Shown: piece by piece, positions 1-64,000 of the stretch | Layout of the letters: the number at the start of each line of letters is the position of its first letter | Numbering within the stretch: the stretch's first letter is position 1 | Assembly: GCF_004799685.1 (NCBI RefSeq) | Contig: NZ_CP031311.1 | Location: forward strand, 2,108,001-2,172,000 | Length of the DNA stretch: 64,000 nt | Direction of reading: 5' to 3' | Source of the DNA: Halobellus limi | Lineage (GTDB): Archaea; Halobacteriota; Halobacteria; Halobacteriales; Haloferacaceae | The notes under the pieces: generated by a model | The model's database searches: none | The model's input: the letters and a program-made list of their open reading frames with translations, nothing else | Told to the model about the DNA's origin: nothing | Position numbers and translations under genes: made by a program

Positions 1-87
1 AAGCGTCGCTGCCAGCACGGTCGAACTCGTGAAGACCGCTCCGACCGGTCCGGCGAGGCGCGCGGCGGGCGAGTCTCCGGCCGTCAT
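1..87 (-). CDS. N-terminus of a probable membrane protein (partial)
   Basis: A minus-strand frame opens with ATG at 85-87 and runs off the left edge of the window. The 29 visible residues begin MTAGDSPAARLAGPVGAVFT and become hydrophobic, as expected before a first membrane segment. It lies 36 bases downstream of coxC on the same strand, so it may be a small membrane protein of the terminal-oxidase locus. Too little is visible for a family call. Confidence 0.4.
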   Translation of the reverse strand, partial: MTAGDSPAARLAGPVGAVFTSSTVLAATL

Positions 88-123
88 CGAATCACCGCGA
101 GAAACGGAACCGGTTCGCCGCAG

Positions 124-984
124 CTACGCGCCGACTTCCGCGCCGACGTAGAGGACGACGACGAGGAACACCCAGACGACGTCGACGAAGTGCCAGTACA
201 TCGACGCCGTGCTGACGGAGACGTGCCGTTCGGCCGAGTACTGACCGAAGAGCGCCCGGACGAAGACGATGCCGAGGAGTACCGCACCGAGGCTGACGTG
301 GAGTCCGTGCAACCCGGTGAGGCCGAAGAACGCCGAGGCGAAGAAGCCCGACGTCAGCGTGAAGCCCTCGTGGATGATGAACTCGTAGTACTCGTAGATC
401 TGTCCGCCGATGAAGACCACGCCGAGGAGCAGCGTCACGGCGAGACCCCCGACGAACTTCGCGCGGTCGTCGTTCCGGATCGCGACGTGCGCGTAGTGCA
501 GCGTGATCGACGAGAGGATCAGGATGAGCGTGTTGCCGATGACGAGCGACGTCGTCAGGTTCGGCACGCCGACGAAGATCGAGCCCCAGTCGCCGGCGCG
601 GATGTAGAAGTAGTAGCCGAACAGCGCGCCGAACGTCGCCAGTTCAGAGCCGAGGAACGCGAGCATCCCCCAGCGGAGTTTGTTCGCGCTCTTGGCGTCG
701 GCGTCGCGCTCCCAGAACTTGATCACGAACGCGTGATACACCCAGCCGTACAGTCCGACCAAGAAGATGCCGATCGTGACGACGAGCGCGGCGGGCCCGG
801 CGATCGGGCTGACGATCGCGCCGTCGCCGCGTCCGAGGATGTACAGCGCGGCCGCGACGTAGACCCCCGCCGCACCGAGTGCGGTGACGAACGGCCACCA
901 ACTCGCCTCACCGAACCCACGGGGCCAGTCCTCCACCGCGGGGAGGTGATGTCCGTGGTCGTCGTGTGCTTCTTCGGTACCCAT
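124..984 (-). CDS. coxC: Cytochrome c oxidase subunit III
   Basis: This is a 286-residue integral membrane protein of the haem-copper terminal oxidase, the CoxC/subunit III family that surrounds the catalytic core. The N-terminus is His-rich (HDDHGHH) and is followed by about seven hydrophobic segments. Family-typical stretches include an LGSELATFGALFGYY-like block and a HGLHVSLG block near the C-terminus. An in-frame codon upstream (1023) exists, but ATG at 984 gives the normal N-terminus and lies just below an AT-rich box (about 1005-1015). The catalytic subunits are not in the window. Confidence 0.93.
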   Translation of the reverse strand: MGTEEAHDDHGHHLPAVEDWPRGFGEASWWPFVTALGAAGVYVAAALYILGRGDGAIVSPIAGPAALVVTIGIFLVGLYGWVYHAFVIKFWERDADAKSANKLRWGMLAFLGSELATFGALFGYYFYIRAGDWGSIFVGVPNLTTSLVIGNTLILILSSITLHYAHVAIRNDDRAKFVGGLAVTLLLGVVFIGGQIYEYYEFIIHEGFTLTSGFFASAFFGLTGLHGLHVSLGAVLLGIVFVRALFGQYSAERHVSVSTASMYWHFVDVVWVFLVVVLYVGAEVGA

Positions 985-1134
985 AGGCGTCCGTTTCGAT
1001 CCGACGACTAAAAAGCCTCCCAAAACACGCGGCCGACGGGGGGCGTCCGACCCGGCCGGTCGGGCCGACGGACGGCTCCCACCTGATCACGCCGAACGGA
1101 CGGACGACCATCCGCTCACCCCCGCCGACCCGTC

Positions 1135-2211
1135 TCAGTCGGCGTTCGAGGGCGACGCGTGATACGGACCCGCGGCGACCTCCCGGCGGAGTTCCTCTAA
1201 GGAGTCGCGGCTGCCGCCGTCCCGCATCTCGGTGACGACCGCGAGCACCTCCTGTCTGGAAATCTTCACGCCCTTCGCGGAGAGCGCGTCTTCCGGCCGC
1301 GAGAGCAGTTCCCGGAGGGTCCCGACGGCGAGGAGGAACGGGATGGCCCACGCCTCGAGGGTGTTGCCGTCGCGGAGCGGCACCGTCTCCAGGTACGTCT
1401 GTGCGTCGTCGAGGAACGACCCGGCGAACTCGGCCGTTCGGCGCACGACCGACGCGGCGTTCTCCTCGTGTTCGTCCTCGATGATCTCCTCCTGGGGGAC
1501 GCCGGCGTCGCGGAGCCACTCCGCCGGGAGGTACACGTTGTCCTCGGCGGTGTAGTCGTCGTAGACGTCCTTCGAGATGTTGACGAGTTGCAGGAGCAGC
1601 CCGAACTCCTCGGCGGTGTCGTACAGCCGGCGACGGCGGTCGGCCGCGACGTCGTGGCGCGTCACGAGGTTCGTGATGAGGTTGCCGACCGTCCCCGCGG
1701 CGTAGTAACAGTACTCCTCTAACTCGCTACGGGTCTGGATCCGGAGCCCGCCGCGGTCGTCGTAGCGCTCGACGAACTCGGCCATCCCCTGAACCAGCTC
1801 TCTCGCCGGCGGGACGACGGCGTGCTGGACGTCCTCCGGGAGGCTCTGGAAGGTCTGCAGCACTCGTGGCGAATCGCGCACGACCGCCCAGTCGTCGGTC
1901 ATCTCCTCCTCAGCGGGGAGGTGTGGCTCGACCTCGCTCGCGAACCGCTCGGCGCCGGTGTCGTCGTCGGGATCGAGGACGGCGTCGTACGTGCGGAGCA
2001 GTTCGGCCTGGTCGGTCGGAGGGATGTGCGAGGCGTCTTCGACGGTGTCCGCGATCCGGCAGACGAGATACCCGAGACAGATGTACGAGGACATCGGTTC
2101 GTCGAGCACGTCCACCGTGAGCGCGAAGGTACGAGAAACCCCCTGGACCGATTCGTGACACCACTGGAGATCGGCTTGGTCGACTCGGGGGCGTTCATCC
2201 TGCTGAGACAT
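1135..2211 (-). CDS. Squalene/phytoene synthase family protein
   Basis: This 358-residue all-alpha prenyl-condensing enzyme joins two isoprenyl diphosphates head to head. Both Asp-rich Mg-diphosphate motifs are visible: DTVED at residues 55-59 and NISKDVYDDY near residue 205. The N-terminal VSRTFALTVDVL stretch is typical of the family. In haloarchaea such proteins make squalene or the C40 carotenoid precursor. The sequence alone does not separate the two, although length and motif spacing fit a squalene-synthase type. A TATA-like element (ctttttatcc read on the minus strand, about 2238-2247) precedes the ATG. Confidence 0.85.
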   Translation of the reverse strand: MSQQDERPRVDQADLQWCHESVQGVSRTFALTVDVLDEPMSSYICLGYLVCRIADTVEDASHIPPTDQAELLRTYDAVLDPDDDTGAERFASEVEPHLPAEEEMTDDWAVVRDSPRVLQTFQSLPEDVQHAVVPPARELVQGMAEFVERYDDRGGLRIQTRSELEEYCYYAAGTVGNLITNLVTRHDVAADRRRRLYDTAEEFGLLLQLVNISKDVYDDYTAEDNVYLPAEWLRDAGVPQEEIIEDEHEENAASVVRRTAEFAGSFLDDAQTYLETVPLRDGNTLEAWAIPFLLAVGTLRELLSRPEDALSAKGVKISRQEVLAVVTEMRDGGSRDSLEELRREVAAGPYHASPSNAD

Positions 2212-2344
2212 TCGGAGTGTCAGCCCCTACGAAGGGCGGGATAAAAAGCTTCGTGGGGTGGATCGGTCGTGGCGGTGACTCGTCCGACGAGAGGACGGAC
2301 GGACTGTCCGACTTCGGACCGGTCGTCTGCGGTTCCGGCGTGGG

Positions 2345-2352
2345 TTTATATA
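2345..2352 (+). promoter_or_regulatory. TATA-like promoter with no downstream ORF
   Basis: The octamer tttatata sits in a 450-base gene-free gap between the squalene/phytoene synthase start and the 3' end of the PadR gene. It faces a GC-rich, hairpin-rich stretch rather than a reading frame. If used, it would start a transcript near 2375. Confidence 0.35.
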
Positions 2353-2374
2353 CGATCGAGCGGCCACCGTCCCC

Positions 2375-2560
2375 GTGACGTAGAAGCCACCCCGCGCTGC
2401 TCCGCGGTCGTTCGGCACGTCAGCGCGGGAATCCGGGTGCGACCTCACGAGGTGTGCCGACTGTTCGCCCAGCACTCTCGGACGCTTCCGCACGGTTCCG
2501 TGAGCGACCCGCCGAACCGATCGCGGCGTCGGAGTGTCCACCGAAGAGGTCGGAGGTTCC
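2375..2560 (+). ncRNA. Candidate structured RNA (unassigned)
   Basis: No plausible protein is encoded here. The strand after the TATA-like box holds three hairpin-forming segments: a 9-bp perfect stem (cccgcgctg paired with cagcgcggg) around 2392-2433, a cacg-looped acct/aggt stem near 2443-2454, and a cacgg/ccgtg stem near 2490-2501. I could not match it to the conserved cores of SRP RNA or RNase P RNA. The call rests on promoter plus structure only. Confidence 0.2.
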
Positions 2561-2599
2561 CCCTACGTGACGTCGTCAGCGATGCAGTAACCCGTTTAC

Positions 2600-2641
2600 G
2601 ACGTTCTCACGGCTGTCTAAGACGTTCTCACACCTGTCCAC
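2600..2641. repeat. 21-bp imperfect tandem duplication
   Basis: Two adjacent 21-base units share gacgttctcac followed by a similar ctgtc core. They lie just beyond the stop codon of the PadR-like gene. The duplication is too small to be a CRISPR or a mobile element. It may be replication slippage or a weak regulatory direct repeat. Confidence 0.5.
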
Positions 2642-2660
2642 GACGCTCGCTCTCCTCGCG

Positions 2661-2954
2661 TCAACCGTCGACGTCGCGTCCGTCCAGTCGCGCGGTGAGC
2701 CACGCGTGGTGTGACTCGACGCCCCGGACGCCGGCCTCGGTGAGTCGGTAGACGTCGTGGATCCCCTCGGTCTCGCAGGCGACCAGACCGCGGTCGACGA
2801 GCGCGTCGAGGCTCCCGTAGAACGACTGCGGGTCGAGCCGGGTCTCGTAGTGTCGTTCGAGCGCCGTCTTGAGCTTCTGTCCGCGGAGTTCACCCGCCTC
2901 GTAGAGCAGCGCGCACAGGTCCCGTCGTCGACCGCTCTGGAGCCACCGCGACAT
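2661..2954 (-). CDS. PadR-like winged-helix transcriptional regulator
   Basis: A 97-residue protein starting MSRWLQSGRRRDLCALLYEA. It has the PadR layout: a helix-turn-helix with FYGSLDALVDRGLV as the recognition and wing region, then YRLTEAGVRGVE, a typical end-of-wing strand. It lacks the long C-terminal dimer helix of larger PadR proteins, as is common in haloarchaea. The upstream in-frame extension to 3071 is Arg/Ser-rich and unlike any family, so the internal ATG is preferred. Ligand and targets are unknown. Confidence 0.72.
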   Translation of the reverse strand: MSRWLQSGRRRDLCALLYEAGELRGQKLKTALERHYETRLDPQSFYGSLDALVDRGLVACETEGIHDVYRLTEAGVRGVESHHAWLTARLDGRDVDG

Positions 2955-3079
2955 CGTCGGAACGACGGTCCGGCCGGTGACGTCACTTTCGGTTCGCCGT
3001 CCGGTTCGGTCCGGGATTGACGGCGCCACCGCTCGGCTCGAACCGGTAGGTTCGACTTCCCCGACTCCCAACGCCGGCT

Positions 3080-3355
3080 ATGGGAGAACGCGAGGCGAGC
3101 GCCAACGGGATCACCGCGCGATACGAGGAGACCGAGACCGAGCGGTTGCTCACGTTCCAGCGCGACGGGAGCGCCGCAGCGATCGCACAGAACATCGAGG
3201 GGTACGCGATGCTGAAGGTTCGCCCGAGCGCCGACGGCGACGAACTCGAACGGTACTACGGCTTCGATATGGCGCTGGATCACGCCGCGGAACTGCTCGG
3301 CGTCTCGCCGCACGACCTGCCGGTCCCCGACGCCGCGTCGGATATGGGGATGTGA
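3080..3355 (+). CDS. Small conserved haloarchaeal protein, function unknown
   Basis: A 91-residue acidic soluble protein (MGEREASANGITARYEETET at the start, ending DAASDMGM). It has predicted alternating strands and a helix (YGFDMALDHAAELLGV) but no catalytic motif or membrane segment that I recognise. It diverges from the PadR-like gene across a 125-base gap. The pattern resembles a haloarchaea-specific domain of unknown function, and no role can be assigned. Confidence 0.7.
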   Translation: MGEREASANGITARYEETETERLLTFQRDGSAAAIAQNIEGYAMLKVRPSADGDELERYYGFDMALDHAAELLGVSPHDLPVPDAASDMGM

Positions 3356-3408
3356 GCGCGTCGGGGCCCCTCAGCTACGGCCCTGATCACGTCGGCTCAT
3401 ACTGATCA

Positions 3409-4110
3409 TCAGTCCCGCCGCCAGTAGAACCGCGGCCCGAGGAAGAGATACGCGAGCGAGAGAAAGAGCAGTCCGAAGGCGAACCCCTCGCCGATGGCGC
3501 CGACGAGCCGCTCGCCCATCCGACCGGCGAGGAGGATCGCCGCCGCCTGGACGATGCCCATCACCAGCGCGTCCTGGGCGTGCAGGTCGGGATACGTGAT
3601 CGGCGCGAGCATCAGCGCCGCCAGCAGATACACCAGCGGGACGAGGACGACGGGGCTCGTGAACCCCGCGAGCACGGACGCGCCGATGATCGTCGCCGCG
3701 AGCGTGGTCTGGACGCCCTCCGTCTCAGCGGCGTCGCTGTCGTAGGCGGTGTAGAGGCCGAGACGCGTGACCGCGGCGGCGACGAAGAGCGCCCCGCCCG
3801 CGAGCGCGAGTAGCCCTCTCCCGCCGGTCAGTCCCCACGACGTCGACACCGCCATCGAGACCAACAGCGCGGGCGCGACGCCGAAGGAGGCGACGTCGGC
3901 CAGCGAGTCGAGGTAGGGGCCGACCTCCGTCCCGCCGCGTCGCCGCGCCACGACGCCGTCGAGGGCGTCCGCGATCGCCGCGAGCAGGAGGATCCGCGCG
4001 GCGAGTTCGACGTCGACGGTGGCTGCGACCGCCGAGACGAAGCCGAGCGCGGCGTTGGAGACGGTCACCGCGTCGGCGAGTCCCACCCGACCGACGAACC
4101 GCGGCTTCAT
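3409..4110 (-). CDS. pssA: Archaetidylserine synthase, CDP-alcohol phosphatidyltransferase
   Basis: A 233-residue membrane enzyme that transfers a CDP-activated archaeol to serine. The full CDP-OH-P motif D-x2-DG-x2-AR-x8-G-x3-D-x3-D is present (DALDGVVARR then GPYLDSLAD, about residues 48-71), and about six hydrophobic segments follow. In haloarchaea this PssA subgroup works with PssD in lipid modification of archaeosortase substrates. That link is family knowledge and is not shown here. Stop and start are clear, and the gene diverges from the halocyanin gene. Confidence 0.85.
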   Translation of the reverse strand: MKPRFVGRVGLADAVTVSNAALGFVSAVAATVDVELAARILLLAAIADALDGVVARRRGGTEVGPYLDSLADVASFGVAPALLVSMAVSTSWGLTGGRGLLALAGGALFVAAAVTRLGLYTAYDSDAAETEGVQTTLAATIIGASVLAGFTSPVVLVPLVYLLAALMLAPITYPDLHAQDALVMGIVQAAAILLAGRMGERLVGAIGEGFAFGLLFLSLAYLFLGPRFYWRRD

Positions 4111-4247
4111 ACCACCGCCGTCACGGAGGACGGGTTTACCTCTTTACATCCGGAGTGGCGTTCGCCGTCCGCTCCGGGGACCGCCTCGGCTCCGAGCGCC
4201 GCGTCCGGACCGGTCCGCATTTAGCGCTCGCACCCCGAACCTCACGT

Positions 4248-4694
4248 ATGACAGGACAGCGAGCGTCGGGCGGCGGTCGTCTCTCCCGGCGGCGCCTCCT
4301 CGGCGGACTCGGCGCGGTGGCGACCGGAGGGATCGCCGGCTGTTCGGCATCGAGCGCGGAGGACGACTACGACGTCGGGATGACCGCGGTCGCGTTCGAT
4401 CCGCCGGAGTTCACAGTCGCCGCCGGCGAGACGGTCGTCTGGCGGAACACGAGTTCGCGCGGGCACACCGTCACCGCCTACGACTCGGGGATCCCCGAAG
4501 ACGCCGAGTTCTTCGCCAGCGGCGGCTACGAGACGACACAGGAGGCCCGCGACGCGTTCACCTCGGAGTTCGGCGGCGCCATCGACAGCGGAGAGACGTG
4601 GTCACACACCTTCGAGGTGCCCGGCGAGTACCAGTACTTCTGTATCCCGCACGAACAGGCCGGAATGGTCGGAACGATCGTCGTCGAGGAGTAG
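4248..4694 (+). CDS. Halocyanin / plastocyanin-type blue copper lipoprotein
   Basis: A 148-residue exported electron carrier. The N-terminus has a twin-arginine signal (SRRRLLGG) ending in a lipobox (GIAGCSA), so it is probably lipid-anchored on the outer face of the membrane. The type 1 copper ligands are visible: His in GHTVTAYD, then Cys, His and Met in YFCIPHEQAGM. The in-frame start at 4155 would give an unrelated N-terminal extension, so ATG 4248 is chosen. It likely shuttles electrons to a respiratory oxidase. Confidence 0.92.
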   Translation: MTGQRASGGGRLSRRRLLGGLGAVATGGIAGCSASSAEDDYDVGMTAVAFDPPEFTVAAGETVVWRNTSSRGHTVTAYDSGIPEDAEFFASGGYETTQEARDAFTSEFGGAIDSGETWSHTFEVPGEYQYFCIPHEQAGMVGTIVVEE

Positions 4695-4751
4695 ATCGGA
4701 CAGCACGGTCAGAGATCCGATAGCGGCGTCGCTCACCGGGTCGCTCTCGAC

Positions 4752-4758
4752 GAAAAAA
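4752..4758 (-). terminator. Poly-T terminator of the eS1 operon
   Basis: Read on the minus strand, a run of six T residues follows the eS1 stop codon by about 20 bases. Archaeal RNA polymerase terminates at such oligo-T tracts. Confidence 0.5.
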
Positions 4759-4778
4759 CGAATCGTCCGCGGACCGAA

Positions 4779-5423
4779 TCAGGCGTCGTCGACCGCGACG
4801 TCTTCCTCGTCGACGTCGACGGCGGCCTCTTCCTCGGCGGCGACCTCCTCGGGTCGCGCTTCGAGGGTGAGCTTCTGCACCTCGACCCGGCGGAGCGGGT
4901 AGATCGTCTTCGCCTCGCCGTAGATCGCCGAGGAGAGCCGTCCCTCGATGACGCTGTCGACGAGCTCCTCGAAGGTCCGCTCGGCGGCGGCCTCCTCGAC
5001 GAGGTCGATCATCACTCGACGGATCGCCTTCTCCTGGCTCCGGTCTGCCTTCTTCGTCGTGAAGGCGACGGGCTGGAGCTGGACGCGGTAGTCGTCCGTC
5101 GTCAGCACCGTGATCGCCACGTCGACCTTCGAGGCCCCGCGGCGGACGAGGCTGCGCACGTAGTCGCGCGCGAGTTCGTGCTTGATGAACTCCGTGTAGG
5201 CCGCGTCGCTCGTGACCTCGTTCACCTTGAAGGTGAGCTTCGTGTTGTTCTCGCCCTGATCGCCGGTGATGTCGCCGAGGGTGACCTCGACGGTCCGACC
5301 GTCGACCTTCTCGGGTTCGTCCGCGAAGGTCGAACCGATCTCGGTCCGGTCGAACTGCTCCGGCGCGATGAGGGTGTACCATCGCTTGCCGCTCTTCTGC
5401 TTCGAAACTGATCGTTCACTCAT
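4779..5423 (-). CDS. rps3ae: Small-subunit ribosomal protein eS1 (S3Ae)
   Basis: A 214-residue archaeal/eukaryal 30S protein located near the mRNA exit and platform. Recognisable blocks include KRWYTLIAPEQFD near the N-terminus, VTLGDITGD, and a KIDV-like stretch (SKVDVAITVLTTDDYRVQLQ). The C-terminus is a Glu/Asp/Val-rich halophilic tail. Its first codons overlap the end of pcc1 by 8 bases, so the two are translationally coupled at the end of the uS15 operon. Confidence 0.95.
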   Translation of the reverse strand: MSERSVSKQKSGKRWYTLIAPEQFDRTEIGSTFADEPEKVDGRTVEVTLGDITGDQGENNTKLTFKVNEVTSDAAYTEFIKHELARDYVRSLVRRGASKVDVAITVLTTDDYRVQLQPVAFTTKKADRSQEKAIRRVMIDLVEEAAAERTFEELVDSVIEGRLSSAIYGEAKTIYPLRRVEVQKLTLEARPEEVAAEEEAAVDVDEEDVAVDDA

Positions 5424-5754
5424 AGATGTGTGTCCGTGTCGTGTCGACGATGGCGTCCGCCACCGTCAGGTTGACCACGGTGTCGTCCACCGTGGACTGC
5501 AGCCCGCCGACCGTCTCGCGGGAGATCCGCGTCGAGAGCGTGTCGCCCTCGACGGTCGTTTCCATCGCGTCGGTGTTGTCCGGGCGAATCGCCGCCGCCA
5601 CCGTCTCGGCGTCGGCGTGGGTCGTCCGGAGGCGGGCCGTCCGCGACTCGCGAGTGCGAGTCGCGTCCGTCGCGTTCGGTTCCGTCTCTGTGCTGTCAGT
5701 CGTCGTCCCCTCGGAGTCGGTCTCCGCTCCGTCGTTCGAGTCGTCCCGGCTCAT
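5416..5754 (-). CDS. pcc1: KEOPS complex subunit Pcc1
   Basis: A 112-residue protein. The first 40 residues are an acidic Thr/Ser-rich linker. The rest matches the small Pcc1 fold: an HADAETVAAAIRPDN helix, then strands ending in a long C-terminal helix (NLTVADAIVDTTR). KEOPS makes the t6A37 modification of ANN-decoding tRNAs, and Pcc1 is its dimerisation subunit. The start overlaps the RecJ-like stop by four bases (ATGA), and the 3' end overlaps eS1. This archaeal neighbourhood supports the assignment. Confidence 0.85.
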   Translation of the reverse strand: MSRDDSNDGAETDSEGTTTDSTETEPNATDATRTRESRTARLRTTHADAETVAAAIRPDNTDAMETTVEGDTLSTRISRETVGGLQSTVDDTVVNLTVADAIVDTTRTHIYE

Positions 5755-7025
5755 CGTGTCGCCTCCCTGATCGCGGCGATGACGTCGGCCTCCGGCGTCT
5801 CCGGATCGAACCGCGCGACCGCCCGGGTCGGACCGCCGGACCACGCCGCGGTCGCTGTCGCGAACTCCGTCGCGAGCGCGGCGGCGGCCTCTCCCGCACC
5901 GGATTCGCGGGCCGCCAGCGCGGCGACGCCGTCGCCGAGCGCGGCGACCAGCGGTTCCGGCGACCGGAAGTCGCGGACGAGCCCCGCGGCCGTTCGGAGT
6001 CGGCCGAGCGTGGCGTCTTCGTCGTCAACGTCGTCCTCGGCGTCGCCTCCGTCGCCGCTGACGTCGCCTCCGCCGCTACCGACATCGCCGCGAACGACGA
6101 ACACGCCGTCGTATCGCCCGGTGTGGGCCGTACCGATCGCGCGGTGAACCGCCCTCGCGTGGGTGCGCCACGCGTCGAGCGCGGCTGACCGCCCGCCGTG
6201 TCCGAGCGCCAGCGCCACTCCCACGCCGGGGCGTTCGACCGCGACGGCGTTCAGCACGTCGGCGAAGCCGCCGAGCGTCGCCACCGGGCCGTCGGGCGTC
6301 TCGTACGGGCGGAGCAGCCGTTCGACGGCGGTCGCCCCGCGCGGCGTCGACTCGTCGTCACCGGCGATGGCGAGCGCGACGAGCGAGGCGATCGATCGCC
6401 GCGTCTCCTCGTCTCTTGCAACCCTGTCGCCCTCGATGACCGACGAGAGTTCGGCTCTGACGGCGTCCTCGTCGCCGGAGAACGGCGCGTGCACCAGCGT
6501 CGAGTGGGCGAGCCCGTCGACGACGTCGTCGACGGGGATCGCCACGCCGGGACGCCGCTCGATCGAACCCGACTCCGTCGCGGCCTCGACGAGCGAGGCG
6601 GCGACCGAATCGGGGTGTTCGCCGGAAGCGACGGTCCCGGCCAGCGCCAGCACCGGATCGACGGCCCCGTTCGGTTCCGGGACGCGTCCGGAGTCACCGA
6701 CGAGCGTCGTCGCCACGTCGTGCGCGCGGAGGCTCGCCGGCCGGCCGGCCGCGTCGATCGTGACGTCCGCCTCCGGGAAGTCCGAACCGACCGCCACCAG
6801 CAGGCCGTCGGTACTCGCGGTCGACACGTCGGTGCCGAGCGGGGCGACGCGGACCTGGAAGGGGACCTCGACGCCGCGGAGTCCGCGAGCGAGCAACCCG
6901 GCGCCCGCCAGAGCATCGCCGTCCGCGCGGGCGGCGATGCGGACGAACGCGGCCGAAGAGAGCGCCGCTGCGACGCTCTCTGCGGGGGCGTTCGCGTCGG
7001 CGGTGGCGTCGGGCTGGGATGACAT
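5751..7025 (-). CDS. RecJ-like DHH-superfamily protein, probably catalytically degenerate
   Basis: A 424-residue protein between uS15 and pcc1, the position of the archaeal RecJ-like gene. A degenerate motif I is seen at residues 32-45 (ARADGDALAGAGLL), and a GSDFPEADVTID stretch at 80-91 occupies the place of the DHH block. The Asp-His-His triad itself is absent there (DAAGRP instead), and few His residues occur overall. Phosphodiesterase activity is therefore doubtful, and a structural role near replication or RNA metabolism is possible. ATG 7025 is chosen because the upstream extension is Ser/Thr-rich noise. Confidence 0.75.
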   Translation of the reverse strand: MSSQPDATADANAPAESVAAALSSAAFVRIAARADGDALAGAGLLARGLRGVEVPFQVRVAPLGTDVSTASTDGLLVAVGSDFPEADVTIDAAGRPASLRAHDVATTLVGDSGRVPEPNGAVDPVLALAGTVASGEHPDSVAASLVEAATESGSIERRPGVAIPVDDVVDGLAHSTLVHAPFSGDEDAVRAELSSVIEGDRVARDEETRRSIASLVALAIAGDDESTPRGATAVERLLRPYETPDGPVATLGGFADVLNAVAVERPGVGVALALGHGGRSAALDAWRTHARAVHRAIGTAHTGRYDGVFVVRGDVGSGGGDVSGDGGDAEDDVDDEDATLGRLRTAAGLVRDFRSPEPLVAALGDGVAALAARESGAGEAAAALATEFATATAAWSGGPTRAVARFDPETPEADVIAAIREATR

Positions 7026-7038
7026 CGGAACGGGAGAC

Positions 7039-7506
7039 TTACTCTTCGAGGAGCTTGACGGCGACGTCGTACGTGTAGGTGAAGTCCTCGTCGAGCTCGT
7101 CACCGCGGTAGTAGTCGACGAGCCGACGGATCTTCGATTCGGTGTTCTGCAGGGCGCGCTTGTTCTGCATATCCTGCTGGTTCTCGTTGACGTGCCGACG
7201 GAGACCGACGGCGCGCTCCATCAGGTTCCGGAGGTCTTCGGGAAGCTCCGGGGCGGCGTCGTTCTCTTCGAGGATCGTGGTGACCTTCTTGCCGGTCGCG
7301 ACCTTGACGTCGGGGACGGGAACGCCCTTGACGCCTTCGTCGCGGAGCTTCAGGCCGATCTGGCTGGGCTCGTAGCCCTGCTCTGCGAGTTCGACGACGC
7401 GCGCTTCGATGTCGTCGGGGTCGACGTCGCTCCACTCCGGGGGTTCGTCTGCCACCGGCTTGTCCGAACCGGACGAGCCGCGGCGGCGGGTGTGCATTCG
7501 TGCCAT
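7039..7506 (-). CDS. rps15: Small-subunit ribosomal protein uS15
   Basis: A 155-residue archaeal-type S15. The N-terminal extension begins MARMHTRRRGSSGSDKP, typical of the archaeal/eukaryal form. The S15 core follows, with the helical bundle LRNLMERAVGLRRHVNENQQ and SKIRRLVDYYR. It binds 16S rRNA in the central domain. It is the first gene of a minus-strand operon with the RecJ-like gene, pcc1 and eS1. The upstream in-frame codons to 7581 are not family-like, so ATG 7506 is used. Confidence 0.95.
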   Translation of the reverse strand: MARMHTRRRGSSGSDKPVADEPPEWSDVDPDDIEARVVELAEQGYEPSQIGLKLRDEGVKGVPVPDVKVATGKKVTTILEENDAAPELPEDLRNLMERAVGLRRHVNENQQDMQNKRALQNTESKIRRLVDYYRGDELDEDFTYTYDVAVKLLEE

Positions 7507-7745
7507 TGTTATCGGGTTGGAACGGCACAGACCGCAGAATACGCGATGTGACGCCGCCGACGGGTGTCGGCGGCATCGCACTTCCGCAATCCCAAGCCGC
7601 GCGAGCGCGGCGAGTCAGATTTGCGGCCGTGCTGTTCCCACCTGTTCTCACCGTCGTCGTCGACAAAAGGATTCCGACCCGCGGTCGCCATCTCGCAAGT
7701 CGAAGCCCTTAAGAACGAAAACGGAATACGGACGAGTGCGAACGA

Positions 7746-7817
7746 GGGCTCGTAGATCAGCGGTAGATCATCCCCCTGGCACGGGGAAGGCCGCGGGTTC
7801 AAATCCCGCCGAGTCCA
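7746..7817 (+). tRNA. tRNA-Ala (anticodon GGC)
   Basis: A 72-base cloverleaf folds by eye. The acceptor stem GGGCTCG pairs with CGAGTCC (one G-T pair) and is followed by discriminator A. The D arm is GATC/GATC. The anticodon stem TCCCC/GGGGA has loop CTGGCAC, giving anticodon GGC, which reads alanine GCC. The T arm is GCGGG-TTCAAAT-CCCGC. CCA is not encoded, and there is no intron. Confidence 0.96.
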
Positions 7818-8142
7818 CTCGCTTCCTTCGGTCGCTTCGCTCCCTCAGTCGTTCGTGTCCTCGGCGTAGTCCCCCCTCGCTCGTTGCACTCGCTCGCGGG
7901 ACTCCCGCCGAATCCACGCCTACCACCACCCGTAACTAGAAGACCGTCAACTGTGGTTCCGGGTCAGTGATCAAATCCGATCGGTCAGGATCGACCGCCG
8001 CGAAAGGGCAAGTGGACCGAACGGATCGATCGCTCGCCTCTCCGCAGTCGTCTCCGCGCCGTTTCGGCGGGAGGAGTCAACCGTGAACAGCGCCAAATGA
8101 CCTCCACAAGACGTTTTGTATCCCTCGACGAAGCCCGAGGGG
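7818..8142. other. 325-base gap after tRNA-Ala, no gene seen
   Basis: The first 100 bases are rich in short cgctc/tcg repeats, as is common after haloarchaeal tRNA genes. Reading frames on both strands are short or Arg/Ser-rich. No integrase or direct copy of the tRNA 3' end is visible here. Confidence 0.5.
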
Positions 8143-8796
8143 ATGCCCGACCTGACCCGCCGCCGAGCCCTCCTCGCGGCCGCGTCGGGGGTCGCCGCGC
8201 TGGCCGGCTGTTCCGGCGAGAGCGACCGCCCGACCGTCGACACACCGAGAGAAGACGAAACGCTCGACGACTACGAGTCCCGACACGTCCGCAACACCGA
8301 CGGGGCCGTGCTGTTCAGCCAGCGCGAGGAACTCCCGACCGTGACCGACGAGCGCGGCCGGTACGCGCGCTCCGGACGGGCGGTCCTCGTCGACGGCGCC
8401 GACCTCGAAGCGCTCACCTTCAACGACGTTCCCGAGGCCGAGGAGCTCCGGGCGTACGCGGCGGAGACGGACTTCGAGTCGGCGTCGCTCTACCTCTTCG
8501 CGATGCCCGTCGGGGCCTGCTACGAGATCCGGCTCCGATCGGTGAGCGTCGAGTGGGACGAGACGGAGGCCGACGACCTCCACCCGCACGCGGACTTCTG
8601 TCGGGCCACCCGCCCCGCCGACGTCGAGTGCGGAGCCGACGAGACCCACACTGCCGGGTTCGCGATCCGACTCCCCGTCGCGGCCGAGCGGTCGTCGGGA
8701 AGCGGGAGCGGGATGTCGAGTTCCTGCGGGCCGCTGCGCCGCGGCGAGCCGTTCGATCCGACGGTGACGCCCGCCGGAGGAGGTGAGGAGCAGTGA
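8143..8796 (+). CDS. Tat-exported lipoprotein, function unknown
   Basis: A 217-residue protein whose N-terminus (MPDLTRRRALLAAASGVAAL) carries a twin-arginine signal followed by the lipobox AGCSG. It is thus predicted to be exported folded and lipid-anchored. The mature part has several conserved-looking Cys residues (GACYEI, HADFCRAT, DVECGAD, SSSCGP) that could form disulfides. The stop overlaps the GTG start of the next lipoprotein (GTGA), so the two are translated together and may act as a pair. No family is recognised. Confidence 0.8.
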   Translation: MPDLTRRRALLAAASGVAALAGCSGESDRPTVDTPREDETLDDYESRHVRNTDGAVLFSQREELPTVTDERGRYARSGRAVLVDGADLEALTFNDVPEAEELRAYAAETDFESASLYLFAMPVGACYEIRLRSVSVEWDETEADDLHPHADFCRATRPADVECGADETHTAGFAIRLPVAAERSSGSGSGMSSSCGPLRRGEPFDPTVTPAGGGEEQ

Positions 8797-10073
8797 CCCG
8801 TCGCCGCCGGTTCCTCGCCGGACTCGGAACGCTGGGCGTCGCCGGACTGGCCGGGTGCTCGGGGCTTCCCTCCCTCGGGAGCGACGACGGCGACGAGTAC
8901 GTCGACCTCCCGCCCGACGCCGCCGGGTCGATCGAGTGGCCCGACGCCCCGTTTCCCGTCGCGATCCCGCCGCGGCTCGCTGCTTCCCACCGCGAGCGCG
9001 CCGAGGCGTTGCTGGCGGCGGTCCCGACCGACCCCTCGGTTCCCAACGGGGCGGTCGCCGAGGAACTCCGCGCGGAGCGCGAGCGCGCCGCCGAGCGGAT
9101 CGACGACGGGGTCGACGAGCCGTGGCCGACCGACGGCCTCGACGCGTGGCGGGGGCGGCGAAGCGACGCCGCGGCCCTCCTCGGGGCCTACCGCGCGGCG
9201 ACCGGCGAGGACGACGCCGGCGAGGTCGGGTCGCGTCGCCGAGAGGTTCGCTCGGCGCTCGGCTCGCTCGCCGCCGATCACGAGTACCGCGCGTCGTCGG
9301 CGCTGGAGGCGGTGCTCGCGCACGAACCGATCGAGAGGCTGCTCGCGGACTGCCGCCGCCGAACGCGTCCGAACCCCGCCTACCCGGAGGATCCGATCGC
9401 CCGTCCCTTCCGCGCCGGCGACGCCCTCGCCCGCGTCGAACTCGCGCGCGCGACGCTCGGGGACGCGGGGCGCCTGCGGGCGATCTATCTGAGTGAACGC
9501 GACGACCCGCCCTCCCGGTGGTCGGCGCTGATCGACGCCTCGGACCGCCTCGGGCTGGCGGTCTCCCGAACCCGATCGACCGTCCGCGACTTCCTCGACG
9601 TCGACGAGTCACCGTTCCGCGCAGAGCTCGACGGGACGCCCGCCCGAGCGCTCTTCCGTCGGGCCAGCGGGCAGGTCAGCGCCGCGGTCGACGACCACGA
9701 GGAACGCCGCGAGGCGGGCGACTACGCGACTGCCGTGATCGAGGCCGGACACGCGCTGGCCGCCGTCGAGGCGCTCCGGGCGGCGATCGAGGGGATCCGA
9801 GACGAGGCCTACCGGGATCCGGTGTCCGTCGAATCGGTCGAAGAGACCGCCGATCGCGCCAGAGACGCGATCGCTTCGATCGAGAGCAGCGAAGACGCCC
9901 GACTGGCGTCCCGGCTCGCACGCCCCGCCCTCGACACGTTCGGGTACCTCCCCGAGTACATCGAGCGCGGCTACGTGGACGCGGCTCGCGCGCAGGGCGA
10001 CCTCGCGTGGGCCGAACTGTACGCCCGCGCCGTCCCGCCGGCGGCCGCGTTCGTGACCGAGCGGCTCGGCTAG
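8793..10073 (+). CDS. Tat-exported lipoprotein, mostly helical, function unknown
   Basis: A 426-residue protein with GTG start. A Tat motif (TRRRRFLAGLG) and lipobox (LAGCSG) mark it as an exported lipoprotein. The remainder is Ala/Arg/Asp/Glu-rich and probably alpha-helical, with repeated ARRA/EALRA patterns and no cysteines comparable to its partner. It is coupled by overlap to the preceding lipoprotein gene. No enzymatic motif is recognised, so a structural or surface role is only a guess. Confidence 0.78.
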   Translation: MTRRRRFLAGLGTLGVAGLAGCSGLPSLGSDDGDEYVDLPPDAAGSIEWPDAPFPVAIPPRLAASHRERAEALLAAVPTDPSVPNGAVAEELRAERERAAERIDDGVDEPWPTDGLDAWRGRRSDAAALLGAYRAATGEDDAGEVGSRRREVRSALGSLAADHEYRASSALEAVLAHEPIERLLADCRRRTRPNPAYPEDPIARPFRAGDALARVELARATLGDAGRLRAIYLSERDDPPSRWSALIDASDRLGLAVSRTRSTVRDFLDVDESPFRAELDGTPARALFRRASGQVSAAVDDHEERREAGDYATAVIEAGHALAAVEALRAAIEGIRDEAYRDPVSVESVEETADRARDAIASIESSEDARLASRLARPALDTFGYLPEYIERGYVDAARAQGDLAWAELYARAVPPAAAFVTERLG

Positions 10074-10187
10074 GCGGTGCCCGCGCGAGAGCCGGATCGC
10101 GCGGGAGCCCACCCCACGACTCCCCCGGAACCGGCGTCGTCGACGGTGAACCCAACGATTAACACGGCGTCCGATGACCGGGTCAAT

Positions 10188-11252
10188 ATGTCACGCGGAT
10201 ATCCGTACGCCTACCCGCCCGATCGGTTCTTCCGCGTGGGCGGACGGCGGATATCCACGACCGTCGTCGCTCTGGCGCTTCCGGTGGTGGTGGCCGGCGT
10301 CGACCTGCTGCTGTTCGGGTTCCCGGAGACGGGGATCCCCTACAACTACCCGCTCTTCGGCGACCTCGTGCTCGTCTGGACGGCGGTTCTGTTTCTCCGG
10401 CTCTCACACCGCGTGCTCTGGAACATCGGCGACGAGTTCGCCACGCTGATCCGGCTGAGCCGCGGTAACCCCGTCTCGCTCGTCCGGTCGCTCACGCCGG
10501 AGGACATCCAGAACGACCTCCAGAACGCGCTGTACCTCGCGTACCACCCGGCGGTTCTGGGGGCGGGTGCCGTCCTCGGCGGGACGTTCGTGAGCGCGAT
10601 CATGTCCCTGATGGGCGTCTTCGAGGCGTACCCGTACCTGGGGATGAACTTCGGGTTCGGCGCGGCCCACGGCGTGTTCTTCGGGCCGGTGCTCGGCGGG
10701 GCGTACGTCGTCGTCCGGGCGTACTCCACGTACATCGCCGACATCAACCTCCTGGACCCGAACGGCGTCGGCGGCTACCGACAGATCGGCAACGGCATCG
10801 TGAAACTGGCGACGTACGCCATCGGGATCCTGACGCTCGATTTCGTCATCCTCTCCAGCGTGACGTTCACCGCGTTCGAGCGGTTCCAGACCGTCGTCAG
10901 CGTGCTGTTTCTGACCGTCCTCGCCGTCGTCGTCGTCGGCACGATACTGGTCACGGTCCTGGTTCGACGAAAGCTGTTACAGGTCAGAGGCGAGAAGGTC
11001 ACCGTGATGCGTGAGACGTTCGCCCACGTCGAACGGGAGTACTGGCGGAAGTACCACGCCGAGGAGAACAACCTCTCGGAGGCCCTGAACCTCCTCTCGA
11101 TGTACGCGATGTTCTATCAGATGAGCGATATGGATATGTGGCCCATCAACCTCTATTCGCTCCTCCGGCTCGGGGCGAGCGTGAGCTTCTCGCTGGCGGT
11201 GTACTACCTCGACCTCATCAACTCAGTCGAGTCACTCGCGTCCCTGTTGTGA
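10188..11252 (+). CDS. Polytopic membrane protein, function unknown
   Basis: A 354-residue protein with about six to seven hydrophobic segments (for example TTVVALALPVVVAGVDLLLF, VLFLTVLAVVVVGTILVTVL). Cytosolic loops carry charged helices (HVEREYWRKYHAEENNLSEA). ATG 10188 gives a Tyr/Pro/Arg-rich cytosolic N-terminus before the first segment. The in-frame start at 10077 lies in non-conserved sequence. No transporter or enzyme signature is visible. The gene converges with the nucleotidyltransferase gene, overlapping by about 20 bases. Confidence 0.75.
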   Translation: MSRGYPYAYPPDRFFRVGGRRISTTVVALALPVVVAGVDLLLFGFPETGIPYNYPLFGDLVLVWTAVLFLRLSHRVLWNIGDEFATLIRLSRGNPVSLVRSLTPEDIQNDLQNALYLAYHPAVLGAGAVLGGTFVSAIMSLMGVFEAYPYLGMNFGFGAAHGVFFGPVLGGAYVVVRAYSTYIADINLLDPNGVGGYRQIGNGIVKLATYAIGILTLDFVILSSVTFTAFERFQTVVSVLFLTVLAVVVVGTILVTVLVRRKLLQVRGEKVTVMRETFAHVEREYWRKYHAEENNLSEALNLLSMYAMFYQMSDMDMWPINLYSLLRLGASVSFSLAVYYLDLINSVESLASLL

Positions 11253-12086
11253 GGGCGCGCGGACGAGACGAGCGATCGTCACCAGGTGCGCGTAGAGAAC
11301 CACGAGGGGAGTCAGAACGACGAACCCGAGGTCCGGCTCCGGGTCGGATCGAAGCGCGAGAAACCGGCGGCGGTACCACCGGGGAACCGGAGCGAGGTCG
11401 ACCGCGCGGTCGAGCGACCCGGACGGGCCGTCGCCGAGGTGGAACGCGCAGTTGTACGCCGTCCACTTCGCCGCCTCCAGCGAGTAGTCGATCGCCCGCG
11501 GGGAGACGAGCGCGTATCCGACCTGCGCGGCGGCGAGGGCGACGGTCGTCAGGAGGCTCCGGAGCAGTTCGCGGTACGGGAAGGCGAAGGGCGTGCCGAC
11601 CGCTTCCCACCGGGGTTCGACGGGCCGGCCGTAGACCGTGACTCCCGTCTCGAAGACGCCGAACAGGACCGTCCGCCAGGGCGCGACGAAGGGGGCGATC
11701 GGGCTGGTGTCGAAAACCGCGGGGAACTCCCCCGCCGCTACCGCCGCCTCGGTGGTCACGAACCCCGACCGGTACATCCCGGTTGCCCGTTCGACGGCTC
11801 GTTCGAGCGCCGAGCGATCGTCGGTGCCGGCGTCGAGGTGTGCCGCGGCCAACTCCTCGCAGCGGCGTTCGACGTCGGCGACGTACGACTCCGAGACGTC
11901 CGAGGCGAGAACCACGATCAGATCGACGTCGCTGATCGGGGTCGTCTCGTCGGAGACCACGCTGCCGAACAGGTGGACGGCGACGACCGCCTCCTCGTCG
12001 AGGGCCGCGGCGAGCGCGGCGAGGTACGCGCGGGCCCGATCGGACAGCGCGGAGTCGACCGCCTCCAAGGACAGTTCCACGCTCAT
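11232..12086 (-). CDS. Nucleotidyltransferase-domain protein (Pol beta superfamily)
   Basis: A 284-residue protein. The N-terminal domain has the GSx(10)DxD signature of minimal nucleotidyltransferases: G41-S42, then D53-x-D55 in SDVDLIVVL. The C-terminal half is helical with a KWTAYNCAFHLGDG block, like the helical domain of aminoglycoside adenylyltransferase-type enzymes. It could transfer NMP to a small molecule or protein. Substrate is unknown, and no antitoxin-like partner lies beside it. It starts 16 bases downstream of the MetE-like stop on the same strand. Confidence 0.8.
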   Translation of the reverse strand: MSVELSLEAVDSALSDRARAYLAALAAALDEEAVVAVHLFGSVVSDETTPISDVDLIVVLASDVSESYVADVERRCEELAAAHLDAGTDDRSALERAVERATGMYRSGFVTTEAAVAAGEFPAVFDTSPIAPFVAPWRTVLFGVFETGVTVYGRPVEPRWEAVGTPFAFPYRELLRSLLTTVALAAAQVGYALVSPRAIDYSLEAAKWTAYNCAFHLGDGPSGSLDRAVDLAPVPRWYRRRFLALRSDPEPDLGFVVLTPLVVLYAHLVTIARLVRAPSQQGRE

Positions 12087-12101
12087 CGGGTCGTCTGGGG
12101 G

Positions 12102-13238
12102 TCAGGCCAGCCGTTCGGCCGCCAGATCGGCGCCCTCGCGTAGTGCTTCCAGTTTCTTCCAGGCGATCGCGGGGTGGACGGCGTTGGCGCCCTCGACGAC
12201 CGTCTCGAAGCCGCAGTCCGCGCCGGCGACGACGCGTTCGGGGTCGCCCACCGCGTCCGCGAAGCGCTCGATGCGCTCGGCGACGACCTCCGGATGCTCG
12301 ACGACGTTGGTTTTCACGTCGATCACGCCGGGGATCAGCCGCCAGCCGTCCGGCAGCGGATGCTCCTCGAAGGTCCGGTACTCGTGTTGGTGCCGCGGGT
12401 TCGCGCCCTCGACGACCAGGCCGCCGACGTCGGCCTCGTAGAACGCCCCGATCACCTCGTCGAGCGCGACGTCGTGGTGGTGTGGGCCCTCGTAGTTGCC
12501 CCAGCAGCCGTGCAGGCGGATCTGCTCGTCGGGGATCCCCGCGACCGCCCGGTTGAGCGCGTCGACGTGGGTGCGGACGCGCTCGCGGAACTGGTCGACG
12601 GAGTCGTCCTTGTACGTGAGCGTGAAGCCCGCCAGCAGGTCTGGGGCGTCGATCTGGAGGATCGCCCCCGTCTCGGCGATCGCCTCGTACTCGGTGGCGA
12701 GCGCCTCCGCGAGGTCGAACAGGTACGCCTCGTCGCTGTCGTGGTAGTCGGTCTCGGTGAACCGCAGGACGGCTCCGGGCGAGGGCGCGGTGTGGAACCG
12801 GGCGGGGAACTCGACGCCCTCGGCGGTGACCGCCTCGTCGAAGCGGGCGAGGTCGCGTCGCAGATCGTCCTCGCCGACGTACTCGATCGGCCCCGTCGCG
12901 ACCGGGCCGCCGATGTTCTCGGTGTCGCCGAGCAGTTCCTCGGCGTACTCCGGGAAGTCGTCGAGGTCCGAGGGCCACGCGCGCTCGACGGTCCCCTCGC
13001 CGAAGCCCGAGAGGCGGTTGGTGACGTCGACGGAGTAGGCGATGCGGCTCTGTTCGCCGTCGTTGGCGACGTCGATGCCGACCTCGGCCTGGCGGCGCAC
13101 GACCTCCCGGACCGACTCGTCGACGGCCTCCTCGAACGCCGCGTCGTCGCGGTCGGCGGTGTCGGTCAGCAGCGATCGGAGCCGGTCCGAGCGGGGGAGA
13201 CTCCCGACGTGCGTGGTTCGGATCGTGGGCGGTGACAT
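12102..13238 (-). CDS. Cobalamin-independent methionine synthase (MetE C-terminal-like) family
   Basis: A 378-residue single-domain TIM barrel of the MetE-C family. It begins TIRTTHVGSLPRSDRL, the classical family start. Candidate zinc ligands are seen in RLHGCWGNY (His, Cys), VVEGAN (Glu) and AGADCGFET (Cys). Haloarchaeal single-domain members act in methionine synthesis or methyl transfer to thiols. The methyl donor cannot be read from sequence. The nucleotidyltransferase gene follows closely on the same strand. Confidence 0.83.
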   Translation of the reverse strand: MSPPTIRTTHVGSLPRSDRLRSLLTDTADRDDAAFEEAVDESVREVVRRQAEVGIDVANDGEQSRIAYSVDVTNRLSGFGEGTVERAWPSDLDDFPEYAEELLGDTENIGGPVATGPIEYVGEDDLRRDLARFDEAVTAEGVEFPARFHTAPSPGAVLRFTETDYHDSDEAYLFDLAEALATEYEAIAETGAILQIDAPDLLAGFTLTYKDDSVDQFRERVRTHVDALNRAVAGIPDEQIRLHGCWGNYEGPHHHDVALDEVIGAFYEADVGGLVVEGANPRHQHEYRTFEEHPLPDGWRLIPGVIDVKTNVVEHPEVVAERIERFADAVGDPERVVAGADCGFETVVEGANAVHPAIAWKKLEALREGADLAAERLA

Positions 13239-13314
13239 CGGTTCGACCGTCTCGCGGCGGCCACAAAGGGATGTCGGGGTCGAGACCGGGCTCGGACACG
13301 CACGAGCGACGCAC

Positions 13315-13515
13315 TCACCACCGGAGCCACACGAGCATCGCGAACCCGATCGCGAGCGTCGCGGGAACGAGCATCCCGAGGAGCGCGAACAGTCCGACGT
13401 CGCCGAACGTGACTCGTCCCGCGAGTTCGATCAACGCCCAGAGGCTCACCGCCAGGACGGCGAGGCCGACGAGCGCAGCGGTCAGGCGGTCGTCCATCTC
13501 TCCGGGGACCTCCAT
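13315..13515 (-). CDS. Small two-helix membrane protein
   Basis: A 66-residue protein with two hydrophobic segments (AALVGLAVLAVSLWALIEL and VGLFALLGMLVPATLAIGFA) and a short polar N-terminus. An aacgtt-containing AT-rich element about 26-35 bases upstream on the minus strand fits a leaderless start at 13515. An internal ATG at 13497 is the alternative. The gene diverges from trpB. No function can be assigned. Confidence 0.62.
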   Translation of the reverse strand: MEVPGEMDDRLTAALVGLAVLAVSLWALIELAGRVTFGDVGLFALLGMLVPATLAIGFAMLVWLRW

Positions 13516-13642
13516 CGGCTACCCAGACGGTCGCAGTCGGCGTAACGTTTGCCCCGGACGTCGGATCCGACCACCGAGAGCGTGCCGCGTCTCTCGGGAG
13601 ATGGAGTACCGTTTATGTCGGGGGACGGAGTACCGGGGACGT

Positions 13643-14791
13643 ATGTCAGACGGAGAGTTCGAGGGATACGGCGGACGGCACGTCCCCGAACCCCTCGCCG
13701 AGCCGCTCGAACAGCTGGCGACCGCCTACGACGAGATCAAGGAGACCGAGGAGTTCCGGAACGAACTCGACGACCTGCTCGAAGACTACGCCGGACGGCC
13801 GACGCCGCTCTACCACGCCGAGGGGCTGAGCGAGCGCTACGGGGCGGAGATCTACCTCAAGCGCGAGGACCTGCTCCACGGCGGCGCGCACAAGATCAAC
13901 AACGCGCTCGGACAGGCGCTGCTCGCGAAACAGGCCGGTAAGTCCCGGCTGATCGCCGAGACGGGCGCGGGCCAGCACGGCACCGCCACGGCGATGGTCG
14001 GCGCCCTACTCGATCTCGACACGGAGATCTACATGGGGGAGAAGGACGTCGAGCGCCAGAAGATGAACGTCTTCCGGATGCGGCTGATGGGCGCGGAGGT
14101 CAACGAGGTCACGCGCGGCGGGGCGGGCCTGTCGGACGCCGTCGACGCCGCCTTGGAGGACTTCGCGGCGAACATCGACGACACCCACTACCTCGTCGGC
14201 TCCGTCGTCGGTCCCGACCCCTTCCCGCGGATGGTCCGGGACTTCCAGGCCGTGATCGGCGAGGAGGCCCGCGAGCAGTTCCTCGACCGCACCGGCGACC
14301 TCCCCGATGCCGCGGTCGCCTGCGTCGGCGGCGGCAGCAACGCGATGGGGCTGTTCCACGCCTTCCGCGACGACGACGTCGCGTTCTACGGCGCGGAGGG
14401 CGGCGGCGAGGGCGAGGGATCGAAGCGCCACGCCGCCCCGCTGGCCGACGGCGAGGACGGGACCATCCACGGGATGCGGACCCGCGTCATCGACGAGGAC
14501 GTGGAGGTCCACTCCGTCTCGGCCGGCCTCGACTACCCCGGCGTCGGCCCGGAGCACGCGATGTTCCGCGCGGTCGGTCGCTGTGACTACCGCGCCGTCG
14601 ACGACGGGGCCGCGACGGCCGCGTTCAGAGAACTCGCCGAGGAGGAGGGCATCATCCCCGCGCTCGAATCCAGCCACGCGATCGCGCTCGCGAAGGACCT
14701 CGCCGACGAGCACGACACGATCCTCGTGAACCTGAGCGGCCGCGGCGACAAGGACATGGAGCAGGCCGCAGAGCTGTTCGATCTCGGCTGA
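13643..14791 (+). CDS. trpB: Tryptophan synthase beta chain
   Basis: A 382-residue PLP enzyme that condenses indole and serine. The PLP lysine is K84 in HKINNA. GAGQHGTAT, GGGSNAMG and LSGRGDKD are all canonical for the TrpB1 type. The longer in-frame opening from 13232 reads through the promoter of a divergent gene, so ATG 13643 is used, about 30 bases after a gtttatgtc TATA-like element. No trpA or trpC lies next to it, which is unusual because haloarchaeal trpB is normally clustered with trpC and trpA. Confidence 0.94.
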   Translation: MSDGEFEGYGGRHVPEPLAEPLEQLATAYDEIKETEEFRNELDDLLEDYAGRPTPLYHAEGLSERYGAEIYLKREDLLHGGAHKINNALGQALLAKQAGKSRLIAETGAGQHGTATAMVGALLDLDTEIYMGEKDVERQKMNVFRMRLMGAEVNEVTRGGAGLSDAVDAALEDFAANIDDTHYLVGSVVGPDPFPRMVRDFQAVIGEEAREQFLDRTGDLPDAAVACVGGGSNAMGLFHAFRDDDVAFYGAEGGGEGEGSKRHAAPLADGEDGTIHGMRTRVIDEDVEVHSVSAGLDYPGVGPEHAMFRAVGRCDYRAVDDGAATAAFRELAEEEGIIPALESSHAIALAKDLADEHDTILVNLSGRGDKDMEQAAELFDLG

Positions 14792-14883
14792 GTTGGCGCG
14801 GTCGGGGGGCGCCGGCGGAGGGATCTCGATTCCACCCTCCGCAAACTCTAATTCGGTCGGCGCGGTATCGGTTCTCGGAGACT

Positions 14884-15171
14884 ATGTGTCGGGAACTGAA
14901 GCGGGAGCCGACCTGGGTGGCGGCGATCCGGCTGGCGATGCTCGAAGGACGGGTGGACACCGAGTCCGTGATCGAAGAGGCGAACCTGATCCCGGGGAGG
15001 GAACGCACCGTCCGCGACGTCCTCACGACGATGGACGAACGCGGGGTGTTGAACGCCGTCGGCGAGGACACGTACCTCCCCGGCGAGGTGCTCTTGAACT
15101 CGGACCGGTTCGACCTCGACTTCGAGAACGCCTCCGACGGGGGCGCGCATCGCTGGAAGTCCTCCGTGTGA
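14884..15171 (+). CDS. Small winged-helix-like protein
   Basis: A 95-residue protein starting MCRELKREPTWVAAIRLAML. The pattern RTVRDVLTTMDERGVLNAV resembles the recognition helix and turn of a winged helix, followed by a short YLPGEVL wing. It could be a small DNA-binding regulator. The C-terminal 20 residues are acidic and probably unstructured. It stands alone between trpB and a tiny AbrB-like gene. Confidence 0.6.
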   Translation: MCRELKREPTWVAAIRLAMLEGRVDTESVIEEANLIPGRERTVRDVLTTMDERGVLNAVGEDTYLPGEVLLNSDRFDLDFENASDGGAHRWKSSV

Positions 15172-15210
15172 GAGAACCCGCGGGAACCGCGGACGAACCG
15201 GTCGACTGTC

Positions 15211-15226
15211 CATAGCGTAAGCTATG
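15211..15226. promoter_or_regulatory. Palindromic operator candidate before the AbrB-like gene
   Basis: A perfect inverted repeat, CATAGC-gtaa-GCTATG, overlaps the TATA-like tatgtaaata of the next gene (ATG at 15252). A related half site (tagcctatg) covers the start codon. The layout suggests autoregulation by the AbrB-like product. Confidence 0.5.
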
Positions 15227-15251
15227 TAAATACCACGAGGAAACGTAGCCT

Positions 15252-15407
15252 ATGGGCACGCTGACGAACACCAAAATCTCGGAGAAGAACCTGACGACGG
15301 TCCCCAAACCGGTCCGAAACTTCCTCGACGTCGGCGCCGGCGACCGCGTCGAGTGGCAGGTCGAAGACGGGAAGATCATCGTCGAGAAGTTCGAGAGCGG
15401 AGAGTAA
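15252..15407 (+). CDS. AbrB/MazE-type swapped-hairpin DNA-binding protein
   Basis: A 51-residue protein (MGTLTNTKISEKNLTTVPKP at the start, ending VEKFESGE). It matches the SpoVT-AbrB fold: K-ISxKxLTTVPKPVRxFLxVGxGDRVEW, then KIIVEK. Such proteins are dimeric repressors or antitoxins. No toxin-sized gene follows on the same strand, since the next gene is mocA on the other strand, so a stand-alone regulator is more likely. A TATA-like box lies about 20-29 bases upstream, consistent with a leaderless mRNA. Confidence 0.85.
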   Translation: MGTLTNTKISEKNLTTVPKPVRNFLDVGAGDRVEWQVEDGKIIVEKFESGE

Positions 15408-15474
15408 CGACGCCGGCGCCGCCCGTCGCGGTCCCCGCGATCTTCCGATCCGTGCGGTCGCCCCCGTCCGCTTT

Positions 15475-16146
15475 TCACCCGTCCAGATCCCCAGGTTCGT
15501 CGACGTCCCGACGGACGCCCGGGTCCGGAACCGACACGCAGGCGCCGTCACCGCTCGCGAGGAGGATCTCGCGACCGCCGACGTCCCCCGAAACGTCGGC
15601 GAGCGCGTCGAAGAACCGACGGTCGAACAGCACCGGGTTGCCGCGGACGCCGTCGTGAGCGGCCGCGAGCGCGTCGCCGACGCCCGCGTCGTGGGCGGCG
15701 ACGAGCGTCTCGACGGTTTCGGGGTCGACGAACGGCATGTCGCCGAGCGCGATCACCGCCGCGTCCACTGGCTCGACCCGATCGCGGAGCGCGCCGATGC
15801 CGGCCCGGAGCGACGAGGCCTGTCCCGTCTCGTACCGGTCGTTGACGACGACGGTCACGTCCAGTCCCGACAGGGCGTCGGCGACGCGGTCGGCCTCGTG
15901 GCCCACGACCGCGACGACCGGGTCGAGGCCGGCGTCGAGGAGCGTGCGCGCCGCGTGCCGGACGAGGGGGTCGCCGTCGCGTGTCGCCAGCAGTTTGTTC
16001 CGGTCGCCGAAGCGGGTGCTGGTTCCAGCCGCGAGGAGCACGCCCGCGATTCGGGGGCGGTCCCGGATCCGGCGGCGGCCGCCGTTTTCCTCGCCGAAGG
16101 GCGGCGAGACGACCGGCAGGTCAGCCCCGTCTCGGCCGTCCGTCAT
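15475..16146 (-). CDS. mocA: Molybdenum cofactor cytidylyltransferase-like (MocA/MobA family)
   Basis: A 223-residue GT-A-fold nucleotidyltransferase. The nucleotide-binding loop LAAGTSTRFGDRNKLL is seen at about residues 38-53, and a metal-binding GDMPFVDPET near 133. Its start overlaps the moeA stop by four bases, and it lies opposite a form I CO dehydrogenase operon. That enzyme class uses molybdopterin cytosine dinucleotide, so CTP transfer to Mo-molybdopterin (MocA) is the best guess over GTP transfer (MobA). The first 30 residues are a non-conserved linker. Confidence 0.8.
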   Translation of the reverse strand: MTDGRDGADLPVVSPPFGEENGGRRRIRDRPRIAGVLLAAGTSTRFGDRNKLLATRDGDPLVRHAARTLLDAGLDPVVAVVGHEADRVADALSGLDVTVVVNDRYETGQASSLRAGIGALRDRVEPVDAAVIALGDMPFVDPETVETLVAAHDAGVGDALAAAHDGVRGNPVLFDRRFFDALADVSGDVGGREILLASGDGACVSVPDPGVRRDVDEPGDLDG

Positions 16147-17459
16147 TTCTCGACGGCGGGGTACGGGACGACGTCCACCATCTGACCGCGCTCGACGCCC
16201 TCGCCCGTGAGGACGAACCCGTCGGCGCGGGTGGCTCTGGTGCTCGACGAGAGGACGCTCGGGTCGAACGAGTCCTCGTAGACCGAGAGGGCCGAGTCGG
16301 CGTGGCCGAGCGGCATCGCGACGTCGGCGCCGTCGCCGTCACCGGTACCGTCGCTGTCGCGGGCGTCGTCGCCGGCGTCGTCACCTGCACCACCGCTGCC
16401 CGTCTCGCCGCCGGCTTCGAGCGTGACCGGAATCGCGTAGGCGAACCCGGGCGTGGCGATGCCGACGTCCCGCGCCATCCGCGCGGGCACCGTCGGCAGC
16501 GACGCCTCGCCCGTGAAGAGCGGTCGCGCGACGAGCGTCGTCACCGCGTGGGCGCCCACCGGCTTGCCGGGGATGGCGAGAGCGACGGCGTCGTGGTCGG
16601 GTAGTTCGGCGACGGCGATCGGCTTGCCGGGGCGGAGCCGCACCCGGTGGAAGAGCACCTCGCCGAGCGACTGGAGCGCGCGGACCACGTAGTCCTTGTC
16701 GCCGACGCTCGTCCCGCCCGTCGTCACGACCACGTCGTGGTCGTCGGCCAGGTCCGCGATCCGGGACTCGACGCGGTCGTAGTCGTCCGGCACGGTCCCC
16801 TCGTAGGCGACCTCGTGGCCCCACGAGCGGACCAGCCCCGCGAGCATCGGCGAGTCGAGGTCGGTGTGCCGGCCCTCGTGGATCTCCGTTCCGGTCGCGA
16901 GCAGGCCGACGGAGAGGCGCGTGCGGACCTGGACGGATTCGATTCCGAGGTCGCCCAGCAAGATGGCGTCCTTCGGCGAGAGCCGCTCGCCGGCCGCGAA
17001 GAGCCGCTCCCCCTCGGCGACGTTGCTGCCGCGCTCGTAGACGTAGGTGCCGGGTTCGAGGTCCGGACCGGTCAACTGGCCGTCCTCGACGGTCGCCTCC
17101 TCCCGCTTGAGCACCGCGTTGGCGGCGGGCGGGACCGGCGCGCCCGTCGCGATGCGGACGGCCTGCCCACCCTCCAGTTCCGGTGGTTCGTCCTCCGGGA
17201 ACACGTCGGCGTCGACGACGTCGAGCGGGTACGCCGCCGTCGCGTCGAAGGCGAAGCCGTCCATCGTCGCGTGGCTCCGTGCCGGCACGTCGACGGGTGA
17301 GTCGATCGGCTCGGCGAGCGCCCGCCCGGCGATGCGGTCGAGCGCGACCGTCTCGGTTCCCAGCGTCGGAAGCCACCGCTCTCGGAGGGAGCGGACCCGC
17401 TCGGCCCCCTCGTCCCACGCGATCAGGTCGTCGTGGCCGTGGCCAGCGTCGCCCGTCAT
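16143..17459 (-). CDS. moeA: Molybdopterin molybdotransferase
   Basis: A 438-residue MoeA, which inserts molybdate into adenylated molybdopterin. Visible family blocks are SHATMDGFAF, RIATGAPVP, LKREE, SVGLLATGTEI, TTGGTSVGDKDYV and LRPGKPIAVAEL. A Gly/Asp-rich low-complexity insert (about 25 residues) interrupts the C-terminal domain IV near residue 355, a halophile-type loop. It is co-transcribed with mocA and diverges from the cox operon, so it probably supplies cofactor to that CO dehydrogenase. Confidence 0.93.
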   Translation of the reverse strand: MTGDAGHGHDDLIAWDEGAERVRSLRERWLPTLGTETVALDRIAGRALAEPIDSPVDVPARSHATMDGFAFDATAAYPLDVVDADVFPEDEPPELEGGQAVRIATGAPVPPAANAVLKREEATVEDGQLTGPDLEPGTYVYERGSNVAEGERLFAAGERLSPKDAILLGDLGIESVQVRTRLSVGLLATGTEIHEGRHTDLDSPMLAGLVRSWGHEVAYEGTVPDDYDRVESRIADLADDHDVVVTTGGTSVGDKDYVVRALQSLGEVLFHRVRLRPGKPIAVAELPDHDAVALAIPGKPVGAHAVTTLVARPLFTGEASLPTVPARMARDVGIATPGFAYAIPVTLEAGGETGSGGAGDDAGDDARDSDGTGDGDGADVAMPLGHADSALSVYEDSFDPSVLSSSTRATRADGFVLTGEGVERGQMVDVVPYPAVEK

Positions 17460-17631
17460 CTCTCTTTCCCGTCGCGTCCGCCGGTGCGGTCGGACTCGTC
17501 GCGCCGAGCGCGTCCGTGGCCGCGGTGCCATCCGAGAGTGCGGCCGCGTGACCGGACGCCCCAAACGCGCCCCGAGCCGTACCGGGGCGCGTCATTCGGT
17601 CCAACACAAACTTTTATTTGGTATCTGCGTG

Positions 17632-17650
17632 TTATCATAGATCGTGATAA
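17632..17650. promoter_or_regulatory. Inverted repeat between moeA and the cox operon
   Basis: TTATCA-tagatcg-TGATAA is a perfect 6-bp dyad with a 7-base spacer. It sits between a possible minus-strand TATA (cttttatttg, 17611-17620) and the cox TATA (tatataaaag, 17671-17680), so a bound regulator could control both directions. No regulator gene lies next to it. Confidence 0.5.
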
Positions 17651-17670
17651 TAGTGTGCACATAGTGAGGA

Positions 17671-17680
17671 TATATAAAAG
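17671..17680 (+). promoter_or_regulatory. TATA box of the cox operon
   Basis: tatataaaag lies about 51-60 bases before the coxG ATG, implying a 5' leader of roughly 25-30 bases. It is a strong archaeal TATA match in an otherwise GC-rich area. Confidence 0.65.
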
Positions 17681-17730
17681 ATGGCGACGCGCAGCTGCCG
17701 ACCGACCGGAGACACCGACGATGGACACAT

Positions 17731-18327
17731 ATGGAATTTGACGGAGAGTTCGAGTTAGACAGCGTACCGCCCGAGAAAGCGTGGATCGTTCTGTCGGACC
17801 CGATGGCGGTCCGAGACTCGCTGAAGGGGTGTCGCTACATCACTCCAATGGACGACGACTTCAACTTCGACGAGTACGAGGCCGAAGAGGACGTCGAGAT
17901 GCTGCCGGACGCGGACCCGGAGGTCGTCGCCGAGCGGGCCTTCGTCGAGGGGCAGAAGTACGCGGCGCTGATGCAGGTCGGCGTCGGGAGCGTGAAGCCG
18001 CGCTTCGAGACGACCGTCACCATCGACGAGCGCGACGGCGAGAACTTCAGGATGATCGCGACCGGCGGCGGCGACGCCTCCGGGAGCAGTTTCAGCATGG
18101 AGTCGGGGATGCAGATCCACGAGCTCGAAGACGGGGAGGGCTCCCGGATCGAGTGGTGGACCGAGGCCGACATCTCGGGGCGGATCGCCCAGCTCGGCTC
18201 GCGGGTCATCAACCCGGTCGCCAACAAGATCGTGAACAACTTCTTCAGTAGCATCGAGCAGCAGATGACGGACGTCGACGAGGACACGAGCTCCGGCGTC
18301 ACCGACAGACTCAGGAACATGTTATGA
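17731..18327 (+). CDS. coxG: CO dehydrogenase accessory protein CoxG (SRPBCC fold)
   Basis: A 198-residue CoxG/START-like protein beginning MEFDGEFELDSVPPEKAWIV, with the GCRYITPMD block early and FRMIATGGGDASGSSFSM in the middle. CoxG proteins are linked to aerobic CO dehydrogenases and probably help membrane association. It is the first gene of the operon, and its stop overlaps the coxM start (ATGA). The C-terminal helix (NKIVNNFFSSIEQQM) is typical. Here coxG precedes the structural genes rather than following them as in Oligotropha. Confidence 0.88.
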   Translation: MEFDGEFELDSVPPEKAWIVLSDPMAVRDSLKGCRYITPMDDDFNFDEYEAEEDVEMLPDADPEVVAERAFVEGQKYAALMQVGVGSVKPRFETTVTIDERDGENFRMIATGGGDASGSSFSMESGMQIHELEDGEGSRIEWWTEADISGRIAQLGSRVINPVANKIVNNFFSSIEQQMTDVDEDTSSGVTDRLRNML

Positions 18328-19211
18328 AAGCGGCACCGTTCGAACACCACGAGCCGACGTCGGTCAGTCAGGCAGTGAGCCTCATCGAGAGCCTCGACGA
18401 GCCGACGATCCTCGCGGGCGGGCAGAGCCTGGTTCCGATGCTCCGGTTCCGGCTCGCCCGTCCGGACACGGTCGTCGACATCAACGGCATCGACGAACTC
18501 GACTACCTCCGCGAGGAGGACGGCTACCTCAAGATGGGCGCGCTCGCGCGCCACGCCGACGTCGAGGACGACGAGCTGATCGAGGAGAAGTACGGGAGCT
18601 TCGCGGACGCGGCCCCGCTGGTCGCGGATCCGCAGATCCGAAACCGCGGGACGATCGTCGGATCGATCGCGCAGGCCGACCCGAAGGGCGACTGGGGGTC
18701 GATCCTCATCGCCCACGACGGCGAGGTCGTCGCCGCGGGTCCCGACGGCGAGCGGACGATCCCCATCGACGAGCTGTTCCTGCTCCCGTACGACACCTCC
18801 CTCGGCGAGGACGAACTCATCACGGAGGCGCGCGTCCCGACCCCCGAAGAGCGGGAGGGCAGCGCCTACCACAAACTGAAACGGAAGACCGGTGACTACG
18901 CGATGGCCGGCGTCGCGGCCCGGCTGATCCTCGACGAAGACGGACGAATCGAGACGGCGGGCATCGGGATGACCGCGGTTGATATCACCAACGCGCGCGC
19001 CGCCGACGCCGAGGAGCGTCTCGAAGGCGAGCGACCCGGCGCCGACCTGTTCAAATCGGCGGGGGAACTGGCGGCCGAGCAGTCGAACCCCGAGTCGGAC
19101 GAACACGGCGACGCGTCGTACAAGGAGCGGATGGTGGAGGTGCTGACCCAGCGGGCGCTCGGCGACGCCGCCGAACGTGCGGGGGTCACGAAACGGAGGG
19201 CAACACCGTGA
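18324..19211 (+). CDS. coxM: CO dehydrogenase medium subunit, FAD-binding
   Basis: A 295-residue flavoprotein of the xanthine oxidase family that passes electrons from the Fe-S subunit to the quinone pool. The two FAD-binding signatures are present: [16 protein letters not shown] near residue 30 (the AGGQS motif) and a [15 protein letters not shown] stretch near residue 110 (the TIGG-like motif, here TIVGS). It overlaps coxG upstream and the coxS GTG start downstream. The C-terminal 45 residues are more acidic than in bacterial CoxM. Confidence 0.93.
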
Positions 19212-19984
19212 CTGACGAACGCGAAATCACGCTGACGATCAACGGAACCGAACGCACGCTCGAAGTCGAACCGCGACGCCTGCTCGTCCACGCGATCCGC
19301 GAGGACCTCGACATGACGGGCACGCACATCGGCTGCGACACCGGCAACTGCGGGGCCTGCACGGTCCTGCGGGACGGCGAACCGATCAAGTCCTGTATGA
19401 TGTTCGCCACGCAGGCCGACGGCAGCGAGATCATGACCGTCGAGGGGATGGAGGACCTCCCCGAGGCCGGCGAGGAACTCCACCCGCTTCAGGAGGGGTT
19501 CCACGAGGAACACGGCCTGCAGTGCGGGTACTGTACGCCCGGGATGTTGATGTCGGGGAAGGCGCTGCTGGATGAGAACCCCGACCCCGACGAGGGGGAG
19601 ATCCGCGACGCGATCAGCGGCAACCTCTGTCGGTGCACCGGCTATCAGAACATCGTGCGGTCGATCGAGTACGCCGCCGAACGGCTCGACGAGAAGGCGG
19701 CAGCCGACGGCGGAACCGTCGCGGAGAGCAGCGGCGACAGCCCGGTCGCGGGCGACGGCGACAGCGCGAACGCGGCCGACCCGACGCGAGCGCCGACGGC
19801 GACCGAGGAGGCGGCGGCCGGCGAGTTCGACTGCGGCGTCGAGAACTGCTGTGGCGGCCCCGCTTCCGACGCGACACACGTCGAAGGCGCGGACCCGCAG
19901 TTCGAGCGCGTACCCGAGGAGGGCGACGATCACGGAACCGGGCGGAGCGACGGCGGCGGAACCGAGGAGGCCGACGACCAATGA
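19208..19984 (+). CDS. coxS: CO dehydrogenase small subunit, two [2Fe-2S] clusters, with extended Cys-bearing tail
   Basis: A 258-residue protein with GTG start (GTGA overlap with coxM). The plant-type cluster cysteines are C43, C48, C51 and C63. The helical-domain cluster uses C106, C109, C141 and C143 ([18 protein letters not shown]). The family normally ends near residue 160. Here about 95 extra acidic, low-complexity residues follow, containing a compact Cys group ([10 protein letters not shown]209, C214, C215). The tail may be a halophilic linker or a metal-binding appendage. Its stop overlaps the coxL ATG. Confidence 0.93.
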
Positions 19985-22482
19985 GCAGCGACTCGGAGTT
20001 CACGACCGAACCGACGGAGTATCAACACGACGACGACGGCGGCCCGCAACCGGAGAAACACTGCGGGCACGGCCGCGGTGGAATGGGCGAGGAAGTGGCC
20101 CGGAAGGAGGACAAGCGCTTCATCACCGGCCGCGGCAACTACGTCGACGACATCAAGAAGCCGGGGATGCTCCACTGCGAGATCGTCAGGAGCCCGCACG
20201 CCCACGCCCGAGTCGAGGAGATCGACGGGTCGCGCGCGATGGATCTGGACGGCGTCGTGGCCGTGTTGACGGCCGACGACCTGCTGGAGCACGACCTGGC
20301 GACGATGCCGACGCTGATGGACGACACCCAGGACGTCCTGGTCAACGAGAAGGTGAAGTTCCAGTCCCAGGAGGTCGCCGCCGTCATCGCCGAGGACCGG
20401 TACACGGCGAAGGACGGGGCCGAGAAGGTCGAGGTCGACTACGAGGTGCTCGACCCCGTCGTCGACGCGAAGGAGGCGCTCGAGGCCGACGCGCCGGTCA
20501 TCCGCGAGGAGCTCGACGACCAGGAGGACAACCACATCTTCGACTGGGACACCGGCGACAAGGAGGAGACAGAGCGGGTCTTCGAGGAGGCCGACGTCAC
20601 GGTCGAAGAGCAGATGGAGTACCAGCGGATCCACCCCGCGCCGATCGAGACCTGCGGCGCGGTCGCCGACTGGGACCCCGGAAAGGACAAGATGACGGTC
20701 CACATGACGTCGCAGGCGCCGCACGCCCACCGGACGCTGTTCTCGCAGGTGTCGGGCATCCCCGAGCACAAGGTCCGGATCGTGAGCCCGGACGTCGGCG
20801 GTGGCTTCGGCAACAAGGTCCCCATCTACCCGGGCTACGTCGTCGCCGCCGCGGCGTCGTACGTCCTGGAACGACCGGTGAAGTGGATCGAAGAGCGCTC
20901 GGAGAACATCCAGACCACGGGCTTCGCCCGCGACTACGACATGACGGGCGAGGTCGCCGCCACGGAGGACGGCGTCATCGAGGGCGTGAAGGTCGACGTG
21001 CTGGCGAACCACGGGGCGTACAACGCGGCGGCCCAGCCCTCGAAGTTCCCGGCCGGGTTCTTCAACATCTTCACCGGCTCCTACGACGTCGAGGCGGCCT
21101 ACGGGTCGCTGACGGGCGTGTACACGAACACCGCGCCGGGCGGCGTCGCCTACCGGTGCTCCTTCCGCGTCACGGAGGCCGTCTATCTCATCGAGCGGAT
21201 GGTGAAGGTGCTCGCGGACGAACTCGACGTCGATCCGGCGGAGATCCGCCGGCGGAACTTCATCCCCTCGGACGCGTTCCCCTACGAGAGCGCGACCGGC
21301 TGGAACTACGACTCCGGCGACTACGAGAAGGCCCTCGACAAGGCCCTCGAGATGGCCGACTACGAGCACTACCGCGAGGAGCAAAAGCGCCGCATCGAGG
21401 AGGACGCGGACAAACTGCTGGGAATCGGCATCTCCTCGTTCACCGAGATCGTCGGCGCGGGGCCCGGCAAGCAGTGCGACATCGCCGGCATCGAGATGTT
21501 CGACTCCGCGGACCTCCGCGTGAACCCGACCGGGAACGCGGTCCTCCGAATCGGCGTCCAGACGCAGGGGCAGGGCCACGAGACGACGTTCGCCCAGATC
21601 GTCGCCGAAGAGCTGGGGATGGACGTCGACAACATCGTCGTCGAGCACGGCGACACCGACACCGAACCGTACGGCCTCGGCACCTACGGCTCCCGGTCGA
21701 CGCCCGTCGCGGGCGCCGCGGCCGCCGTCGCCGCGCGGAAGGTCCGCGACAAGGCGAAGTCGATCGCCGCGAACGAACTCGAAGCCGCCGAAGAGGACAT
21801 CGAGTGGGACCGCGAGTCCGGCGAGTTCCACGTCGTCGGCGCGCCGGACCGCTCGATCACGATCACCGAGATCGCCGCCGGGGCGTACATGAACCACCCC
21901 GGTTCCGAAGAGCCCGGATTGGAGGCGGTGAACTACTACGACCCGCCGGAGATGACGTACCCCTTCGGCTCCTACATCGTCGTCGTCGAGGTCGATCGCG
22001 AGACCGGCGAGGTCGATTTCGAGAAGTTCGTCGCGGTCGACGACTGCGGCAACCGCATCAACCCGATGATCATCGAGGGGCAGATCCACGGCGGCCTCGC
22101 GCAGGGCATCGCGACCGCGATGCTGGAGGAGGTCACCTACGACGACAACGGCAACGTCACCGGCGGTGACTTCATGAACTACCTGCTGCCGACGGCCCAC
22201 GAGATCCCCGAGTTCGAGACCGGACACACGGTCACGCCGTCGCCGCACCACCCGATCGGTGCGAAGGGCGTCGGCGAGTCACCGACCGTGGGGTCGCCGC
22301 CGGCCATCGTCAACGCAGTGGTCGACGCGATGTCCCACGCCGGGACCACCCACGTCGAGATGCCGATGACGCCCGACGTCGTCTGGGAGGCGCTCGACGA
22401 GGCCGGCCTGGCGCTCGACCCGAGTCAGAACGTGAGCTTCGAGTTCGAGGGCGGACAGAGTGAAGAACCAGCCGACGACTGA
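19981..22482 (+). CDS. coxL: Form I aerobic CO dehydrogenase large subunit (Mo-Cu)
   Basis: An 833-residue catalytic subunit that oxidises CO to CO2 at a Mo-S-Cu centre with molybdopterin cytosine dinucleotide. The diagnostic loop AYRCSFR lies at residues 390-396, so C393 would bind copper; form II enzymes have AYRGAGR instead. The catalytic Glu is in GAKGVGES (E766). Other family blocks are [20 protein letters not shown] and [10 protein letters not shown]. An N-terminal CGHGRGGMG segment precedes the usual start of the domain. ATG 19981 overlaps the coxS stop. Confidence 0.96.
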
Positions 22483-22626
22483 GACGGGCGGTCGTCGGGT
22501 GGTCTCGCCCGTCGGGCCCCGACCGCCGCGGCGGGAGCGACGGCGAGACACTTCGGTCCGGCCGAACGTGCGAGCCAGCACTCGGCGACAGCCCCATTGG
22601 CGCTGCCGACGTGGAGACACCAATCG

Positions 22627-23775
22627 ATGACAGAGAACGAACCCACCGAGACGAGCGGCGATCCGCCGCATCTAGCGGCCGTCAGCGACGGCGACGTCGC
22701 CGCGCTGGAAGCAGAACTCGCGGACCGAGGCGAGGCGTACGCCCGCGTGACGATCGTCCGCCGCGAACCACCGGTGTCGGCGAACGTCGGCGACCGCGCG
22801 GTCGTGACCGGGGACGGCGAACTCCACGGCTGGATCGGCGGTGCGGCCTGCGCGCAGACGACCGCCATCAGCGAGGCGAAAGCCGCTATCGACGACGGGA
22901 AGCCGCGCTTGGTCGGTATCGCGCCCGATCCCGACGAGGTCGATCGCCCGGGGCTGGAGGCGTTCCCGATGCACTGCCACAGCGAGGGCGTCCTCGAACT
23001 GTTCGTCGAGCCGGTGAACCCGACGCCGGAGCTGCTGATCGTCGGCGACTCGCCGGTCGCGCGGTCGCTCACGCGGATCGCGGGCGAACTGGCCGTCGAC
23101 GTCGTCCTCGTCGATCCGGACGCCGGCGACGACCACGCCGCCGACCGGGTGATCGAGAGCACCGATCCCGACGCCGTCGCCGACGCCGTCGGCCGCTCGC
23201 CGCTGGTCGTGGTCGCGTCGATGGGCAAGTACGACGCCCGCGGGGTCGCCGCCGGCGTCGCGGCCGACGCCTCGTACGTCGGCCTCGTCGCCAGCGACAC
23301 CCGGAGCGGGGAGGTGATCGAGCGTGCCGCGACGGTCCTCGATACGGACCCCGAGCGTGTTCGGGGGGCCGTGACGAACCCCGCCGGCGTCGACGTCGAG
23401 GCGTACACGCCCGCCGAGATCGCGGTGAGCATCCTCGCCGAGGTCGTGGACGCGCGAGCGGCCGCGGCCACGACCGCGAGCCATCCGCGGCGGTCGCCGG
23501 TCGGAGAGGAGTCGGCGACCGAGGACGGCGCGAACACCGAAGAGACGTCGGAGAGCCGGAACGGGGCGGATTCTGGGGAATCGACGAGGGACGCGGCGGA
23601 AGACGAGACCGCGACACCCGAACTGGCGACCGATCCCGTCTGCGGGATGACGGCCGATCCCGAGACGGCACCGGCGGTCGAACACGGCGGGGAGACGTAC
23701 TACTTCTGCTGTGAGGGCTGTGCGGACTCGTTCCGCGCGGAGCCGGAATCGTACCTGGAACGGGAGGCAGCGTGA
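22627..23775 (+). CDS. XdhC/CoxF-family maturation protein fused to a YHS metal-binding domain
   Basis: A 382-residue protein. Residues 15-80 match the XdhC/CoxI N-terminal domain (VTIVRREPPVSANVGDRAVV, GGAACAQT). Residues 125-280 form a Rossmann-like XdhC C-terminal domain (LLIVGDSPVARSL, VASMGKYD). An acidic linker leads to a YHS domain at 336-382 with C339 in DPVCGM and C361, C362, C365 in FCCEGC. XdhC proteins bind Moco and sulfurate it. YHS domains bind soft metals such as copper. The fusion could serve both Mo sulfuration and Cu loading; this is inference. Its stop overlaps coxD. ATG 22597 is an alternative start. Confidence 0.85.
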   Translation: MTENEPTETSGDPPHLAAVSDGDVAALEAELADRGEAYARVTIVRREPPVSANVGDRAVVTGDGELHGWIGGAACAQTTAISEAKAAIDDGKPRLVGIAPDPDEVDRPGLEAFPMHCHSEGVLELFVEPVNPTPELLIVGDSPVARSLTRIAGELAVDVVLVDPDAGDDHAADRVIESTDPDAVADAVGRSPLVVVASMGKYDARGVAAGVAADASYVGLVASDTRSGEVIERAATVLDTDPERVRGAVTNPAGVDVEAYTPAEIAVSILAEVVDARAAAATTASHPRRSPVGEESATEDGANTEETSESRNGADSGESTRDAAEDETATPELATDPVCGMTADPETAPAVEHGGETYYFCCEGCADSFRAEPESYLEREAA

Positions 23776-24761
23776 GCCGGAACGCGTTCGCGTCGCTGTC
23801 GGCGTCGGACCTCGAAGACCGCTTCGAGGCCGAGGCGTACGTCGCGGACGACCGGACGGTCACGACCGTCCACCTCGCGCTGACGCTCGGCCGGCCGCTG
23901 CTCGTCGAGGGGCCGCCGGGGAGCGGGAAGACCGAACTCGGCAAGGTCCTCGCGAGCGCGTTCGACACGGAACTCATCCGACTGCAGTGTTACGAGGGGC
24001 TGACCGCCGAGAACGCGCTCTACGAGTGGAACTACACGAAGCAGCTACTCGCGGTGCAGGCCGACGAGGGGACGGTCGCGGGCGCGTCGGCCGTCTCCGA
24101 GGCGTCGGAACCGGGCGTCGACGAGCCGTCCCCGGACGGGACGACGCGGAACCGCTCGGTCTTCGACGAGGAGTACCTCCTCGAACGGCCGCTCCTTCGG
24201 GCCCTCACTGCCGGCGGCGACACGCCGCCGGTGCTGCTGGTCGACGAGATCGACCGCGCGGACGAGGAGTTCGAGGCCTTTCTCCTGGAGCTGCTCTCGG
24301 ACTTTCAGGTGTCGATTCCGGAGTTCGGCACCGTCAGCGCCGACCGGCCCCCGATCGTCGTGCTCACGTCGAACCGCACGCGGGGGCTGTCGGACGCGCT
24401 GAAGCGACGGTGTCTGTACCTGCACGTCGAGCCCCCCGACTTCGAGGACGAGTACGAGATCGTCCGCCGGAAGGTGCCGGAGCTCGACGCGGCCGTCGCC
24501 GCCGAGGTGTGCGCCGTCGTCGGCCGCCTCCGCGAGGAGGCGTTTCTCAAACAGCCGGGCGTCGCCGAGACGCTCGATTGGGCCCGAGCCGTGGCACAAC
24601 TGCGACACGACGACGCGGACCGACCGCTCTCCGCCGAGGAGATCGAGCGGACGCTCGGGTGTCTGCTCAAGGAGGCCGAGGACTTCGACCGGATCGACAC
24701 GGAGCTGCTCGAACAGCTACGAACGGCCGCAGAGAAAGCCGAAGAACGTGTCGAAGCCTGA
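23772..24761 (+). CDS. coxD: MoxR-family AAA+ ATPase CoxD
   Basis: A 329-residue AAA+ protein with GTG start overlapping the previous stop. Walker A GPPGSGKT (residues 47-54), Walker B VLLVDEID (154-161), and sensor 1 in VLTSNRTRG. An acidic insert of about 30 residues (104-132) separates the first helical pore region from FDEEYLLERPLLRAL. In bacteria CoxD helps build the Mo-S-Cu centre and works with the vWA protein CoxE, encoded next here (gap of three bases). Confidence 0.92.
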   Translation: MSRNAFASLSASDLEDRFEAEAYVADDRTVTTVHLALTLGRPLLVEGPPGSGKTELGKVLASAFDTELIRLQCYEGLTAENALYEWNYTKQLLAVQADEGTVAGASAVSEASEPGVDEPSPDGTTRNRSVFDEEYLLERPLLRALTAGGDTPPVLLVDEIDRADEEFEAFLLELLSDFQVSIPEFGTVSADRPPIVVLTSNRTRGLSDALKRRCLYLHVEPPDFEDEYEIVRRKVPELDAAVAAEVCAVVGRLREEAFLKQPGVAETLDWARAVAQLRHDDADRPLSAEEIERTLGCLLKEAEDFDRIDTELLEQLRTAAEKAEERVEA

Positions 24762-24764
24762 CCG

Positions 24765-26300
24765 ATGAACGCGAACGCGGGGTGTGACACGGAGTCGGAC
24801 GCGGGGTGTGACACGGAGTCGGACGCGGGGTGTGACACGGAGTCGGACGCGGGGTGTGACACGGAGGCGAGCGCGACGAACGACTCCGTAGCGCCAGACG
24901 GGGCAGGCGGCGTCGGCGCCGGTGACTCGATCCCTCCCAGCGACTCGACTCCCGACGGCGTTCCGGACTTCCCGGCGGCGCGGCGGCACGTCCTGATCGA
25001 ACTGCTCAGGCTCGTCGCGAACCTCCGGAGCGAGAACGTCACCGTCCCCCCCAGCGACACGATGGCGGCCGCGCGGGCGCTCTCGGTGGTCGGCCTCGAC
25101 GACCGCGACCGCGTCGAGGACGCGCTGCGGGCGACACTGCTCTCCGATCCGGTCGACGCGGACGCCTTCGAGTCCGCGTTCCCGACGTTCTGGCACCGGC
25201 TCCGGTCGGGACTGAGCGCCGTCGCGACCGATCACGACGGGCCGACGGCCGGCGAGGACGGAGAGGGGGACGAACGGGCGGCGACGGAGGCAAACGGCTC
25301 CGAGACCGACGGCACAGAATCCGGAACGCTGGCGGACGCGGAACCCCCCGACGTCGACGGATCAGCCGACGAGGACGGACGCGTGGACGTCCGGATTCCG
25401 ACGGAGCGCCGTCACGCGACGGGCGACAGGCCGGAGTCGACAGGCGAGAGCGACGCGCGGCGGTACAGCGCCGTCGGCGGACGCGAACGCGTCGACGTCG
25501 ACACGGCGCCGTTGACGCGGGGCGAGGTTGCCGCCATCGACCGCTTCGTCGACGCGCTGGCGACGGTTCCCGGTCGTCGCCGGGAGCGATCGGCCGCCGG
25601 CGATCAGGTCGAGGCCAGGCGGGCGCTGCGGGCGAGTCTGGCGACCGGCGGCGCGCCGATGGAGCTCCCGCTTTCGCGACCGACGCCGAGCGAGCTGCGG
25701 TGCTGTCTGCTCGTCGACGTGAGCGGGTCCGTCCTCGATACGATCGACCGGAGCGTCCTCCTGGCCTTCGCAGACCGGTTGCACGACAGCGCCCGCGACG
25801 CCGGCGTGTTCCTCTTCGATACGGACCTCGTCGACGTCACCGAGCAGTTCGATCGGGGCGACGGCGACCCGGCGGCGGCGCTGCGAGAGGCTGAGGTCGA
25901 GTGGGGCGGCGGGACGAAGATCGGCGGGGCGTTCGCGACGCTCCGGCGGGAGCACCCCTACGCGGTCGACCGGCGGACGGTCGTCGTGGTCGTCAGCGAC
26001 GGTCTCGACGTCGGCGACCCGGACGTGCTAGCCGACGGCGTCACGTGGCTGGCCGACCGCGCCGGTGCGGTCGTCTGGCTCAACCCGCTGGCGGTCTCGC
26101 CGGCGTTCGAACCGCGGTCCCGCGGGATGTCGACGGCCGTCCCGTACGTCGACGCCCTGTTCGGGTTCGCCGAGCCGGCCGACCTCGCGGAGGCGGCCCG
26201 GCAGCTCGAACAGCGCGGACTGGGAGGGACCGTCGGCTACGAGCACGATTCGCGCCGGTCCCCGCGCTCGGCCGACGGGGACGGAGGTGATCGGTCGTGA
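24765..26300 (+). CDS. coxE: vWA-domain protein CoxE with N-terminal Cys repeats
   Basis: A 511-residue CoxE homologue. The C-terminal von Willebrand A domain has the MIDAS motif DxSxS at D318-S322 (LVDVSGSVLD) and VVSDGLD later. A CoxE-like helical region begins near residue 70 (RRHVLIELLRLVANLRSENV). Residues 4-34 are four near-identical AGCDTESD units, each with one Cys, an unusual extension. A long acidic linker follows (about 160-230). It should pair with CoxD as an ATPase/vWA chaperone. Its stop overlaps the next GTG start. Confidence 0.9.
   Translation: MNANAGCDTESDAGCDTESDAGCDTESDAGCDTEASATNDSVAPDGAGGVGAGDSIPPSDSTPDGVPDFPAARRHVLIELLRLVANLRSENVTVPPSDTMAAARALSVVGLDDRDRVEDALRATLLSDPVDADAFESAFPTFWHRLRSGLSAVATDHDGPTAGEDGEGDERAATEANGSETDGTESGTLADAEPPDVDGSADEDGRVDVRIPTERRHATGDRPESTGESDARRYSAVGGRERVDVDTAPLTRGEVAAIDRFVDALATVPGRRRERSAAGDQVEARRALRASLATGGAPMELPLSRPTPSELRCCLLVDVSGSVLDTIDRSVLLAFADRLHDSARDAGVFLFDTDLVDVTEQFDRGDGDPAAALREAEVEWGGGTKIGGAFATLRREHPYAVDRRTVVVVVSDGLDVGDPDVLADGVTWLADRAGAVVWLNPLAVSPAFEPRSRGMSTAVPYVDALFGFAEPADLAEAARQLEQRGLGGTVGYEHDSRRSPRSADGDGGDRS
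24775..24870 (+). repeat. 24-bp in-frame tandem repeat in coxE
   Basis: Four units of 24 bases (the first three identical, the fourth diverging at its last bases) encode AGCDTESD repeats at the CoxE N-terminus. The unit length is a multiple of three, so copy-number change keeps the frame. Confidence 0.9.
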
Positions 26301-27130
26301 ACGGGCTCCTCGACGCGGTTCGAGAACGTCTGGAACCCCACGTCACCGACGAGACGAGCGTCGAGCGGGTCACCGTGGGCGACGCGGCGATCCTCGTGGA
26401 ACTGACTGACGGCGAGTCGACGGCGGCCGGCCTGGCACACCGCCCGCCCGGCGATCGACCGGCGGCGACCGACTGGACCGTCGAAACGCTGCTCGACGGC
26501 GTGGCAGCGGACGGCACGGGGAGAGACTCGGAGGTCCGGGAGGCCCGAACCGCGCGGGCGATCGGCATCGCGGCGATGAACGCGCTCTCGACCCCGCTCG
26601 TCGACTGGCGAGCCGGCGACTCGATGGCGCTTCTGGCGGACGACGTCGGCCGAATCGTGACCGTGGGACTGTTCGGTCCCGCGTTCCGGAAGTTCGACGA
26701 CGTGGCGGTGAACGTGATCGAACGCGAGGCGATCGAGGACGTTCCCGATCCCGACGGCGTGAAAGTCGAGGCGTTCACCCCCGAGGAAACCGACGCCGCG
26801 ATGGCCGGCGCGGAGGTCGTCTTCGTGACCGGCTCGGCGTTCGTCTACGGGGGCGTCGAGTCGTACCTCGACGCCGCACCGACGTCTGCGACCGTCGTCG
26901 TCATCGGTGCCACGGCGTCGTTCCTCCCCGGTCCCCTGTTCGAGGCGGGCGCGGACGTCGTCGCCGGGGCGACGGTTTCCGACGCTGTAGGGGTCAGAGC
27001 GGCGCTGCGGCGGGGCGACTGCGGGACCGACCTGCACGACGCGGGACTGACGAAGGTGTACGTCGCCCGGGCGACGCCTTCTGGGATTCGACTCGACGCG
27101 AGCGGCGGGACCGGGAGTTCCAACGGATGA
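26297..27130 (+). CDS. DUF4213/DUF364-like Rossmann protein of the cox operon
   Basis: A 277-residue protein with GTG start overlapping the coxE stop. The N-terminal half resembles DUF4213 (ARTARAIGIAAMNALSTPLV). The C-terminal half resembles DUF364 (VGLFGPAFRKFDD, VFVTGSAFVYGG, VVVIGATASFLPGPLF). Relatives are annotated as putative metal-chelation domains and appear near metal or cofactor genes. Its place inside a CO dehydrogenase operon suggests a maturation role, possibly Mo or Cu handling. There is no direct evidence for the ligand. Confidence 0.72.
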   Translation: MNGLLDAVRERLEPHVTDETSVERVTVGDAAILVELTDGESTAAGLAHRPPGDRPAATDWTVETLLDGVAADGTGRDSEVREARTARAIGIAAMNALSTPLVDWRAGDSMALLADDVGRIVTVGLFGPAFRKFDDVAVNVIEREAIEDVPDPDGVKVEAFTPEETDAAMAGAEVVFVTGSAFVYGGVESYLDAAPTSATVVVIGATASFLPGPLFEAGADVVAGATVSDAVGVRAALRRGDCGTDLHDAGLTKVYVARATPSGIRLDASGGTGSSNG

Positions 27131-27137
27131 CACATCT

Positions 27138-28310
27138 ATGACACAGAGCAACTGGAGCGTGCCCGAGACGGAAGTCGTACAGCAGATACGTGACCGACTC
27201 GACGGCGATGGGATCGACGTCCTGGCGACGATCGTCGACGTCGAGGGGAACGCCTACCGCCGACCGGGGGCGAAGATGCTCCTCGACGAGGGCGGGGCCG
27301 GCGTCGGCAGCATCACCGCCGGCTGTCTCGAAGACGAACTGCTCTCGGTCGGCGACCGAGTCCGGGAAACGGGCGAGCCGGAACTGGTCACCTACGACCT
27401 GATGAACGACGACGGCGAGGACGTCTGGGGCCTCGGCGTCGGCTGCAACGGCGTCATCGAGGTCCTGCTCGAACCCCTGACCGAGACCTACCGCTCCGCG
27501 GTCGAGGCGTTCTTCGGCGGGCGCGACGTGGCCGTCGTCACCGTCCTCGATTCGGGCGGACGGTTCGAGCAGGGCGACCGCGTCTACTACTACCCCGACA
27601 CGGGATCGCTGGTCTCGCCCGACGGCACCGACGCGAGCGGGTGGCCGGTCGAGTCGCTGGCGGACCCCGCGGGCGAACTCGCCGCGCGGGGGAAGGCGGG
27701 GACCGTTTCGCTGCCGGACGGGGGCGACGAACTGACGGTCTTCGTCGACGGACTCGCCGCGCCGGACGAGTTGGTGGTCTTCGGAACCGGACACGACGTG
27801 CGGCCGGTCACGGAGTTCGCGACGAAGAACGACTTCCGCGTGACCGTCGTGGGCTTCCGCGGCGCGGTCGACCTCGCCGAGCGCTTCCCCGAGGCGGATC
27901 GGATCGTCACCACGTCGCCGGCGGCCGTGGGCGAGGACCTCGAACTCGACGACCGGACGTACGCGGTCGTGATGACGCACAACTTCGTCGACGACCAGTT
28001 GACCGTCGAGTCGCTGCTGGACGCCGGCGTCCCGTACGTCGGCGTGATGGGTCCCCGCGAACGCTTCGAGCGGATGCTGGAGGCGTTCGAAGCGGACGGA
28101 CGGAAGTTCGGGGAAGCGGAGCTATCGACGGTGTACACCCCCGTCGGACTCGACCTCGGCGGCGGGTCGCCGTTCCAGATCGCCCACAGCATCGTCGCGG
28201 AGGTGCTCGCGGTCTCGAACGGGCGAACGCCGCGTCACCTCAAGAGCCGCGAGGAGCCGATCCACGAGCGCGTCGACGTCGAGTCCGACGCGGACCCACC
28301 CGCGCAGTAG
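27138..28310 (+). CDS. coxF: XdhC/CoxF-family Moco maturation protein
   Basis: A 390-residue full-length XdhC-type protein. The N-terminal domain has VLATIVDVEGNAYRRPGAKM and AGCLEDELL; the family Cys lies in the latter. A GCNGVIEVLLEPL block follows. The C-terminal Rossmann domain has VFGTGHDVRPVTEFA and VVMTHNFVDDQL. Members bind Moco and insert the equatorial sulfur before transfer to the apoenzyme. It is the second XdhC of the operon, and unlike the first it lacks a YHS domain. It closes the plus-strand cox run. Confidence 0.87.
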   Translation: MTQSNWSVPETEVVQQIRDRLDGDGIDVLATIVDVEGNAYRRPGAKMLLDEGGAGVGSITAGCLEDELLSVGDRVRETGEPELVTYDLMNDDGEDVWGLGVGCNGVIEVLLEPLTETYRSAVEAFFGGRDVAVVTVLDSGGRFEQGDRVYYYPDTGSLVSPDGTDASGWPVESLADPAGELAARGKAGTVSLPDGGDELTVFVDGLAAPDELVVFGTGHDVRPVTEFATKNDFRVTVVGFRGAVDLAERFPEADRIVTTSPAAVGEDLELDDRTYAVVMTHNFVDDQLTVESLLDAGVPYVGVMGPRERFERMLEAFEADGRKFGEAELSTVYTPVGLDLGGGSPFQIAHSIVAEVLAVSNGRTPRHLKSREEPIHERVDVESDADPPAQ

Positions 28311-28367
28311 CCGCGGGCGTCGCGTCCGCAGAATCAGTGATTCACGGGGCGTCGCGGCCGCGGGCGT

Positions 28368-29339
28368 TTACATATAGCCGAGGTCGCGCAGGCGCTCCAT
28401 CAGGTCCTCTTTGTCCTGGGCGCGGCCCGCGCGCTCGGTCGTGTTGGCCATATCCTGCAGCCAGGCGGGTTCCTCGGTCGTCTTGTCCGTCGACACTTCG
28501 CTGCCGAGCGAGCGGAAGCCCGCGAAGTACTTCGGCGAGACCGGGATGTCCGCCATCGTGAGGCCGTTCGGCAGGTCTTCGGCGCTCTCGGGGACGTAGC
28601 CGTCCTCGGGGTAGCCCTCGACGGTGTCCGGAACCACGAAGTTCCAGAACGCCTCCCAGACGGAGGCCTCGTCGAACTGGAGGATGGGCTGAATGCGGTC
28701 GTGCGGCGGGTAGATGTCGGGGTCGTGCCGGGGGGAGAAGAACGTCTCGTCGGCGCGGGCCTCCTGCTCGTCCCAGCGCACGCCCGAGATGACGCCGTCG
28801 ACGTCGTACGTCTCGAGCGCGTCGTTGAGCGCCACCGTCTTCAGCAGGTGGTTGCCGACGTAGGTGTCCAGCAGGAACGGGAAGGTGTCGTCCTCGTACT
28901 CCAGCAGGTCGCGGACGTGGTGCTGGTTGTGCTCGGAGAGCTCCGAGACCGGGATGTCGTCGCCGGGTTCGAGGTCGTGCTCTTCGACGTACGCGCCGAC
29001 GTCCTCGTTGCGGGCGTAGATAACTTCGAGGTCCCACTCCTCGGCCCAGTGGTCGACGAAGTCGTGGATCTCGTCGAAGTGCTGGTAGTGGTCGATGAAG
29101 ACCGCGGGCGGAGTTTCGAGGTCGTACTTCTCGGCGACCTCCTTGATGAAATAGAGGGTAAGCGTCGAGTCCTTGCCCCCGGTCCACATCACGGCGGGGT
29201 TCTCGTACTGTTCGAGGCCGCGCTTCGTGACCTCGATCGCCTTCTCGATCTTGTCCTGAATCGTCGGATAGTCCTCGGGCGTCTCGCCCTCGCCGTCGGT
29301 GTAGTCGACGTCGAGGTAGTCGGGGAACTCGTCTGACAT
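28368..29339 (-). CDS. PAPS reductase / sulfate adenylyltransferase (CysD/CysH) family protein
   Basis: A 323-residue PP-loop ATP-pyrophosphatase. The P-loop motif TGGKDS is at residues 53-58, and FIDHYQHFDEIHDFV and GVRWDEQEARADETFF follow as in the adenine-nucleotide alpha-hydrolase family. Such haloarchaeal proteins are annotated as sulfate-activation or reduction enzymes, but no cysN, sat or sulfite reductase lies nearby, so the substrate is open. The promoter carries a striking repeat of taattaca overlapping the start region. Confidence 0.78.
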   Translation of the reverse strand: MSDEFPDYLDVDYTDGEGETPEDYPTIQDKIEKAIEVTKRGLEQYENPAVMWTGGKDSTLTLYFIKEVAEKYDLETPPAVFIDHYQHFDEIHDFVDHWAEEWDLEVIYARNEDVGAYVEEHDLEPGDDIPVSELSEHNQHHVRDLLEYEDDTFPFLLDTYVGNHLLKTVALNDALETYDVDGVISGVRWDEQEARADETFFSPRHDPDIYPPHDRIQPILQFDEASVWEAFWNFVVPDTVEGYPEDGYVPESAEDLPNGLTMADIPVSPKYFAGFRSLGSEVSTDKTTEEPAWLQDMANTTERAGRAQDKEDLMERLRDLGYM

Positions 29340-29342
29340 CGT

Positions 29343-29358
29343 GTAATTACATCTAATT
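29343..29358. promoter_or_regulatory. Repeated taattac operator candidate
   Basis: Two copies of taattaca separated by two bases lie between the start codon of the PAPS-reductase-like gene (29339) and its TATA-like atttaatc (minus strand, about -29). The first copy forms a palindrome, gtaattac. The position downstream of the TATA box would suit a repressor. Confidence 0.45.
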
Positions 29359-29359
29359 A

Positions 29360-29820
29360 CAAGAGATTAAATGCTTTTTGTCATCGATCGGGGGAGGGGC
29401 TGATAGTACACGAGAGATCTTAGTAAAAATGACCTTTATTATATATTTATACACTATATACTAAATTTCTTATATTTCTTTCGTGATTTGGATCACCAGC
29501 TATTCGATAAACACTACAAAACGGCATTATATTTCTTCTATTGACTCTACAAGGGAACCAAAATCGAAGAAGTATATTTAAATTATTTTGATAGTTTTAA
29601 TGAATACTATTTTTATTGAATAGAGTATGACGGGACACTCATCCTGCATCGATCGCGTGAGTGGTCCGCCCGTCACGGCATCGAACGGTTCGGTGCGGTC
29701 GGGTACGGCCGGCTTTTCCATCATATTGGATCCGGCCGTTAATACCGGTCAGTCCCGCCGTGGGTACGGATACGGAGAGAGATAACATATGTACGGATGT
29801 GATGGTAGAGGAGCAGGGTG
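29360..29820. other. AT-rich gap without genes
   Basis: About 29400-29640 is strongly AT-rich compared with the genes on both sides and has frequent stops in all frames. 29640-29820 returns to normal composition with short non-family frames. I see no transposase remnant and no tRNA. The sequence gagataacatatgtac (about 29784-29799) recurs almost exactly at 43365-43380. Confidence 0.6.
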
Positions 29821-29826
29821 GTAGAA

Positions 29827-29849
29827 GGTTTTCAATGATGCTGAAAACC
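29827..29849. promoter_or_regulatory. Dyad motif, copy 1 (IclR-regulon candidate)
   Basis: GGTTTTCA-atgatgc-TGAAAACC is a perfect 8-bp inverted repeat about 100 bases upstream of the SDR gene at 29941. Related dyads occur upstream of iclR (31701) and between the two MBL genes (43411). Confidence 0.6.
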
Positions 29850-29940
29850 AATCTACTCATCCCCGCTGTGAGAGATCATTCCCCCGCTGGGCAGATCCGG
29901 GAAAAATATAAATAGGAGTATTCTCGATTACCACTCATAG

Positions 29941-30837
29941 ATGGCAGCTCAAAACGTTCTTGTGACGGGTCCGTACGGCGAGGCAGGCGAGGCGATCCTC
30001 AACCACCTGGCCGAGAAGGATCGGTACGAGTTCACGTATCTCAACCGAAGCGATCACCCCGACTACGAGACGCACGTCGCGGACATCGCCGATTACGAGG
30101 CGATCCGACCGGCGTTCGACGGGCAGGACGCGGTCATCCACCTGGCCGCACAGTCCGACGCGGGCGCGGACTTCGAGGACATCATCGAGCCGAACATCGT
30201 CGGGACGTACAACGTCCTGAAGGCGATAGAAGACGCCGGCGTGGAGACGCTGATCTACGCGTCCTCACAGCGCGTGATGGGACTCTACGAGGAGGACCAC
30301 GCCCCGGAGCTCTACGAGGAGGACTACCCCTCAGAGTACGACCCGCTTCGGCTCACCCACGAGACGCTCCCGAAACCGGACGGCTACTACGGCGCCTCGA
30401 AGGTGTTCGGCGAGCACATCTGTCGAACGCACGCCCGTCGCGACGGCGCGCCGGAGCAGGTGTACTCCCTCCGGATTTCGAGCGTCAGAACCGAGGAATA
30501 CGACCACCCCTACGGCGACGCCGAGCGCGGGGTCGACCGGGGAGAGGAACACCGAGTGGACGAGGACGAGGTGTGGGACCAGTCACAGACCGGCTCCTGG
30601 GAACGCGGCAGCGAGGAGTACGAGGAGATGGTCAAGCGCCTGAAGGCGTCGTGGACCTCCCAGCGCGACTTCGCGCACCTGCTCGAGTGCTGTCTGGAAG
30701 ACGACGACGTCACCTACGACACGTTCTACGCGGTCAGCGGGAACGACGCGCGGTGGTTCGACATCGAGCACGCGCAGGCCGTCCTCGGCTACGAACCGCG
30801 TGACAACGCCGCCGAGTGGGACAGCCCGCCGGAGTAG
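29941..30837 (+). CDS. NAD-dependent sugar dehydrogenase, extended SDR (Azf/uronate dehydrogenase-like)
   Basis: A 298-residue extended SDR. The NAD loop is TGPYGEAG (9-16), and the catalytic Tyr and Lys are Y150 and K154 (YYGASK) with Ser near 108. The C-terminal pattern W-S-RDFAHLLECC...YAVSGNDARWF...AVLGYEPRDNAAEW is very like haloarchaeal Azf (NAD-dependent glucose-6-phosphate dehydrogenase) and uronate dehydrogenases. It is longer because of an acidic insert (about 185-215). Expected reaction: sugar or sugar-acid C1 to lactone. A TATA (aaatataaat, about 29905) supports a leaderless start. Substrate is not readable from sequence. Confidence 0.8.
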   Translation: MAAQNVLVTGPYGEAGEAILNHLAEKDRYEFTYLNRSDHPDYETHVADIADYEAIRPAFDGQDAVIHLAAQSDAGADFEDIIEPNIVGTYNVLKAIEDAGVETLIYASSQRVMGLYEEDHAPELYEEDYPSEYDPLRLTHETLPKPDGYYGASKVFGEHICRTHARRDGAPEQVYSLRISSVRTEEYDHPYGDAERGVDRGEEHRVDEDEVWDQSQTGSWERGSEEYEEMVKRLKASWTSQRDFAHLLECCLEDDDVTYDTFYAVSGNDARWFDIEHAQAVLGYEPRDNAAEWDSPPE

Positions 30838-30882
30838 CGTCGGCGGGGCCGGCGGGAACGACCCTCCCGACTCGCTCTCACG

Positions 30883-31659
30883 CTACTCGAACTGGCGTAT
30901 CTTCAGCTCGATGATGTTCTTCTTGTTGAGCAGCGCGGGGGCGAGTTCCTCCTCGATGCGCTCTCTGGTGATGCGGCTCCGCGGACCGCTGATGGAGATC
31001 GCCCCGATCGCCCCGTCGGGTTCGGAGGCGATGGCGGTCCCGATGGCGCACACCCCCGGGAAGTGCTCGCCGTTGTTGATCGAGTACCCCCGCTCCCGAA
31101 TCGTCTCCAGTTCGTCGTAGAGGACGTCCTCGTCGGTGATCGTGTCGTCGGTCAGCGCCGGCATCCCGCGCCGATCGAGGAGTTCCGCGACCCGCTCGTC
31201 GGACAGCTCCGCGAGGATCGCCTTGCCGGTCGCCGTCAGGTGGAGGTAGAAGTGATCGCCGAGCGAGGCATCGTCGTCGATGGAGTGGGGACTCTCGGAT
31301 TTGTACAGCTGAACCGAGTACCCCCGCTCCTCGACGGTGACGTTGGTGTGTTCGCCGGTCTCGGCCTGCAGTTCGTCGAGTTCGGGCTTGGCCGCCTGAT
31401 AGAGCGCCAGGCCGTCGCGACGTTCCCCGCCCGTCCCCAGGAACTCGAAGCTGCAGCGGTAGACATCGTCGTCTTTCACCACGTAGCCCGTCTCGACGAG
31501 GGTCGTGAGGTGGATGTGTGCCGTGCTCACCGCCAGTCCCAGGTCGTCGGCCGCCTCCGAGAGCGTCGCGCCGTCCTCCTGTCCTAAATATTCAATAATG
31601 TCAAAAGATCTCTCGACGCTCTGCAGCCCGCGTGCGCCCGATTCGTCCGGTTCGGTCAT
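30883..31659 (-). CDS. IclR-family transcriptional regulator
   Basis: A 258-residue regulator. The N-terminal winged helix (SVERSFDIIEYLGQEDGATLSE then STAHIHLTTLVETGYV) is followed by the IclR effector-binding domain (HLTATGKAILAELSDERV, GVCAIGTAI, ISISGPRSRI). Haloarchaeal IclR proteins control sugar-catabolic operons. Its position between a sugar dehydrogenase and an RraA-like aldolase makes it the likely local regulator. A dyad lies about 42 bases upstream of its own start, suggesting autoregulation. Confidence 0.92.
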   Translation of the reverse strand: MTEPDESGARGLQSVERSFDIIEYLGQEDGATLSEAADDLGLAVSTAHIHLTTLVETGYVVKDDDVYRCSFEFLGTGGERRDGLALYQAAKPELDELQAETGEHTNVTVEERGYSVQLYKSESPHSIDDDASLGDHFYLHLTATGKAILAELSDERVAELLDRRGMPALTDDTITDEDVLYDELETIRERGYSINNGEHFPGVCAIGTAIASEPDGAIGAISISGPRSRITRERIEEELAPALLNKKNIIELKIRQFE

Positions 31660-31700
31660 ACGTACTGGTTCGGCCGTATCTCCTTAAGCCCTGCGAGGAG

Positions 31701-31717
31701 TTACAACGATGTTGAAT
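31701..31717. promoter_or_regulatory. Dyad motif, copy 2, upstream of iclR
   Basis: TTACAACGATGTTGAAT contains the dyad CAAC-gat-GTTG and matches the 17-base core of copy 1 (TTTCAATGATGCTGAAA) at 13 positions. It lies 42 bases before the iclR ATG on the minus strand. Confidence 0.5.
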
Positions 31718-31868
31718 CCGATCCGGGGAACCGTCCAGTCCCGGCCGACTGGCCGGACCCGCCGGATCACCTAGTGAGTGTCGACGAGGCGAGCAGGGCG
31801 AACTGGCGCCAAAAAAACGCGATCGGAGCCGGTGCAACCGCGATTTCCGGCGAGCGCTCGTCCGTGTA

Positions 31869-32558
31869 CTACTGAATCGAGTCCTCGGGGCCGACGACCT
31901 CCAGGTTCTCGAACAGTTCGTCGTAGCCGTTGAGCTCGAAGAGGTACGTGCCGTCCCGGATCGCCTCGCGGGTCTCGTCCTCGGATTCGAGTTTCTCGTG
32001 TGCGAGATCGAGGACTCTCTCAGCACCGTCGCCGGGAATGACAGCGAGACCGTCGTCGTCGCCGACGACGATGTCGCCGGGATCGACGCTCACGCCCCCA
32101 CAGGAGACGGTGACGTTCACCGATCCGGGGTCCTGCTTGAGCGGGCCCTGGGGGTTCACGCCGCGGCCGTAGACGGGGAACTCCATCTCGGCGATCTCGC
32201 GGCTGTCGCGGTACCCGCCGTCGATGACGAGGCCCGCGAGGTCGTTGGCCTTGCAGGACTCACACATCAGCTCTCCGATGTGTCCGGTGTCGGTGTAGCC
32301 GTTGCAGTCGACGACGAGCACGTCGCCGGGTTCGGCCATCGTGATCGCCTTGTGGATGATGAGGTTGTCGCCGGGGGCGGCCTTGACCGTGATCGCGGTC
32401 CCGGCCATCTCGACGCCCTCGTAGGCGGGTCGCATCCCGGCGTCCATCGTGAGGCCGACGTTCCCGGTCACGTCGGAGACGATGGTGCTCGGAATCCCCT
32501 CGAAGGCCTCGACGGTCTCGCGGTCCGGTCGCTCCACGTCGTGCTCGATCGTGTGCAT
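31869..32558 (-). CDS. RraA-like aldolase family protein
   Basis: A 229-residue member of the RraA/HMG-CHA aldolase fold. Family marks are AGTAITVKAAPGDNL, GDVLVVDCNGYTDTGHIGELM and a GLVIDGGYRDSREIAEMEFPVYGRG stretch, with the Arg/Asp pair that in true aldolases binds divalent metal and pyruvate enolate. It may cleave 4-hydroxy-4-methyl-2-oxoglutarate-type or other 2-keto acids, or decarboxylate oxaloacetate. The neighbours (dehydrogenase, glycerate kinase, hydroxyacid reductase) favour a catabolic aldolase over the E. coli RNase E inhibitor role. Confidence 0.8.
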   Translation of the reverse strand: MHTIEHDVERPDRETVEAFEGIPSTIVSDVTGNVGLTMDAGMRPAYEGVEMAGTAITVKAAPGDNLIIHKAITMAEPGDVLVVDCNGYTDTGHIGELMCESCKANDLAGLVIDGGYRDSREIAEMEFPVYGRGVNPQGPLKQDPGSVNVTVSCGGVSVDPGDIVVGDDDGLAVIPGDGAERVLDLAHEKLESEDETREAIRDGTYLFELNGYDELFENLEVVGPEDSIQ

Positions 32559-32607
32559 ACGTCCGAGGAGACGGATCTACCTCATTAAGCTACTGATCGG
32601 CGGACCG

Positions 32608-32820
32608 GTCGTGTTTAGTTAAGCGATTGCAGCCGTAAAACCGCTCTCGGGTGGGAATGGAAGGGGCCGCGCTCTCGGCGAAGACGGGCGATGCAAGGAC
32701 CGCAGGCACGAGCCCCGCGAGTGCCGAGGACCACAGCGAGCCCATCGAGTCGAGAGCGCGGGGGCTTCCGAAGTCTTCACCACAGCGATCTCGCCGGTTT
32801 CACTTCTAACTAAACAGTAC
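32608..32820. mobile_element. MITE, copy A (213 bp)
   Basis: The element starts GTCGTGTTTAGTTAAG and ends CTAACTAAACAGTAC, so the terminal inverted repeats match over GTnnTGTTTAGTTA. It is flanked by a perfect 10-bp direct repeat (cggcggaccg at 32598-32607 and 32821-32830), a target-site duplication. It encodes no transposase. A second, shorter element with the same ends lies at 37328-37445. It sits between the rraA-like promoter and the 2-hydroxyacid dehydrogenase. Confidence 0.85.
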
Positions 32821-32870
32821 CGGCGGACCGACGCCAAAAGATATGCCGACGCGACGTGCACGTATGGCTA

Positions 32871-33881
32871 ATGACCGACACGCCGACCGTCTACGTGACC
32901 CGCGAGATACCCGAAGCGGGGCTGGAACGACTCCGGGAGCGATACGAGGTGGCCGTCTGGGAGGAGAAACTCCCGCCGACGAAAGCGCACGTCGTCTCGC
33001 GCCTCGCGGAACTGGACGCGGAGGGGCTCGTCTGTCTGCTCTCCGACACGGTCGACGCGGAGGTGCTGGACGCCTCTCCCGACCTCTCGGTCGTCAGCAC
33101 CTTCTCGGTCGGATACGACCACGTCGACCTGGAGGCGGCCGCCGAGCGCGACGTCGCCGTCGGCCACACGCCCGGCGTGCTGACCGAGACGACCGCCGAC
33201 CTCGCCTGGGCGCTGCTGACCGCCTGTGCGCGTCGGACCGTCGAGGGTCACGCGTACGTCGAGGCCGACGAGTGGGAGACCTGGGGACCGACCCTCCTGA
33301 CGGGGCCGGACATTCACGGCGCGACGCTCGGAATCGTCGGTCTCGGAAACATCGGCACGGCCACCGCCCGACGCGCTGCGGGATTCGAGATGGACGTGCG
33401 CTACAGCGGCCGATCGCGAAAGCCCGACCGGGAGGCCGAACTCGCGGCGGCCGGCGTCGAAGCGACGTACGTCGAGCGCGACGAACTGCTCGCCGAGAGC
33501 GACTTCCTCTCCCTGCACGTGCCTCTCGTCGAGGCGACCGAGGGCCTCATCGGCGAAGAAGAACTGCGGCGGATGTCCGAGGACGCGGTGCTCGTCAACA
33601 CGAGTCGGGGCGGCGTCGTCGACACCGACGCGCTCGACACGGCGCTCGAAGAGGGGTGGATCACCCGCGCCGGAGTGGACGTCACCGATCCGGAGCCGCT
33701 CCCCGGCGATCATCCGCTCCTCCGACACGCGCCCGAGCGGCTCGTCGTGACGCCGCACATCGGGAGCGCGAGCATCGGGACTCGCGACCGGATGGCCGAG
33801 ATGGCCGCCGCGTGCATCGAGGCCGGGATCGAGGGCGAACCCCTGCCGCACTCGGCGCTGGAAGACGCCGGAGTGGAGTGA
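32871..33881 (+). CDS. D-2-hydroxyacid dehydrogenase (glyoxylate/hydroxypyruvate reductase type)
   Basis: A 336-residue NAD(P)-dependent dehydrogenase. The dinucleotide loop is GLGNIG at 157-162. Catalytic residues lie in VNTSRGGVVD (Arg), DVTDPEPLP (Glu) and TPHIGSASIG (His). It probably reduces hydroxypyruvate or glyoxylate to glycerate or glycolate, which fits the adjacent glycerate kinase gene. The preferred ATG is 32871, 41 bases after the target duplication of MITE copy A, so the insertion may have replaced part of its upstream region. A GTG at 32856 is the alternative start. Confidence 0.9.
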   Translation: MTDTPTVYVTREIPEAGLERLRERYEVAVWEEKLPPTKAHVVSRLAELDAEGLVCLLSDTVDAEVLDASPDLSVVSTFSVGYDHVDLEAAAERDVAVGHTPGVLTETTADLAWALLTACARRTVEGHAYVEADEWETWGPTLLTGPDIHGATLGIVGLGNIGTATARRAAGFEMDVRYSGRSRKPDREAELAAAGVEATYVERDELLAESDFLSLHVPLVEATEGLIGEEELRRMSEDAVLVNTSRGGVVDTDALDTALEEGWITRAGVDVTDPEPLPGDHPLLRHAPERLVVTPHIGSASIGTRDRMAEMAAACIEAGIEGEPLPHSALEDAGVE

Positions 33882-33967
33882 CGGCCGACCGAGACGGCGT
33901 GTGATCACTCCGTGAGGAGGAGAGATCACTCCGCGACGAGAGGCGGTCGCCCGGCGACGGGGGACGG

Positions 33968-35287
33968 TCACTCCGCGACGAGCAACACGCGGAGGTCGTT
34001 GACGTTGGTGCCGGTCTGACCGGTGCGCACGAGCGCGCCGCGTTCGTCGAGGTAGTCGTAGACGTCGTTGTCGGCCAGGAGCGACCGGGCGCGGCGCGGG
34101 TCCTCGACGGTCCGCTCGTCGACCACGGCCCCGGCGGCGTCGGTGGGCCCGTCGAGACCGTCCGTGTCGACGGCGCACAAGACGGCCGGCTCCCCCAGTT
34201 CGAGCGCCGCGCTGAGCGCGAACTCCTGGTTCGGCCCGCCGGTCCCGTCGCCCCGGATCGTGACGGTCGTCTCCCCGCCCGAGAGGACGGCCGCGGGCGG
34301 TTCGAGCGGATTGCCGCTCCGGCGGATCTCCTCGGCGACGGCGGCGTGCGTCTTCGCCGCCTCGCGCGCCTCGCCCCTGACCGACGAGGAGAGCACGAGC
34401 GTCTCGAAGCCCGCCTCCCGACAGACCTCGCGCGCGGCCGAAACCGCGGTGCGGTTGTCGGCGACGACGTGGACCGACGCGGACTCGAACGCGGCGTCGT
34501 CGCTCCCGGGGGTCTCGGGCACGTCGCCGTCCGCACCGGCGCGGAGGTGATCGAGGACGGACGCGGGCGCGTCGACGCCGTACTCCGCGAGGACGTCCAG
34601 CGCGTCGTCGTAGGTGGTCGGGTCGGGCGAGAGCGGCCCGCTGGCGACGACCGAGGGGTCGTCGGAGGCGACGTCGCTGAAGACGAGTCCGACCGTCGTC
34701 GCCGGGGCGGCCGTGCGGGCCAATTGACCGCCCTTCACGGCCGAGACGTGCTTTCTGACCGCGTTGATCCGGTCGATCGGCGCGCCCGAGCGGAGGAGTG
34801 CCTCGGTGAGTTCTCGGAGGTCCGCGAGCGACACGCCGTCGACGGGAGCCGCCAGGAGCGCGCTGCCGCCGCCGGTCACCGGGGCCAGGACGAGCGTGTG
34901 CTCGTCTGCCGCGGCAGCGCGCTCGACGAGGCGACGCGCCCCCTCGACGTTCGCCTCGCTCGGAACGGGATGGGTCCCGGTTACGGTCTCGACCGGGCCC
35001 GCGGGGGACGGGTCGTCGGTGACGACGAGACCGCCGGTGAGGGCGGAACCCAACCGGTCCGCGAGGTGGCTCGCGACCGTCCCGGCGGCGTTGCCGCCGC
35101 CGAGCACGAGGACCTCGTCGTAGTCGGCGAGGTCGTAGCGCCGACCGCCGATCCGAAGCCGATTCCCGTCGACGGCGAGCGCCTCCTGCAGCACGGCTTC
35201 CGGGTGTGCCGCCTCGATGCCGGCGCGCGCGGCGGCCCGTGCGATGTCGGTGGGGGTCGAACCGGATCGATCGCCTGTTTCGGTCAT
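33968..35287 (-). CDS. Glycerate 2-kinase (MOFRL/DUF4147 family)
   Basis: A 439-residue kinase that makes 2-phosphoglycerate from glycerate. The N-terminal DUF4147 domain has LVLGGGNAAGTVASHLAD and PVTGGGSALLAAP. RINAVRKHVSAVKGG and VFSDVASDDPSVVASGP follow. The C-terminal MOFRL domain has AVLSGGETTVTIRGDGTGGPNQEFAL and CAVDTDGLDGPTDAAGAV. It converges with the hydroxyacid dehydrogenase gene. Together they would feed glycerate into lower glycolysis. Confidence 0.92.
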   Translation of the reverse strand: MTETGDRSGSTPTDIARAAARAGIEAAHPEAVLQEALAVDGNRLRIGGRRYDLADYDEVLVLGGGNAAGTVASHLADRLGSALTGGLVVTDDPSPAGPVETVTGTHPVPSEANVEGARRLVERAAAADEHTLVLAPVTGGGSALLAAPVDGVSLADLRELTEALLRSGAPIDRINAVRKHVSAVKGGQLARTAAPATTVGLVFSDVASDDPSVVASGPLSPDPTTYDDALDVLAEYGVDAPASVLDHLRAGADGDVPETPGSDDAAFESASVHVVADNRTAVSAAREVCREAGFETLVLSSSVRGEAREAAKTHAAVAEEIRRSGNPLEPPAAVLSGGETTVTIRGDGTGGPNQEFALSAALELGEPAVLCAVDTDGLDGPTDAAGAVVDERTVEDPRRARSLLADNDVYDYLDERGALVRTGQTGTNVNDLRVLLVAE

Positions 35288-35557
35288 ACCCGTTGATGCG
35301 CGGGTACCTAAATTAATTCTGTGGGTGGACGAATCGGGTCCTGTGGACGGACGAATCCGGTTCGTGTCGTGTTCGTGTCCTCGGCCGTCGGTCGCCGCTC
35401 TCTCCCGGTGTCGATCCGTTCGCGCCCTGCCGTGCTCGTTCCATCCGGCCGTTCCGTACGGTCAGGGGGAAACACGGCGGGCGCGGACCGAACTCACCCC
35501 AGGTAATCCGGGTAATTAACACAATCTTTATTACGTATTAGCGGATCGCATTACAGT

Positions 35558-36676
35558 ATGGCTCGTGATTCGAAGCCAACCACACGGCGGAGTGTACTGA
35601 AAAGGGGCGGCCTCGCCCTCGGCGTCGGGACGGGGCTCGCCGGTTGTTCCGGGAACGGCGGTGGCGGCGACAGCGGCGACAGCGGCGACGGCGGTGACAG
35701 CGGTGACGGCGGCGACAGCGACGGGGGCGCTACCACGACTTCGGGCAGCGGTGCCGAGGAGTTCGAGATCACCTTCGCGACCACGCAGCCGCCGGAGAAC
35801 GTCTCCGTGCAGGCGGCCCAGGAGCACTTCATCGACGTGATCGAAGAGGAGACCGACGGCCGCATCACGGTGAACCTGGAGGCCGCGACGCTGGGCGGTA
35901 CGGAGGACAACCTCGGCGCTCTGGAGGCGGGTACCGTCGACATCCTCCACGAGAGCCCGACGGCTCTGTCACAGCGCTTCGCGTCCGAGTACTCCTTCGC
36001 GGGCGATCCGTTCGTCATCGAGGACATGGAGCACTACCGCGCCGTGACCGAGGAGTTCCTCGAGCCCGAGGATGGGCTGAACGGCATCCTCCTGGACAAC
36101 GGGATTCGGCTCGGCGACGCCTTCTACGTCGGCAACCGCTGTTACACCAGCAACACGACGGTCACGAGCCCCGAAGACGTCCAGGGGATGAAGCTGCGCC
36201 TCCCGCAGTACGAGACGTGGACCACGGTGTGGGACGAGATCGGTGCCGACGTCACGCCGGTCGCCTACGACGAACTGTACTCGGCGCTACAGACCGGCGT
36301 GGTCGACGCCTCTGAAGGGCCGATCTCGCAGTTCCTGGCCGTGAGCCTCTACGAGGTCCAGTCGCACTTCAACGTCACGAACCACCTGCTGGACACGAAG
36401 CACTTCCTGTACAACGAGGAGTTCTATCAGGGCCTCAGCGACGACGACCTCGAACTCATCACGTCGACCGCCGCCGACGCGGTCGAGGGAATGACCGAGG
36501 ACATCAAGTCCCGCGAGGAGGACCTCTACGACCAGGCGCGCGAGGAGGGAACGACCGTCGTCACCGCCGAGGAGGTCGATCGCCAGGCCTTCGTCGAGGC
36601 CGGACAGCCGGCGCTCGAAGAGCTCTCCGAATCCAGCTGGGCGGTCGATATCGGCGACGTCCAGGACCTGGCGTAA
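35558..36676 (+). CDS. dctP: TRAP transporter substrate-binding lipoprotein (DctP family)
   Basis: A 372-residue receptor. A Tat signal (TTRRSVLKRGGLALG) ends in lipobox LAGCSG, followed by a Gly/Ser/Asp linker of about 40 residues. The mature domain has the DctP pattern: FATTQPPENVSVQAAQEHF, LGGTEDNLGALEAGTVDI and MKLRLPQYETWTTVWDEIGA (the family substrate-carboxylate Arg region). It probably binds an organic or sugar acid. The two permease genes lie 1.9 kb away on the other strand instead of adjacent, separated by uspA, a MITE and an AEC transporter. Confidence 0.92.
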   Translation: MARDSKPTTRRSVLKRGGLALGVGTGLAGCSGNGGGGDSGDSGDGGDSGDGGDSDGGATTTSGSGAEEFEITFATTQPPENVSVQAAQEHFIDVIEEETDGRITVNLEAATLGGTEDNLGALEAGTVDILHESPTALSQRFASEYSFAGDPFVIEDMEHYRAVTEEFLEPEDGLNGILLDNGIRLGDAFYVGNRCYTSNTTVTSPEDVQGMKLRLPQYETWTTVWDEIGADVTPVAYDELYSALQTGVVDASEGPISQFLAVSLYEVQSHFNVTNHLLDTKHFLYNEEFYQGLSDDDLELITSTAADAVEGMTEDIKSREEDLYDQAREEGTTVVTAEEVDRQAFVEAGQPALEELSESSWAVDIGDVQDLA

Positions 36677-36694
36677 GCTCCCCTCTCGTCGCCT

Positions 36695-36705
36695 CTTTTT
36701 TCGTT
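36695..36705 (+). terminator. Poly-T terminator after dctP
   Basis: cttttttcg follows the dctP stop by about 20 bases, in a pyrimidine-rich stretch that matches an archaeal oligo-T terminator. Confidence 0.5.
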
Positions 36706-36833
36706 CCTTCGCCGCCTCCTTTCTCGATCTCTTCGTCTTCCGGGCGCCACCACGGCGCGTTCGATCCGCAAAACCGGGCTCTCGAACGGCGAAGGCGGGA
36801 CCGAACGGCTACCGAGGTGACGTCGAGCGCGGC

Positions 36834-37277
36834 CTATTCGAGCGCCCGCGCCCGCAGCGAGACCACGGGACAGTCCGCCTGCAGGAGGACCGACTGTGCG
36901 ACGCTCCCGAAGAGGATCTTACCGGTCTGGCTCCGCTGCTGCGGGCTAACGACGATGTACCGCGCGTCCTGTTCTCCGGCGTAGGAGACGATCTCGCCCG
37001 CCGGGTCGCCGATACGTCCGACGGCGACCGCCTCGGCGTCCGGGGGATGCGCCTCCATCAACTCCGCTGCGACGGCCGCGGCCCGGTCGCGGAGGTCGTC
37101 GACGGGAACGGCCTCGTCGGTGTGAGTGAGGCTGTCCTCTTCGACCTGGATCGCCTCGGATCGGTTCATCACGTGGAGCACGTGGATCGGTTCGTCGAAC
37201 CGCCGTGCCAACGTGTCCGCTTCGTCGAGGACGGCCTGGGCCTGGTCCGATCGGTCCACTGCTGCTACGATAACCAT
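36834..37277 (-). CDS. Universal stress protein, UspA family
   Basis: A 147-residue single-domain Usp. It begins MVIVAAVDRSDQAQAVLDEA. The ATP-binding motif G-2x-G-9x-G(S/T) of ATP-type Usps is altered: near the C-terminus it reads SPQQRSQTGKILFGSVAQSV, so G-rich binding is only partly kept. Usp genes commonly accompany transporters in haloarchaea. The AT-rich 37290-37320 stretch upstream provides its promoter. Confidence 0.85.
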   Translation of the reverse strand: MVIVAAVDRSDQAQAVLDEADTLARRFDEPIHVLHVMNRSEAIQVEEDSLTHTDEAVPVDDLRDRAAAVAAELMEAHPPDAEAVAVGRIGDPAGEIVSYAGEQDARYIVVSPQQRSQTGKILFGSVAQSVLLQADCPVVSLRARALE

Positions 37278-37327
37278 ACCCGACGTTCATTCTCATCCAT
37301 CTTATAATTTTATCGTAGTCTCATCGG

Positions 37328-37445
37328 GTCGTGTTTAGTTAAGCGATGGCCGGGCAGAGAACCGCCGACGGGCGGGAATGGAAGGGGAGCTTTCGAGGTA
37401 TTCTCTCTCCCGTTTTCGTCGATCTCATTCCTCACTAAACAGTAC
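37328..37445. mobile_element. MITE, copy B (118 bp)
   Basis: It has the same ends as copy A (GTCGTGTTTAGTTAAG at the left, ACTAAACAGTAC at the right) and shares an internal ggcgggaatggaagggg-like block near the left end. Most of the centre is missing relative to copy A. Flanks (left gtctcatcgg, right cctcgtcgca) show only a degenerate duplication, so this insertion is probably older. No coding capacity. Confidence 0.75.
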
Positions 37446-37494
37446 CCTCGTCGCAACGACAGCACTTTTGTTTGCGCTTCCGGAAGTCGCCCCT

Positions 37495-38454
37495 ATGGCA
37501 TCCGCACTGGAGATCATCGTGTCCTCCATCCTCCCGATCTTTCTGATACTCGCCGCCGGGTTCCTGCTGGACCGCGCCCGGGGAGTCGACCCGGGCCCGC
37601 TCAACACCCTCTCGCTGTTCGTGTTGACCCCGGCGCTCGTGATCCACAGCATCGCGCTCACCGACCTCGGATCCGGCGCGCTGCTGCGGATCTCCGTCGG
37701 CGTCGGCGTGTTCGTCGTCGGCCTGCTCGCGGTGAGCTGGCTCTACGGGAGGTCCACCGGCAAGGAGGACGCGGTGCTGAACACCTTCCTGCTCGTTTCG
37801 GTTTTCGGGAACACCGGCGCGCTCGGGATCCCGCTCGCCGACTTCGCATACGGGGACATCGGTCGGCAGACCGCGGTGCTCTTCGCCGCCGTCCACGGCG
37901 CGCTGGTGTTTACGCTGGGGCTTTTCATCGCGCTGAACTCGGGCGACGAGGCCGGATCGGTCGTCGCGAAGCGCGTGCTTCGGTACCCGCTGGTCTACGC
38001 GGTCGTCCTCGCGGTCCTCGCGCGTACCGCCGGCGCCGTGCCGGCCGCCGAATCGCCGCTGATGGAGACGCTCGGACTCGTCGGGGAGGCGTCGATACCG
38101 ATCATGCTCTTGATCCTGGGGGTGCAACTCTCCGGGACGGAGTACCGCGGAGCGCTCTCGATGACGGCGACGCCGACGCTGTTCCGGTTCGTCGTCTCTC
38201 CCCTCGTCGGAGTCGCTGTCGCGACGGGACTGGGGTTTCAGAACCCCGCAGTCGCGCAGGTGTTCGTCCTGCTCACCGCGATGCCGGTGGCCGTGGCTCC
38301 GGTCATCTTCGTGGTCGAGTTCGCGAGCGACACCACGGTCGGCGGCGTGACCCTGCCGGAGTTCGTCTCCACGAACGTTTTCGTGACGACCCTCGTTTCG
38401 ATCCCGATTCTCACGGTCGTCATCACGGTCCTCAAGTCCGGACTCGTCGTCTGA
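37495..38454 (+). CDS. AEC (auxin efflux carrier) family transporter
   Basis: A 319-residue membrane protein with about ten hydrophobic segments, starting MASALEIIVSSILPIFLILA. The AEC family blocks LNTLSLFVLTPALVIHSIAL and VFGNTGALGIPLADFAYG are seen early, with QLSGTEYRGALS and FVVSPLVGVAVA in the second half. Bacterial relatives move malonate, malate or other organic anions. The ATG at 37495 avoids reading through MITE copy B, which lies about 50 bases upstream. Confidence 0.88.
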   Translation: MASALEIIVSSILPIFLILAAGFLLDRARGVDPGPLNTLSLFVLTPALVIHSIALTDLGSGALLRISVGVGVFVVGLLAVSWLYGRSTGKEDAVLNTFLLVSVFGNTGALGIPLADFAYGDIGRQTAVLFAAVHGALVFTLGLFIALNSGDEAGSVVAKRVLRYPLVYAVVLAVLARTAGAVPAAESPLMETLGLVGEASIPIMLLILGVQLSGTEYRGALSMTATPTLFRFVVSPLVGVAVATGLGFQNPAVAQVFVLLTAMPVAVAPVIFVVEFASDTTVGGVTLPEFVSTNVFVTTLVSIPILTVVITVLKSGLVV

Positions 38455-38526
38455 CCGATTCGACCGGAGACGACGCCGTCGACCGAAACGAGCGAGAGCG
38501 ACGGCGAGGGACGGTCGATCTCCCCC

Positions 38527-39825
38527 TCAGAGCAGCCCGAACGCCTCGGGGAGCGCCAGGGAGAGCTCGGGGAAAAGGATGATGAGAAGCAGCACCACGA
38601 GCAGCGGGAGGTAGTACGGCAGCATCGAGCGCATCACCTGATCGAGCGACTCGTTCGTCACCCGTTCGAGGACGAACAGGATGAGCCCGAACGGCGGCGT
38701 GACGAGACCGTACATCAGCGTGACGACCATCACGATGCCGAAGTGGATCGGATCGATGCCCAGTTCCGGATACAGCGGGACCAGCATCGGGACCATGATG
38801 AGAAGCACCGCCATTCCCTCCATAAACGTCCCCAGAACCAGCAGCACGAGGGCCAAGAGCAGCATCGTGACCACGGTGCTCGCGCCGAGTCCGGTCACGA
38901 TGTCGCCGATCAGGTCGGGGATGCCCGCGAGCGTCAGCCAGTACGCGTAGAGGTTCGCGAACCCGAAGATGACCACGATACTGGCGGTGTCCTCGAACGT
39001 CTCCTTGCTCACCTCATAGAGGTCTCTCAGGGTGATCGAGCGGTAGTAGAAGAACCCCAGCAGTATCGCGTACACCACCGCGACGAGCGCGGCCTCGGTG
39101 GCGGTGAACACGCCGAAGAGGATCCCGCCGATGATGATGAGCGGCGCGACCAGCCCCGGGAGCGCCTTGAGGAACGACTCGAACAGGGCTGAGAGGTCGT
39201 AGGAGCCCGAACTCGGCCAGTCGTGCTTTCGAGCCAGGTAGAACACCGTCCCCGCCATCGCGAGCGCCATAAGCAGTCCGGGGACGACCCCGGCGATGAA
39301 CAGCGTCCCGATGGACTCCTGTGCGAGGACCGCGTAGACGACGATCGGGATGCTGGGCGGGATGATCGGGCCGATGATCGAGGAGGCCCCCGTGATCCCG
39401 ACCGCGTCTTCGCCCTCGTAGCCGTTCGTCGTCATCGCCTCGTACTCGACGCTCCCGATGCCCGCGGCGTCGGCGACGGCCGACCCGCTCATTCCGGAGA
39501 AGATCAGGCTCACGACGACGTTCACCTGCGCCAGTCCGCCCCGGACGGGGCCGACGAGTTCTGTGGCGAAGTTGAACATGTCGTCGGTGATCCCGGTGAT
39601 GTTCATAATCCGACCCGCCATAAGGAAGAACGGGACCGCCAACAGCACCCAGGAGTTCATCCCCGACCAGAACCGCTGGGTGACGACGATGAAGTTCAAC
39701 TCGGGCCCGATCGGGAGGAACATGATCACGAGCACCGTCATCGCCAGCGAGTAGGCGGCGGGCACGCCGATCCCGTACAGCAGGAAGAGAATGCCGATGA
39801 ACGCCGCGAGGAGTATTTCAGACAT
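38527..39825 (-). CDS. dctM: TRAP transporter large permease (DctM)
   Basis: A 432-residue membrane protein with about twelve segments. DctM hallmarks: AVPFFLMAGRIMNITGIT, FSGMSGSAVADAAGIG, GASSIIGPIIPPSIPIVVYAV, and the C-terminal VTPPFGLILFVLERVT. It forms the translocation channel driven by Na+ or H+. Its start overlaps the dctQ stop by eight bases. The matching DctP is encoded at 35558-36676. Confidence 0.95.
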   Translation of the reverse strand: MSEILLAAFIGILFLLYGIGVPAAYSLAMTVLVIMFLPIGPELNFIVVTQRFWSGMNSWVLLAVPFFLMAGRIMNITGITDDMFNFATELVGPVRGGLAQVNVVVSLIFSGMSGSAVADAAGIGSVEYEAMTTNGYEGEDAVGITGASSIIGPIIPPSIPIVVYAVLAQESIGTLFIAGVVPGLLMALAMAGTVFYLARKHDWPSSGSYDLSALFESFLKALPGLVAPLIIIGGILFGVFTATEAALVAVVYAILLGFFYYRSITLRDLYEVSKETFEDTASIVVIFGFANLYAYWLTLAGIPDLIGDIVTGLGASTVVTMLLLALVLLVLGTFMEGMAVLLIMVPMLVPLYPELGIDPIHFGIVMVVTLMYGLVTPPFGLILFVLERVTNESLDQVMRSMLPYYLPLLVVLLLIILFPELSLALPEAFGLL

Positions 39826-40297
39826 CGGATCCCCCGCGGATCTGCTCGACGCGGCGCTTCGTGTCGCCGATCACGACGACGAGGAGGATCGCGGCGGCCA
39901 CGCCGAAGAGGAGGTACCCCCAGCCCACCTTGAACCAACTGATCGTCGGGAGGCCGGTGTCCCCGGCCGTCCCGTACGCGACGTACGCGGACCAGACGAA
40001 GATGACGGACAGCAGGGCCATCAGGACGTTTCTGACGAGCAAGAACCGGTCGGTCCGCGAGGTGACCCGCCGGAGCACGGGGAGAAACGAGATGTCCGCG
40101 TCGTTCCTGAAGAGATACGGAATGGCGACGATCGTCATCAGTGCGAGGGTCGTTCTCGCGACCTCGTAGGTCCAGTAGAGTTCGAACGGAACCTCGACGT
40201 ATCGGTTCAGTACCTGGACGACGCCCACCACCAACATAGCGTTCAACATAATCACGCCGATTGCGACGGTGACCTTGTCGAACCAGTCGCTTCCCAT
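39818..40297 (-). CDS. dctQ: TRAP transporter small permease (DctQ)
   Basis: A 159-residue, four-helix protein beginning MGSDWFDKVTVAIGVIMLNA. The DctQ pattern NRYVEVPFELYWTYEVARTTLALMTIVA is present. It stabilises DctM and the receptor. ATG 40297 is preferred over an upstream TTG at 40306. A TATA-like atttatatt lies about 25-32 bases upstream on the minus strand. Confidence 0.92.
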   Translation of the reverse strand: MGSDWFDKVTVAIGVIMLNAMLVVGVVQVLNRYVEVPFELYWTYEVARTTLALMTIVAIPYLFRNDADISFLPVLRRVTSRTDRFLLVRNVLMALLSVIFVWSAYVAYGTAGDTGLPTISWFKVGWGYLLFGVAAAILLVVVIGDTKRRVEQIRGGSDV

Positions 40298-40447
40298 ACC
40301 GAGCAAACTTTCACCAACGAATATAAATCCTTGTGGTATCCTTCCCGAGAGTGCTTAGAGCCCGCGATCAGGGGGGAGCGGGGGACCGCAGCACGACGGC
40401 CGCTGACCGTCCGGGAGCGAAGCGTCGGTGAATCGCGGCGGGGCGGG

Positions 40448-41206
40448 TCACGGTTGTACCAGGAAGCCCCCCTCGACGGGGAGCGTGACGCCCGTGATGC
40501 GCGAGGACAGGTCGGACCCCAGAAAGAGGACCGCGTTCGCGAGTTCCTCGGGACTCGCCCGTCCGGGCATCGCCTCCGAGATCTCGTAGCGATCGGTCGA
40601 GTCCGGTCGCTGGACGGCGACGCGGTCCTGCATCGACGTGTTCACGATGCCCGGCAGAACCGCGTTCACTCTGATGCCCTCGGCCGCGTACTCCATCGCC
40701 GCCGCCCTCGTCATCCCGTTGATGCCCGCCTTCGAGGCGCTGTAGCCCGCTCGTCCCATAATCCCCGTCACGCTCGCGACCGAGGAGGTGTTGACGATCG
40801 ACCCGCCGCCGTCGGCCAGCATCGCCTGGATGCCGTACTTCATTCCGTAGAACGTCCCACGGAGGTTGACCGCGACGACCCGATCGAAGTCGGCCGAGTC
40901 GTAGTCGGCGAAGTCGGCCAGTCCTCCCTCGGTCCCCGCGTTGTTGAACACGACGTCGAGGCCGCCGTACGTGTCGACGGCTGTCTCGACGAGTCGCTTC
41001 ACGTCGTCCTCCTCGGCGACGTCCGTCGGCACGAACGTCGCCTCTCCGCCGTCGGCAGCGATCGACGCGACGGTCTCTTCGCCGCCCTCCTCGTCGACGT
41101 CACCCACGACGACGCTGGCTCCGTGCTCGCAGTACTGTCTGGCCGTCGCCTCGCCGATGCCGGAGGCACCGCCGGTGACGACAGCCACTTTGCCGTTTAC
41201 GACCAT
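40448..41206 (-). CDS. Short-chain dehydrogenase/reductase (SDR)
   Basis: A 252-residue classical SDR. Cofactor loop TGGASGIG near residue 11, with VVVGDVDEEGG suggesting NAD preference by the acidic residue after the second strand. The NNAG motif is in VVFNNAGTEGG. The catalytic triad is Ser (NTSSVAS), Tyr and Lys (YSASKAG). The C-terminus ends FLGSDLSSRITGVTLPVEGG. The likely substrate is a sugar or a hydroxy acid, given the neighbours. ATG 41206 follows the family start MVVNGKVAVVTG. Confidence 0.9.
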   Translation of the reverse strand: MVVNGKVAVVTGGASGIGEATARQYCEHGASVVVGDVDEEGGEETVASIAADGGEATFVPTDVAEEDDVKRLVETAVDTYGGLDVVFNNAGTEGGLADFADYDSADFDRVVAVNLRGTFYGMKYGIQAMLADGGGSIVNTSSVASVTGIMGRAGYSASKAGINGMTRAAAMEYAAEGIRVNAVLPGIVNTSMQDRVAVQRPDSTDRYEISEAMPGRASPEELANAVLFLGSDLSSRITGVTLPVEGGFLVQP

Positions 41207-41356
41207 TGCACCTACCGATGCGACGACCGGCGAGTAAAGTGTTCGTGAACGGCAACCGCTCCGTGACGGGGGTGCGAGCGCCCCGGCGACGATACCGACC
41301 GCGAAACGGACGGTTACTTCCAAAAGGTTATAATACGATAATCTCCACTGTCACGT

Positions 41357-42400
41357 ATGCGCGGCCTGGCCAAGACCACCCGAGCGTCCGGTGGGATGGA
41401 GCTTCTCGACCTCGACCGACCGACGCCCGCGGCCGACGAGGCGCTCGTGGAAGTCGATTACGCCGGACTCTGTGGCAGCGACGCGGGAATCTACGAGTAC
41501 AAACCGGCGTTCGAACGGATGGATCCGCCGACGGTGATCGGACACGAGTACACCGGTCGAGTCGTCGAACTCGGCGAGGAAGTCACGTCGTTCTCCGTCG
41601 GGGAGCGCGTCGTCGAGCGACCCATCCGCGGGTGCGGCGAGTGCTATCAGTGTCAGAGCGGGATGGAGAATATCTGTCAGAGGATCGAACTGACCGGCAT
41701 CGATCACGACGGCGCGTACGCCGGCTACGTCGCCGTGCCCGCCGATTCGCTCCAGTCCGTACCCGACGGCGTCGATCCGCGCCACGCCGCGCTGGCGGAG
41801 CCGACCGCCGTCTGCACCCGCGCCGTCATCGAGAACTCGCGGGTCGGCGCCGGCGACCGCGTGCTCGTCGCCGGACCGGGTCCCATCGGACTGCTGACCG
41901 CCCAGGTCGCCGACGCGCAGGGCGCGAACGTCGTCGTCGCCGGCGTCGGCCCCGACACCGCCTATCGGCTCCCGCTCGCGGAGGACCTCGGGTTCCCGGC
42001 GATCAACATCGAGGAGACGGACCTGGCGGCCTACCGCGAGGAGTTCACCGACGGGATCGGCTACGACGTGGTCTTCGATACGACGGGCCATCCCTCCGGG
42101 CTCCCGATGGCCGCCGAGGAGGTCCGGAAGGGCGGACAGATCGTCCTCGTCGGGCAGGCCGGCGAGACGTCGATGCCCACGACCCCCATCGTCCGCGCGG
42201 AGGTCGACATCCAGTGTTCCTACAGCGCGATGTTCCGCGACTTCGACCGGGCGTTCAGGCTGATGGCTACCGGCGACCTCGACCACGAGACGTTCCTCGA
42301 CGACCGGTTCAGCCTCCTCGACGCCGAGGCGGCCTTCGAGGCGTTCCTGAACGGCGAGACGTGCAAGCCGGTCTTCGACGTCTCCGTCCTGCGGGAGTGA
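41357..42400 (+). CDS. Zinc-dependent medium-chain alcohol/polyol dehydrogenase
   Basis: A 347-residue MDR. Catalytic zinc ligands are in GLCGSDAG (Cys) and VIGHEYTG (His, Glu). The structural zinc Cys set is RGCGECYQCQSGMENIC. The Rossmann loop is VAGPGPIGLL. It resembles sorbitol/threonine/galactitol-type dehydrogenases. The gene diverges from the SDR gene, and a TATA (gttataatac) lies upstream. It probably oxidises a polyol or sugar derivative imported by the local transporters. Confidence 0.9.
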   Translation: MRGLAKTTRASGGMELLDLDRPTPAADEALVEVDYAGLCGSDAGIYEYKPAFERMDPPTVIGHEYTGRVVELGEEVTSFSVGERVVERPIRGCGECYQCQSGMENICQRIELTGIDHDGAYAGYVAVPADSLQSVPDGVDPRHAALAEPTAVCTRAVIENSRVGAGDRVLVAGPGPIGLLTAQVADAQGANVVVAGVGPDTAYRLPLAEDLGFPAINIEETDLAAYREEFTDGIGYDVVFDTTGHPSGLPMAAEEVRKGGQIVLVGQAGETSMPTTPIVRAEVDIQCSYSAMFRDFDRAFRLMATGDLDHETFLDDRFSLLDAEAAFEAFLNGETCKPVFDVSVLRE

Positions 42401-42514
42401 CGCGCCGGTCCACTGCCAGACGGAAAGTCGGCCGGCCGCCGCTCCGACTCGCGCGGTGAATCAATGTTGCGTCCGGCGCGCCCACCGAGCGCGAGCCGCG
42501 GCCATCCCCGGCGA

Positions 42515-43189
42515 TCAGTCGTTCCGGGGGTCCCACTCGTTCCACTCGCGCTCGACGAGGAAGTCGTCGAGTTTCCCCTTCGGATCCTCGAAGACGTGCG
42601 AGCCGTGGAAGACGAGAAGCGTGTCGAAGTCGTACCCCAGGAGGTCGTACAGGTTGAGTTCGGCGTCCTCGTGATCGGCGTTGAAGAGCGCCGGCGGCGG
42701 GAGGAGATAGCCCGCCGGCAGCCCGCCCCGGTCGGAGCCGTCCAGCACGTCCCCGGAGATGAGGATGTCCCGGTCCTCTAAGAGGAGCGCGGAGGTCGCC
42801 TCGGTGTGGCCCGGAACCTGGATCACGCGGATGTTCCCGTCGAGGACGTCGCCGTCCTCGTAGGCGACGTCGGGTTCGACGTCGAGGCCCGCCTCCTCGA
42901 GGTGCTCGTACAGCTTCGATTCGTCGGCCGGCATCGCGAGGTCGGGATCGAACGCCTCGACCACGTGCGCGAGGCCGCCGTGGTGGCCGTGGTCGCCGTG
43001 GGTCAGGACGACGCGGTCGACGCGGCCGTACCTCGACCGGAGGACGTCGACGAGCTCCGCCCCGTTCTCGTCGAAGGCGGTGTCGACGAGCGTGATCTCT
43101 CCCTCGTTCGGCGTGTCTTCGAGGACGAACACGCGGACGTGCTCGAACTGGATCTGGTCGATACCCTCGACGACGTTGCTGACGCTCAT
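42515..43189 (-). CDS. Metallo-beta-lactamase-fold hydrolase, paralogue 1
   Basis: A 224-residue MBL-fold protein. The metal motif reads T-H64-G-D-H-G-H69-H-G-G. Against the canonical THxHxDHxGG, the second His is Asp66 and the Asp is Gly68. Further ligands appear conserved: VPGHTEA (His), SGDVLDGSD (Asp) and FHGSHV (His). It pairs divergently with a second homologue that has the same substitutions. A lactonase or thioester hydrolase role is conceivable in this sugar-acid region; the substrate is unknown. Confidence 0.85.
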   Translation of the reverse strand: MSVSNVVEGIDQIQFEHVRVFVLEDTPNEGEITLVDTAFDENGAELVDVLRSRYGRVDRVVLTHGDHGHHGGLAHVVEAFDPDLAMPADESKLYEHLEEAGLDVEPDVAYEDGDVLDGNIRVIQVPGHTEATSALLLEDRDILISGDVLDGSDRGGLPAGYLLPPPALFNADHEDAELNLYDLLGYDFDTLLVFHGSHVFEDPKGKLDDFLVEREWNEWDPRND

Positions 43190-43648
43190 ACGTATCGTCG
43201 AATCCGTGGTTCTCATACATATTTCTGTTGGTGCCGACGCCGCAGTCGACACAGCGCACCGAGTGGACCGGCCCGCTTCGATGCCGCGAATCGGTTTCGG
43301 CCGATTCGATTCGATTTCAACGATGTCGGAATTTCTCTGGTCGTTTGCGACCGTGTCCGATCGAGATAACATACGTACTTCTGTTACGACCTCGAACGAA
43401 CGGCTGATTCTTTCAATGATAGTGAAACAGATTCAGTCGGGTCGACTGGTTCGCCGACCGACGGGGAACCGCTCGGAAGTCGGGTTCCGGACGGAAGGAG
43501 GGATTCGAGAGGCGGTCGGACGGTGACGGAATCGAGGACTTCCGACCGGCGTGAAATCCATACGTCGGGGCGTCGACCAACGTGCGTCCGACAGAACGAG
43601 AACCGGGTGGTGGATTTATTCGACGAGGGCGGCGACTTCGCGGTGGCG
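43190..43648. promoter_or_regulatory. Divergent regulatory region between the two MBL genes
   Basis: A 459-base stretch with no family-like frame. It holds a TATA for paralogue 1 (aaatatgtat on the minus strand, about 43209-43218), a TATA-like gatttattcg (43612-43621) for paralogue 2, the sequence gagataacatacgtac (43365-43380, near-identical to 29784-29799), and a third dyad at 43411. catac(a/g)ta(t/c)ttctgtt occurs twice (about 43213 and 43372). Confidence 0.55.
43411..43427. promoter_or_regulatory. Dyad motif, copy 3, between the MBL genes
   Basis: TTTCA-atgatag-TGAAA is identical to copy 1 over TTTCAATGAT and over TGAAA. Imperfect symmetry continues outward (ctgattc on the left, cagattcag on the right). 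It lies downstream of gagataac by almost the same distance as in copy 1 (48 versus 51 bases). Confidence 0.6.
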
Positions 43649-44299
43649 ATGTCAGTCAGCACTCCCGTCGATAGCATCGACACCGTCCAGCTGGACCACG
43701 TCCGGGCGTTCGTCCTGGAGGATCGGCCGGCCGGCGAAGTCACCGTCATCGACGCGGGGTTCCCCGACGACGGGGCGGAGTTGGCGTCGCTCCTCGAATC
43801 GGAGTACGGCGGCGTCGACCGTCTCGTCGTCTCCCACGGTGACGAGGGGCACTTCGGGGGCGTCCCCGCGCTGATGGAAGCGTTCGATCCGGAGTTACTC
43901 GTCCCCGGCGGGTCGCGGGGCTTCTACGACGCGCTCGATTACGACGCGGACGATCACTTCGGCGACGGTGACCGGCTTCCTGGCGGCATTCGCGTCGTCC
44001 AGATACCCGGTCACACGGTCGCAAACAGCAGTTTCCTCCTCGAAGAGGAGTCGGTCCTCATCGCCTGCGACAGCCTCGAAGGCTCCGACAGGCGGGGACT
44101 CCCGCCGGGTTATCTCGTCCCGCCCGCCGAACAGTTCAACGATTACAGCCACGCCGCGGCCGAGCGGAACCTGGGCAAACTGTTCGACCACGAGATCTCG
44201 ACCGTGCTGGTGAGCCACGGCAGCCACGTCACCGACGACCCCCTGGCGAAACTCGACGACTGGCTCCTCAATCGAGAGTGGACGCTCACCTACGAGTGA
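43649..44299 (+). CDS. Metallo-beta-lactamase-fold hydrolase, paralogue 2
   Basis: A 216-residue MBL-fold protein clearly homologous to its divergent neighbour along its length (both begin MSVS, then share RAFVLED or RVFVLED, PAGYLLPP-like and LDDFLxxREW segments). Its metal motif S-H63-G-D-E-G-H68-F-G-G shows the same His-to-Asp and Asp-to-Gly changes. ATG 43649 is chosen by alignment to the paralogue; the 42-residue in-frame upstream extension is not conserved. Confidence 0.85.
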   Translation: MSVSTPVDSIDTVQLDHVRAFVLEDRPAGEVTVIDAGFPDDGAELASLLESEYGGVDRLVVSHGDEGHFGGVPALMEAFDPELLVPGGSRGFYDALDYDADDHFGDGDRLPGGIRVVQIPGHTVANSSFLLEEESVLIACDSLEGSDRRGLPPGYLVPPAEQFNDYSHAAAERNLGKLFDHEISTVLVSHGSHVTDDPLAKLDDWLLNREWTLTYE

Positions 44300-44564
44300 C
44301 GCAGACGCTGATCCGATCTGCCCAGTAGTATCGAAAACAAATGAATATAAGAAATATTTTGAAAACTAGCATATCTATATTTGAAAGCGTTTATTGACTG
44401 TTTTGAAGCTTATTTCGTGTATATCTTCACTCTGTTTTTATTATCTTAAGATCTAAAAGTCATTAATAACGTATTATCGTATCGCTATTAGTTCGACGGG
44501 TACCCCGGAGCGGCCGTGGTGCCGATGGGCAAATTTATATGCCAAAGGATGCTACCGAGTGTCA
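44300..44564. other. AT-rich gap before aroD
   Basis: About 44325-44490 is strongly AT-rich with stops in every frame, like the 29.4-29.64 kb gap. The last 100 bases are normal and contain the aroD TATA (caaatttatatg, about 44530-44541). No gene or repeat is recognised. Confidence 0.6.
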
Positions 44565-45308
44565 ATGAATATCGACGGCTTCACTCTCGCGGCTACGACA
44601 AACGATCTCACACGGGAGGAGAAGGCACGGGGGAAAGCGGACGTCATCGAGTTTCGGATGGACAAAGCGGAAGATCCGATCGGACAGCTCGAAGCGTACG
44701 ACGGCGAACTGCCGATCGTCGCGACGAACCGCAACCAGTGGTTCGGCGGAAAGGCACGCGACACCGGGCGCCTCGACACGCTCTTCGCGGCGTCCCGATT
44801 CGACTCGGTCGCGTACGTGGACATCGAACTGGAGACGGCGCGGGCGAAAGAGTGGATCTTAGAGGAGTTCCGCGACAACGACGTGGGGCTCATCATCTCG
44901 CATCACGACTTCGATACGACGCCGGAGAAGGAGGTACTCACGGCGATCATCGATCAGTGTGCGGGCTACGGCGACGTCGCGAAGGTCGCGGTCTACCCCG
45001 AGGATCTCTCGGACACGCTGACGCTTCTGACGGCCCTGCACGAGGCTACCCAGGCGGGCATCGACGCGGCCGGAATCGCGATGGGCGAAACCGGCAGTCA
45101 CACGCGCGTGGTCGGTCACATCTACGGTTCCAAACTCGGATACGCGCCGCTTCTCGACGACGATAGCGAGTACGCCCCCGGCCAGATCCCCCTCGGTAAG
45201 CTCAGGGCGCTCGTCGAGGCGACCAGGATCGACGGCACGCAACTGGAGCGCATCGAGGCCATCGAGGGCGACGTCGCCGTCCCCTCGGAACTGACGCTGC
45301 CGAACTGA
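44565..45308 (+). CDS. aroD: Type I 3-dehydroquinate dehydratase
   Basis: A 247-residue class I DHQase that dehydrates 3-dehydroquinate through a Schiff base. The lysine is K140 in AKVAVYP, the catalytic His is in LIISHHDF (113/114), and E29 lies in IEFRMDK. AGIAMGETGSHTRVVG matches the family C-terminal block. It normally serves aromatic amino acid synthesis by the archaeal shikimate route, but no other aro gene lies near it. ATG 44565 is preferred over GTG 44559; the TATA is about 24-35 bases upstream. Confidence 0.92.
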   Translation: MNIDGFTLAATTNDLTREEKARGKADVIEFRMDKAEDPIGQLEAYDGELPIVATNRNQWFGGKARDTGRLDTLFAASRFDSVAYVDIELETARAKEWILEEFRDNDVGLIISHHDFDTTPEKEVLTAIIDQCAGYGDVAKVAVYPEDLSDTLTLLTALHEATQAGIDAAGIAMGETGSHTRVVGHIYGSKLGYAPLLDDDSEYAPGQIPLGKLRALVEATRIDGTQLERIEAIEGDVAVPSELTLPN

Positions 45309-45338
45309 CTCGCGAAACGAGACCGGCGGTGAGGCCGG

Positions 45339-45872
45339 TCAGGCCCCCGCTCCACCCGTGAGTGGCTCTACGAGGCGAAGGTCTTTCTCCGCGGCGACGT
45401 CTCTGATCTTCCCGAGCACTTTCTCGGTCGCCCCCCGTTCGGCGGCGATGTCGATGCGCGCGCTCGATACGTTCGAGGTCCCCTCCGGTGCCGCGACCGA
45501 CAGGTCCGTCACGGTCGCGTTCGCGGACTCCTGAATCCGCGAGAGCGTGTCCGAGAGGTCGGTGTCGATGACGTGCCCCGAGAGGATGACCGTCAGCCCC
45601 TCGCTGTAGCGTTCGGTGCCGGCCTGGATGACGTTGATCCCGGCGTCCCGGAGGCCGTCGATGATCTTCTCGAAGCGGTCCGGCGTGGCCTCGACGTCGA
45701 CCTCGACGGGGATGTGCCCGCGGGGCGTGACGTTGCCCCGCTCGTGAAAGATCGATAACAGGTTCCCGCCGTTGTCCGCGATCGGGCGGAGCGACCGGAG
45801 GAGTTCGCCCGGTTCGTCGACCAACTCGAGGCGGAGCGTGTACGCGCGGACGTCCGTCTGGACGTCACTCAT
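45339..45872 (-). CDS. ACT-domain amino-acid-binding protein
   Basis: A 177-residue protein with an N-terminal ACT domain (YTLRLELVDEPGELLRSLRPIADNGGNLLSI) and a second ACT-like half (VILSGHVIDTDLSDTLSRI). Haloarchaeal homologues usually stand beside homoserine dehydrogenase and sense amino acids. That partner is absent here. It converges with aroD and diverges from the LigM-like gene. The upstream in-frame extension to 45971 overlaps the divergent promoter and is rejected. Confidence 0.82.
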   Translation of the reverse strand: MSDVQTDVRAYTLRLELVDEPGELLRSLRPIADNGGNLLSIFHERGNVTPRGHIPVEVDVEATPDRFEKIIDGLRDAGINVIQAGTERYSEGLTVILSGHVIDTDLSDTLSRIQESANATVTDLSVAAPEGTSNVSSARIDIAAERGATEKVLGKIRDVAAEKDLRLVEPLTGGAGA

Positions 45873-46014
45873 CGATCGATCGACCTCGGTTCGTCCGGTG
45901 CATACCCGACCCATCCCCCGGAAGCGAAGTGAATGTTTCCCCGGCGCGGTGCACGGGGGCGCCGTCCTCATAATAAAAGATTATGTCGTTCTCCGCCGAC
46001 TACCGGACGTACAT

Positions 46015-47352
46015 ATGCCAGATAGAACGCTGCAGGACGCGCTCGATTCGGCGGAGAGCCCCGTGGAACTCCTCCGCGACCTCGGACTCGCGCGGTTCAC
46101 CGACCTCCCGGACGAGTTCACCCACTGGATCGAGGAACAGCGGGCGTGGGCCGAAAGCGTCGCGTTCGCGGATCAGTCGTATCACATGACCGACCTGCGG
46201 ATCGACGGCGTCGAGGCGATCGACCTGTACTCGAAATACGCCGTCAACGACTTCCAGCAGTTCGACGTCGGACAGGCGAAACAACTCGTCGTCGCCAACC
46301 CCGACGGCTACCTCGTCGGCGACGCCATCCTCTTCCGTGAGGCCGAGGACTCGTTCCTGAGCGTCGGCGCCGCGGCGGCCCACAACTGGCTGCTCTACCA
46401 GGCAGAGACGGGAGCGTACGACGTCGAGACCGACTACCAGCCCCGCCCGGTCGGAACGGGGAACGACCCCAACAACTTCCGCTATCAGGTACAGGGCCCC
46501 GACGCGGTCGACGTGATGGAGGAGGCGATCGACGGATCGATCCCGGACCTGGGCTTCTTCCGCTTCGAGGAGGTCTCGATCGACGGCAGCGACGCCTACC
46601 TCCTCCGACACGGGATGGCCGGCGAGGCCGGCTTCGAGTTCTGGGGCGACTGGGACGACGCCGACGCGGTCAGGGAGTCGATCCTCGACGCCGGCGAGGC
46701 GTACGACATCCGTCGGCTCGGCTCGAAGAGCTACCAGAGCGCGAACACCGTCCTCGGGTGGCTTCCGCTGCCCGTCCCGGCGATCTACACCGGCGAGGAG
46801 ATGAGAGACTTCAGGGAGTGGCTCTCGCTGCGGCGCGGGCTCATCTCCATCGGCGGCAGCTACGACTCCGACGACATCGAGGACTACTACGTCACGCCGA
46901 TCGAGGTCGGCTACGACCACATCGTCGACTTCGATCACGACTTCGTCGGCAGGGAGGCCCTGGAGGCGGAGATCGACGATCCCGACCGGAAGAAGGTCAC
47001 GCTCGTCTGGGACGACGAGGACGTCGTCGACGTCTACGCGTCGCTGTTCCGCGAGGGCGAGACGAGCAAATTCATGAATATGCCCGCTCCCCGCTCGTCG
47101 GCGTGTCACTACGACGAGGTGAAGAAGGACGGCGAAGTCGTCGGCGTCTCGAAGTGGATGAGCTACGTCTACAACCACCGGGAGATGCTGTCGCTCGCCC
47201 TGGTCGACACCGAGTACGCCGAACCCGGAACGGAGGTCACACTCACGTGGGGCGAGGCCGACGGCAGCGAAAACAAGAGCGTCGAGCGCCACGAGAGGAC
47301 CGAAATCCGAGCGACCGTCGCGCCCGCGCCGTACAAGCGGGACAACCGGTAG
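46015..47352 (+). CDS. GcvT-like aminomethyltransferase, LigM/DesA-type O-demethylase homologue
   Basis: A 445-residue single-chain tetrahydrofolate-dependent methyltransferase. It matches the vanillate/3-O-methylgallate O-demethylase (LigM) layout almost end to end: SYHMTDLRI, AKQLVVANPDGYLVGDAILF, LLRHGMAGEAGFEFWG, PLPVPAIYTGEEMRDFREWL, SDDIEDYYVTPIEVGYDHIV, DFVGREALEAE and the C-terminal VAPAPY. These enzymes move a methyl group from an aryl methyl ether to folate. The natural substrate in a haloarchaeon is unknown. An ataataaaagattat element precedes the ATG. Confidence 0.85.
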   Translation: MPDRTLQDALDSAESPVELLRDLGLARFTDLPDEFTHWIEEQRAWAESVAFADQSYHMTDLRIDGVEAIDLYSKYAVNDFQQFDVGQAKQLVVANPDGYLVGDAILFREAEDSFLSVGAAAAHNWLLYQAETGAYDVETDYQPRPVGTGNDPNNFRYQVQGPDAVDVMEEAIDGSIPDLGFFRFEEVSIDGSDAYLLRHGMAGEAGFEFWGDWDDADAVRESILDAGEAYDIRRLGSKSYQSANTVLGWLPLPVPAIYTGEEMRDFREWLSLRRGLISIGGSYDSDDIEDYYVTPIEVGYDHIVDFDHDFVGREALEAEIDDPDRKKVTLVWDDEDVVDVYASLFREGETSKFMNMPAPRSSACHYDEVKKDGEVVGVSKWMSYVYNHREMLSLALVDTEYAEPGTEVTLTWGEADGSENKSVERHERTEIRATVAPAPYKRDNR

Positions 47353-47385
47353 CGACGGACTCGACCGCCACCTCGTCCCCGTCGT

Positions 47386-48585
47386 CTAATACTCCGGCAA
47401 CGGCGCCGGCCCGCCGCGCTCCCGCTCTGTGACCTCGTCGGCCAGGTCGCGCATGAACGGGTGGACGGTGTTGGCCATAAACATCACCGGCTGTTCCGTT
47501 CCGAGGAGTCGATCCAGCACGTCGCCCGCTGCCGCCTCGTCCGTGTCGTGTTCCGTCGCCGGGACGTCGACGCGACGGGCGAACACGCCGGTGTAGGCCC
47601 CGCCGAGGTGCACGCGATCGATGAGCCCCCGCTCGGCGAGGATGTCGACGTACTGGACGAAGGAGGCGGTCCGCCCGCGTCGGTCGCGACGGAGGAAGAC
47701 GAACGGACAGACCGGTTCCGCGTCGTCGCCCGTCCCGACCAGCTGTCGGCGAAAGAGCTCCGTGCTCTCGATCTCGTTGACCTTCGCCGCGTTGAACACG
47801 CGGCCGCCGGGGAGTTCCGTCCACTCCGGCTGGATCGCGTCGAGCATCGACTGGAGTTCGGAGTCCGGAAGCGGCGGCTCGTCGAGATATCCGAGCACGT
47901 GGTTCAGGGCGTGTATCGTCTCCGAGCCGATGAGGTCGCGGTGGCGATCCGGCACGTCGACCTGTTCGATCGTCCCGCCCCGTGCGGTGATCTCCGATTC
48001 GAGGTACTCGTGAATGACTCCGTGTTGTTCGCCGCTGATGACGTGACACCCCTCCGGGACCGATCGAGCGAACGAGCGGGCGATCGTCTGGCGGCGCTTG
48101 CCCAAGGTGTCGTTGTGGTCCTGCCGGACGTTGCAGAACACCAGCAGGTCCGGTCTGAGGAACTGCTCGTTGACCATCCGCATCGTGTACTCGGTGATCG
48201 CCTGGTTCTCCATCACGACGGCGTCGTCGTGGCTCGTGATCGCCAGTTGCGGGAGGAACTCGCGAACGAGGTTGAGGTTCTCATACAGCGTCACCCGCGG
48301 ACCGCGACGCTGGATCGGGATCTTCCGCCCGTTGTGATAGGAGGTCGGGTGGTCGCCCGTGATCTTCGTGTACGTGTCGTATCCGCGGTCGGCGAGGATC
48401 CCACCCAGTTGCTTCGCCGTCGACGACTTCCCGCGGATGCCCGACACGCCGATCCGGACGTCCGCCTCTTCGAGGAGCTCACGGTGTTCCGATCCACGGC
48501 CAAAGAACGATCGCAGGCGGTCTCGAAGCGTCGAGCCGCGAAGCAGCCGTCCGCCGTACGAGAGGGATCGGTCGAACAGCCCCAT
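47386..48585 (-). CDS. pgsB: Poly-gamma-glutamate synthase ligase subunit
   Basis: A 399-residue CapB/PgsB amide ligase of the Mur-ligase superfamily. The ATP loop GVSGIRGKSST is at 46-56. ITGDHPTSYHNGRKIPIQRRG, ENQAITEYTMRMVNEQF and CNVRQDHNDTLG are family blocks. It activates glutamate for poly-gamma-glutamate, a capsule or osmolyte polymer known from some haloarchaea. Its ATG overlaps the pgsC stop (TGATG). No pgsA/capA gene follows in the window. Confidence 0.9.
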   Translation of the reverse strand: MGLFDRSLSYGGRLLRGSTLRDRLRSFFGRGSEHRELLEEADVRIGVSGIRGKSSTAKQLGGILADRGYDTYTKITGDHPTSYHNGRKIPIQRRGPRVTLYENLNLVREFLPQLAITSHDDAVVMENQAITEYTMRMVNEQFLRPDLLVFCNVRQDHNDTLGKRRQTIARSFARSVPEGCHVISGEQHGVIHEYLESEITARGGTIEQVDVPDRHRDLIGSETIHALNHVLGYLDEPPLPDSELQSMLDAIQPEWTELPGGRVFNAAKVNEIESTELFRRQLVGTGDDAEPVCPFVFLRRDRRGRTASFVQYVDILAERGLIDRVHLGGAYTGVFARRVDVPATEHDTDEAAAGDVLDRLLGTEQPVMFMANTVHPFMRDLADEVTERERGGPAPLPEY

Positions 48586-49757
48586 CAGCCCTCACCCCCG
48601 GAGAGGACCGACGCCGAGAGGACGTCTTCGTCGTCCGGTTTCGGGATCCGGAGCCGATAGGCGATCGCGAGACACGCGACGATAGTGAGACCTGCGACCG
48701 CGACGTGGATCGCGGTGAACTCCTGAAGCAGCCCCCGTCTGAAGGGGTCGACGACTGCGCGGATGAGGAGCAACATCCCGAGGAACGTCCCGACCGCGAG
48801 GAACGGTTGCTGGCGTCGTTCCCGCGGTGGAGTCGTGTGTATTGCGTACGCCATCACGCCGGCGATGACGCCGACGAAGAGCGCGGAGAACCCGCGGATG
48901 ATCGGCAGTTCCAGCGCGAGGAGCAGCGCCGCGACGGATCCGACCCCACAGCCGAGACTCAACAGCACGCGCCCGTACAGCAGGGTACTGAGGTGTATGA
49001 GCCAGACGGCGGCGAGGGAGACGGCGAACGACAGGAGAAACAGGACCAACAGCCAGCGGCTGACCAGCGAGAACAGCGCGAGCAGCGCCATCGAGATGAT
49101 CCCGATCCGGATCCCGAACTCCCGGCGGACGAGTTCCGAGAGCGCCATCCCGACGAGGAAGAACAGCACGATGGTCGATCGGACGTCGATGTTCGGAGCC
49201 AGGTATCCCGCCACGACGGCGTCCCTGAGGGTGGCGACGTCGGACGTCTCCGCAAAGAGGATGAGCGGCGTCAGATCACCGACGGCGCGGGCGGTCGGCG
49301 GAGCGATCAGGACGCCGCCCAGTAGCACGAGGCCGACGATGAGCCCCGCCGTGTACAGCAGGTCCTGGCGCCGGTACTCCGGTTTCGTCTGGGCGACGTT
49401 GTAAGCGGCCAGCCCCGGGAGGATGCTCCCCACGAAGACGAGCGGATTGACTTCGAGAACGGCGGGCCAGAACGTCACGAGCGCGAAGTACCCGATCATC
49501 GGGACGAGGGCCCCGCCGGCGAGCGCGACGAGGAACTCGTCGCGGCCGTAGACGAGGGTCCGCTCTTTCGCCTGCCACAGGATGAAGTACGCGACGGCGG
49601 TGCTCAGGACGAATACCGGCAGCGTGGTGAAGTCCTTGAGCGCGTAAACCACGAGGGTCGGAACGAGGATGGCGCCGCCGAGTCGAAGTCCCTTGGTCTG
49701 TGTCACCGCGGCGGTCAGAACGAATCCGATGATGGAGAGAATGCTCGCAACGATCAC
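48585..49757 (-). CDS. pgsC: Poly-gamma-glutamate synthase membrane subunit, double-length
   Basis: A 390-residue membrane protein. Bacterial PgsC/CapC has about 150 residues. Here two PgsC-like units appear: 1-150 (ASILSIIGFVLTAAVTQTKGLRLGGAILVPTLVVYAL, FVGSILPGLAAYN) and about 190-330 (DVRSTIVLFFLVGMALSELVRREFGIRIG). About ten to eleven hydrophobic segments result. PgsC forms the membrane base of the synthase with PgsB. It is the first gene of a two-gene operon, with ATG 49757 in a short AT-rich context. Confidence 0.8.
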   Translation of the reverse strand: MIVASILSIIGFVLTAAVTQTKGLRLGGAILVPTLVVYALKDFTTLPVFVLSTAVAYFILWQAKERTLVYGRDEFLVALAGGALVPMIGYFALVTFWPAVLEVNPLVFVGSILPGLAAYNVAQTKPEYRRQDLLYTAGLIVGLVLLGGVLIAPPTARAVGDLTPLILFAETSDVATLRDAVVAGYLAPNIDVRSTIVLFFLVGMALSELVRREFGIRIGIISMALLALFSLVSRWLLVLFLLSFAVSLAAVWLIHLSTLLYGRVLLSLGCGVGSVAALLLALELPIIRGFSALFVGVIAGVMAYAIHTTPPRERRQQPFLAVGTFLGMLLLIRAVVDPFRRGLLQEFTAIHVAVAGLTIVACLAIAYRLRIPKPDDEDVLSASVLSGGEG

Positions 49758-49933
49758 AGATCGGTCTCCCTGTTCCGCCAGGAGAACATAAAAACTGCTG
49801 GTGGGACGCGTTCCGGCGGCCCGTCTCGATCACCGACGGTCGGTACGACTGCCCTCGATGCTCGCCGGGCGCTCCGCGTCGTCGACCGAATCCAAGATCC
49901 GTCGGACCGTGGGACCACTTCAGGAGGGCGCGA

Positions 49934-50500
49934 TCAGTCCGAGATGAACTTGTTGTCGCGCCAGTTCACGCCGCCGGAGCCGTTGTCGTTCTTCGAGGGG
50001 TTCTCGACGACCTCGATGCTCGCGGGGCGCTCTTCGCCCTCGACGATCCGGTGGGCGGTGAGTTCGCCGTCGACCTCGGTGATCGCGGTGAGCGTCCCCT
50101 TCTCCGCGAGCAGCGCGATCTCGCGCAGGACCAGGAACATCGGGTACTGCAGCGCGGTGTTCTGTAAGACGGTCTCGCGGTCGCCCTTGAAGCAGGCGAA
50201 CTCGACGAGTTCGGAGGGGATCTCCTCTTCTTCTTCCTCCCAGCGGGGCGCGCCCGCTCGGGGCGGTTCCTCTTCGTAGACGCGGTTCTCCGTGATGCTG
50301 GCTTTCAGCTGCGCCGTCGGGGTGTACTTGCTCAGGTTGTCCTCGGCCGCGACGGCCTTCAGGATGAGCGTGTTGTTCCGACGGGTCACCTCGACGTCCG
50401 TGACCTCGGGCGGCAGTTCCGGGTCACCGTTCAGGTACTCTTCGACCTCTTCGAGGGGCAATTCCAGTGTCGAGTGAAGTCGGTATACGCGGCCTGACAT
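49934..50500 (-). CDS. Conserved haloarchaeal protein, function unknown
   Basis: A 188-residue acidic soluble protein starting MSGRVYRLHSTLELPLEEVE. A central Glu run (about residues 88-96) separates an N-terminal alpha/beta part (TDVEVTRRNNTLILKAVAAED) from a C-terminal part (LQYPMFLVLREIALLAEKGTLT, a helix-rich stretch). It resembles haloarchaea-only domains of unknown function. No metal, nucleotide or membrane signature. It stands alone, with an AT-rich start region. Confidence 0.75.
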   Translation of the reverse strand: MSGRVYRLHSTLELPLEEVEEYLNGDPELPPEVTDVEVTRRNNTLILKAVAAEDNLSKYTPTAQLKASITENRVYEEEPPRAGAPRWEEEEEEIPSELVEFACFKGDRETVLQNTALQYPMFLVLREIALLAEKGTLTAITEVDGELTAHRIVEGEERPASIEVVENPSKNDNGSGGVNWRDNKFISD

Positions 50501-50704
50501 AGTTACTTTTGAATGGTACCCGTACGAGACGGACGCGACGCGACGCCGGTACCTGCGTCATGGTAGGCACCGGGGCCTTATAGGGTCTACTCTTTGACTC
50601 GTGGAGTCGACCCCACGCGCGGACCGGGCGATCGCACGGCCGGTCGCGACGGGGCCACCGGTCGCGGTCCGCGGCTCGTTCCGGGCGGTCGTCGTTCGCT
50701 CCGC

Positions 50705-51046
50705 TTACGCCCGCAGCGTCTCCTCCAGTTCGTCTCGCTCGTCGAGTTCCGCTAAGATGTCGCTGCCGCCGACGAACTCGCCGTCGACGAACGTCTGCGG
50801 GATCGTCTCCCACCCGCTGTGAGATTCGAGCGCGCTCCGGTACCCGTCGAGCGCGGGCAGGACGTCGACCGTCTCGAACTCCTCGACGTACTGGGAGATG
50901 AGGTTCACCGCGCGCTGGGAGTAGCCGCACTGGGGCATCAGCCGGTTCCCCTTCATGAACAGGACGACGTCGTTCGACTCGATCGCCTCGTCGACGCGCG
51001 CCTGTACCTCCTCTTCGCTCAGATCCGTACCGGGCTGGAACGTCAT
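50705..51046 (-). CDS. Monothiol glutaredoxin-like protein
   Basis: A 113-residue thioredoxin-fold protein of the Grx4/GrxD type. The active site is C40-G-Y-S in MPQCGYSQRAV, a variant of CGFS. IPQTFVDGEFVGGSDIL carries the cis-Pro and the thiol-binding GGSD motif. CGFS-type proteins act in Fe-S cluster transfer or, in haloarchaea, with gamma-glutamylcysteine. The N-terminal 25 residues form an acidic helix. Confidence 0.9.
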   Translation of the reverse strand: MTFQPGTDLSEEEVQARVDEAIESNDVVLFMKGNRLMPQCGYSQRAVNLISQYVEEFETVDVLPALDGYRSALESHSGWETIPQTFVDGEFVGGSDILAELDERDELEETLRA

Positions 51047-51165
51047 ATCGACTCGTAGGCGGCCGTCGGTGAAAGGGATTGCGTCGAGCCGCGTGGGAGC
51101 GCGTCGGCGCGCGCGGCCGCTGGCGCGGTTCGGAGTCCCCCGCCGCTGTTCGGAGTCGGCGCCGG

Positions 51166-51813
51166 TCAGTCGCTGCCGACGCGGACGACGTCGATGAGCG
51201 AGTACACCGGCACGCCCTCGATCTCGTCGACGCCCTGTTTGTCGACGATGACGACGCAGGCGACGGGGTCACCGCCCTCCTCACGAATCGACTCGATCGT
51301 CTCCCGCATCGTCGTCCCCGAGGTGATGGTGTCGTCGACGACGTAGCACTCTCGGTCTCTGATCTGCGCGAAGTTCCGCGAGAACGACCCGCCGAGCTCG
51401 TCGATGTCGCCCTCCTCCCACTGGTGCTTCGCGGGCGCATAGGAGCCGAGATCCGTGTCCAGTTCCATCGAGACGGTCGTCGCGAGCGGTGCGCCGGCCT
51501 TCTCGATGCCGATCGTCAAATCGACCTCCTCGCCCTCTTTCACCAGGAGGTCGGCCATCGCCCGCCCGATGTGCGTGAGACGACTCGAATCGCGACCGAC
51601 GGCGCTCCAGTCGACGTGGATGTCGTGCGGTCCGCTGCTGTCGCCGGTTGGACTGACCGGTTCGGGCTCGCTCTCGTAACTGGAGCCGCTGCGCTCAACG
51701 AGCCAACTCGCGGTCTCTCGGGAGACGTTCAGTTCGTCCGCGATCTCGCCTTTCGACAGGCCGCGTTCGGCGAGTTCGGAGGCGCTCGCGATGAGGTCAT
51801 CGACGTTCTTCAT
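51166..51813 (-). CDS. gfcR: GfcR, sugar-metabolism transcriptional regulator with PRTase domain
   Basis: A 215-residue protein. The N-terminal helix-turn-helix (about 16-45: LSKGEIADELNVSRETASWLVE) is fused to a phosphoribosyltransferase-type domain with the PRPP loop VVDDTITSGTT (158-168). Haloarchaeal GfcR activates genes of the semi-phosphorylative Entner-Doudoroff and lower glycolytic pathway. The preceding gdh gene on the same strand overlaps its start by 17 bases, the same arrangement I recall from Haloferax, and supports co-expression. Confidence 0.92.
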   Translation of the reverse strand: MKNVDDLIASASELAERGLSKGEIADELNVSRETASWLVERSGSSYESEPEPVSPTGDSSGPHDIHVDWSAVGRDSSRLTHIGRAMADLLVKEGEEVDLTIGIEKAGAPLATTVSMELDTDLGSYAPAKHQWEEGDIDELGGSFSRNFAQIRDRECYVVDDTITSGTTMRETIESIREEGGDPVACVVIVDKQGVDEIEGVPVYSLIDVVRVGSD

Positions 51814-52876
51814 ACGCGCTGAATTGGACGGCGGTTTTTATAGTGGTGTCGTCGTCGTCGAACGCCGCCTCGAATCCGTCGAGATCGTACACGCCGGTGA
51901 CCAGCGCGTCGAGGAACGGCTCCGGGAGCGAACCGAGCGTCTCCGCGGCCGCCTCGAAGTGCCGCACGTTCGAGTTGACGCTCCCGACGAGCGCCTTGTT
52001 GTGCAACACGAACTCCTCGTGGAGCGCGCCGCCGTCGATCTCGAACTCCCAGGGTCCGGGAACGCCGAGGAGCGCCCCGACGCCGTTCGGCGCGAGCGCC
52101 TCGATCGTCTCGAAGGCGTGCTTCGCGTAGCCCGTCGCCTCGAAGACGAAGTCCATCGGTTCGTGCTCGTCTGCGACCTCCGAGACCGGCGTCTCTCGGG
52201 AGTCGACGTACGTCGCGCCCAGGTCCTCGATGATGTCTATCGTCGGGTCCGGACGGTCGCGGCGGCCGAGACAGTAGAGGCGGTCGAAGTCCGAACGCTC
52301 CCGGAGCATCGCGAGCGTCAGGAGGCCGAGGCTCCCGTTTCCGAGGACGATCGCGGATTCGGGCTCCCACGTGAACGACGACCGGGAGGCGGTCGCGAGT
52401 TCGAGCGCCTTCTCGGCGACCGAGAGGGGTTCGACGAGGAACCCCCGCTCTGCGACCGAGGGAGAGACCGACACCAGATGCTCCTCGGGACTGGTGAAGT
52501 ACTCGGCCATGAACCCGTGCTTGCCGACGATGCCCCGCTCGTGGTACTCGCCCTCGGGAGCCATATCGGGCTCGCCGCGCACGAAGTACTCGTTGGGGCC
52601 GTTCGGGGGGCGTCGGACCGTCGGAACGACGACGTCGCCTTCGGCGAACCGCGTGTCGCCGGGGTCTTCGACGACGCCGACGGCCTCGTGACCGAGGACG
52701 AGGTGGTCGTCGCCCGCCGGCGGGCCGCCGTGGCTCCCGGCGATGACCTCGTGGTCGGTCCCGTCGACGCCCACGCGGAGCGTTCGGACGAGCGCTTCGC
52801 CGGGGGCGGGGTCGGGCCGCTCGACTTCGACGACGACCGGCCGGTCGTCCCCGTTCTCGACTGCGATGGCTTGCAT
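51797..52876 (-). CDS. gdh: Glucose 1-dehydrogenase (zinc MDR)
   Basis: A 359-residue haloarchaeal glucose dehydrogenase that makes gluconate for the semi-phosphorylative Entner-Doudoroff pathway. As in the Haloferax mediterranei enzyme, the catalytic zinc site uses an Asp in place of Cys (VGVDGTDHEVI) and LGHEAVGVVED for His/Glu. The cofactor loop is LGNGSLGLL. GANDH-type NAD(P) discrimination residues (GRRDRPD) suggest NADP use. It is the first gene of the gdh-gfcR pair, with a TATA-rich upstream stretch (aagatttattttac). Confidence 0.92.
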   Translation of the reverse strand: MQAIAVENGDDRPVVVEVERPDPAPGEALVRTLRVGVDGTDHEVIAGSHGGPPAGDDHLVLGHEAVGVVEDPGDTRFAEGDVVVPTVRRPPNGPNEYFVRGEPDMAPEGEYHERGIVGKHGFMAEYFTSPEEHLVSVSPSVAERGFLVEPLSVAEKALELATASRSSFTWEPESAIVLGNGSLGLLTLAMLRERSDFDRLYCLGRRDRPDPTIDIIEDLGATYVDSRETPVSEVADEHEPMDFVFEATGYAKHAFETIEALAPNGVGALLGVPGPWEFEIDGGALHEEFVLHNKALVGSVNSNVRHFEAAAETLGSLPEPFLDALVTGVYDLDGFEAAFDDDDTTIKTAVQFSAYEERR

Positions 52877-52940
52877 ACGCTCCCGTAGCCGCCGCGTCGA
52901 TAAAAGATTTATTTTACTCCGAGTTAATACTGGCTCGCTC

Positions 52941-54332
52941 TCACTCGCCGATCTCGTCGACGAGTTCGTCGCCGACGCCGACGTACGTCGCGGGCGAGAG
53001 CGAGCGGAGTTCCTCTCTCACGGGCTCGTCGACGTCGAGATCGTCGAAGAGGTCGTAGAAATCGTCGAGCGTCACGTCGCGACCGCGCGTGAGCGCCTTG
53101 ACTCGCTCGTAGGCCTCGGTGTCGCCCTCGCGGCGGAGAATCGTCTGGACGGCCTCGCCGATGAGTTCCGGGCGGGCCTCCAGTTCCTCGCGCATCACGA
53201 CCTCGTTGGGGACGACCTTCCCCAACCCGGTCTCGGTCTTGCCGTATCCGATCAGGCAGTGAGCGAACGCGGCGCCGACGTTCCGCTTCACCGTCGAGTC
53301 CGAGAGGTCCCGCTGGAGCCGCGAGGTGGTGACGTAGTCCGCGAGGAACGTCAGGTCCGAGTTGGCCTTCGAGAGGTTTCCCTCGCTGTTCTCGAAGTCG
53401 ATCGGGTTCACCTTGTGCGGCATCGTCGAAGAGCCCGTCTCGCCCTCTTCGGCCTCCTGGCCGAGGTAGCGATCGGAGACGTAGAGCCAGACGTCGCGAT
53501 CGAGGTCGAGGAGAACGTTGTTGACGCCGCGGAGCGCGTCGAACAGCGTCGCGAGGTCGTCGCAGGGGTTCACCTGCGTCGAGAGGGCGGTGTGTTCCAG
53601 TCCCAGGTCGGAGACGAACGAGCGGGAGAACGCGCGCCAGTCGACGTCGGGATAGGCCGCGACGTGGGCCGCATACGTCCCGGACGCGCCGGCGAGTTTC
53701 CCCGAGAGGCCGTCGGCGGCGTCGACGACGCGGCCTATCGCGGTCCCGAGACGCGCCGCGTAGACGGCCATCTCCTTGCCGAACGTCGTCGGCGTCGCGG
53801 GCTGGCCGTGCGTCCGCGCGAGCATCGGCGTGTCCCGGTACTCGTGGGCGAGATCGACGAGTTCGTCGCGGACGTCGCCGAGCGCGGGCACCAGGACGTC
53901 CTCGACGGCCGGCTTCGCGAGGAGCCGGTGCGCGAGGTTGTTCACGTCCTCCGAAGTGAGTCCGAAGTGGATCCACGGGTGGACCCGTTCGTCTGTCTCG
54001 GTCCGCAGGAAGTACTCGACGGCCTTCACGTCGTGGTTGGTCGCGTTGAAGCCCGCCGCGCCCTCGGTCTCCAGGCGTTTGACGAGCCGGGCGTCGTCGC
54101 CGTCGAAGTCCCCGACGACCGCGCGGAGGTCGTCGCGTTCGGTCTCCGAGAGCGACAGCGCGACCGCATCGAGGTCGGCCAGCGCGAGCAGGTATTCCAC
54201 CTCGACGCGGAGTCGCGCCCGCATCAGCGCCGCCTCGCTGGCGTACGGGACGAGGGGTTCGGTGCGACCGGCGTACCGGCCGTCCAGCGGCGAGACCGCC
54301 GCGAGCGGATCGGAACGGGAGAGGTCGTCCAT
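52941..54332 (-). CDS. purB: Adenylosuccinate lyase
   Basis: A 463-residue fumarase-superfamily lyase acting twice in purine synthesis (SAICAR to AICAR, and adenylosuccinate to AMP). The signature GSSTMPHKVNPIDFEN contains the catalytic-loop Ser. NATNHDVKAVEYFL and HFGLTSEDVNN are substrate-binding blocks. It diverges from the purN-AICARFT gene across a 178-base gap, so two consecutive purine steps are encoded back to back. Confidence 0.95.
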   Translation of the reverse strand: MDDLSRSDPLAAVSPLDGRYAGRTEPLVPYASEAALMRARLRVEVEYLLALADLDAVALSLSETERDDLRAVVGDFDGDDARLVKRLETEGAAGFNATNHDVKAVEYFLRTETDERVHPWIHFGLTSEDVNNLAHRLLAKPAVEDVLVPALGDVRDELVDLAHEYRDTPMLARTHGQPATPTTFGKEMAVYAARLGTAIGRVVDAADGLSGKLAGASGTYAAHVAAYPDVDWRAFSRSFVSDLGLEHTALSTQVNPCDDLATLFDALRGVNNVLLDLDRDVWLYVSDRYLGQEAEEGETGSSTMPHKVNPIDFENSEGNLSKANSDLTFLADYVTTSRLQRDLSDSTVKRNVGAAFAHCLIGYGKTETGLGKVVPNEVVMREELEARPELIGEAVQTILRREGDTEAYERVKALTRGRDVTLDDFYDLFDDLDVDEPVREELRSLSPATYVGVGDELVDEIGE

Positions 54333-54510
54333 ACGCGGACTCTCCGCTGTGCGCTAAAAAAGCGTGTCGATGGTCGGAGCCGACGTATCACACTCCCGTG
54401 CATATTTCGAGGGCATCCGAGGGTGGATATCCACGGAGATATCCGCAATAGTGCATACCACCGTCGGTGAGACCGCAACTGACTTACTGTCTGCGCGAGG
54501 GCCCACGAGT

Positions 54511-56112
54511 ATGACCAAGGTTGCCGGCCTGGCGAGCAATCGCGGACGGAATCTCCGACACATCGACGACAGGCGCCCCGGCGGTGCGGAACTCGCGGTC
54601 GTCCTCGCGAACCACGAGGGAGCCCCGATCCTCGACGCCGCGACGGAGCGCGGCATCCCGACGGAGGTCGTCCCGCGAGCGGACGGCGAGTCGCGGGAGT
54701 CCCACGAGCGGCGAATCCTCGACGCCCTGTCCAGTTACGACTTCGACCTCGTCTGTCTGGACGGCTATATGCGCGTCCTCACGGAGACGTTTCTGGACGC
54801 GACGCCGACGACGCTCAACGTCCACCCCTCCTTGCTCCCCGCGTTCCCCGGCGACGACGCCCACGAGCAGGTCCTCGACGCCGGCGTCAGCGTCACGGGC
54901 TGTACCGTCCACGTCGTCACCGAGGAGGTCGACGCGGGGCCGATCGTGACCCAGGAGTCGGTGCCCGTCTACGCCGACGACGACGCCGACTCGCTGAAGA
55001 CCCGCGTGCTCCACGACGCGGAGTTCACCGCGTATCCGCGCGCCGTGCGGTGGTTCGCTCAGGGTCGACTCCGCGTCGACGAGCGCGAGACCGACGAGGG
55101 CTCGGAACTCACGGTGTCCGTCGACGGCGACGACGGCGGCGACTTCCCGGAGCGGCGCGTCATCTCCGACGACCGATCCGCGGAACTCCGCTACGGCGAG
55201 AACCCCCATCAGGACGCCGCGGTCTACGCCGACGCGGCCACCGACGAGGCGAGCGTCGTCGACGCGCCGCAGTTGAACGAGGGCGCGAAGGGGCTGTCGT
55301 ACAACAACTACAACGACGCCGACGCCGCGTTGAACCTCATCAAGGAGTTCGACGAGCCGGCCGCGGCGGTGATCAAACACACGAACCCCGCGGGCTGTGC
55401 GACGGCCGATACCCTGTCTCAGGCCTACGTCGACGCGCTCGCGACCGACCCGATGAGCGCCTTCGGGGGCATCGTCGCGCTGAACCGCGCGTGCGACGCC
55501 GCGACGGCCGAAGAGATCGTCGACTCGTTCAAGGAGGTCGTCGTCGCGCCGGGCTACACGGACGCCGCGCTCGACGTCCTCTGTGAGAAGGACGACCTGC
55601 GCGTCCTCGACGTCGGCGACCTGGACGATCGGACGGACCGACTGACGGAGAAGCCGCTCGTCGGCGGCCGACTCGTCCAGGAGCGCGACCTCTGGGCGCC
55701 GACCCGCGACGACGTCGAGGTCGTCACCGAGACCGAGCCGACAGAGGAACAGTTAGAGACGATGCTGTTCGCCTGGAAGGTGCTGAAACACGTCAAGTCG
55801 AACGGCATCGTGTTCGCCGAGGGAACCGAGACCGTCGGCGTCGGGATGGGCCAGGTCTCCAGGGTCGACGCCGTCAAACTGGCCGCGATGAAGGCCGAAT
55901 CGGACGCCGAGGGCAAGAGCGCGGAGGGCGCGGTGATGGCCTCCGACGCCTTCTTCCCGTTCCCCGACGCCGTCGAGGAGGCCGCCGAGTCCGGCGTCGA
56001 GGCCGTCATCCAGCCCGGTGGCTCGGTGAACGACGAGGACGTCGTCGCCGCCTGCGACGAGCGCGGGATTCCGATGGTGTTCACCGGGCGGCGGTGTTTC
56101 CGTCACGACTGA
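54511..56112 (+). CDS. purH: Fusion of GAR formyltransferase-like (PurN) and AICAR formyltransferase (PurH C-terminal) domains
   Basis: A 533-residue fusion. Residues 1-195 match PurN: N103 and H105 in LNVHPSLLP, and D141 in TEEVDAGPIV. Residues 215-533 match the AICAR transformylase half of PurH: RYGENPHQ (227-234) and K289-H290 in IKHTNPAGCA. The MGS-like IMP cyclohydrolase half of bacterial PurH is absent; archaea use PurO for that step. ATG 54511 is chosen because the upstream frame crosses the divergent purB promoter. Confidence 0.9.
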   Translation: MTKVAGLASNRGRNLRHIDDRRPGGAELAVVLANHEGAPILDAATERGIPTEVVPRADGESRESHERRILDALSSYDFDLVCLDGYMRVLTETFLDATPTTLNVHPSLLPAFPGDDAHEQVLDAGVSVTGCTVHVVTEEVDAGPIVTQESVPVYADDDADSLKTRVLHDAEFTAYPRAVRWFAQGRLRVDERETDEGSELTVSVDGDDGGDFPERRVISDDRSAELRYGENPHQDAAVYADAATDEASVVDAPQLNEGAKGLSYNNYNDADAALNLIKEFDEPAAAVIKHTNPAGCATADTLSQAYVDALATDPMSAFGGIVALNRACDAATAEEIVDSFKEVVVAPGYTDAALDVLCEKDDLRVLDVGDLDDRTDRLTEKPLVGGRLVQERDLWAPTRDDVEVVTETEPTEEQLETMLFAWKVLKHVKSNGIVFAEGTETVGVGMGQVSRVDAVKLAAMKAESDAEGKSAEGAVMASDAFFPFPDAVEEAAESGVEAVIQPGGSVNDEDVVAACDERGIPMVFTGRRCFRHD

Positions 56113-56173
56113 GCGAAGCGAGGGCGTGCCGGAAGCTCGCGGCAGCGTGACGCGGTGTTTCCGTCACGACTGA
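56091..56173 (+). repeat. 22-bp direct repeat at the 3' end of the PurN-AICARFT gene
   Basis: Bases 56091-56112, encoding the last residues RCFRHD and the stop, recur exactly at 56152-56173. The 39 bases between are unrelated. It looks like a partial duplication of the gene end. Confidence 0.85.
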
Positions 56174-56484
56174 CGGGAGTGCCGAAAGTTAGTGAGACGA
56201 GCAGCGCGAGTCTCACGCGACTTCAGAGACGACCGAGTGAGGGGAGGCAATCGGCACCAGGTTCGTCGCGGCCGCGAGGCTACTGACTGGCGAAAGGCGA
56301 ACAGTCGGCGCCCGCTCGGACGACGGCGACGTCGCAATCGACCCCCACGGGGCCAATCGCGTCGCGGCCGACTCCCCCGCGTCGACGCGCCGAACGACCG
56401 CGGCCCGACGCGGGGCGACTCTCAGATCACGCCGGGTGTGGTCCCGTAATCGTATATAAATCCACGTCGGGAGGGGGGCAAAGC
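56174..56484. other. Gene-free gap after the PurN-AICARFT gene
   Basis: The frames here are Arg/Gly-rich and resemble no family. The last 40 bases contain a tatataaatc-like TATA element (about 56453-56462) that faces the 3' end of the uspA gene, so it has no obvious use on the plus strand. Confidence 0.5.
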
Positions 56485-56496
56485 GTGCGGGACCGG

Positions 56497-56934
56497 CTAC
56501 TCGTCGGTCATCCGGACGACCATGATCGGCGTGTCGGTGTTCTCGACGACGCGCTCTGTGACGCTGCCGAGGTTCGCGAGTTTGTCACGGCCGGAGCGAC
56601 CGTGCGTTCCCATCACGATCAGGTCCATCCCGTTCTCGTCGGCGTACTCGAGGATCGCCCGATAGGGGATCCCGTCGCGAACCGTCGTCGTGCACTCGAC
56701 GCCGGCCTCGGCCGCCGCGTCGGCGACGCGGTCGACCGCCGTCTGCGCGTCCGCCTGCATCGTCTCTTTGAGTTCCTCCTTCTGGTCCTCGCCCGCGGCC
56801 AGGTAGAGTCGCCTGTCGACGACCGAGAGCGCGTGGATCGTCGCCTCCCGCGTCGACGCGATGTCGAGTGCGTGTTCGAGCGCCTGCATCGTGCCGTCGC
56901 TGCCGTCGGTGGGAACGAGTACGTGCTCGTACAT
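56497..56934 (-). CDS. Universal stress protein, ATP-binding UspA type
   Basis: A 145-residue Usp beginning MYEHVLVPTDGSDGTMQALE. The ATP-binding motif G-2x-G-9x-G(S/T) is intact in MGTHGRSGRDKLANLGSVTERVV. It thus differs from the altered Usp at 36834-37277. It diverges from the NRDE-family gene. A role in stress physiology is a family expectation only. Confidence 0.92.
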   Translation of the reverse strand: MYEHVLVPTDGSDGTMQALEHALDIASTREATIHALSVVDRRLYLAAGEDQKEELKETMQADAQTAVDRVADAAAEAGVECTTTVRDGIPYRAILEYADENGMDLIVMGTHGRSGRDKLANLGSVTERVVENTDTPIMVVRMTDE

Positions 56935-57063
56935 CTCGACTCGCCTTTCGTTCGGCACCCTCTTGAACGGTCCCCCGATTCTCGGCGGTCGAAGCCCCCC
57001 GATCGAGGGTTCGCGATCGCCGCCGGCCGAGAGTATATTTCGTCGCCGACCCAAAGACGGCCC

Positions 57064-57831
57064 GTGTGCACACTGACACTCGCCTGGCGGATCTTCGAGG
57101 ACGCGCCGGTCGTCGTCGCGGCCAACCGCGACGAGCTGCTGGACCGTGAGTCGGAACCCCCCGCCGTCCGGGGGGGCGACCCGTCGTTCGTCGCGCCGCG
57201 CGACGCCGCGGCCGGGGGCACGTGGATCGGCTACAACGAGGCGGGCGTCTTCGCCGGGATCACGAACCGCTGGGTGGACGTCCCCGACGGCGGCGAGCGC
57301 TCACGGGGACTGCTGGTTCGGGACGTCCTGCAGACCGAGAGTTCCGTCGAGGCCCGCGAACTGATCGAAGACGCCGTCGCGACGGACACCTACGACGGGT
57401 TCAACCTCGTCGTCGCCGAGCGGGCGGTCAGCGGTCGAGACGAACCGGCCGCGTACCTCTTCGAGTGGGACGGCGACCTCCGCGTTCGCGAACTCGAACC
57501 GGGCGTCCACGTCGTCGTGAACGTCGGCGTGAACGGCGAGTCTCTCGACTCGGCGCGTCCGGAACGGGCGGGCGAACAGGCCGAAAACGCCGAACGCGTC
57601 CGCGAGGAGCTGATCCCGCGTCCCGGCGAATCCGCGTCGGACTGGCGCGATCGCGCCGCCGACGTCCTCGGAGACCACGAGTACGGCGTCTGTATTCACA
57701 ACCCCGAGCGGGGGTTCGGCACGCGGTCGTCCTCGCTTCTCACGCTCTACGACGACGGCGACGCCGACTTCCGGTTCGCCGACGGCCCGCCGTGTGAGAC
57801 CGCGTTCCGGCCGGTCGAAAGCCAAATTTAA
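57064..57831 (+). CDS. NRDE-family protein (TANGO2-like)
   Basis: A 255-residue protein with GTG start giving Met-Cys-Thr; Cys2 is the candidate N-terminal nucleophile of this Ntn-hydrolase-like family. The eponymous NRDE block is VAANRDELLDRES (about 18-30). GGTWIGYNEAGVFAGITNR and TYDGFNLVVAE follow, and ERGFGTRSSSLL lies near the end. Human and bacterial relatives handle haem or acyl chains, but the substrate is unsettled. The GTG start is favoured because it puts Cys at position 2. Confidence 0.87.
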   Translation: MCTLTLAWRIFEDAPVVVAANRDELLDRESEPPAVRGGDPSFVAPRDAAAGGTWIGYNEAGVFAGITNRWVDVPDGGERSRGLLVRDVLQTESSVEARELIEDAVATDTYDGFNLVVAERAVSGRDEPAAYLFEWDGDLRVRELEPGVHVVVNVGVNGESLDSARPERAGEQAENAERVREELIPRPGESASDWRDRAADVLGDHEYGVCIHNPERGFGTRSSSLLTLYDDGDADFRFADGPPCETAFRPVESQI

Positions 57832-57856
57832 ACGACTCGCGAGCCTCGTGGGGTGT

Positions 57857-58210
57857 ATGAGCGCAGGCGCTGCCGAAGCAGACCTCTCGGGGGACGAACT
57901 CGAAGCACTGGAACTCATCCGAGAGACGGGTGGCATCCACCAGAGCGACTTCTGGAAGGAACTCGACATCTCCTCGCGAAAGGGGAGTCGAATCGCCGAG
58001 AAGCTCGCGGACCTCGGCCTCATCGAACGTGAGAAGACGGTCTACGACGGTCACAACACCTACCACCTCGAACCCGCGCCGCGCGATCTGGACTTCTCGC
58101 TTCTGATGGCGGGCGATATGCTGTCGCCGTTCATCGGCGAGGAGGAGGTCAACCACAACAGCGACGCGTTCTCCCAGTGGCTGATGAACCTCGCCTACGA
58201 GGAGTACTGA
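57857..58210 (+). CDS. Winged-helix transcriptional regulator (MarR-like)
   Basis: A 117-residue protein. DELEALELIRETGGIHQSDFWKELDISSRKGSRIAEKLADLGLIEREK is a clear helix-turn-helix with a wing (YDGHNTYHLEP). The C-terminal 45 residues are hydrophobic then acidic (LLMAGDMLSPFIGEEEVN). Homologues stand close to the proteasome genes in haloarchaea, but targets are not known. ATG 57857 is 25 bases after the NRDE stop, so the two may share a transcript. Confidence 0.82.
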   Translation: MSAGAAEADLSGDELEALELIRETGGIHQSDFWKELDISSRKGSRIAEKLADLGLIEREKTVYDGHNTYHLEPAPRDLDFSLLMAGDMLSPFIGEEEVNHNSDAFSQWLMNLAYEEY

Positions 58211-58426
58211 TACCGAGTAGACACGTCCGACTCACGCGCGGATCGGGATCGGCCGCGGGGTCACGACGGCGCGGGTCGCCCGTAGCGTGCTCACTGTTCC
58301 CCACAGCCGACGTCCTGCCTCGGACGGACCCGAGAGCCGTAAATTCAGGGTGATGACCCGAAACGGCGGGTGTGATCGAAACGGTCGGGCCGTCGGTACG
58401 ATACCGTAAAAATAGCGGGGAGTCGA

Positions 58427-59191
58427 TTATTCGTCGTCGCCGTCCTCGTCGTCCTCCTCGGACGGTTCGAGGTCGTTGTCGGCGATGTAGGTCGATATCT
58501 CGTCGTTCGTGAGTTCGACGAACGCCTCCGATTCGGTGGTGATCGTCGCGACGTCGACGCCGTCGGCGGCGAGTTCGTCGTCGTTCGCCGAAGCGATGGT
58601 CCGGAGCGCCAGTCCGACGCCCTCATCGAGCGTCAGGTCGTCCTCGTAGTTCTCTTCGAGGTGTTCCTGGAGGTCGCTCCGGTCCGCGCCGATCGAGACG
58701 GCCTTCCACTCGTAGGGCGTCCCCGAGGGGTCGGTCTCGTAGAGGCGCGGTTCGCCGTTCTCGACGCCGCCGATGAGCAGCGCGACGCCGAACGGGCGCG
58801 CGCCGCCGACCTGGGTGTACTGCTGGATGTGGTCGGTGACGTTCTTCGTCAGCGTCTCGATGCCGACCGCCTCGCCGTAGCGGAGCCGGTTGACCTGCGC
58901 CTGTCGCCGCGCGAAGTCGATGAGCTGTCGGGCGTCGGCGACGTGGCCCGCCGAGGCGATCCCGGCGTGGTCGTCGGCCTTGTGGATCTTCTCGACGCTC
59001 GTCGGCTCCATGAGCGGAGAGCGCGAGCGCTTGTCGGCCGCGAGGACGACTCCCTCGGCTGTTCGGACCCCGACGCTCGCGGTCCCTCGCTTCACCGCCT
59101 CCCGGGCGTACTCCACCTGGTAGAGGCGACCGTCGGGCGAGAAGATCGTGATTCCACGGTCGTATGCCTGCTGTTGGGCTTGTCCCTGCAT
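58427..59191 (-). CDS. psmA: Proteasome subunit alpha
   Basis: A 254-residue 20S proteasome alpha subunit. It begins MQGQAQQQAYDRGITIFSPD, where the YDRGITIFSPDGRLYQVEYA block is the gate-region signature. No N-terminal Thr nucleophile is present, as expected for alpha subunits. The C-terminal tail is a run of Asp/Glu, typical of halophilic PsmA. Its ATG lies only four bases after the stop of the truncated rnp2 frame, the usual haloarchaeal order rnp2-psmA. Confidence 0.95.
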   Translation of the reverse strand: MQGQAQQQAYDRGITIFSPDGRLYQVEYAREAVKRGTASVGVRTAEGVVLAADKRSRSPLMEPTSVEKIHKADDHAGIASAGHVADARQLIDFARRQAQVNRLRYGEAVGIETLTKNVTDHIQQYTQVGGARPFGVALLIGGVENGEPRLYETDPSGTPYEWKAVSIGADRSDLQEHLEENYEDDLTLDEGVGLALRTIASANDDELAADGVDVATITTESEAFVELTNDEISTYIADNDLEPSEEDDEDGDDE

Positions 59192-59195
59192 AGTA

Positions 59196-59342
59196 TCACT
59201 CGAAATCGAGCCGCGTCGCGCCCGCGAATCCGTCTGCGCCCTCGACGTCGACCCGTTCGTCGCGGACGACGGCGGGGCGGGATTCGTTCTCGAACACGAC
59301 GTCTCTCTGTTCTCCACGTCCGGTCCGACCGTTCAAATACCT
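59196..59342 (-). pseudogene. rnp2: 3' remnant of RNase P protein component 2 (Pop5/Rnp2)
   Basis: The frame just upstream of psmA reads about 48 residues (KERYLNGRTGRGEQRDVVFE ... DGFAGATRLDFE, stop). By position and by the VFEN-RxAVVRxxRVDV-DGFxGATxLD pattern this is the C-terminal end of haloarchaeal Rnp2, whose gene normally precedes psmA. The rest of the roughly 150-residue protein is missing: upstream sequence is AT-rich, unrelated, and has an in-frame stop near 59381. The cut looks like the edge of an integrated element. A full copy may lie at the other end of the insertion. Confidence 0.6.
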
Positions 59343-59425
59343 TTCTTTCCCTCCCTTCAGTGCCCGGTAAACCCCCAAAAACTAAGCCCTCAGAACTTCT
59401 ACCCTCAATATAGCTCTCGCCACAA

Positions 59426-59557
59426 ATGAATCTTCCCCTTATAGACGCTAAATACCAATGCAGTTGTTGGCTCGGCGCGACCGAAATTGACGAGTTGCCC
59501 GACACCTGTCCCGAGCATAACGAGCCAATCGAAAAGCAAGTCGAGCGCGCTAAATGA
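59426..59557 (+). CDS. Tiny zinc-finger-like protein
   Basis: A 43-residue frame starting MNLPLIDAKYQCSCWLGATE. C12-x-C14 and C28-P-E-H31 could form one zinc site. The acidic middle and basic end resemble the small zinc-ribbon proteins common in haloarchaea. It lies in the AT-richer segment beyond the rnp2 cut. No strong promoter is obvious. Confidence 0.5.
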   Translation: MNLPLIDAKYQCSCWLGATEIDELPDTCPEHNEPIEKQVERAK

Positions 59558-59593
59558 TCACTCGGGGTTGAAATGTGAGTACAGTTGGCACGT

Positions 59594-60004
59594 CTATATT
59601 TCAGGCTCAGCCCTATTTGAGAACTCAGCACCGATATACCCGCCTATTGTCCCACAGCCGTAGAAATAGATCATAGAGATCACGACCGCAAACATCCAAC
59701 CAATGAACGAGCCAATAGTCCCTTCTAAAACCTGCGCGAAGACTCCGAATATAGCGAATAGAATGAATGGGATAGAAGCGATCACCGTAGCGAAAAACCC
59801 TGTAAGTGAACTTTCCCTGTTGTTCTTACCTCGTAGGTAGCCCGAGATCCCCCCACCTATGACTGGTCCTAAGAACGGAAGCCACCCGAGGAAAAATGCC
59901 GCGATAGAACCGATAAATGCAGAGATTAATCGACCGGAAGGTTCCCGGTTTCCCGTTTCTGTTGATTGTTGGGTGGCTTCAGCCTGTGTATCTTCAGTAC
60001 CCAT
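59594..60004 (-). CDS. DUF5518-like small membrane protein
   Basis: A 136-residue protein with a polar N-terminus and four hydrophobic segments. FLGPVIGGGISGYLRGKN and GCGTIGGYIGAEF are the glycine-rich blocks of this haloarchaeal membrane family. Codon use is visibly AT-richer than in the genes before 59 kb. ATG 60004 is preferred over 60028. Function unknown. Confidence 0.72.
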   Translation of the reverse strand: MGTEDTQAEATQQSTETGNREPSGRLISAFIGSIAAFFLGWLPFLGPVIGGGISGYLRGKNNRESSLTGFFATVIASIPFILFAIFGVFAQVLEGTIGSFIGWMFAVVISMIYFYGCGTIGGYIGAEFSNRAEPEI

Positions 60005-60061
60005 ACGGGGGCTATTCTTGTCTATCAAATAATAGTTCTGGTACTGTTTATCTGCTGACGG

Positions 60062-60256
60062 CTATGTAGGAAAAGTAGTCCCGCCCCCCTGAATTTGTTC
60101 CTGTTCAACAGAATAAACCCGTTCTCTCGGAATCAGAGTCTCCATCTCTGAATTATCTTCTTGGATGGTGTAGTGTTGTTCTTCTTCGTCGTAGCTGACC
60201 GAAACATCTTCTTTCGTTTCGATTCCATCAGGCGTTTCGTAAGTGATTGACGCCAT
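60062..60256 (-). CDS. Small acidic protein, function unknown
   Basis: A 64-residue acidic protein beginning MASITYETPDGIETKEDVSV. It looks like an all-beta, SH3-like small protein (VSVSYDEEEQHYTI, then METLIPRERVYSVEQ). No homologue is recognised. It diverges from the gene pair at 60363 across a 106-base AT-rich gap and lies 57 bases upstream of the DUF5518-like gene on the same strand. Confidence 0.6.
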   Translation of the reverse strand: MASITYETPDGIETKEDVSVSYDEEEQHYTIQEDNSEMETLIPRERVYSVEQEQIQGGGTTFPT

Positions 60257-60333
60257 ACACAGTCCGATGTGCAGATGTAGTTAAGCCTTCGGCCGATACT
60301 ACATAACAGACCGGTAACGTCAGTCCGACAATT

Positions 60334-60341
60334 TTTATATA
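60334..60341 (+). promoter_or_regulatory. TATA box of the 60363 gene pair
   Basis: tttatata lies 22-29 bases before the ATG at 60363, the spacing of a leaderless haloarchaeal mRNA. Confidence 0.6.
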
Positions 60342-60362
60342 TTAAAAGATAAACAGAAGTAT

Positions 60363-60605
60363 ATGGCAACAATCAGTGATGAACGTGATATCAACAGAAT
60401 ATCGTTAAAAAATGTACAGAATGTTGGATTTTCCGCTGAGCACAGTTGGCTGTATATAAAAACATCTGAATCTGATTACTACTTCGTCACATCAAATAAT
60501 AATAGGATCAAAAAAGGAAAACAACCGATCGAAAAGGCGTTAGACTCCTCGGAAGCTAACGACAAACTGGATCAGCTCATCTCAGACGCTTCAGACGGGA
60601 ACTGA
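60363..60605 (+). CDS. Small island protein, function unknown
   Basis: An 80-residue soluble protein starting MATISDERDINRISLKNVQN. The aromatic-rich middle (HSWLYIKTSESDYYFVTSNN) suggests a small beta-sheet fold, and a C-terminal amphipathic helix follows (NDKLDQLISDA). Its stop overlaps the next ATG (TGATG), so the two are coupled. Codon use is AT-rich compared with the chromosome core. No family recognised. Confidence 0.65.
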   Translation: MATISDERDINRISLKNVQNVGFSAEHSWLYIKTSESDYYFVTSNNNRIKKGKQPIEKALDSSEANDKLDQLISDASDGN

Positions 60606-61084
60606 TGTCGTTCGATTTCGTTGGTACTGTTGGTCAATATTGGGAAGCTATTGTAGCCACTTCGGCGTTGATAATCTCCACTCTTTCACTCCTCCGAGAT
60701 AAGCGGTCTCGCCAAATGGATATGCTACATAGCGTCTTTCAGGATATTGGTAATCTGAATATAGAAATAGCTAATTACAACAGTAGCGAGAGAGATGAAG
60801 AACAGATCGAACAGGACTTGGAGATTATAAAGAAAGAGAAGTTGAAAGAGTTCGATTATCTCTGTTACCTCCTCAATCGGAAGAAGGCGAGGGAGAAAGA
60901 AGTGTACGATTTAGGAGGTGAAGACGTCAAGGATTTCTACGAACGATACAAAGATGATATGGATGATAGCAGGTACTCAGATATAGAACGAGTCGTCAAG
61001 CGTTGGGAAACCTATCCTCCGACTTCTAAGATGAATCGCCTGATTTTGTGGTTGAAAAAAACGTGGTACAATCTATTTGCGTGA
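60605..61084 (+). CDS. Membrane-anchored coiled-coil protein, function unknown
   Basis: A 159-residue protein. One N-terminal hydrophobic segment (VGQYWEAIVATSALIISTLS) is followed by charged helices (EEQIEQDLEIIKKEKLKEFDYLCYLLNRKK), probably cytosolic and helical throughout. It is coupled to the 80-residue protein before it and precedes the restriction-modification gene by 146 bases on the same strand. The topology recalls small membrane effectors of defence loci, but no motif proves this. Confidence 0.65.
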   Translation: MSFDFVGTVGQYWEAIVATSALIISTLSLLRDKRSRQMDMLHSVFQDIGNLNIEIANYNSSERDEEQIEQDLEIIKKEKLKEFDYLCYLLNRKKAREKEVYDLGGEDVKDFYERYKDDMDDSRYSDIERVVKRWETYPPTSKMNRLILWLKKTWYNLFA

Positions 61085-61230
61085 CTAACCTGAATTGAAT
61101 AAGTATTTCAAGTAAATCCAATTTTAACCTGTCCAAATTTCCAAGATATGCGCTCTGTATCTCGAACACTATAGGGGTCTCATTTCAGAGGAAGCCGTTA
61201 AGTCCCGGCCAGTCAACAAGTGAAATATCA

Positions 61231-64000
61231 ATGTCGCGTTCAGATAAAATATGTTCTATCCTAGAAGATTTCGTCGACGATCTCAACGAGAAGCTTGAAC
61301 CTCAGAAACTAGAACAAACTCTGAGGGGAGATTACAGACCAGTTACAGCAGAGCTCGGAAGTCAGCCAGAACCGTGGATTCGACACCACCTGATCCGCCC
61401 ACTTATCGACGCAGTAGACCTAGAATGGGAGCCAGAGATCCACGGTGGAGGACAAGGCTATCCCGACTTCGGTATAACCAATCTCGACGTAAAGGTAATA
61501 GGTGAGGACAAGTCGCTAAACGGGTCAGATGAAGCAGAAGACGACATCGAACAGTACCTGAACAACCGGGCGGCGTCACAAGGAGCGGAGTACGGTATTG
61601 CCACAGACGGCATTATCTGGACCGTGCTCCGGATCGAACTCGGAGGTGACTACTTGGACTACACAGCTGTTGATCCAACACCAATCAATTTCCGTCAGGA
61701 ACTCCTTCATATTGCCAATGAGAAAAATTACATAGCTCAATCTGGAGTTTCCGAAGTTGACATAGAAGCAAAAGCGGAGTTATTCTACGAGACATTCAAC
61801 CGGGAAGATTTCAACACACTTCTGACACAGGAAGCGCCGAGAATCATCCGGTCGAAAAAGAAAGCCGGAATTGAGGAGTTCTATGATCTCTACGTTGAAC
61901 TTCTGTTCGGTGAAGGTTCCGGTAGCTACAGTTATGATACAACGCTTCTTGACGACATCCAAGCTCCTGAAGGTGCAACTGAAACGGACAAAAGAAAATT
62001 CGCTATCAAACTAGTGAACAGACTACTCTTTGTCAAGTTCCTAGAAGGAGATGTCATACCTGATAGCTTTCTCAACAAACGTGTGAACAACTTCCAAGAC
62101 GCTCAAGAGAAGGTAGACCGGTTTGGAGGGGGCTTATACAAATCACAGCTAGAACCACTGTTCTTCAGTCTGTTCAATACCGAAGAAGACGACCGAATCT
62201 CCAAGCATCGTGGTGGCTGGTTTGACGAAGTTCCATATTTGAATGGAAGCCTGTTCGCACCTGAAAAGGAAGAACGAGGATATGATGTTGATGACCGGAT
62301 GCTGGAAACTGTTGTTCAAGACTTAGTGGAAGGTCACGAGCTAAGCGAAAATAACGGGAACCACACTTTAGATCCGTCCGTCCTCGGGAACGTCTTCGAG
62401 ATGACGATTAACCATATTAGCGGTGGACAATCGCAAAAAAAAGAGGGCGCATATTACACCCCAAGCGATGTTATCAGGTTGATCACCGAGCAATCGGTTG
62501 ATCCAAAAATCTACGAAATTCTCGTCGATACGTACAGCAGCCGTGTTGCTTCAGCCTCAAATATGGATGAGGGTCAGGCCCGAGAGCTTGTCGGTGACTA
62601 CGATCTCGGAGAGATGCTTCGGGAAATTGAGCAACGTCAAGGATACTTTACAGATCCAGAAGCACTTGAAGAGGCGTACGATCGGTTGGGTAAACTGAAA
62701 ATCGTTGACCCTGCCTGCGGATCAGGTCACTTCCTCACTGCTGTCTTGGACGAAATCCACCGTGTCAGGATGTCGTTGCTAAGAGGTATGAAAGGCGACA
62801 ATTTGGATGAAAAAGACGTGTATTCAGCGAAGAAAGACCTAGTTTTGAACACGATCTACGGAGTGGACGTGAATCCAATCGCGATTGAAATTGCGAAGCT
62901 CCGTGTCTGGCTTAAAATGGTAGAGGAAGGTTGGAGAGAGGAGTTCGGTCGATTACCAAATATCGACGTGAACATCGTGCCGGGGAACTCCCTAGTTGGC
63001 CTTCCGGCTATTAGCAGCGGTCAGTCGATGTTACAGGCTTTCGATGTTGATTTAAGCGGAATTCAAAATGTCCGTGATAAGTATAGAGAGGGACAAATCA
63101 ATCGACGAGAATTGGACACGCGAATTGATGATCTCCGACCTGAAATCCGTCAGTTCTACGCTGAGAACCTTAACCACTATTTTGAGGATGAAGTGGAAAC
63201 CACCGGAAAATTCGATAACTTGACTGCGAATTTGGATTCTCTTTATCCGGTTGTAGACGCTGCCCGAGCTCGACGTAAAGATGGTGAAAATCTTTCAGAT
63301 AGAGACGGTGACAAATTGGAGAGTATTGGTTTCACAGCGTACAAAAAAAGCGGAAGATTGGATGGAGAAGATCTCCGGGGGAAAATGGGTGAGCTCCGGT
63401 CTTTGATTGAGGACGGATTCAAATTGGAGTTGGAACGTCGGCCGACAGCGTATGACTTGGAAGAGTTGCAGGAGTATGGTGAACTTTCTCACGAAGCTTT
63501 CCACTGGATTGTGGAATTCCCTGAAGCAGTCGTTAAGGACGGTACAGAGTACTCTGTTGATTTCGATATCGTTGTCGGCAACCCACCGTACGGAGACCTT
63601 GTTACCGGGATCGAACGACGGTTCACTGCCGGTTACCGGACGGGAAATATTCGGGATATAGCCGCTCAATTCTTGGAACGGCAGTTGCAGTTACTCGGTG
63701 ATGGTGGCGTCTTCGGGAACGTAATCACGCTTCGGCTTATTTACGACAGCAAGGCGTACGTTAGCCGCGATGTCTTGAATAAGAAGTTGACAGATACGCG
63801 GATAGCCTGCTTCGGCTGGCGGCCGTCGTACATATTTGCAGGTTCAGAGGCTCTTGCAGCGGTCATCACAGGTCAGAAATCTGAAGAGCCGGATGATGAC
63901 ATTCAGACTAGTCGGTTTATTCTGTTCAGTGATGAGGACCGAAAGCAGAGACTGGAGAACATCGATTACTACCGGACTGATGACCTTGTTCTCGGTGAGA
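61231..64000 (+). CDS. Type IIG-like restriction-modification enzyme (Eco57I/PglX-like N6-adenine methylase), partial
   Basis: The frame is open from ATG 61231 to the window edge (923 codons seen). An N-terminal region has a possible PD-ExK nuclease core: P78-D79 in GYPDFGITN and E92-D-K94. Then come a helical region, GAYYTPSDVIRLI, AdoMet motif I DPACGSGHF (493-501) and motif IV N784-P-P-Y787. The roughly 280 residues between motifs I and IV are typical of Eco57I-type or PglX proteins. The C-terminal target-recognition region lies beyond the window. AT-rich codon use points to recent transfer. Confidence 0.85.
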   Translation, partial: MSRSDKICSILEDFVDDLNEKLEPQKLEQTLRGDYRPVTAELGSQPEPWIRHHLIRPLIDAVDLEWEPEIHGGGQGYPDFGITNLDVKVIGEDKSLNGSDEAEDDIEQYLNNRAASQGAEYGIATDGIIWTVLRIELGGDYLDYTAVDPTPINFRQELLHIANEKNYIAQSGVSEVDIEAKAELFYETFNREDFNTLLTQEAPRIIRSKKKAGIEEFYDLYVELLFGEGSGSYSYDTTLLDDIQAPEGATETDKRKFAIKLVNRLLFVKFLEGDVIPDSFLNKRVNNFQDAQEKVDRFGGGLYKSQLEPLFFSLFNTEEDDRISKHRGGWFDEVPYLNGSLFAPEKEERGYDVDDRMLETVVQDLVEGHELSENNGNHTLDPSVLGNVFEMTINHISGGQSQKKEGAYYTPSDVIRLITEQSVDPKIYEILVDTYSSRVASASNMDEGQARELVGDYDLGEMLREIEQRQGYFTDPEALEEAYDRLGKLKIVDPACGSGHFLTAVLDEIHRVRMSLLRGMKGDNLDEKDVYSAKKDLVLNTIYGVDVNPIAIEIAKLRVWLKMVEEGWREEFGRLPNIDVNIVPGNSLVGLPAISSGQSMLQAFDVDLSGIQNVRDKYREGQINRRELDTRIDDLRPEIRQFYAENLNHYFEDEVETTGKFDNLTANLDSLYPVVDAARARRKDGENLSDRDGDKLESIGFTAYKKSGRLDGEDLRGKMGELRSLIEDGFKLELERRPTAYDLEELQEYGELSHEAFHWIVEFPEAVVKDGTEYSVDFDIVVGNPPYGDLVTGIERRFTAGYRTGNIRDIAAQFLERQLQLLGDGGVFGNVITLRLIYDSKAYVSRDVLNKKLTDTRIACFGWRPSYIFAGSEALAAVITGQKSEEPDDDIQTSRFILFSDEDRKQRLENIDYYRTDDLVLGE

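Follow-up and report, generated by a model that had tools for sequence, protein, structure and literature searches.

The [Mo-S-Cu] centre of aerobic Mo-Cu CO dehydrogenase (CODH) has been described as unprecedented in nature (PMC4240915). The sole model for the route of copper to this centre that we found in the literature is a phytate-bound copper store. In Oligotropha (Afipia) carboxidovorans OM5, the CODH of a coxF::km mutant contains no copper, and CoxF was proposed as the copper donor, with the motif MCPSHGTM put forward by Pelzmann and colleagues as its copper site (PMC4240915). Since the mutant enzyme also contains much MoO3 (PMC4240915), the defect is not one of copper alone. An earlier review noted that CoxF clusters with XdhC proteins encoded in other CODH operons, and that CoxI clusters with PaoD (PMC2997495). 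For YHS domains, one Asp and three Cys have been proposed for metal binding, and the adenylyl cyclase of M. phlei is activated when its YHS domain binds copper (PMC4626032). TRASH domains sense copper in the archaeal regulator CopR (PMC7830388) and are contained in archaeal CopM-type copper chaperones (cited in PMC7830388).

The window analyzed here, the whole stretch of 64,000 nucleotides of Halobellus limi DNA, contains a cox operon in which a CoxF-type protein ends in a YHS domain. The M. phlei YHS domain and the TRASH domains of CopR and CopM are of the same or a closely related type, small and with conserved Cys, and they are copper responsive; they differ in being attached to a cyclase or a regulator, or in being free-standing, rather than taking part in molybdoenzyme maturation (PMC4626032 and PMC7830388).

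The CoxF-type gene and its operon

The open frame at positions 22627 to 23775 (+ strand) encodes 382 residues followed by a stop codon, and its assignment as a coxF-type gene rests on the translation, Pfam profiles, orthologues, and a phylogenetic tree. Its product consists of an XdhC_CoxI domain (residues 32 to 96, positions 22720 to 22914; PF02625, 50 bits), the CoxF signature M-x-C-x-S-x-G (MHCHSEG, residues 115 to 121, positions 22969 to 22989; identified by alignment and from PMC4240915), an XdhC_C Rossmann domain (residues 136 to 273, positions 23032 to 23445; PF13478, 74 bits), an acidic linker (residues ~288 to 327, positions 23488 to 23607), and the YHS domain (residues 335 to 379, positions 23629 to 23763; PF04945, supported by conservation of the fusion). 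All three domains exceed their Pfam cut-offs, the YHS domain with 51.2 bits against a gathering cut-off of 30.3. The AlphaFold2 model (mean pLDDT of 86) is confident for the core and the YHS domain (pLDDT of ~91 to 97) and predicts a disordered linker (pLDDT of <50); the Thermomicrobium orthologue, which has a short linker, reaches a mean pLDDT of 92. The closest folds in the PDB were the XdhC-family structures 2we7, 2we8, and 3on5, in a comparison that was dominated by the Rossmann domain and barely tested the YHS domain. The Cys residues of the protein are at positions 75, 117, 339, 361, 362, and 365, and a preliminary description of this DNA, which had placed a C-terminal YHS domain with C339, C361, C362, and C365 on the first XdhC of the operon, agrees with both the Pfam match and these positions. 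A chance fusion or a frame artefact was rejected, because the reading frame and the Cys are conserved across phyla.

The genes of the operon are tightly packed on the + strand in the order coxG (17731 to 18327; Pfam COXG), coxM, encoding the FAD subunit (18324 to 19211; Pfam), coxS, encoding the 2Fe-2S subunit (19208 to 19984; Pfam), coxL (19981 to 22482), coxF-YHS, coxD, encoding an AAA+ ATPase (23772 to 24761; Pfam/NCBIfam), whose start and the coxF stop share 4 bases, coxE, encoding a VWA protein (24765 to 26300; Pfam VWA_CoxE), a DUF4213/DUF364 gene (26297 to 27130; Pfam), and a gene for a second XdhC (27138 to 28310), which is CoxI/PaoD-like and lacks a YHS domain according to Pfam, alignment, and tree. 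MoeA-like and MocA-like genes lie directly upstream of the operon on the opposite strand. The nearest relatives with a name belong to Halobellus, in line with a haloarchaeal window. Since CoxL matches TIGR02416 (aerobic CO dehydrogenase) with 1210 bits, above the cut-off of 991, and contains AYRCSFR, the enzyme is of form I, the Mo-Cu type. The cox operon of Oligotropha likewise contains coxM, coxS, coxL, coxD, coxE, and coxG, although in the order L-D-E-F-G instead of the L-F-D-E of the window; its CoxF (WP_013913733, plasmid pHCG3) shares with the window protein the XdhC_CoxI and XdhC_C domains, the CxSxG loop, and the association with form I CODH but has neither the linker nor the YHS domain.

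Several lines of evidence bear on the identity of the protein. (i) In a tblastn search of pHCG3, it matched a single place, CoxF, and left CoxI unmatched. (ii) In the tree, CoxF-type proteins form a clade of their own, separate from every other XdhC (SH-aLRT of 99), and the window protein clusters with Oligotropha CoxF, away from CoxI-like XdhC. (iii) C117 is invariant across all XdhC proteins, whereas the two-residue insertion that follows it and creates C-x-S-x-G is private to CoxF in the alignment (~180 of 181 CoxF-type proteins versus 0 of 55 other XdhC); the window loop aligns with MCPSHGTM of Oligotropha. The CoxI/PaoD/XdhC sulfuration chaperones share the two-domain core and C117 but lack the insertion and the YHS domain and are not limited to copper enzymes; the window protein meets neither mark of the CoxI/PaoD type, that is, CoxI-like grouping and a core without an insertion after C117. 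Judged from the pHCG3 match, the loop, and the tree, all of them sequence evidence, the window gene is an orthologue of CoxF that carries an added C-terminal YHS domain. Of the earlier proposal that a Moco-sulfuration XdhC is joined to a soft-metal-type domain, the YHS fusion within a cox operon thus stands, whereas the generic sulfuration XdhC gives way to a member of the CoxF branch, as placed by the tree and the CxSxG loop. The second XdhC is likely the sulfuration factor, and sulfuration is more likely served by this CoxI-like protein together with CoxD than by CoxF. One protein initially counted as CoxF (L174) fell outside the CoxF clade, has no form I coxL, and was moved to the non-CoxF set.

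Two further features of the operon were recorded. The C-terminal tail of the window CoxS contains CGVENCCGG, and a census of this tail found the motif C-x4-CC in 21 of 22 haloarchaeal form I CoxS and in 0 of 115 other CoxS; its DNA pattern occurs a single time in the whole genome, and the tail is possibly a second soft-metal site in the same system. The DUF4213/DUF364 gene, which overlaps coxE by 4 bases and for which Pfam suggests heavy-metal chelation, is present at 19 of 22 haloarchaeal cox loci and at none of 33 bacterial cox loci.

Linkage of the fusion to form I coxL and its history

The samples, in which many genomes are MAGs, were searched with profiles built on CoxF, which could have missed a YHS fusion to a strongly divergent XdhC. 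(i) Among 292 Halobacteria, form I coxL above the TIGR02416 cut-off was found in 28 genomes and a CoxF-type gene in exactly those 28, always adjacent (hypergeometric p of 1e-39), and no CoxF was present in any of the 34 Halobacteria with only sub-cut-off, non-form-I coxL homologues. Of the 28 haloarchaeal orthologues, 27 retain the YHS domain, at 50 to 81% identity, and the fusion is therefore far beyond chance; the remaining haloarchaeon (L034) has CoxF beside form I coxL and has lost the domain. (ii) Form I occurs in 49 of 231 Chloroflexota genomes and CoxF in 48 of these, the 49th locus ending at a contig edge; no CoxF was found in the genomes of this sample that lack form I. All 49 Chloroflexota loci with an intact tail region, one genome having two copies, carry the YHS domain. 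(iii) The 296 Actinomycetota, in which CoxF matches were followed and form I was not searched genome-wide, gave 40 CoxF matches, of which 36 carry YHS and 4 are truncated at a contig end. The form I site is visible at 34 of these 40 loci, coxL ends before the site at 5, and in the last case (L218) form I coxL lies on a different contig of the same genome. (iv) In 299 Pseudomonadota, all 13 genomes with form I have CoxF, and 1 of the 13 (Paraburkholderia) has the YHS domain. (v) An independent scan of GTDB contigs retrieved 80 loci with the CoxF loop, which have form I wherever the coxL site is readable, and all six plasmid-borne fusions adjoin a CODH large subunit (the call for Caballeronia SBC2 rests on its near-identical sister SBC1). 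Where no coxL was in reach of the locus, the rest of the genome was examined; most of these genomes, including those of KSB1 (L067) and Bacteroidota (L090), have form I coxL elsewhere, and two MAG contigs (L088 and L115) remained unresolved.

The pooled nonredundant set comprises 194 CoxF-type proteins, 167 with YHS. None of 74 other XdhC proteins carries the domain, and 44 of these are encoded in loci with form I coxL, including the second XdhC of the same operons. The linkage of the fusion to form I coxL is near-exclusive. This co-occurrence had been predicted in the preliminary description, and it held wherever it could be tested (Halobacteria, Chloroflexota, Actinomycetota, plasmids, and GTDB loci); the finding that would have refuted it, a fusion common beside copper-free molybdenum hydroxylases, was looked for, and no YHS fusion beside form II or xanthine-dehydrogenase-type enzymes was found in the sampled genomes. 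The XdhC-YHS proteins of Thermomicrobium roseum, Paraburkholderia, Caballeronia, Deinococcus sp. AJ005, and Natronorubrum bangense, which are annotated as "XdhC family protein" or not at all, have the architecture of the window protein and stand beside the large subunit of aerobic CO dehydrogenase; they differ from it in linker length and, in Deinococcus, in degenerate YHS Cys. In a separate observation, the form I CoxL variant AYACSFR, in place of AYRCSFR, pairs with the CoxF loop NPCLSGG (L188, L192, L193, L226, L229, and L231); CoxL site and CoxF loop thus vary together.

CoxF carries a YHS domain in most microbes outside the Proteobacteria. It is absent from CoxF in 12 of the 13 form I Pseudomonadota sampled and from that of Oligotropha, the only CoxF with mutant data. 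The domain is thus an added module that is not required everywhere for copper insertion. The module is probably ancestral in CoxF: the tree fits a single ancestral fusion that would have disappeared from Proteobacteria once the Paraburkholderia branch had diverged, with the root within the clade unresolved.

Candidate metal site and possible roles of the YHS domain

Three of the four tail Cys that the preliminary description regarded as a metal set are strongly conserved in the 167 fusions, namely, C339 (162/163), C361 (161/165), and C365 (165/165), whereas C362 is present in only 98 of 165; D336 (158/163) is the fourth candidate in its place. D336, C339, C361, and C365 meet the Asp and three-Cys proposal for YHS domains and are candidate ligands in the window protein, with Cu(I) binding inferred in the absence of binding data. 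On plasmids, the nearest relatives of the window YHS domain belong to P-type ATPases for heavy metals and silver. Within the same genome, YHS/TRASH domains occur in Lrp-type regulators beside genes for CopA-like ATPases (L004 and L006), and another is found in a permease (L003). The genome also encodes, at C4:85170 (L001, 1504 to 1647, − strand), a free-standing YHS protein of 48 residues that adjoins an Lrp-TRASH regulator; it resembles the copper chaperones of the CopM type known from other Archaea and is a candidate copper donor to the YHS domain of CoxF. In the CoxF of Deinococcus sp. AJ005 (L040, 9004 to 10065), the domain is kept and C339 and C361 are lost (SPVDGE...YFTCANC), with form I coxL intact.

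We favor, at a probability of roughly 0.7, the reading that the YHS domain of this form I operon is a built-in acceptor and donor of Cu(I) for the Mo-S-Cu site; Cu(I) binding, its hand-over, and the role of C117 are all inferred. The domain, on its flexible linker, would capture cytosolic Cu(I) through C339, C361, and C365, perhaps with D336; the XdhC-type core would dock on folded apo-CODH and shield the Mo-sulfido group; and Cu(I) would be handed to CoxL at its Mo=S/Cys-S site, perhaps via C117 in the MxCxSxG loop, a transfer that CoxD and CoxE may power or license. This role is supported by the orthology to CoxF, the copper-free enzyme of the coxF mutant, the form I linkage, the conserved Cys and Asp, and the copper roles of YHS/TRASH domains elsewhere. 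Counting against it are the absence of the domain from proteobacterial CoxF, its loss in one haloarchaeon, the lost Cys of Deinococcus, YHS folds with other metals, and the MoO3 in the mutant. A wider version remains tentative and falls short of even odds: CoxF-YHS, as the ancestral type of CoxF, would act as a self-contained Cu(I) chaperone-insertase, in which the triad loads the metal and the CxSxG Cys relays it to the sulfurated Mo site, Proteobacteria having later swapped the loader for another copper source, with the haloarchaeal CoxS tail (CGxExCCGG) as an extra copper relay.

The same conservation and linkage leave some room for the domain to be a copper sensor or gate, in which copper binding switches CoxF on and sulfuration and assembly proceed only when copper is available. 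The activation of the M. phlei cyclase (PMC4626032) and copper sensing by archaeal TRASH regulators (PMC7830388) are precedents, and a sensor likewise predicts form I exclusivity and tolerates the loss in Proteobacteria. We nevertheless consider it unlikely, since CoxF itself is tied to copper delivery and not solely to sulfuration (PMC4240915) and a donor needs fewer assumptions, though sequence data cannot separate the two. The identity of the metal is in turn only inferred, because domains of this fold need not contain copper: that of L24e binds Cd, and that of toluene-4-hydroxylase is metal-free (PMC4626032). A structural Zn or metal-free module that docks CoxF to CoxL, CoxD, or CoxE would fit these cases, the Deinococcus copy that kept its domain despite two lost Cys, and the finding that phenol hydroxylase subunits were the only solved structures with YHS homology in a sequence search; it is rendered quite improbable by a Cys/Asp set that is nearly invariant in 167 fusions from several phyla and by the linkage to the one copper enzyme of the family. 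A role of the YHS Cys as carriers of persulfide sulfur for Mo, rather than of copper, is very improbable. It would suit the need of form I CODH for a sulfido ligand, the homology of CoxF to XdhC, and the action of XdhC proteins in sulfuration (PMC2997495), but sulfurated copper-free hydroxylases use XdhC without YHS (0 of 74 non-CoxF XdhC) and YHS domains otherwise occur in metal proteins.

Relevance for copper-type CODH

CoxF and the YHS domain are each already known, and our literature search found no paper joining XdhC with a YHS domain; the strict association of the fusion with the Mo-Cu enzyme and its orthology to CoxF appear to be new. Since no enzyme other than the copper-containing form was found next to this fusion with a copper-type domain, the fusion offers a testable answer to the question of the enzyme's copper source. 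An XdhC with both CxSxG and a YHS domain is a genome marker for copper-type CODH that helps in cases where the form of coxL cannot easily be assigned. If the YHS domain is the copper loader, the source and the path of the metal can be tested with one small domain.
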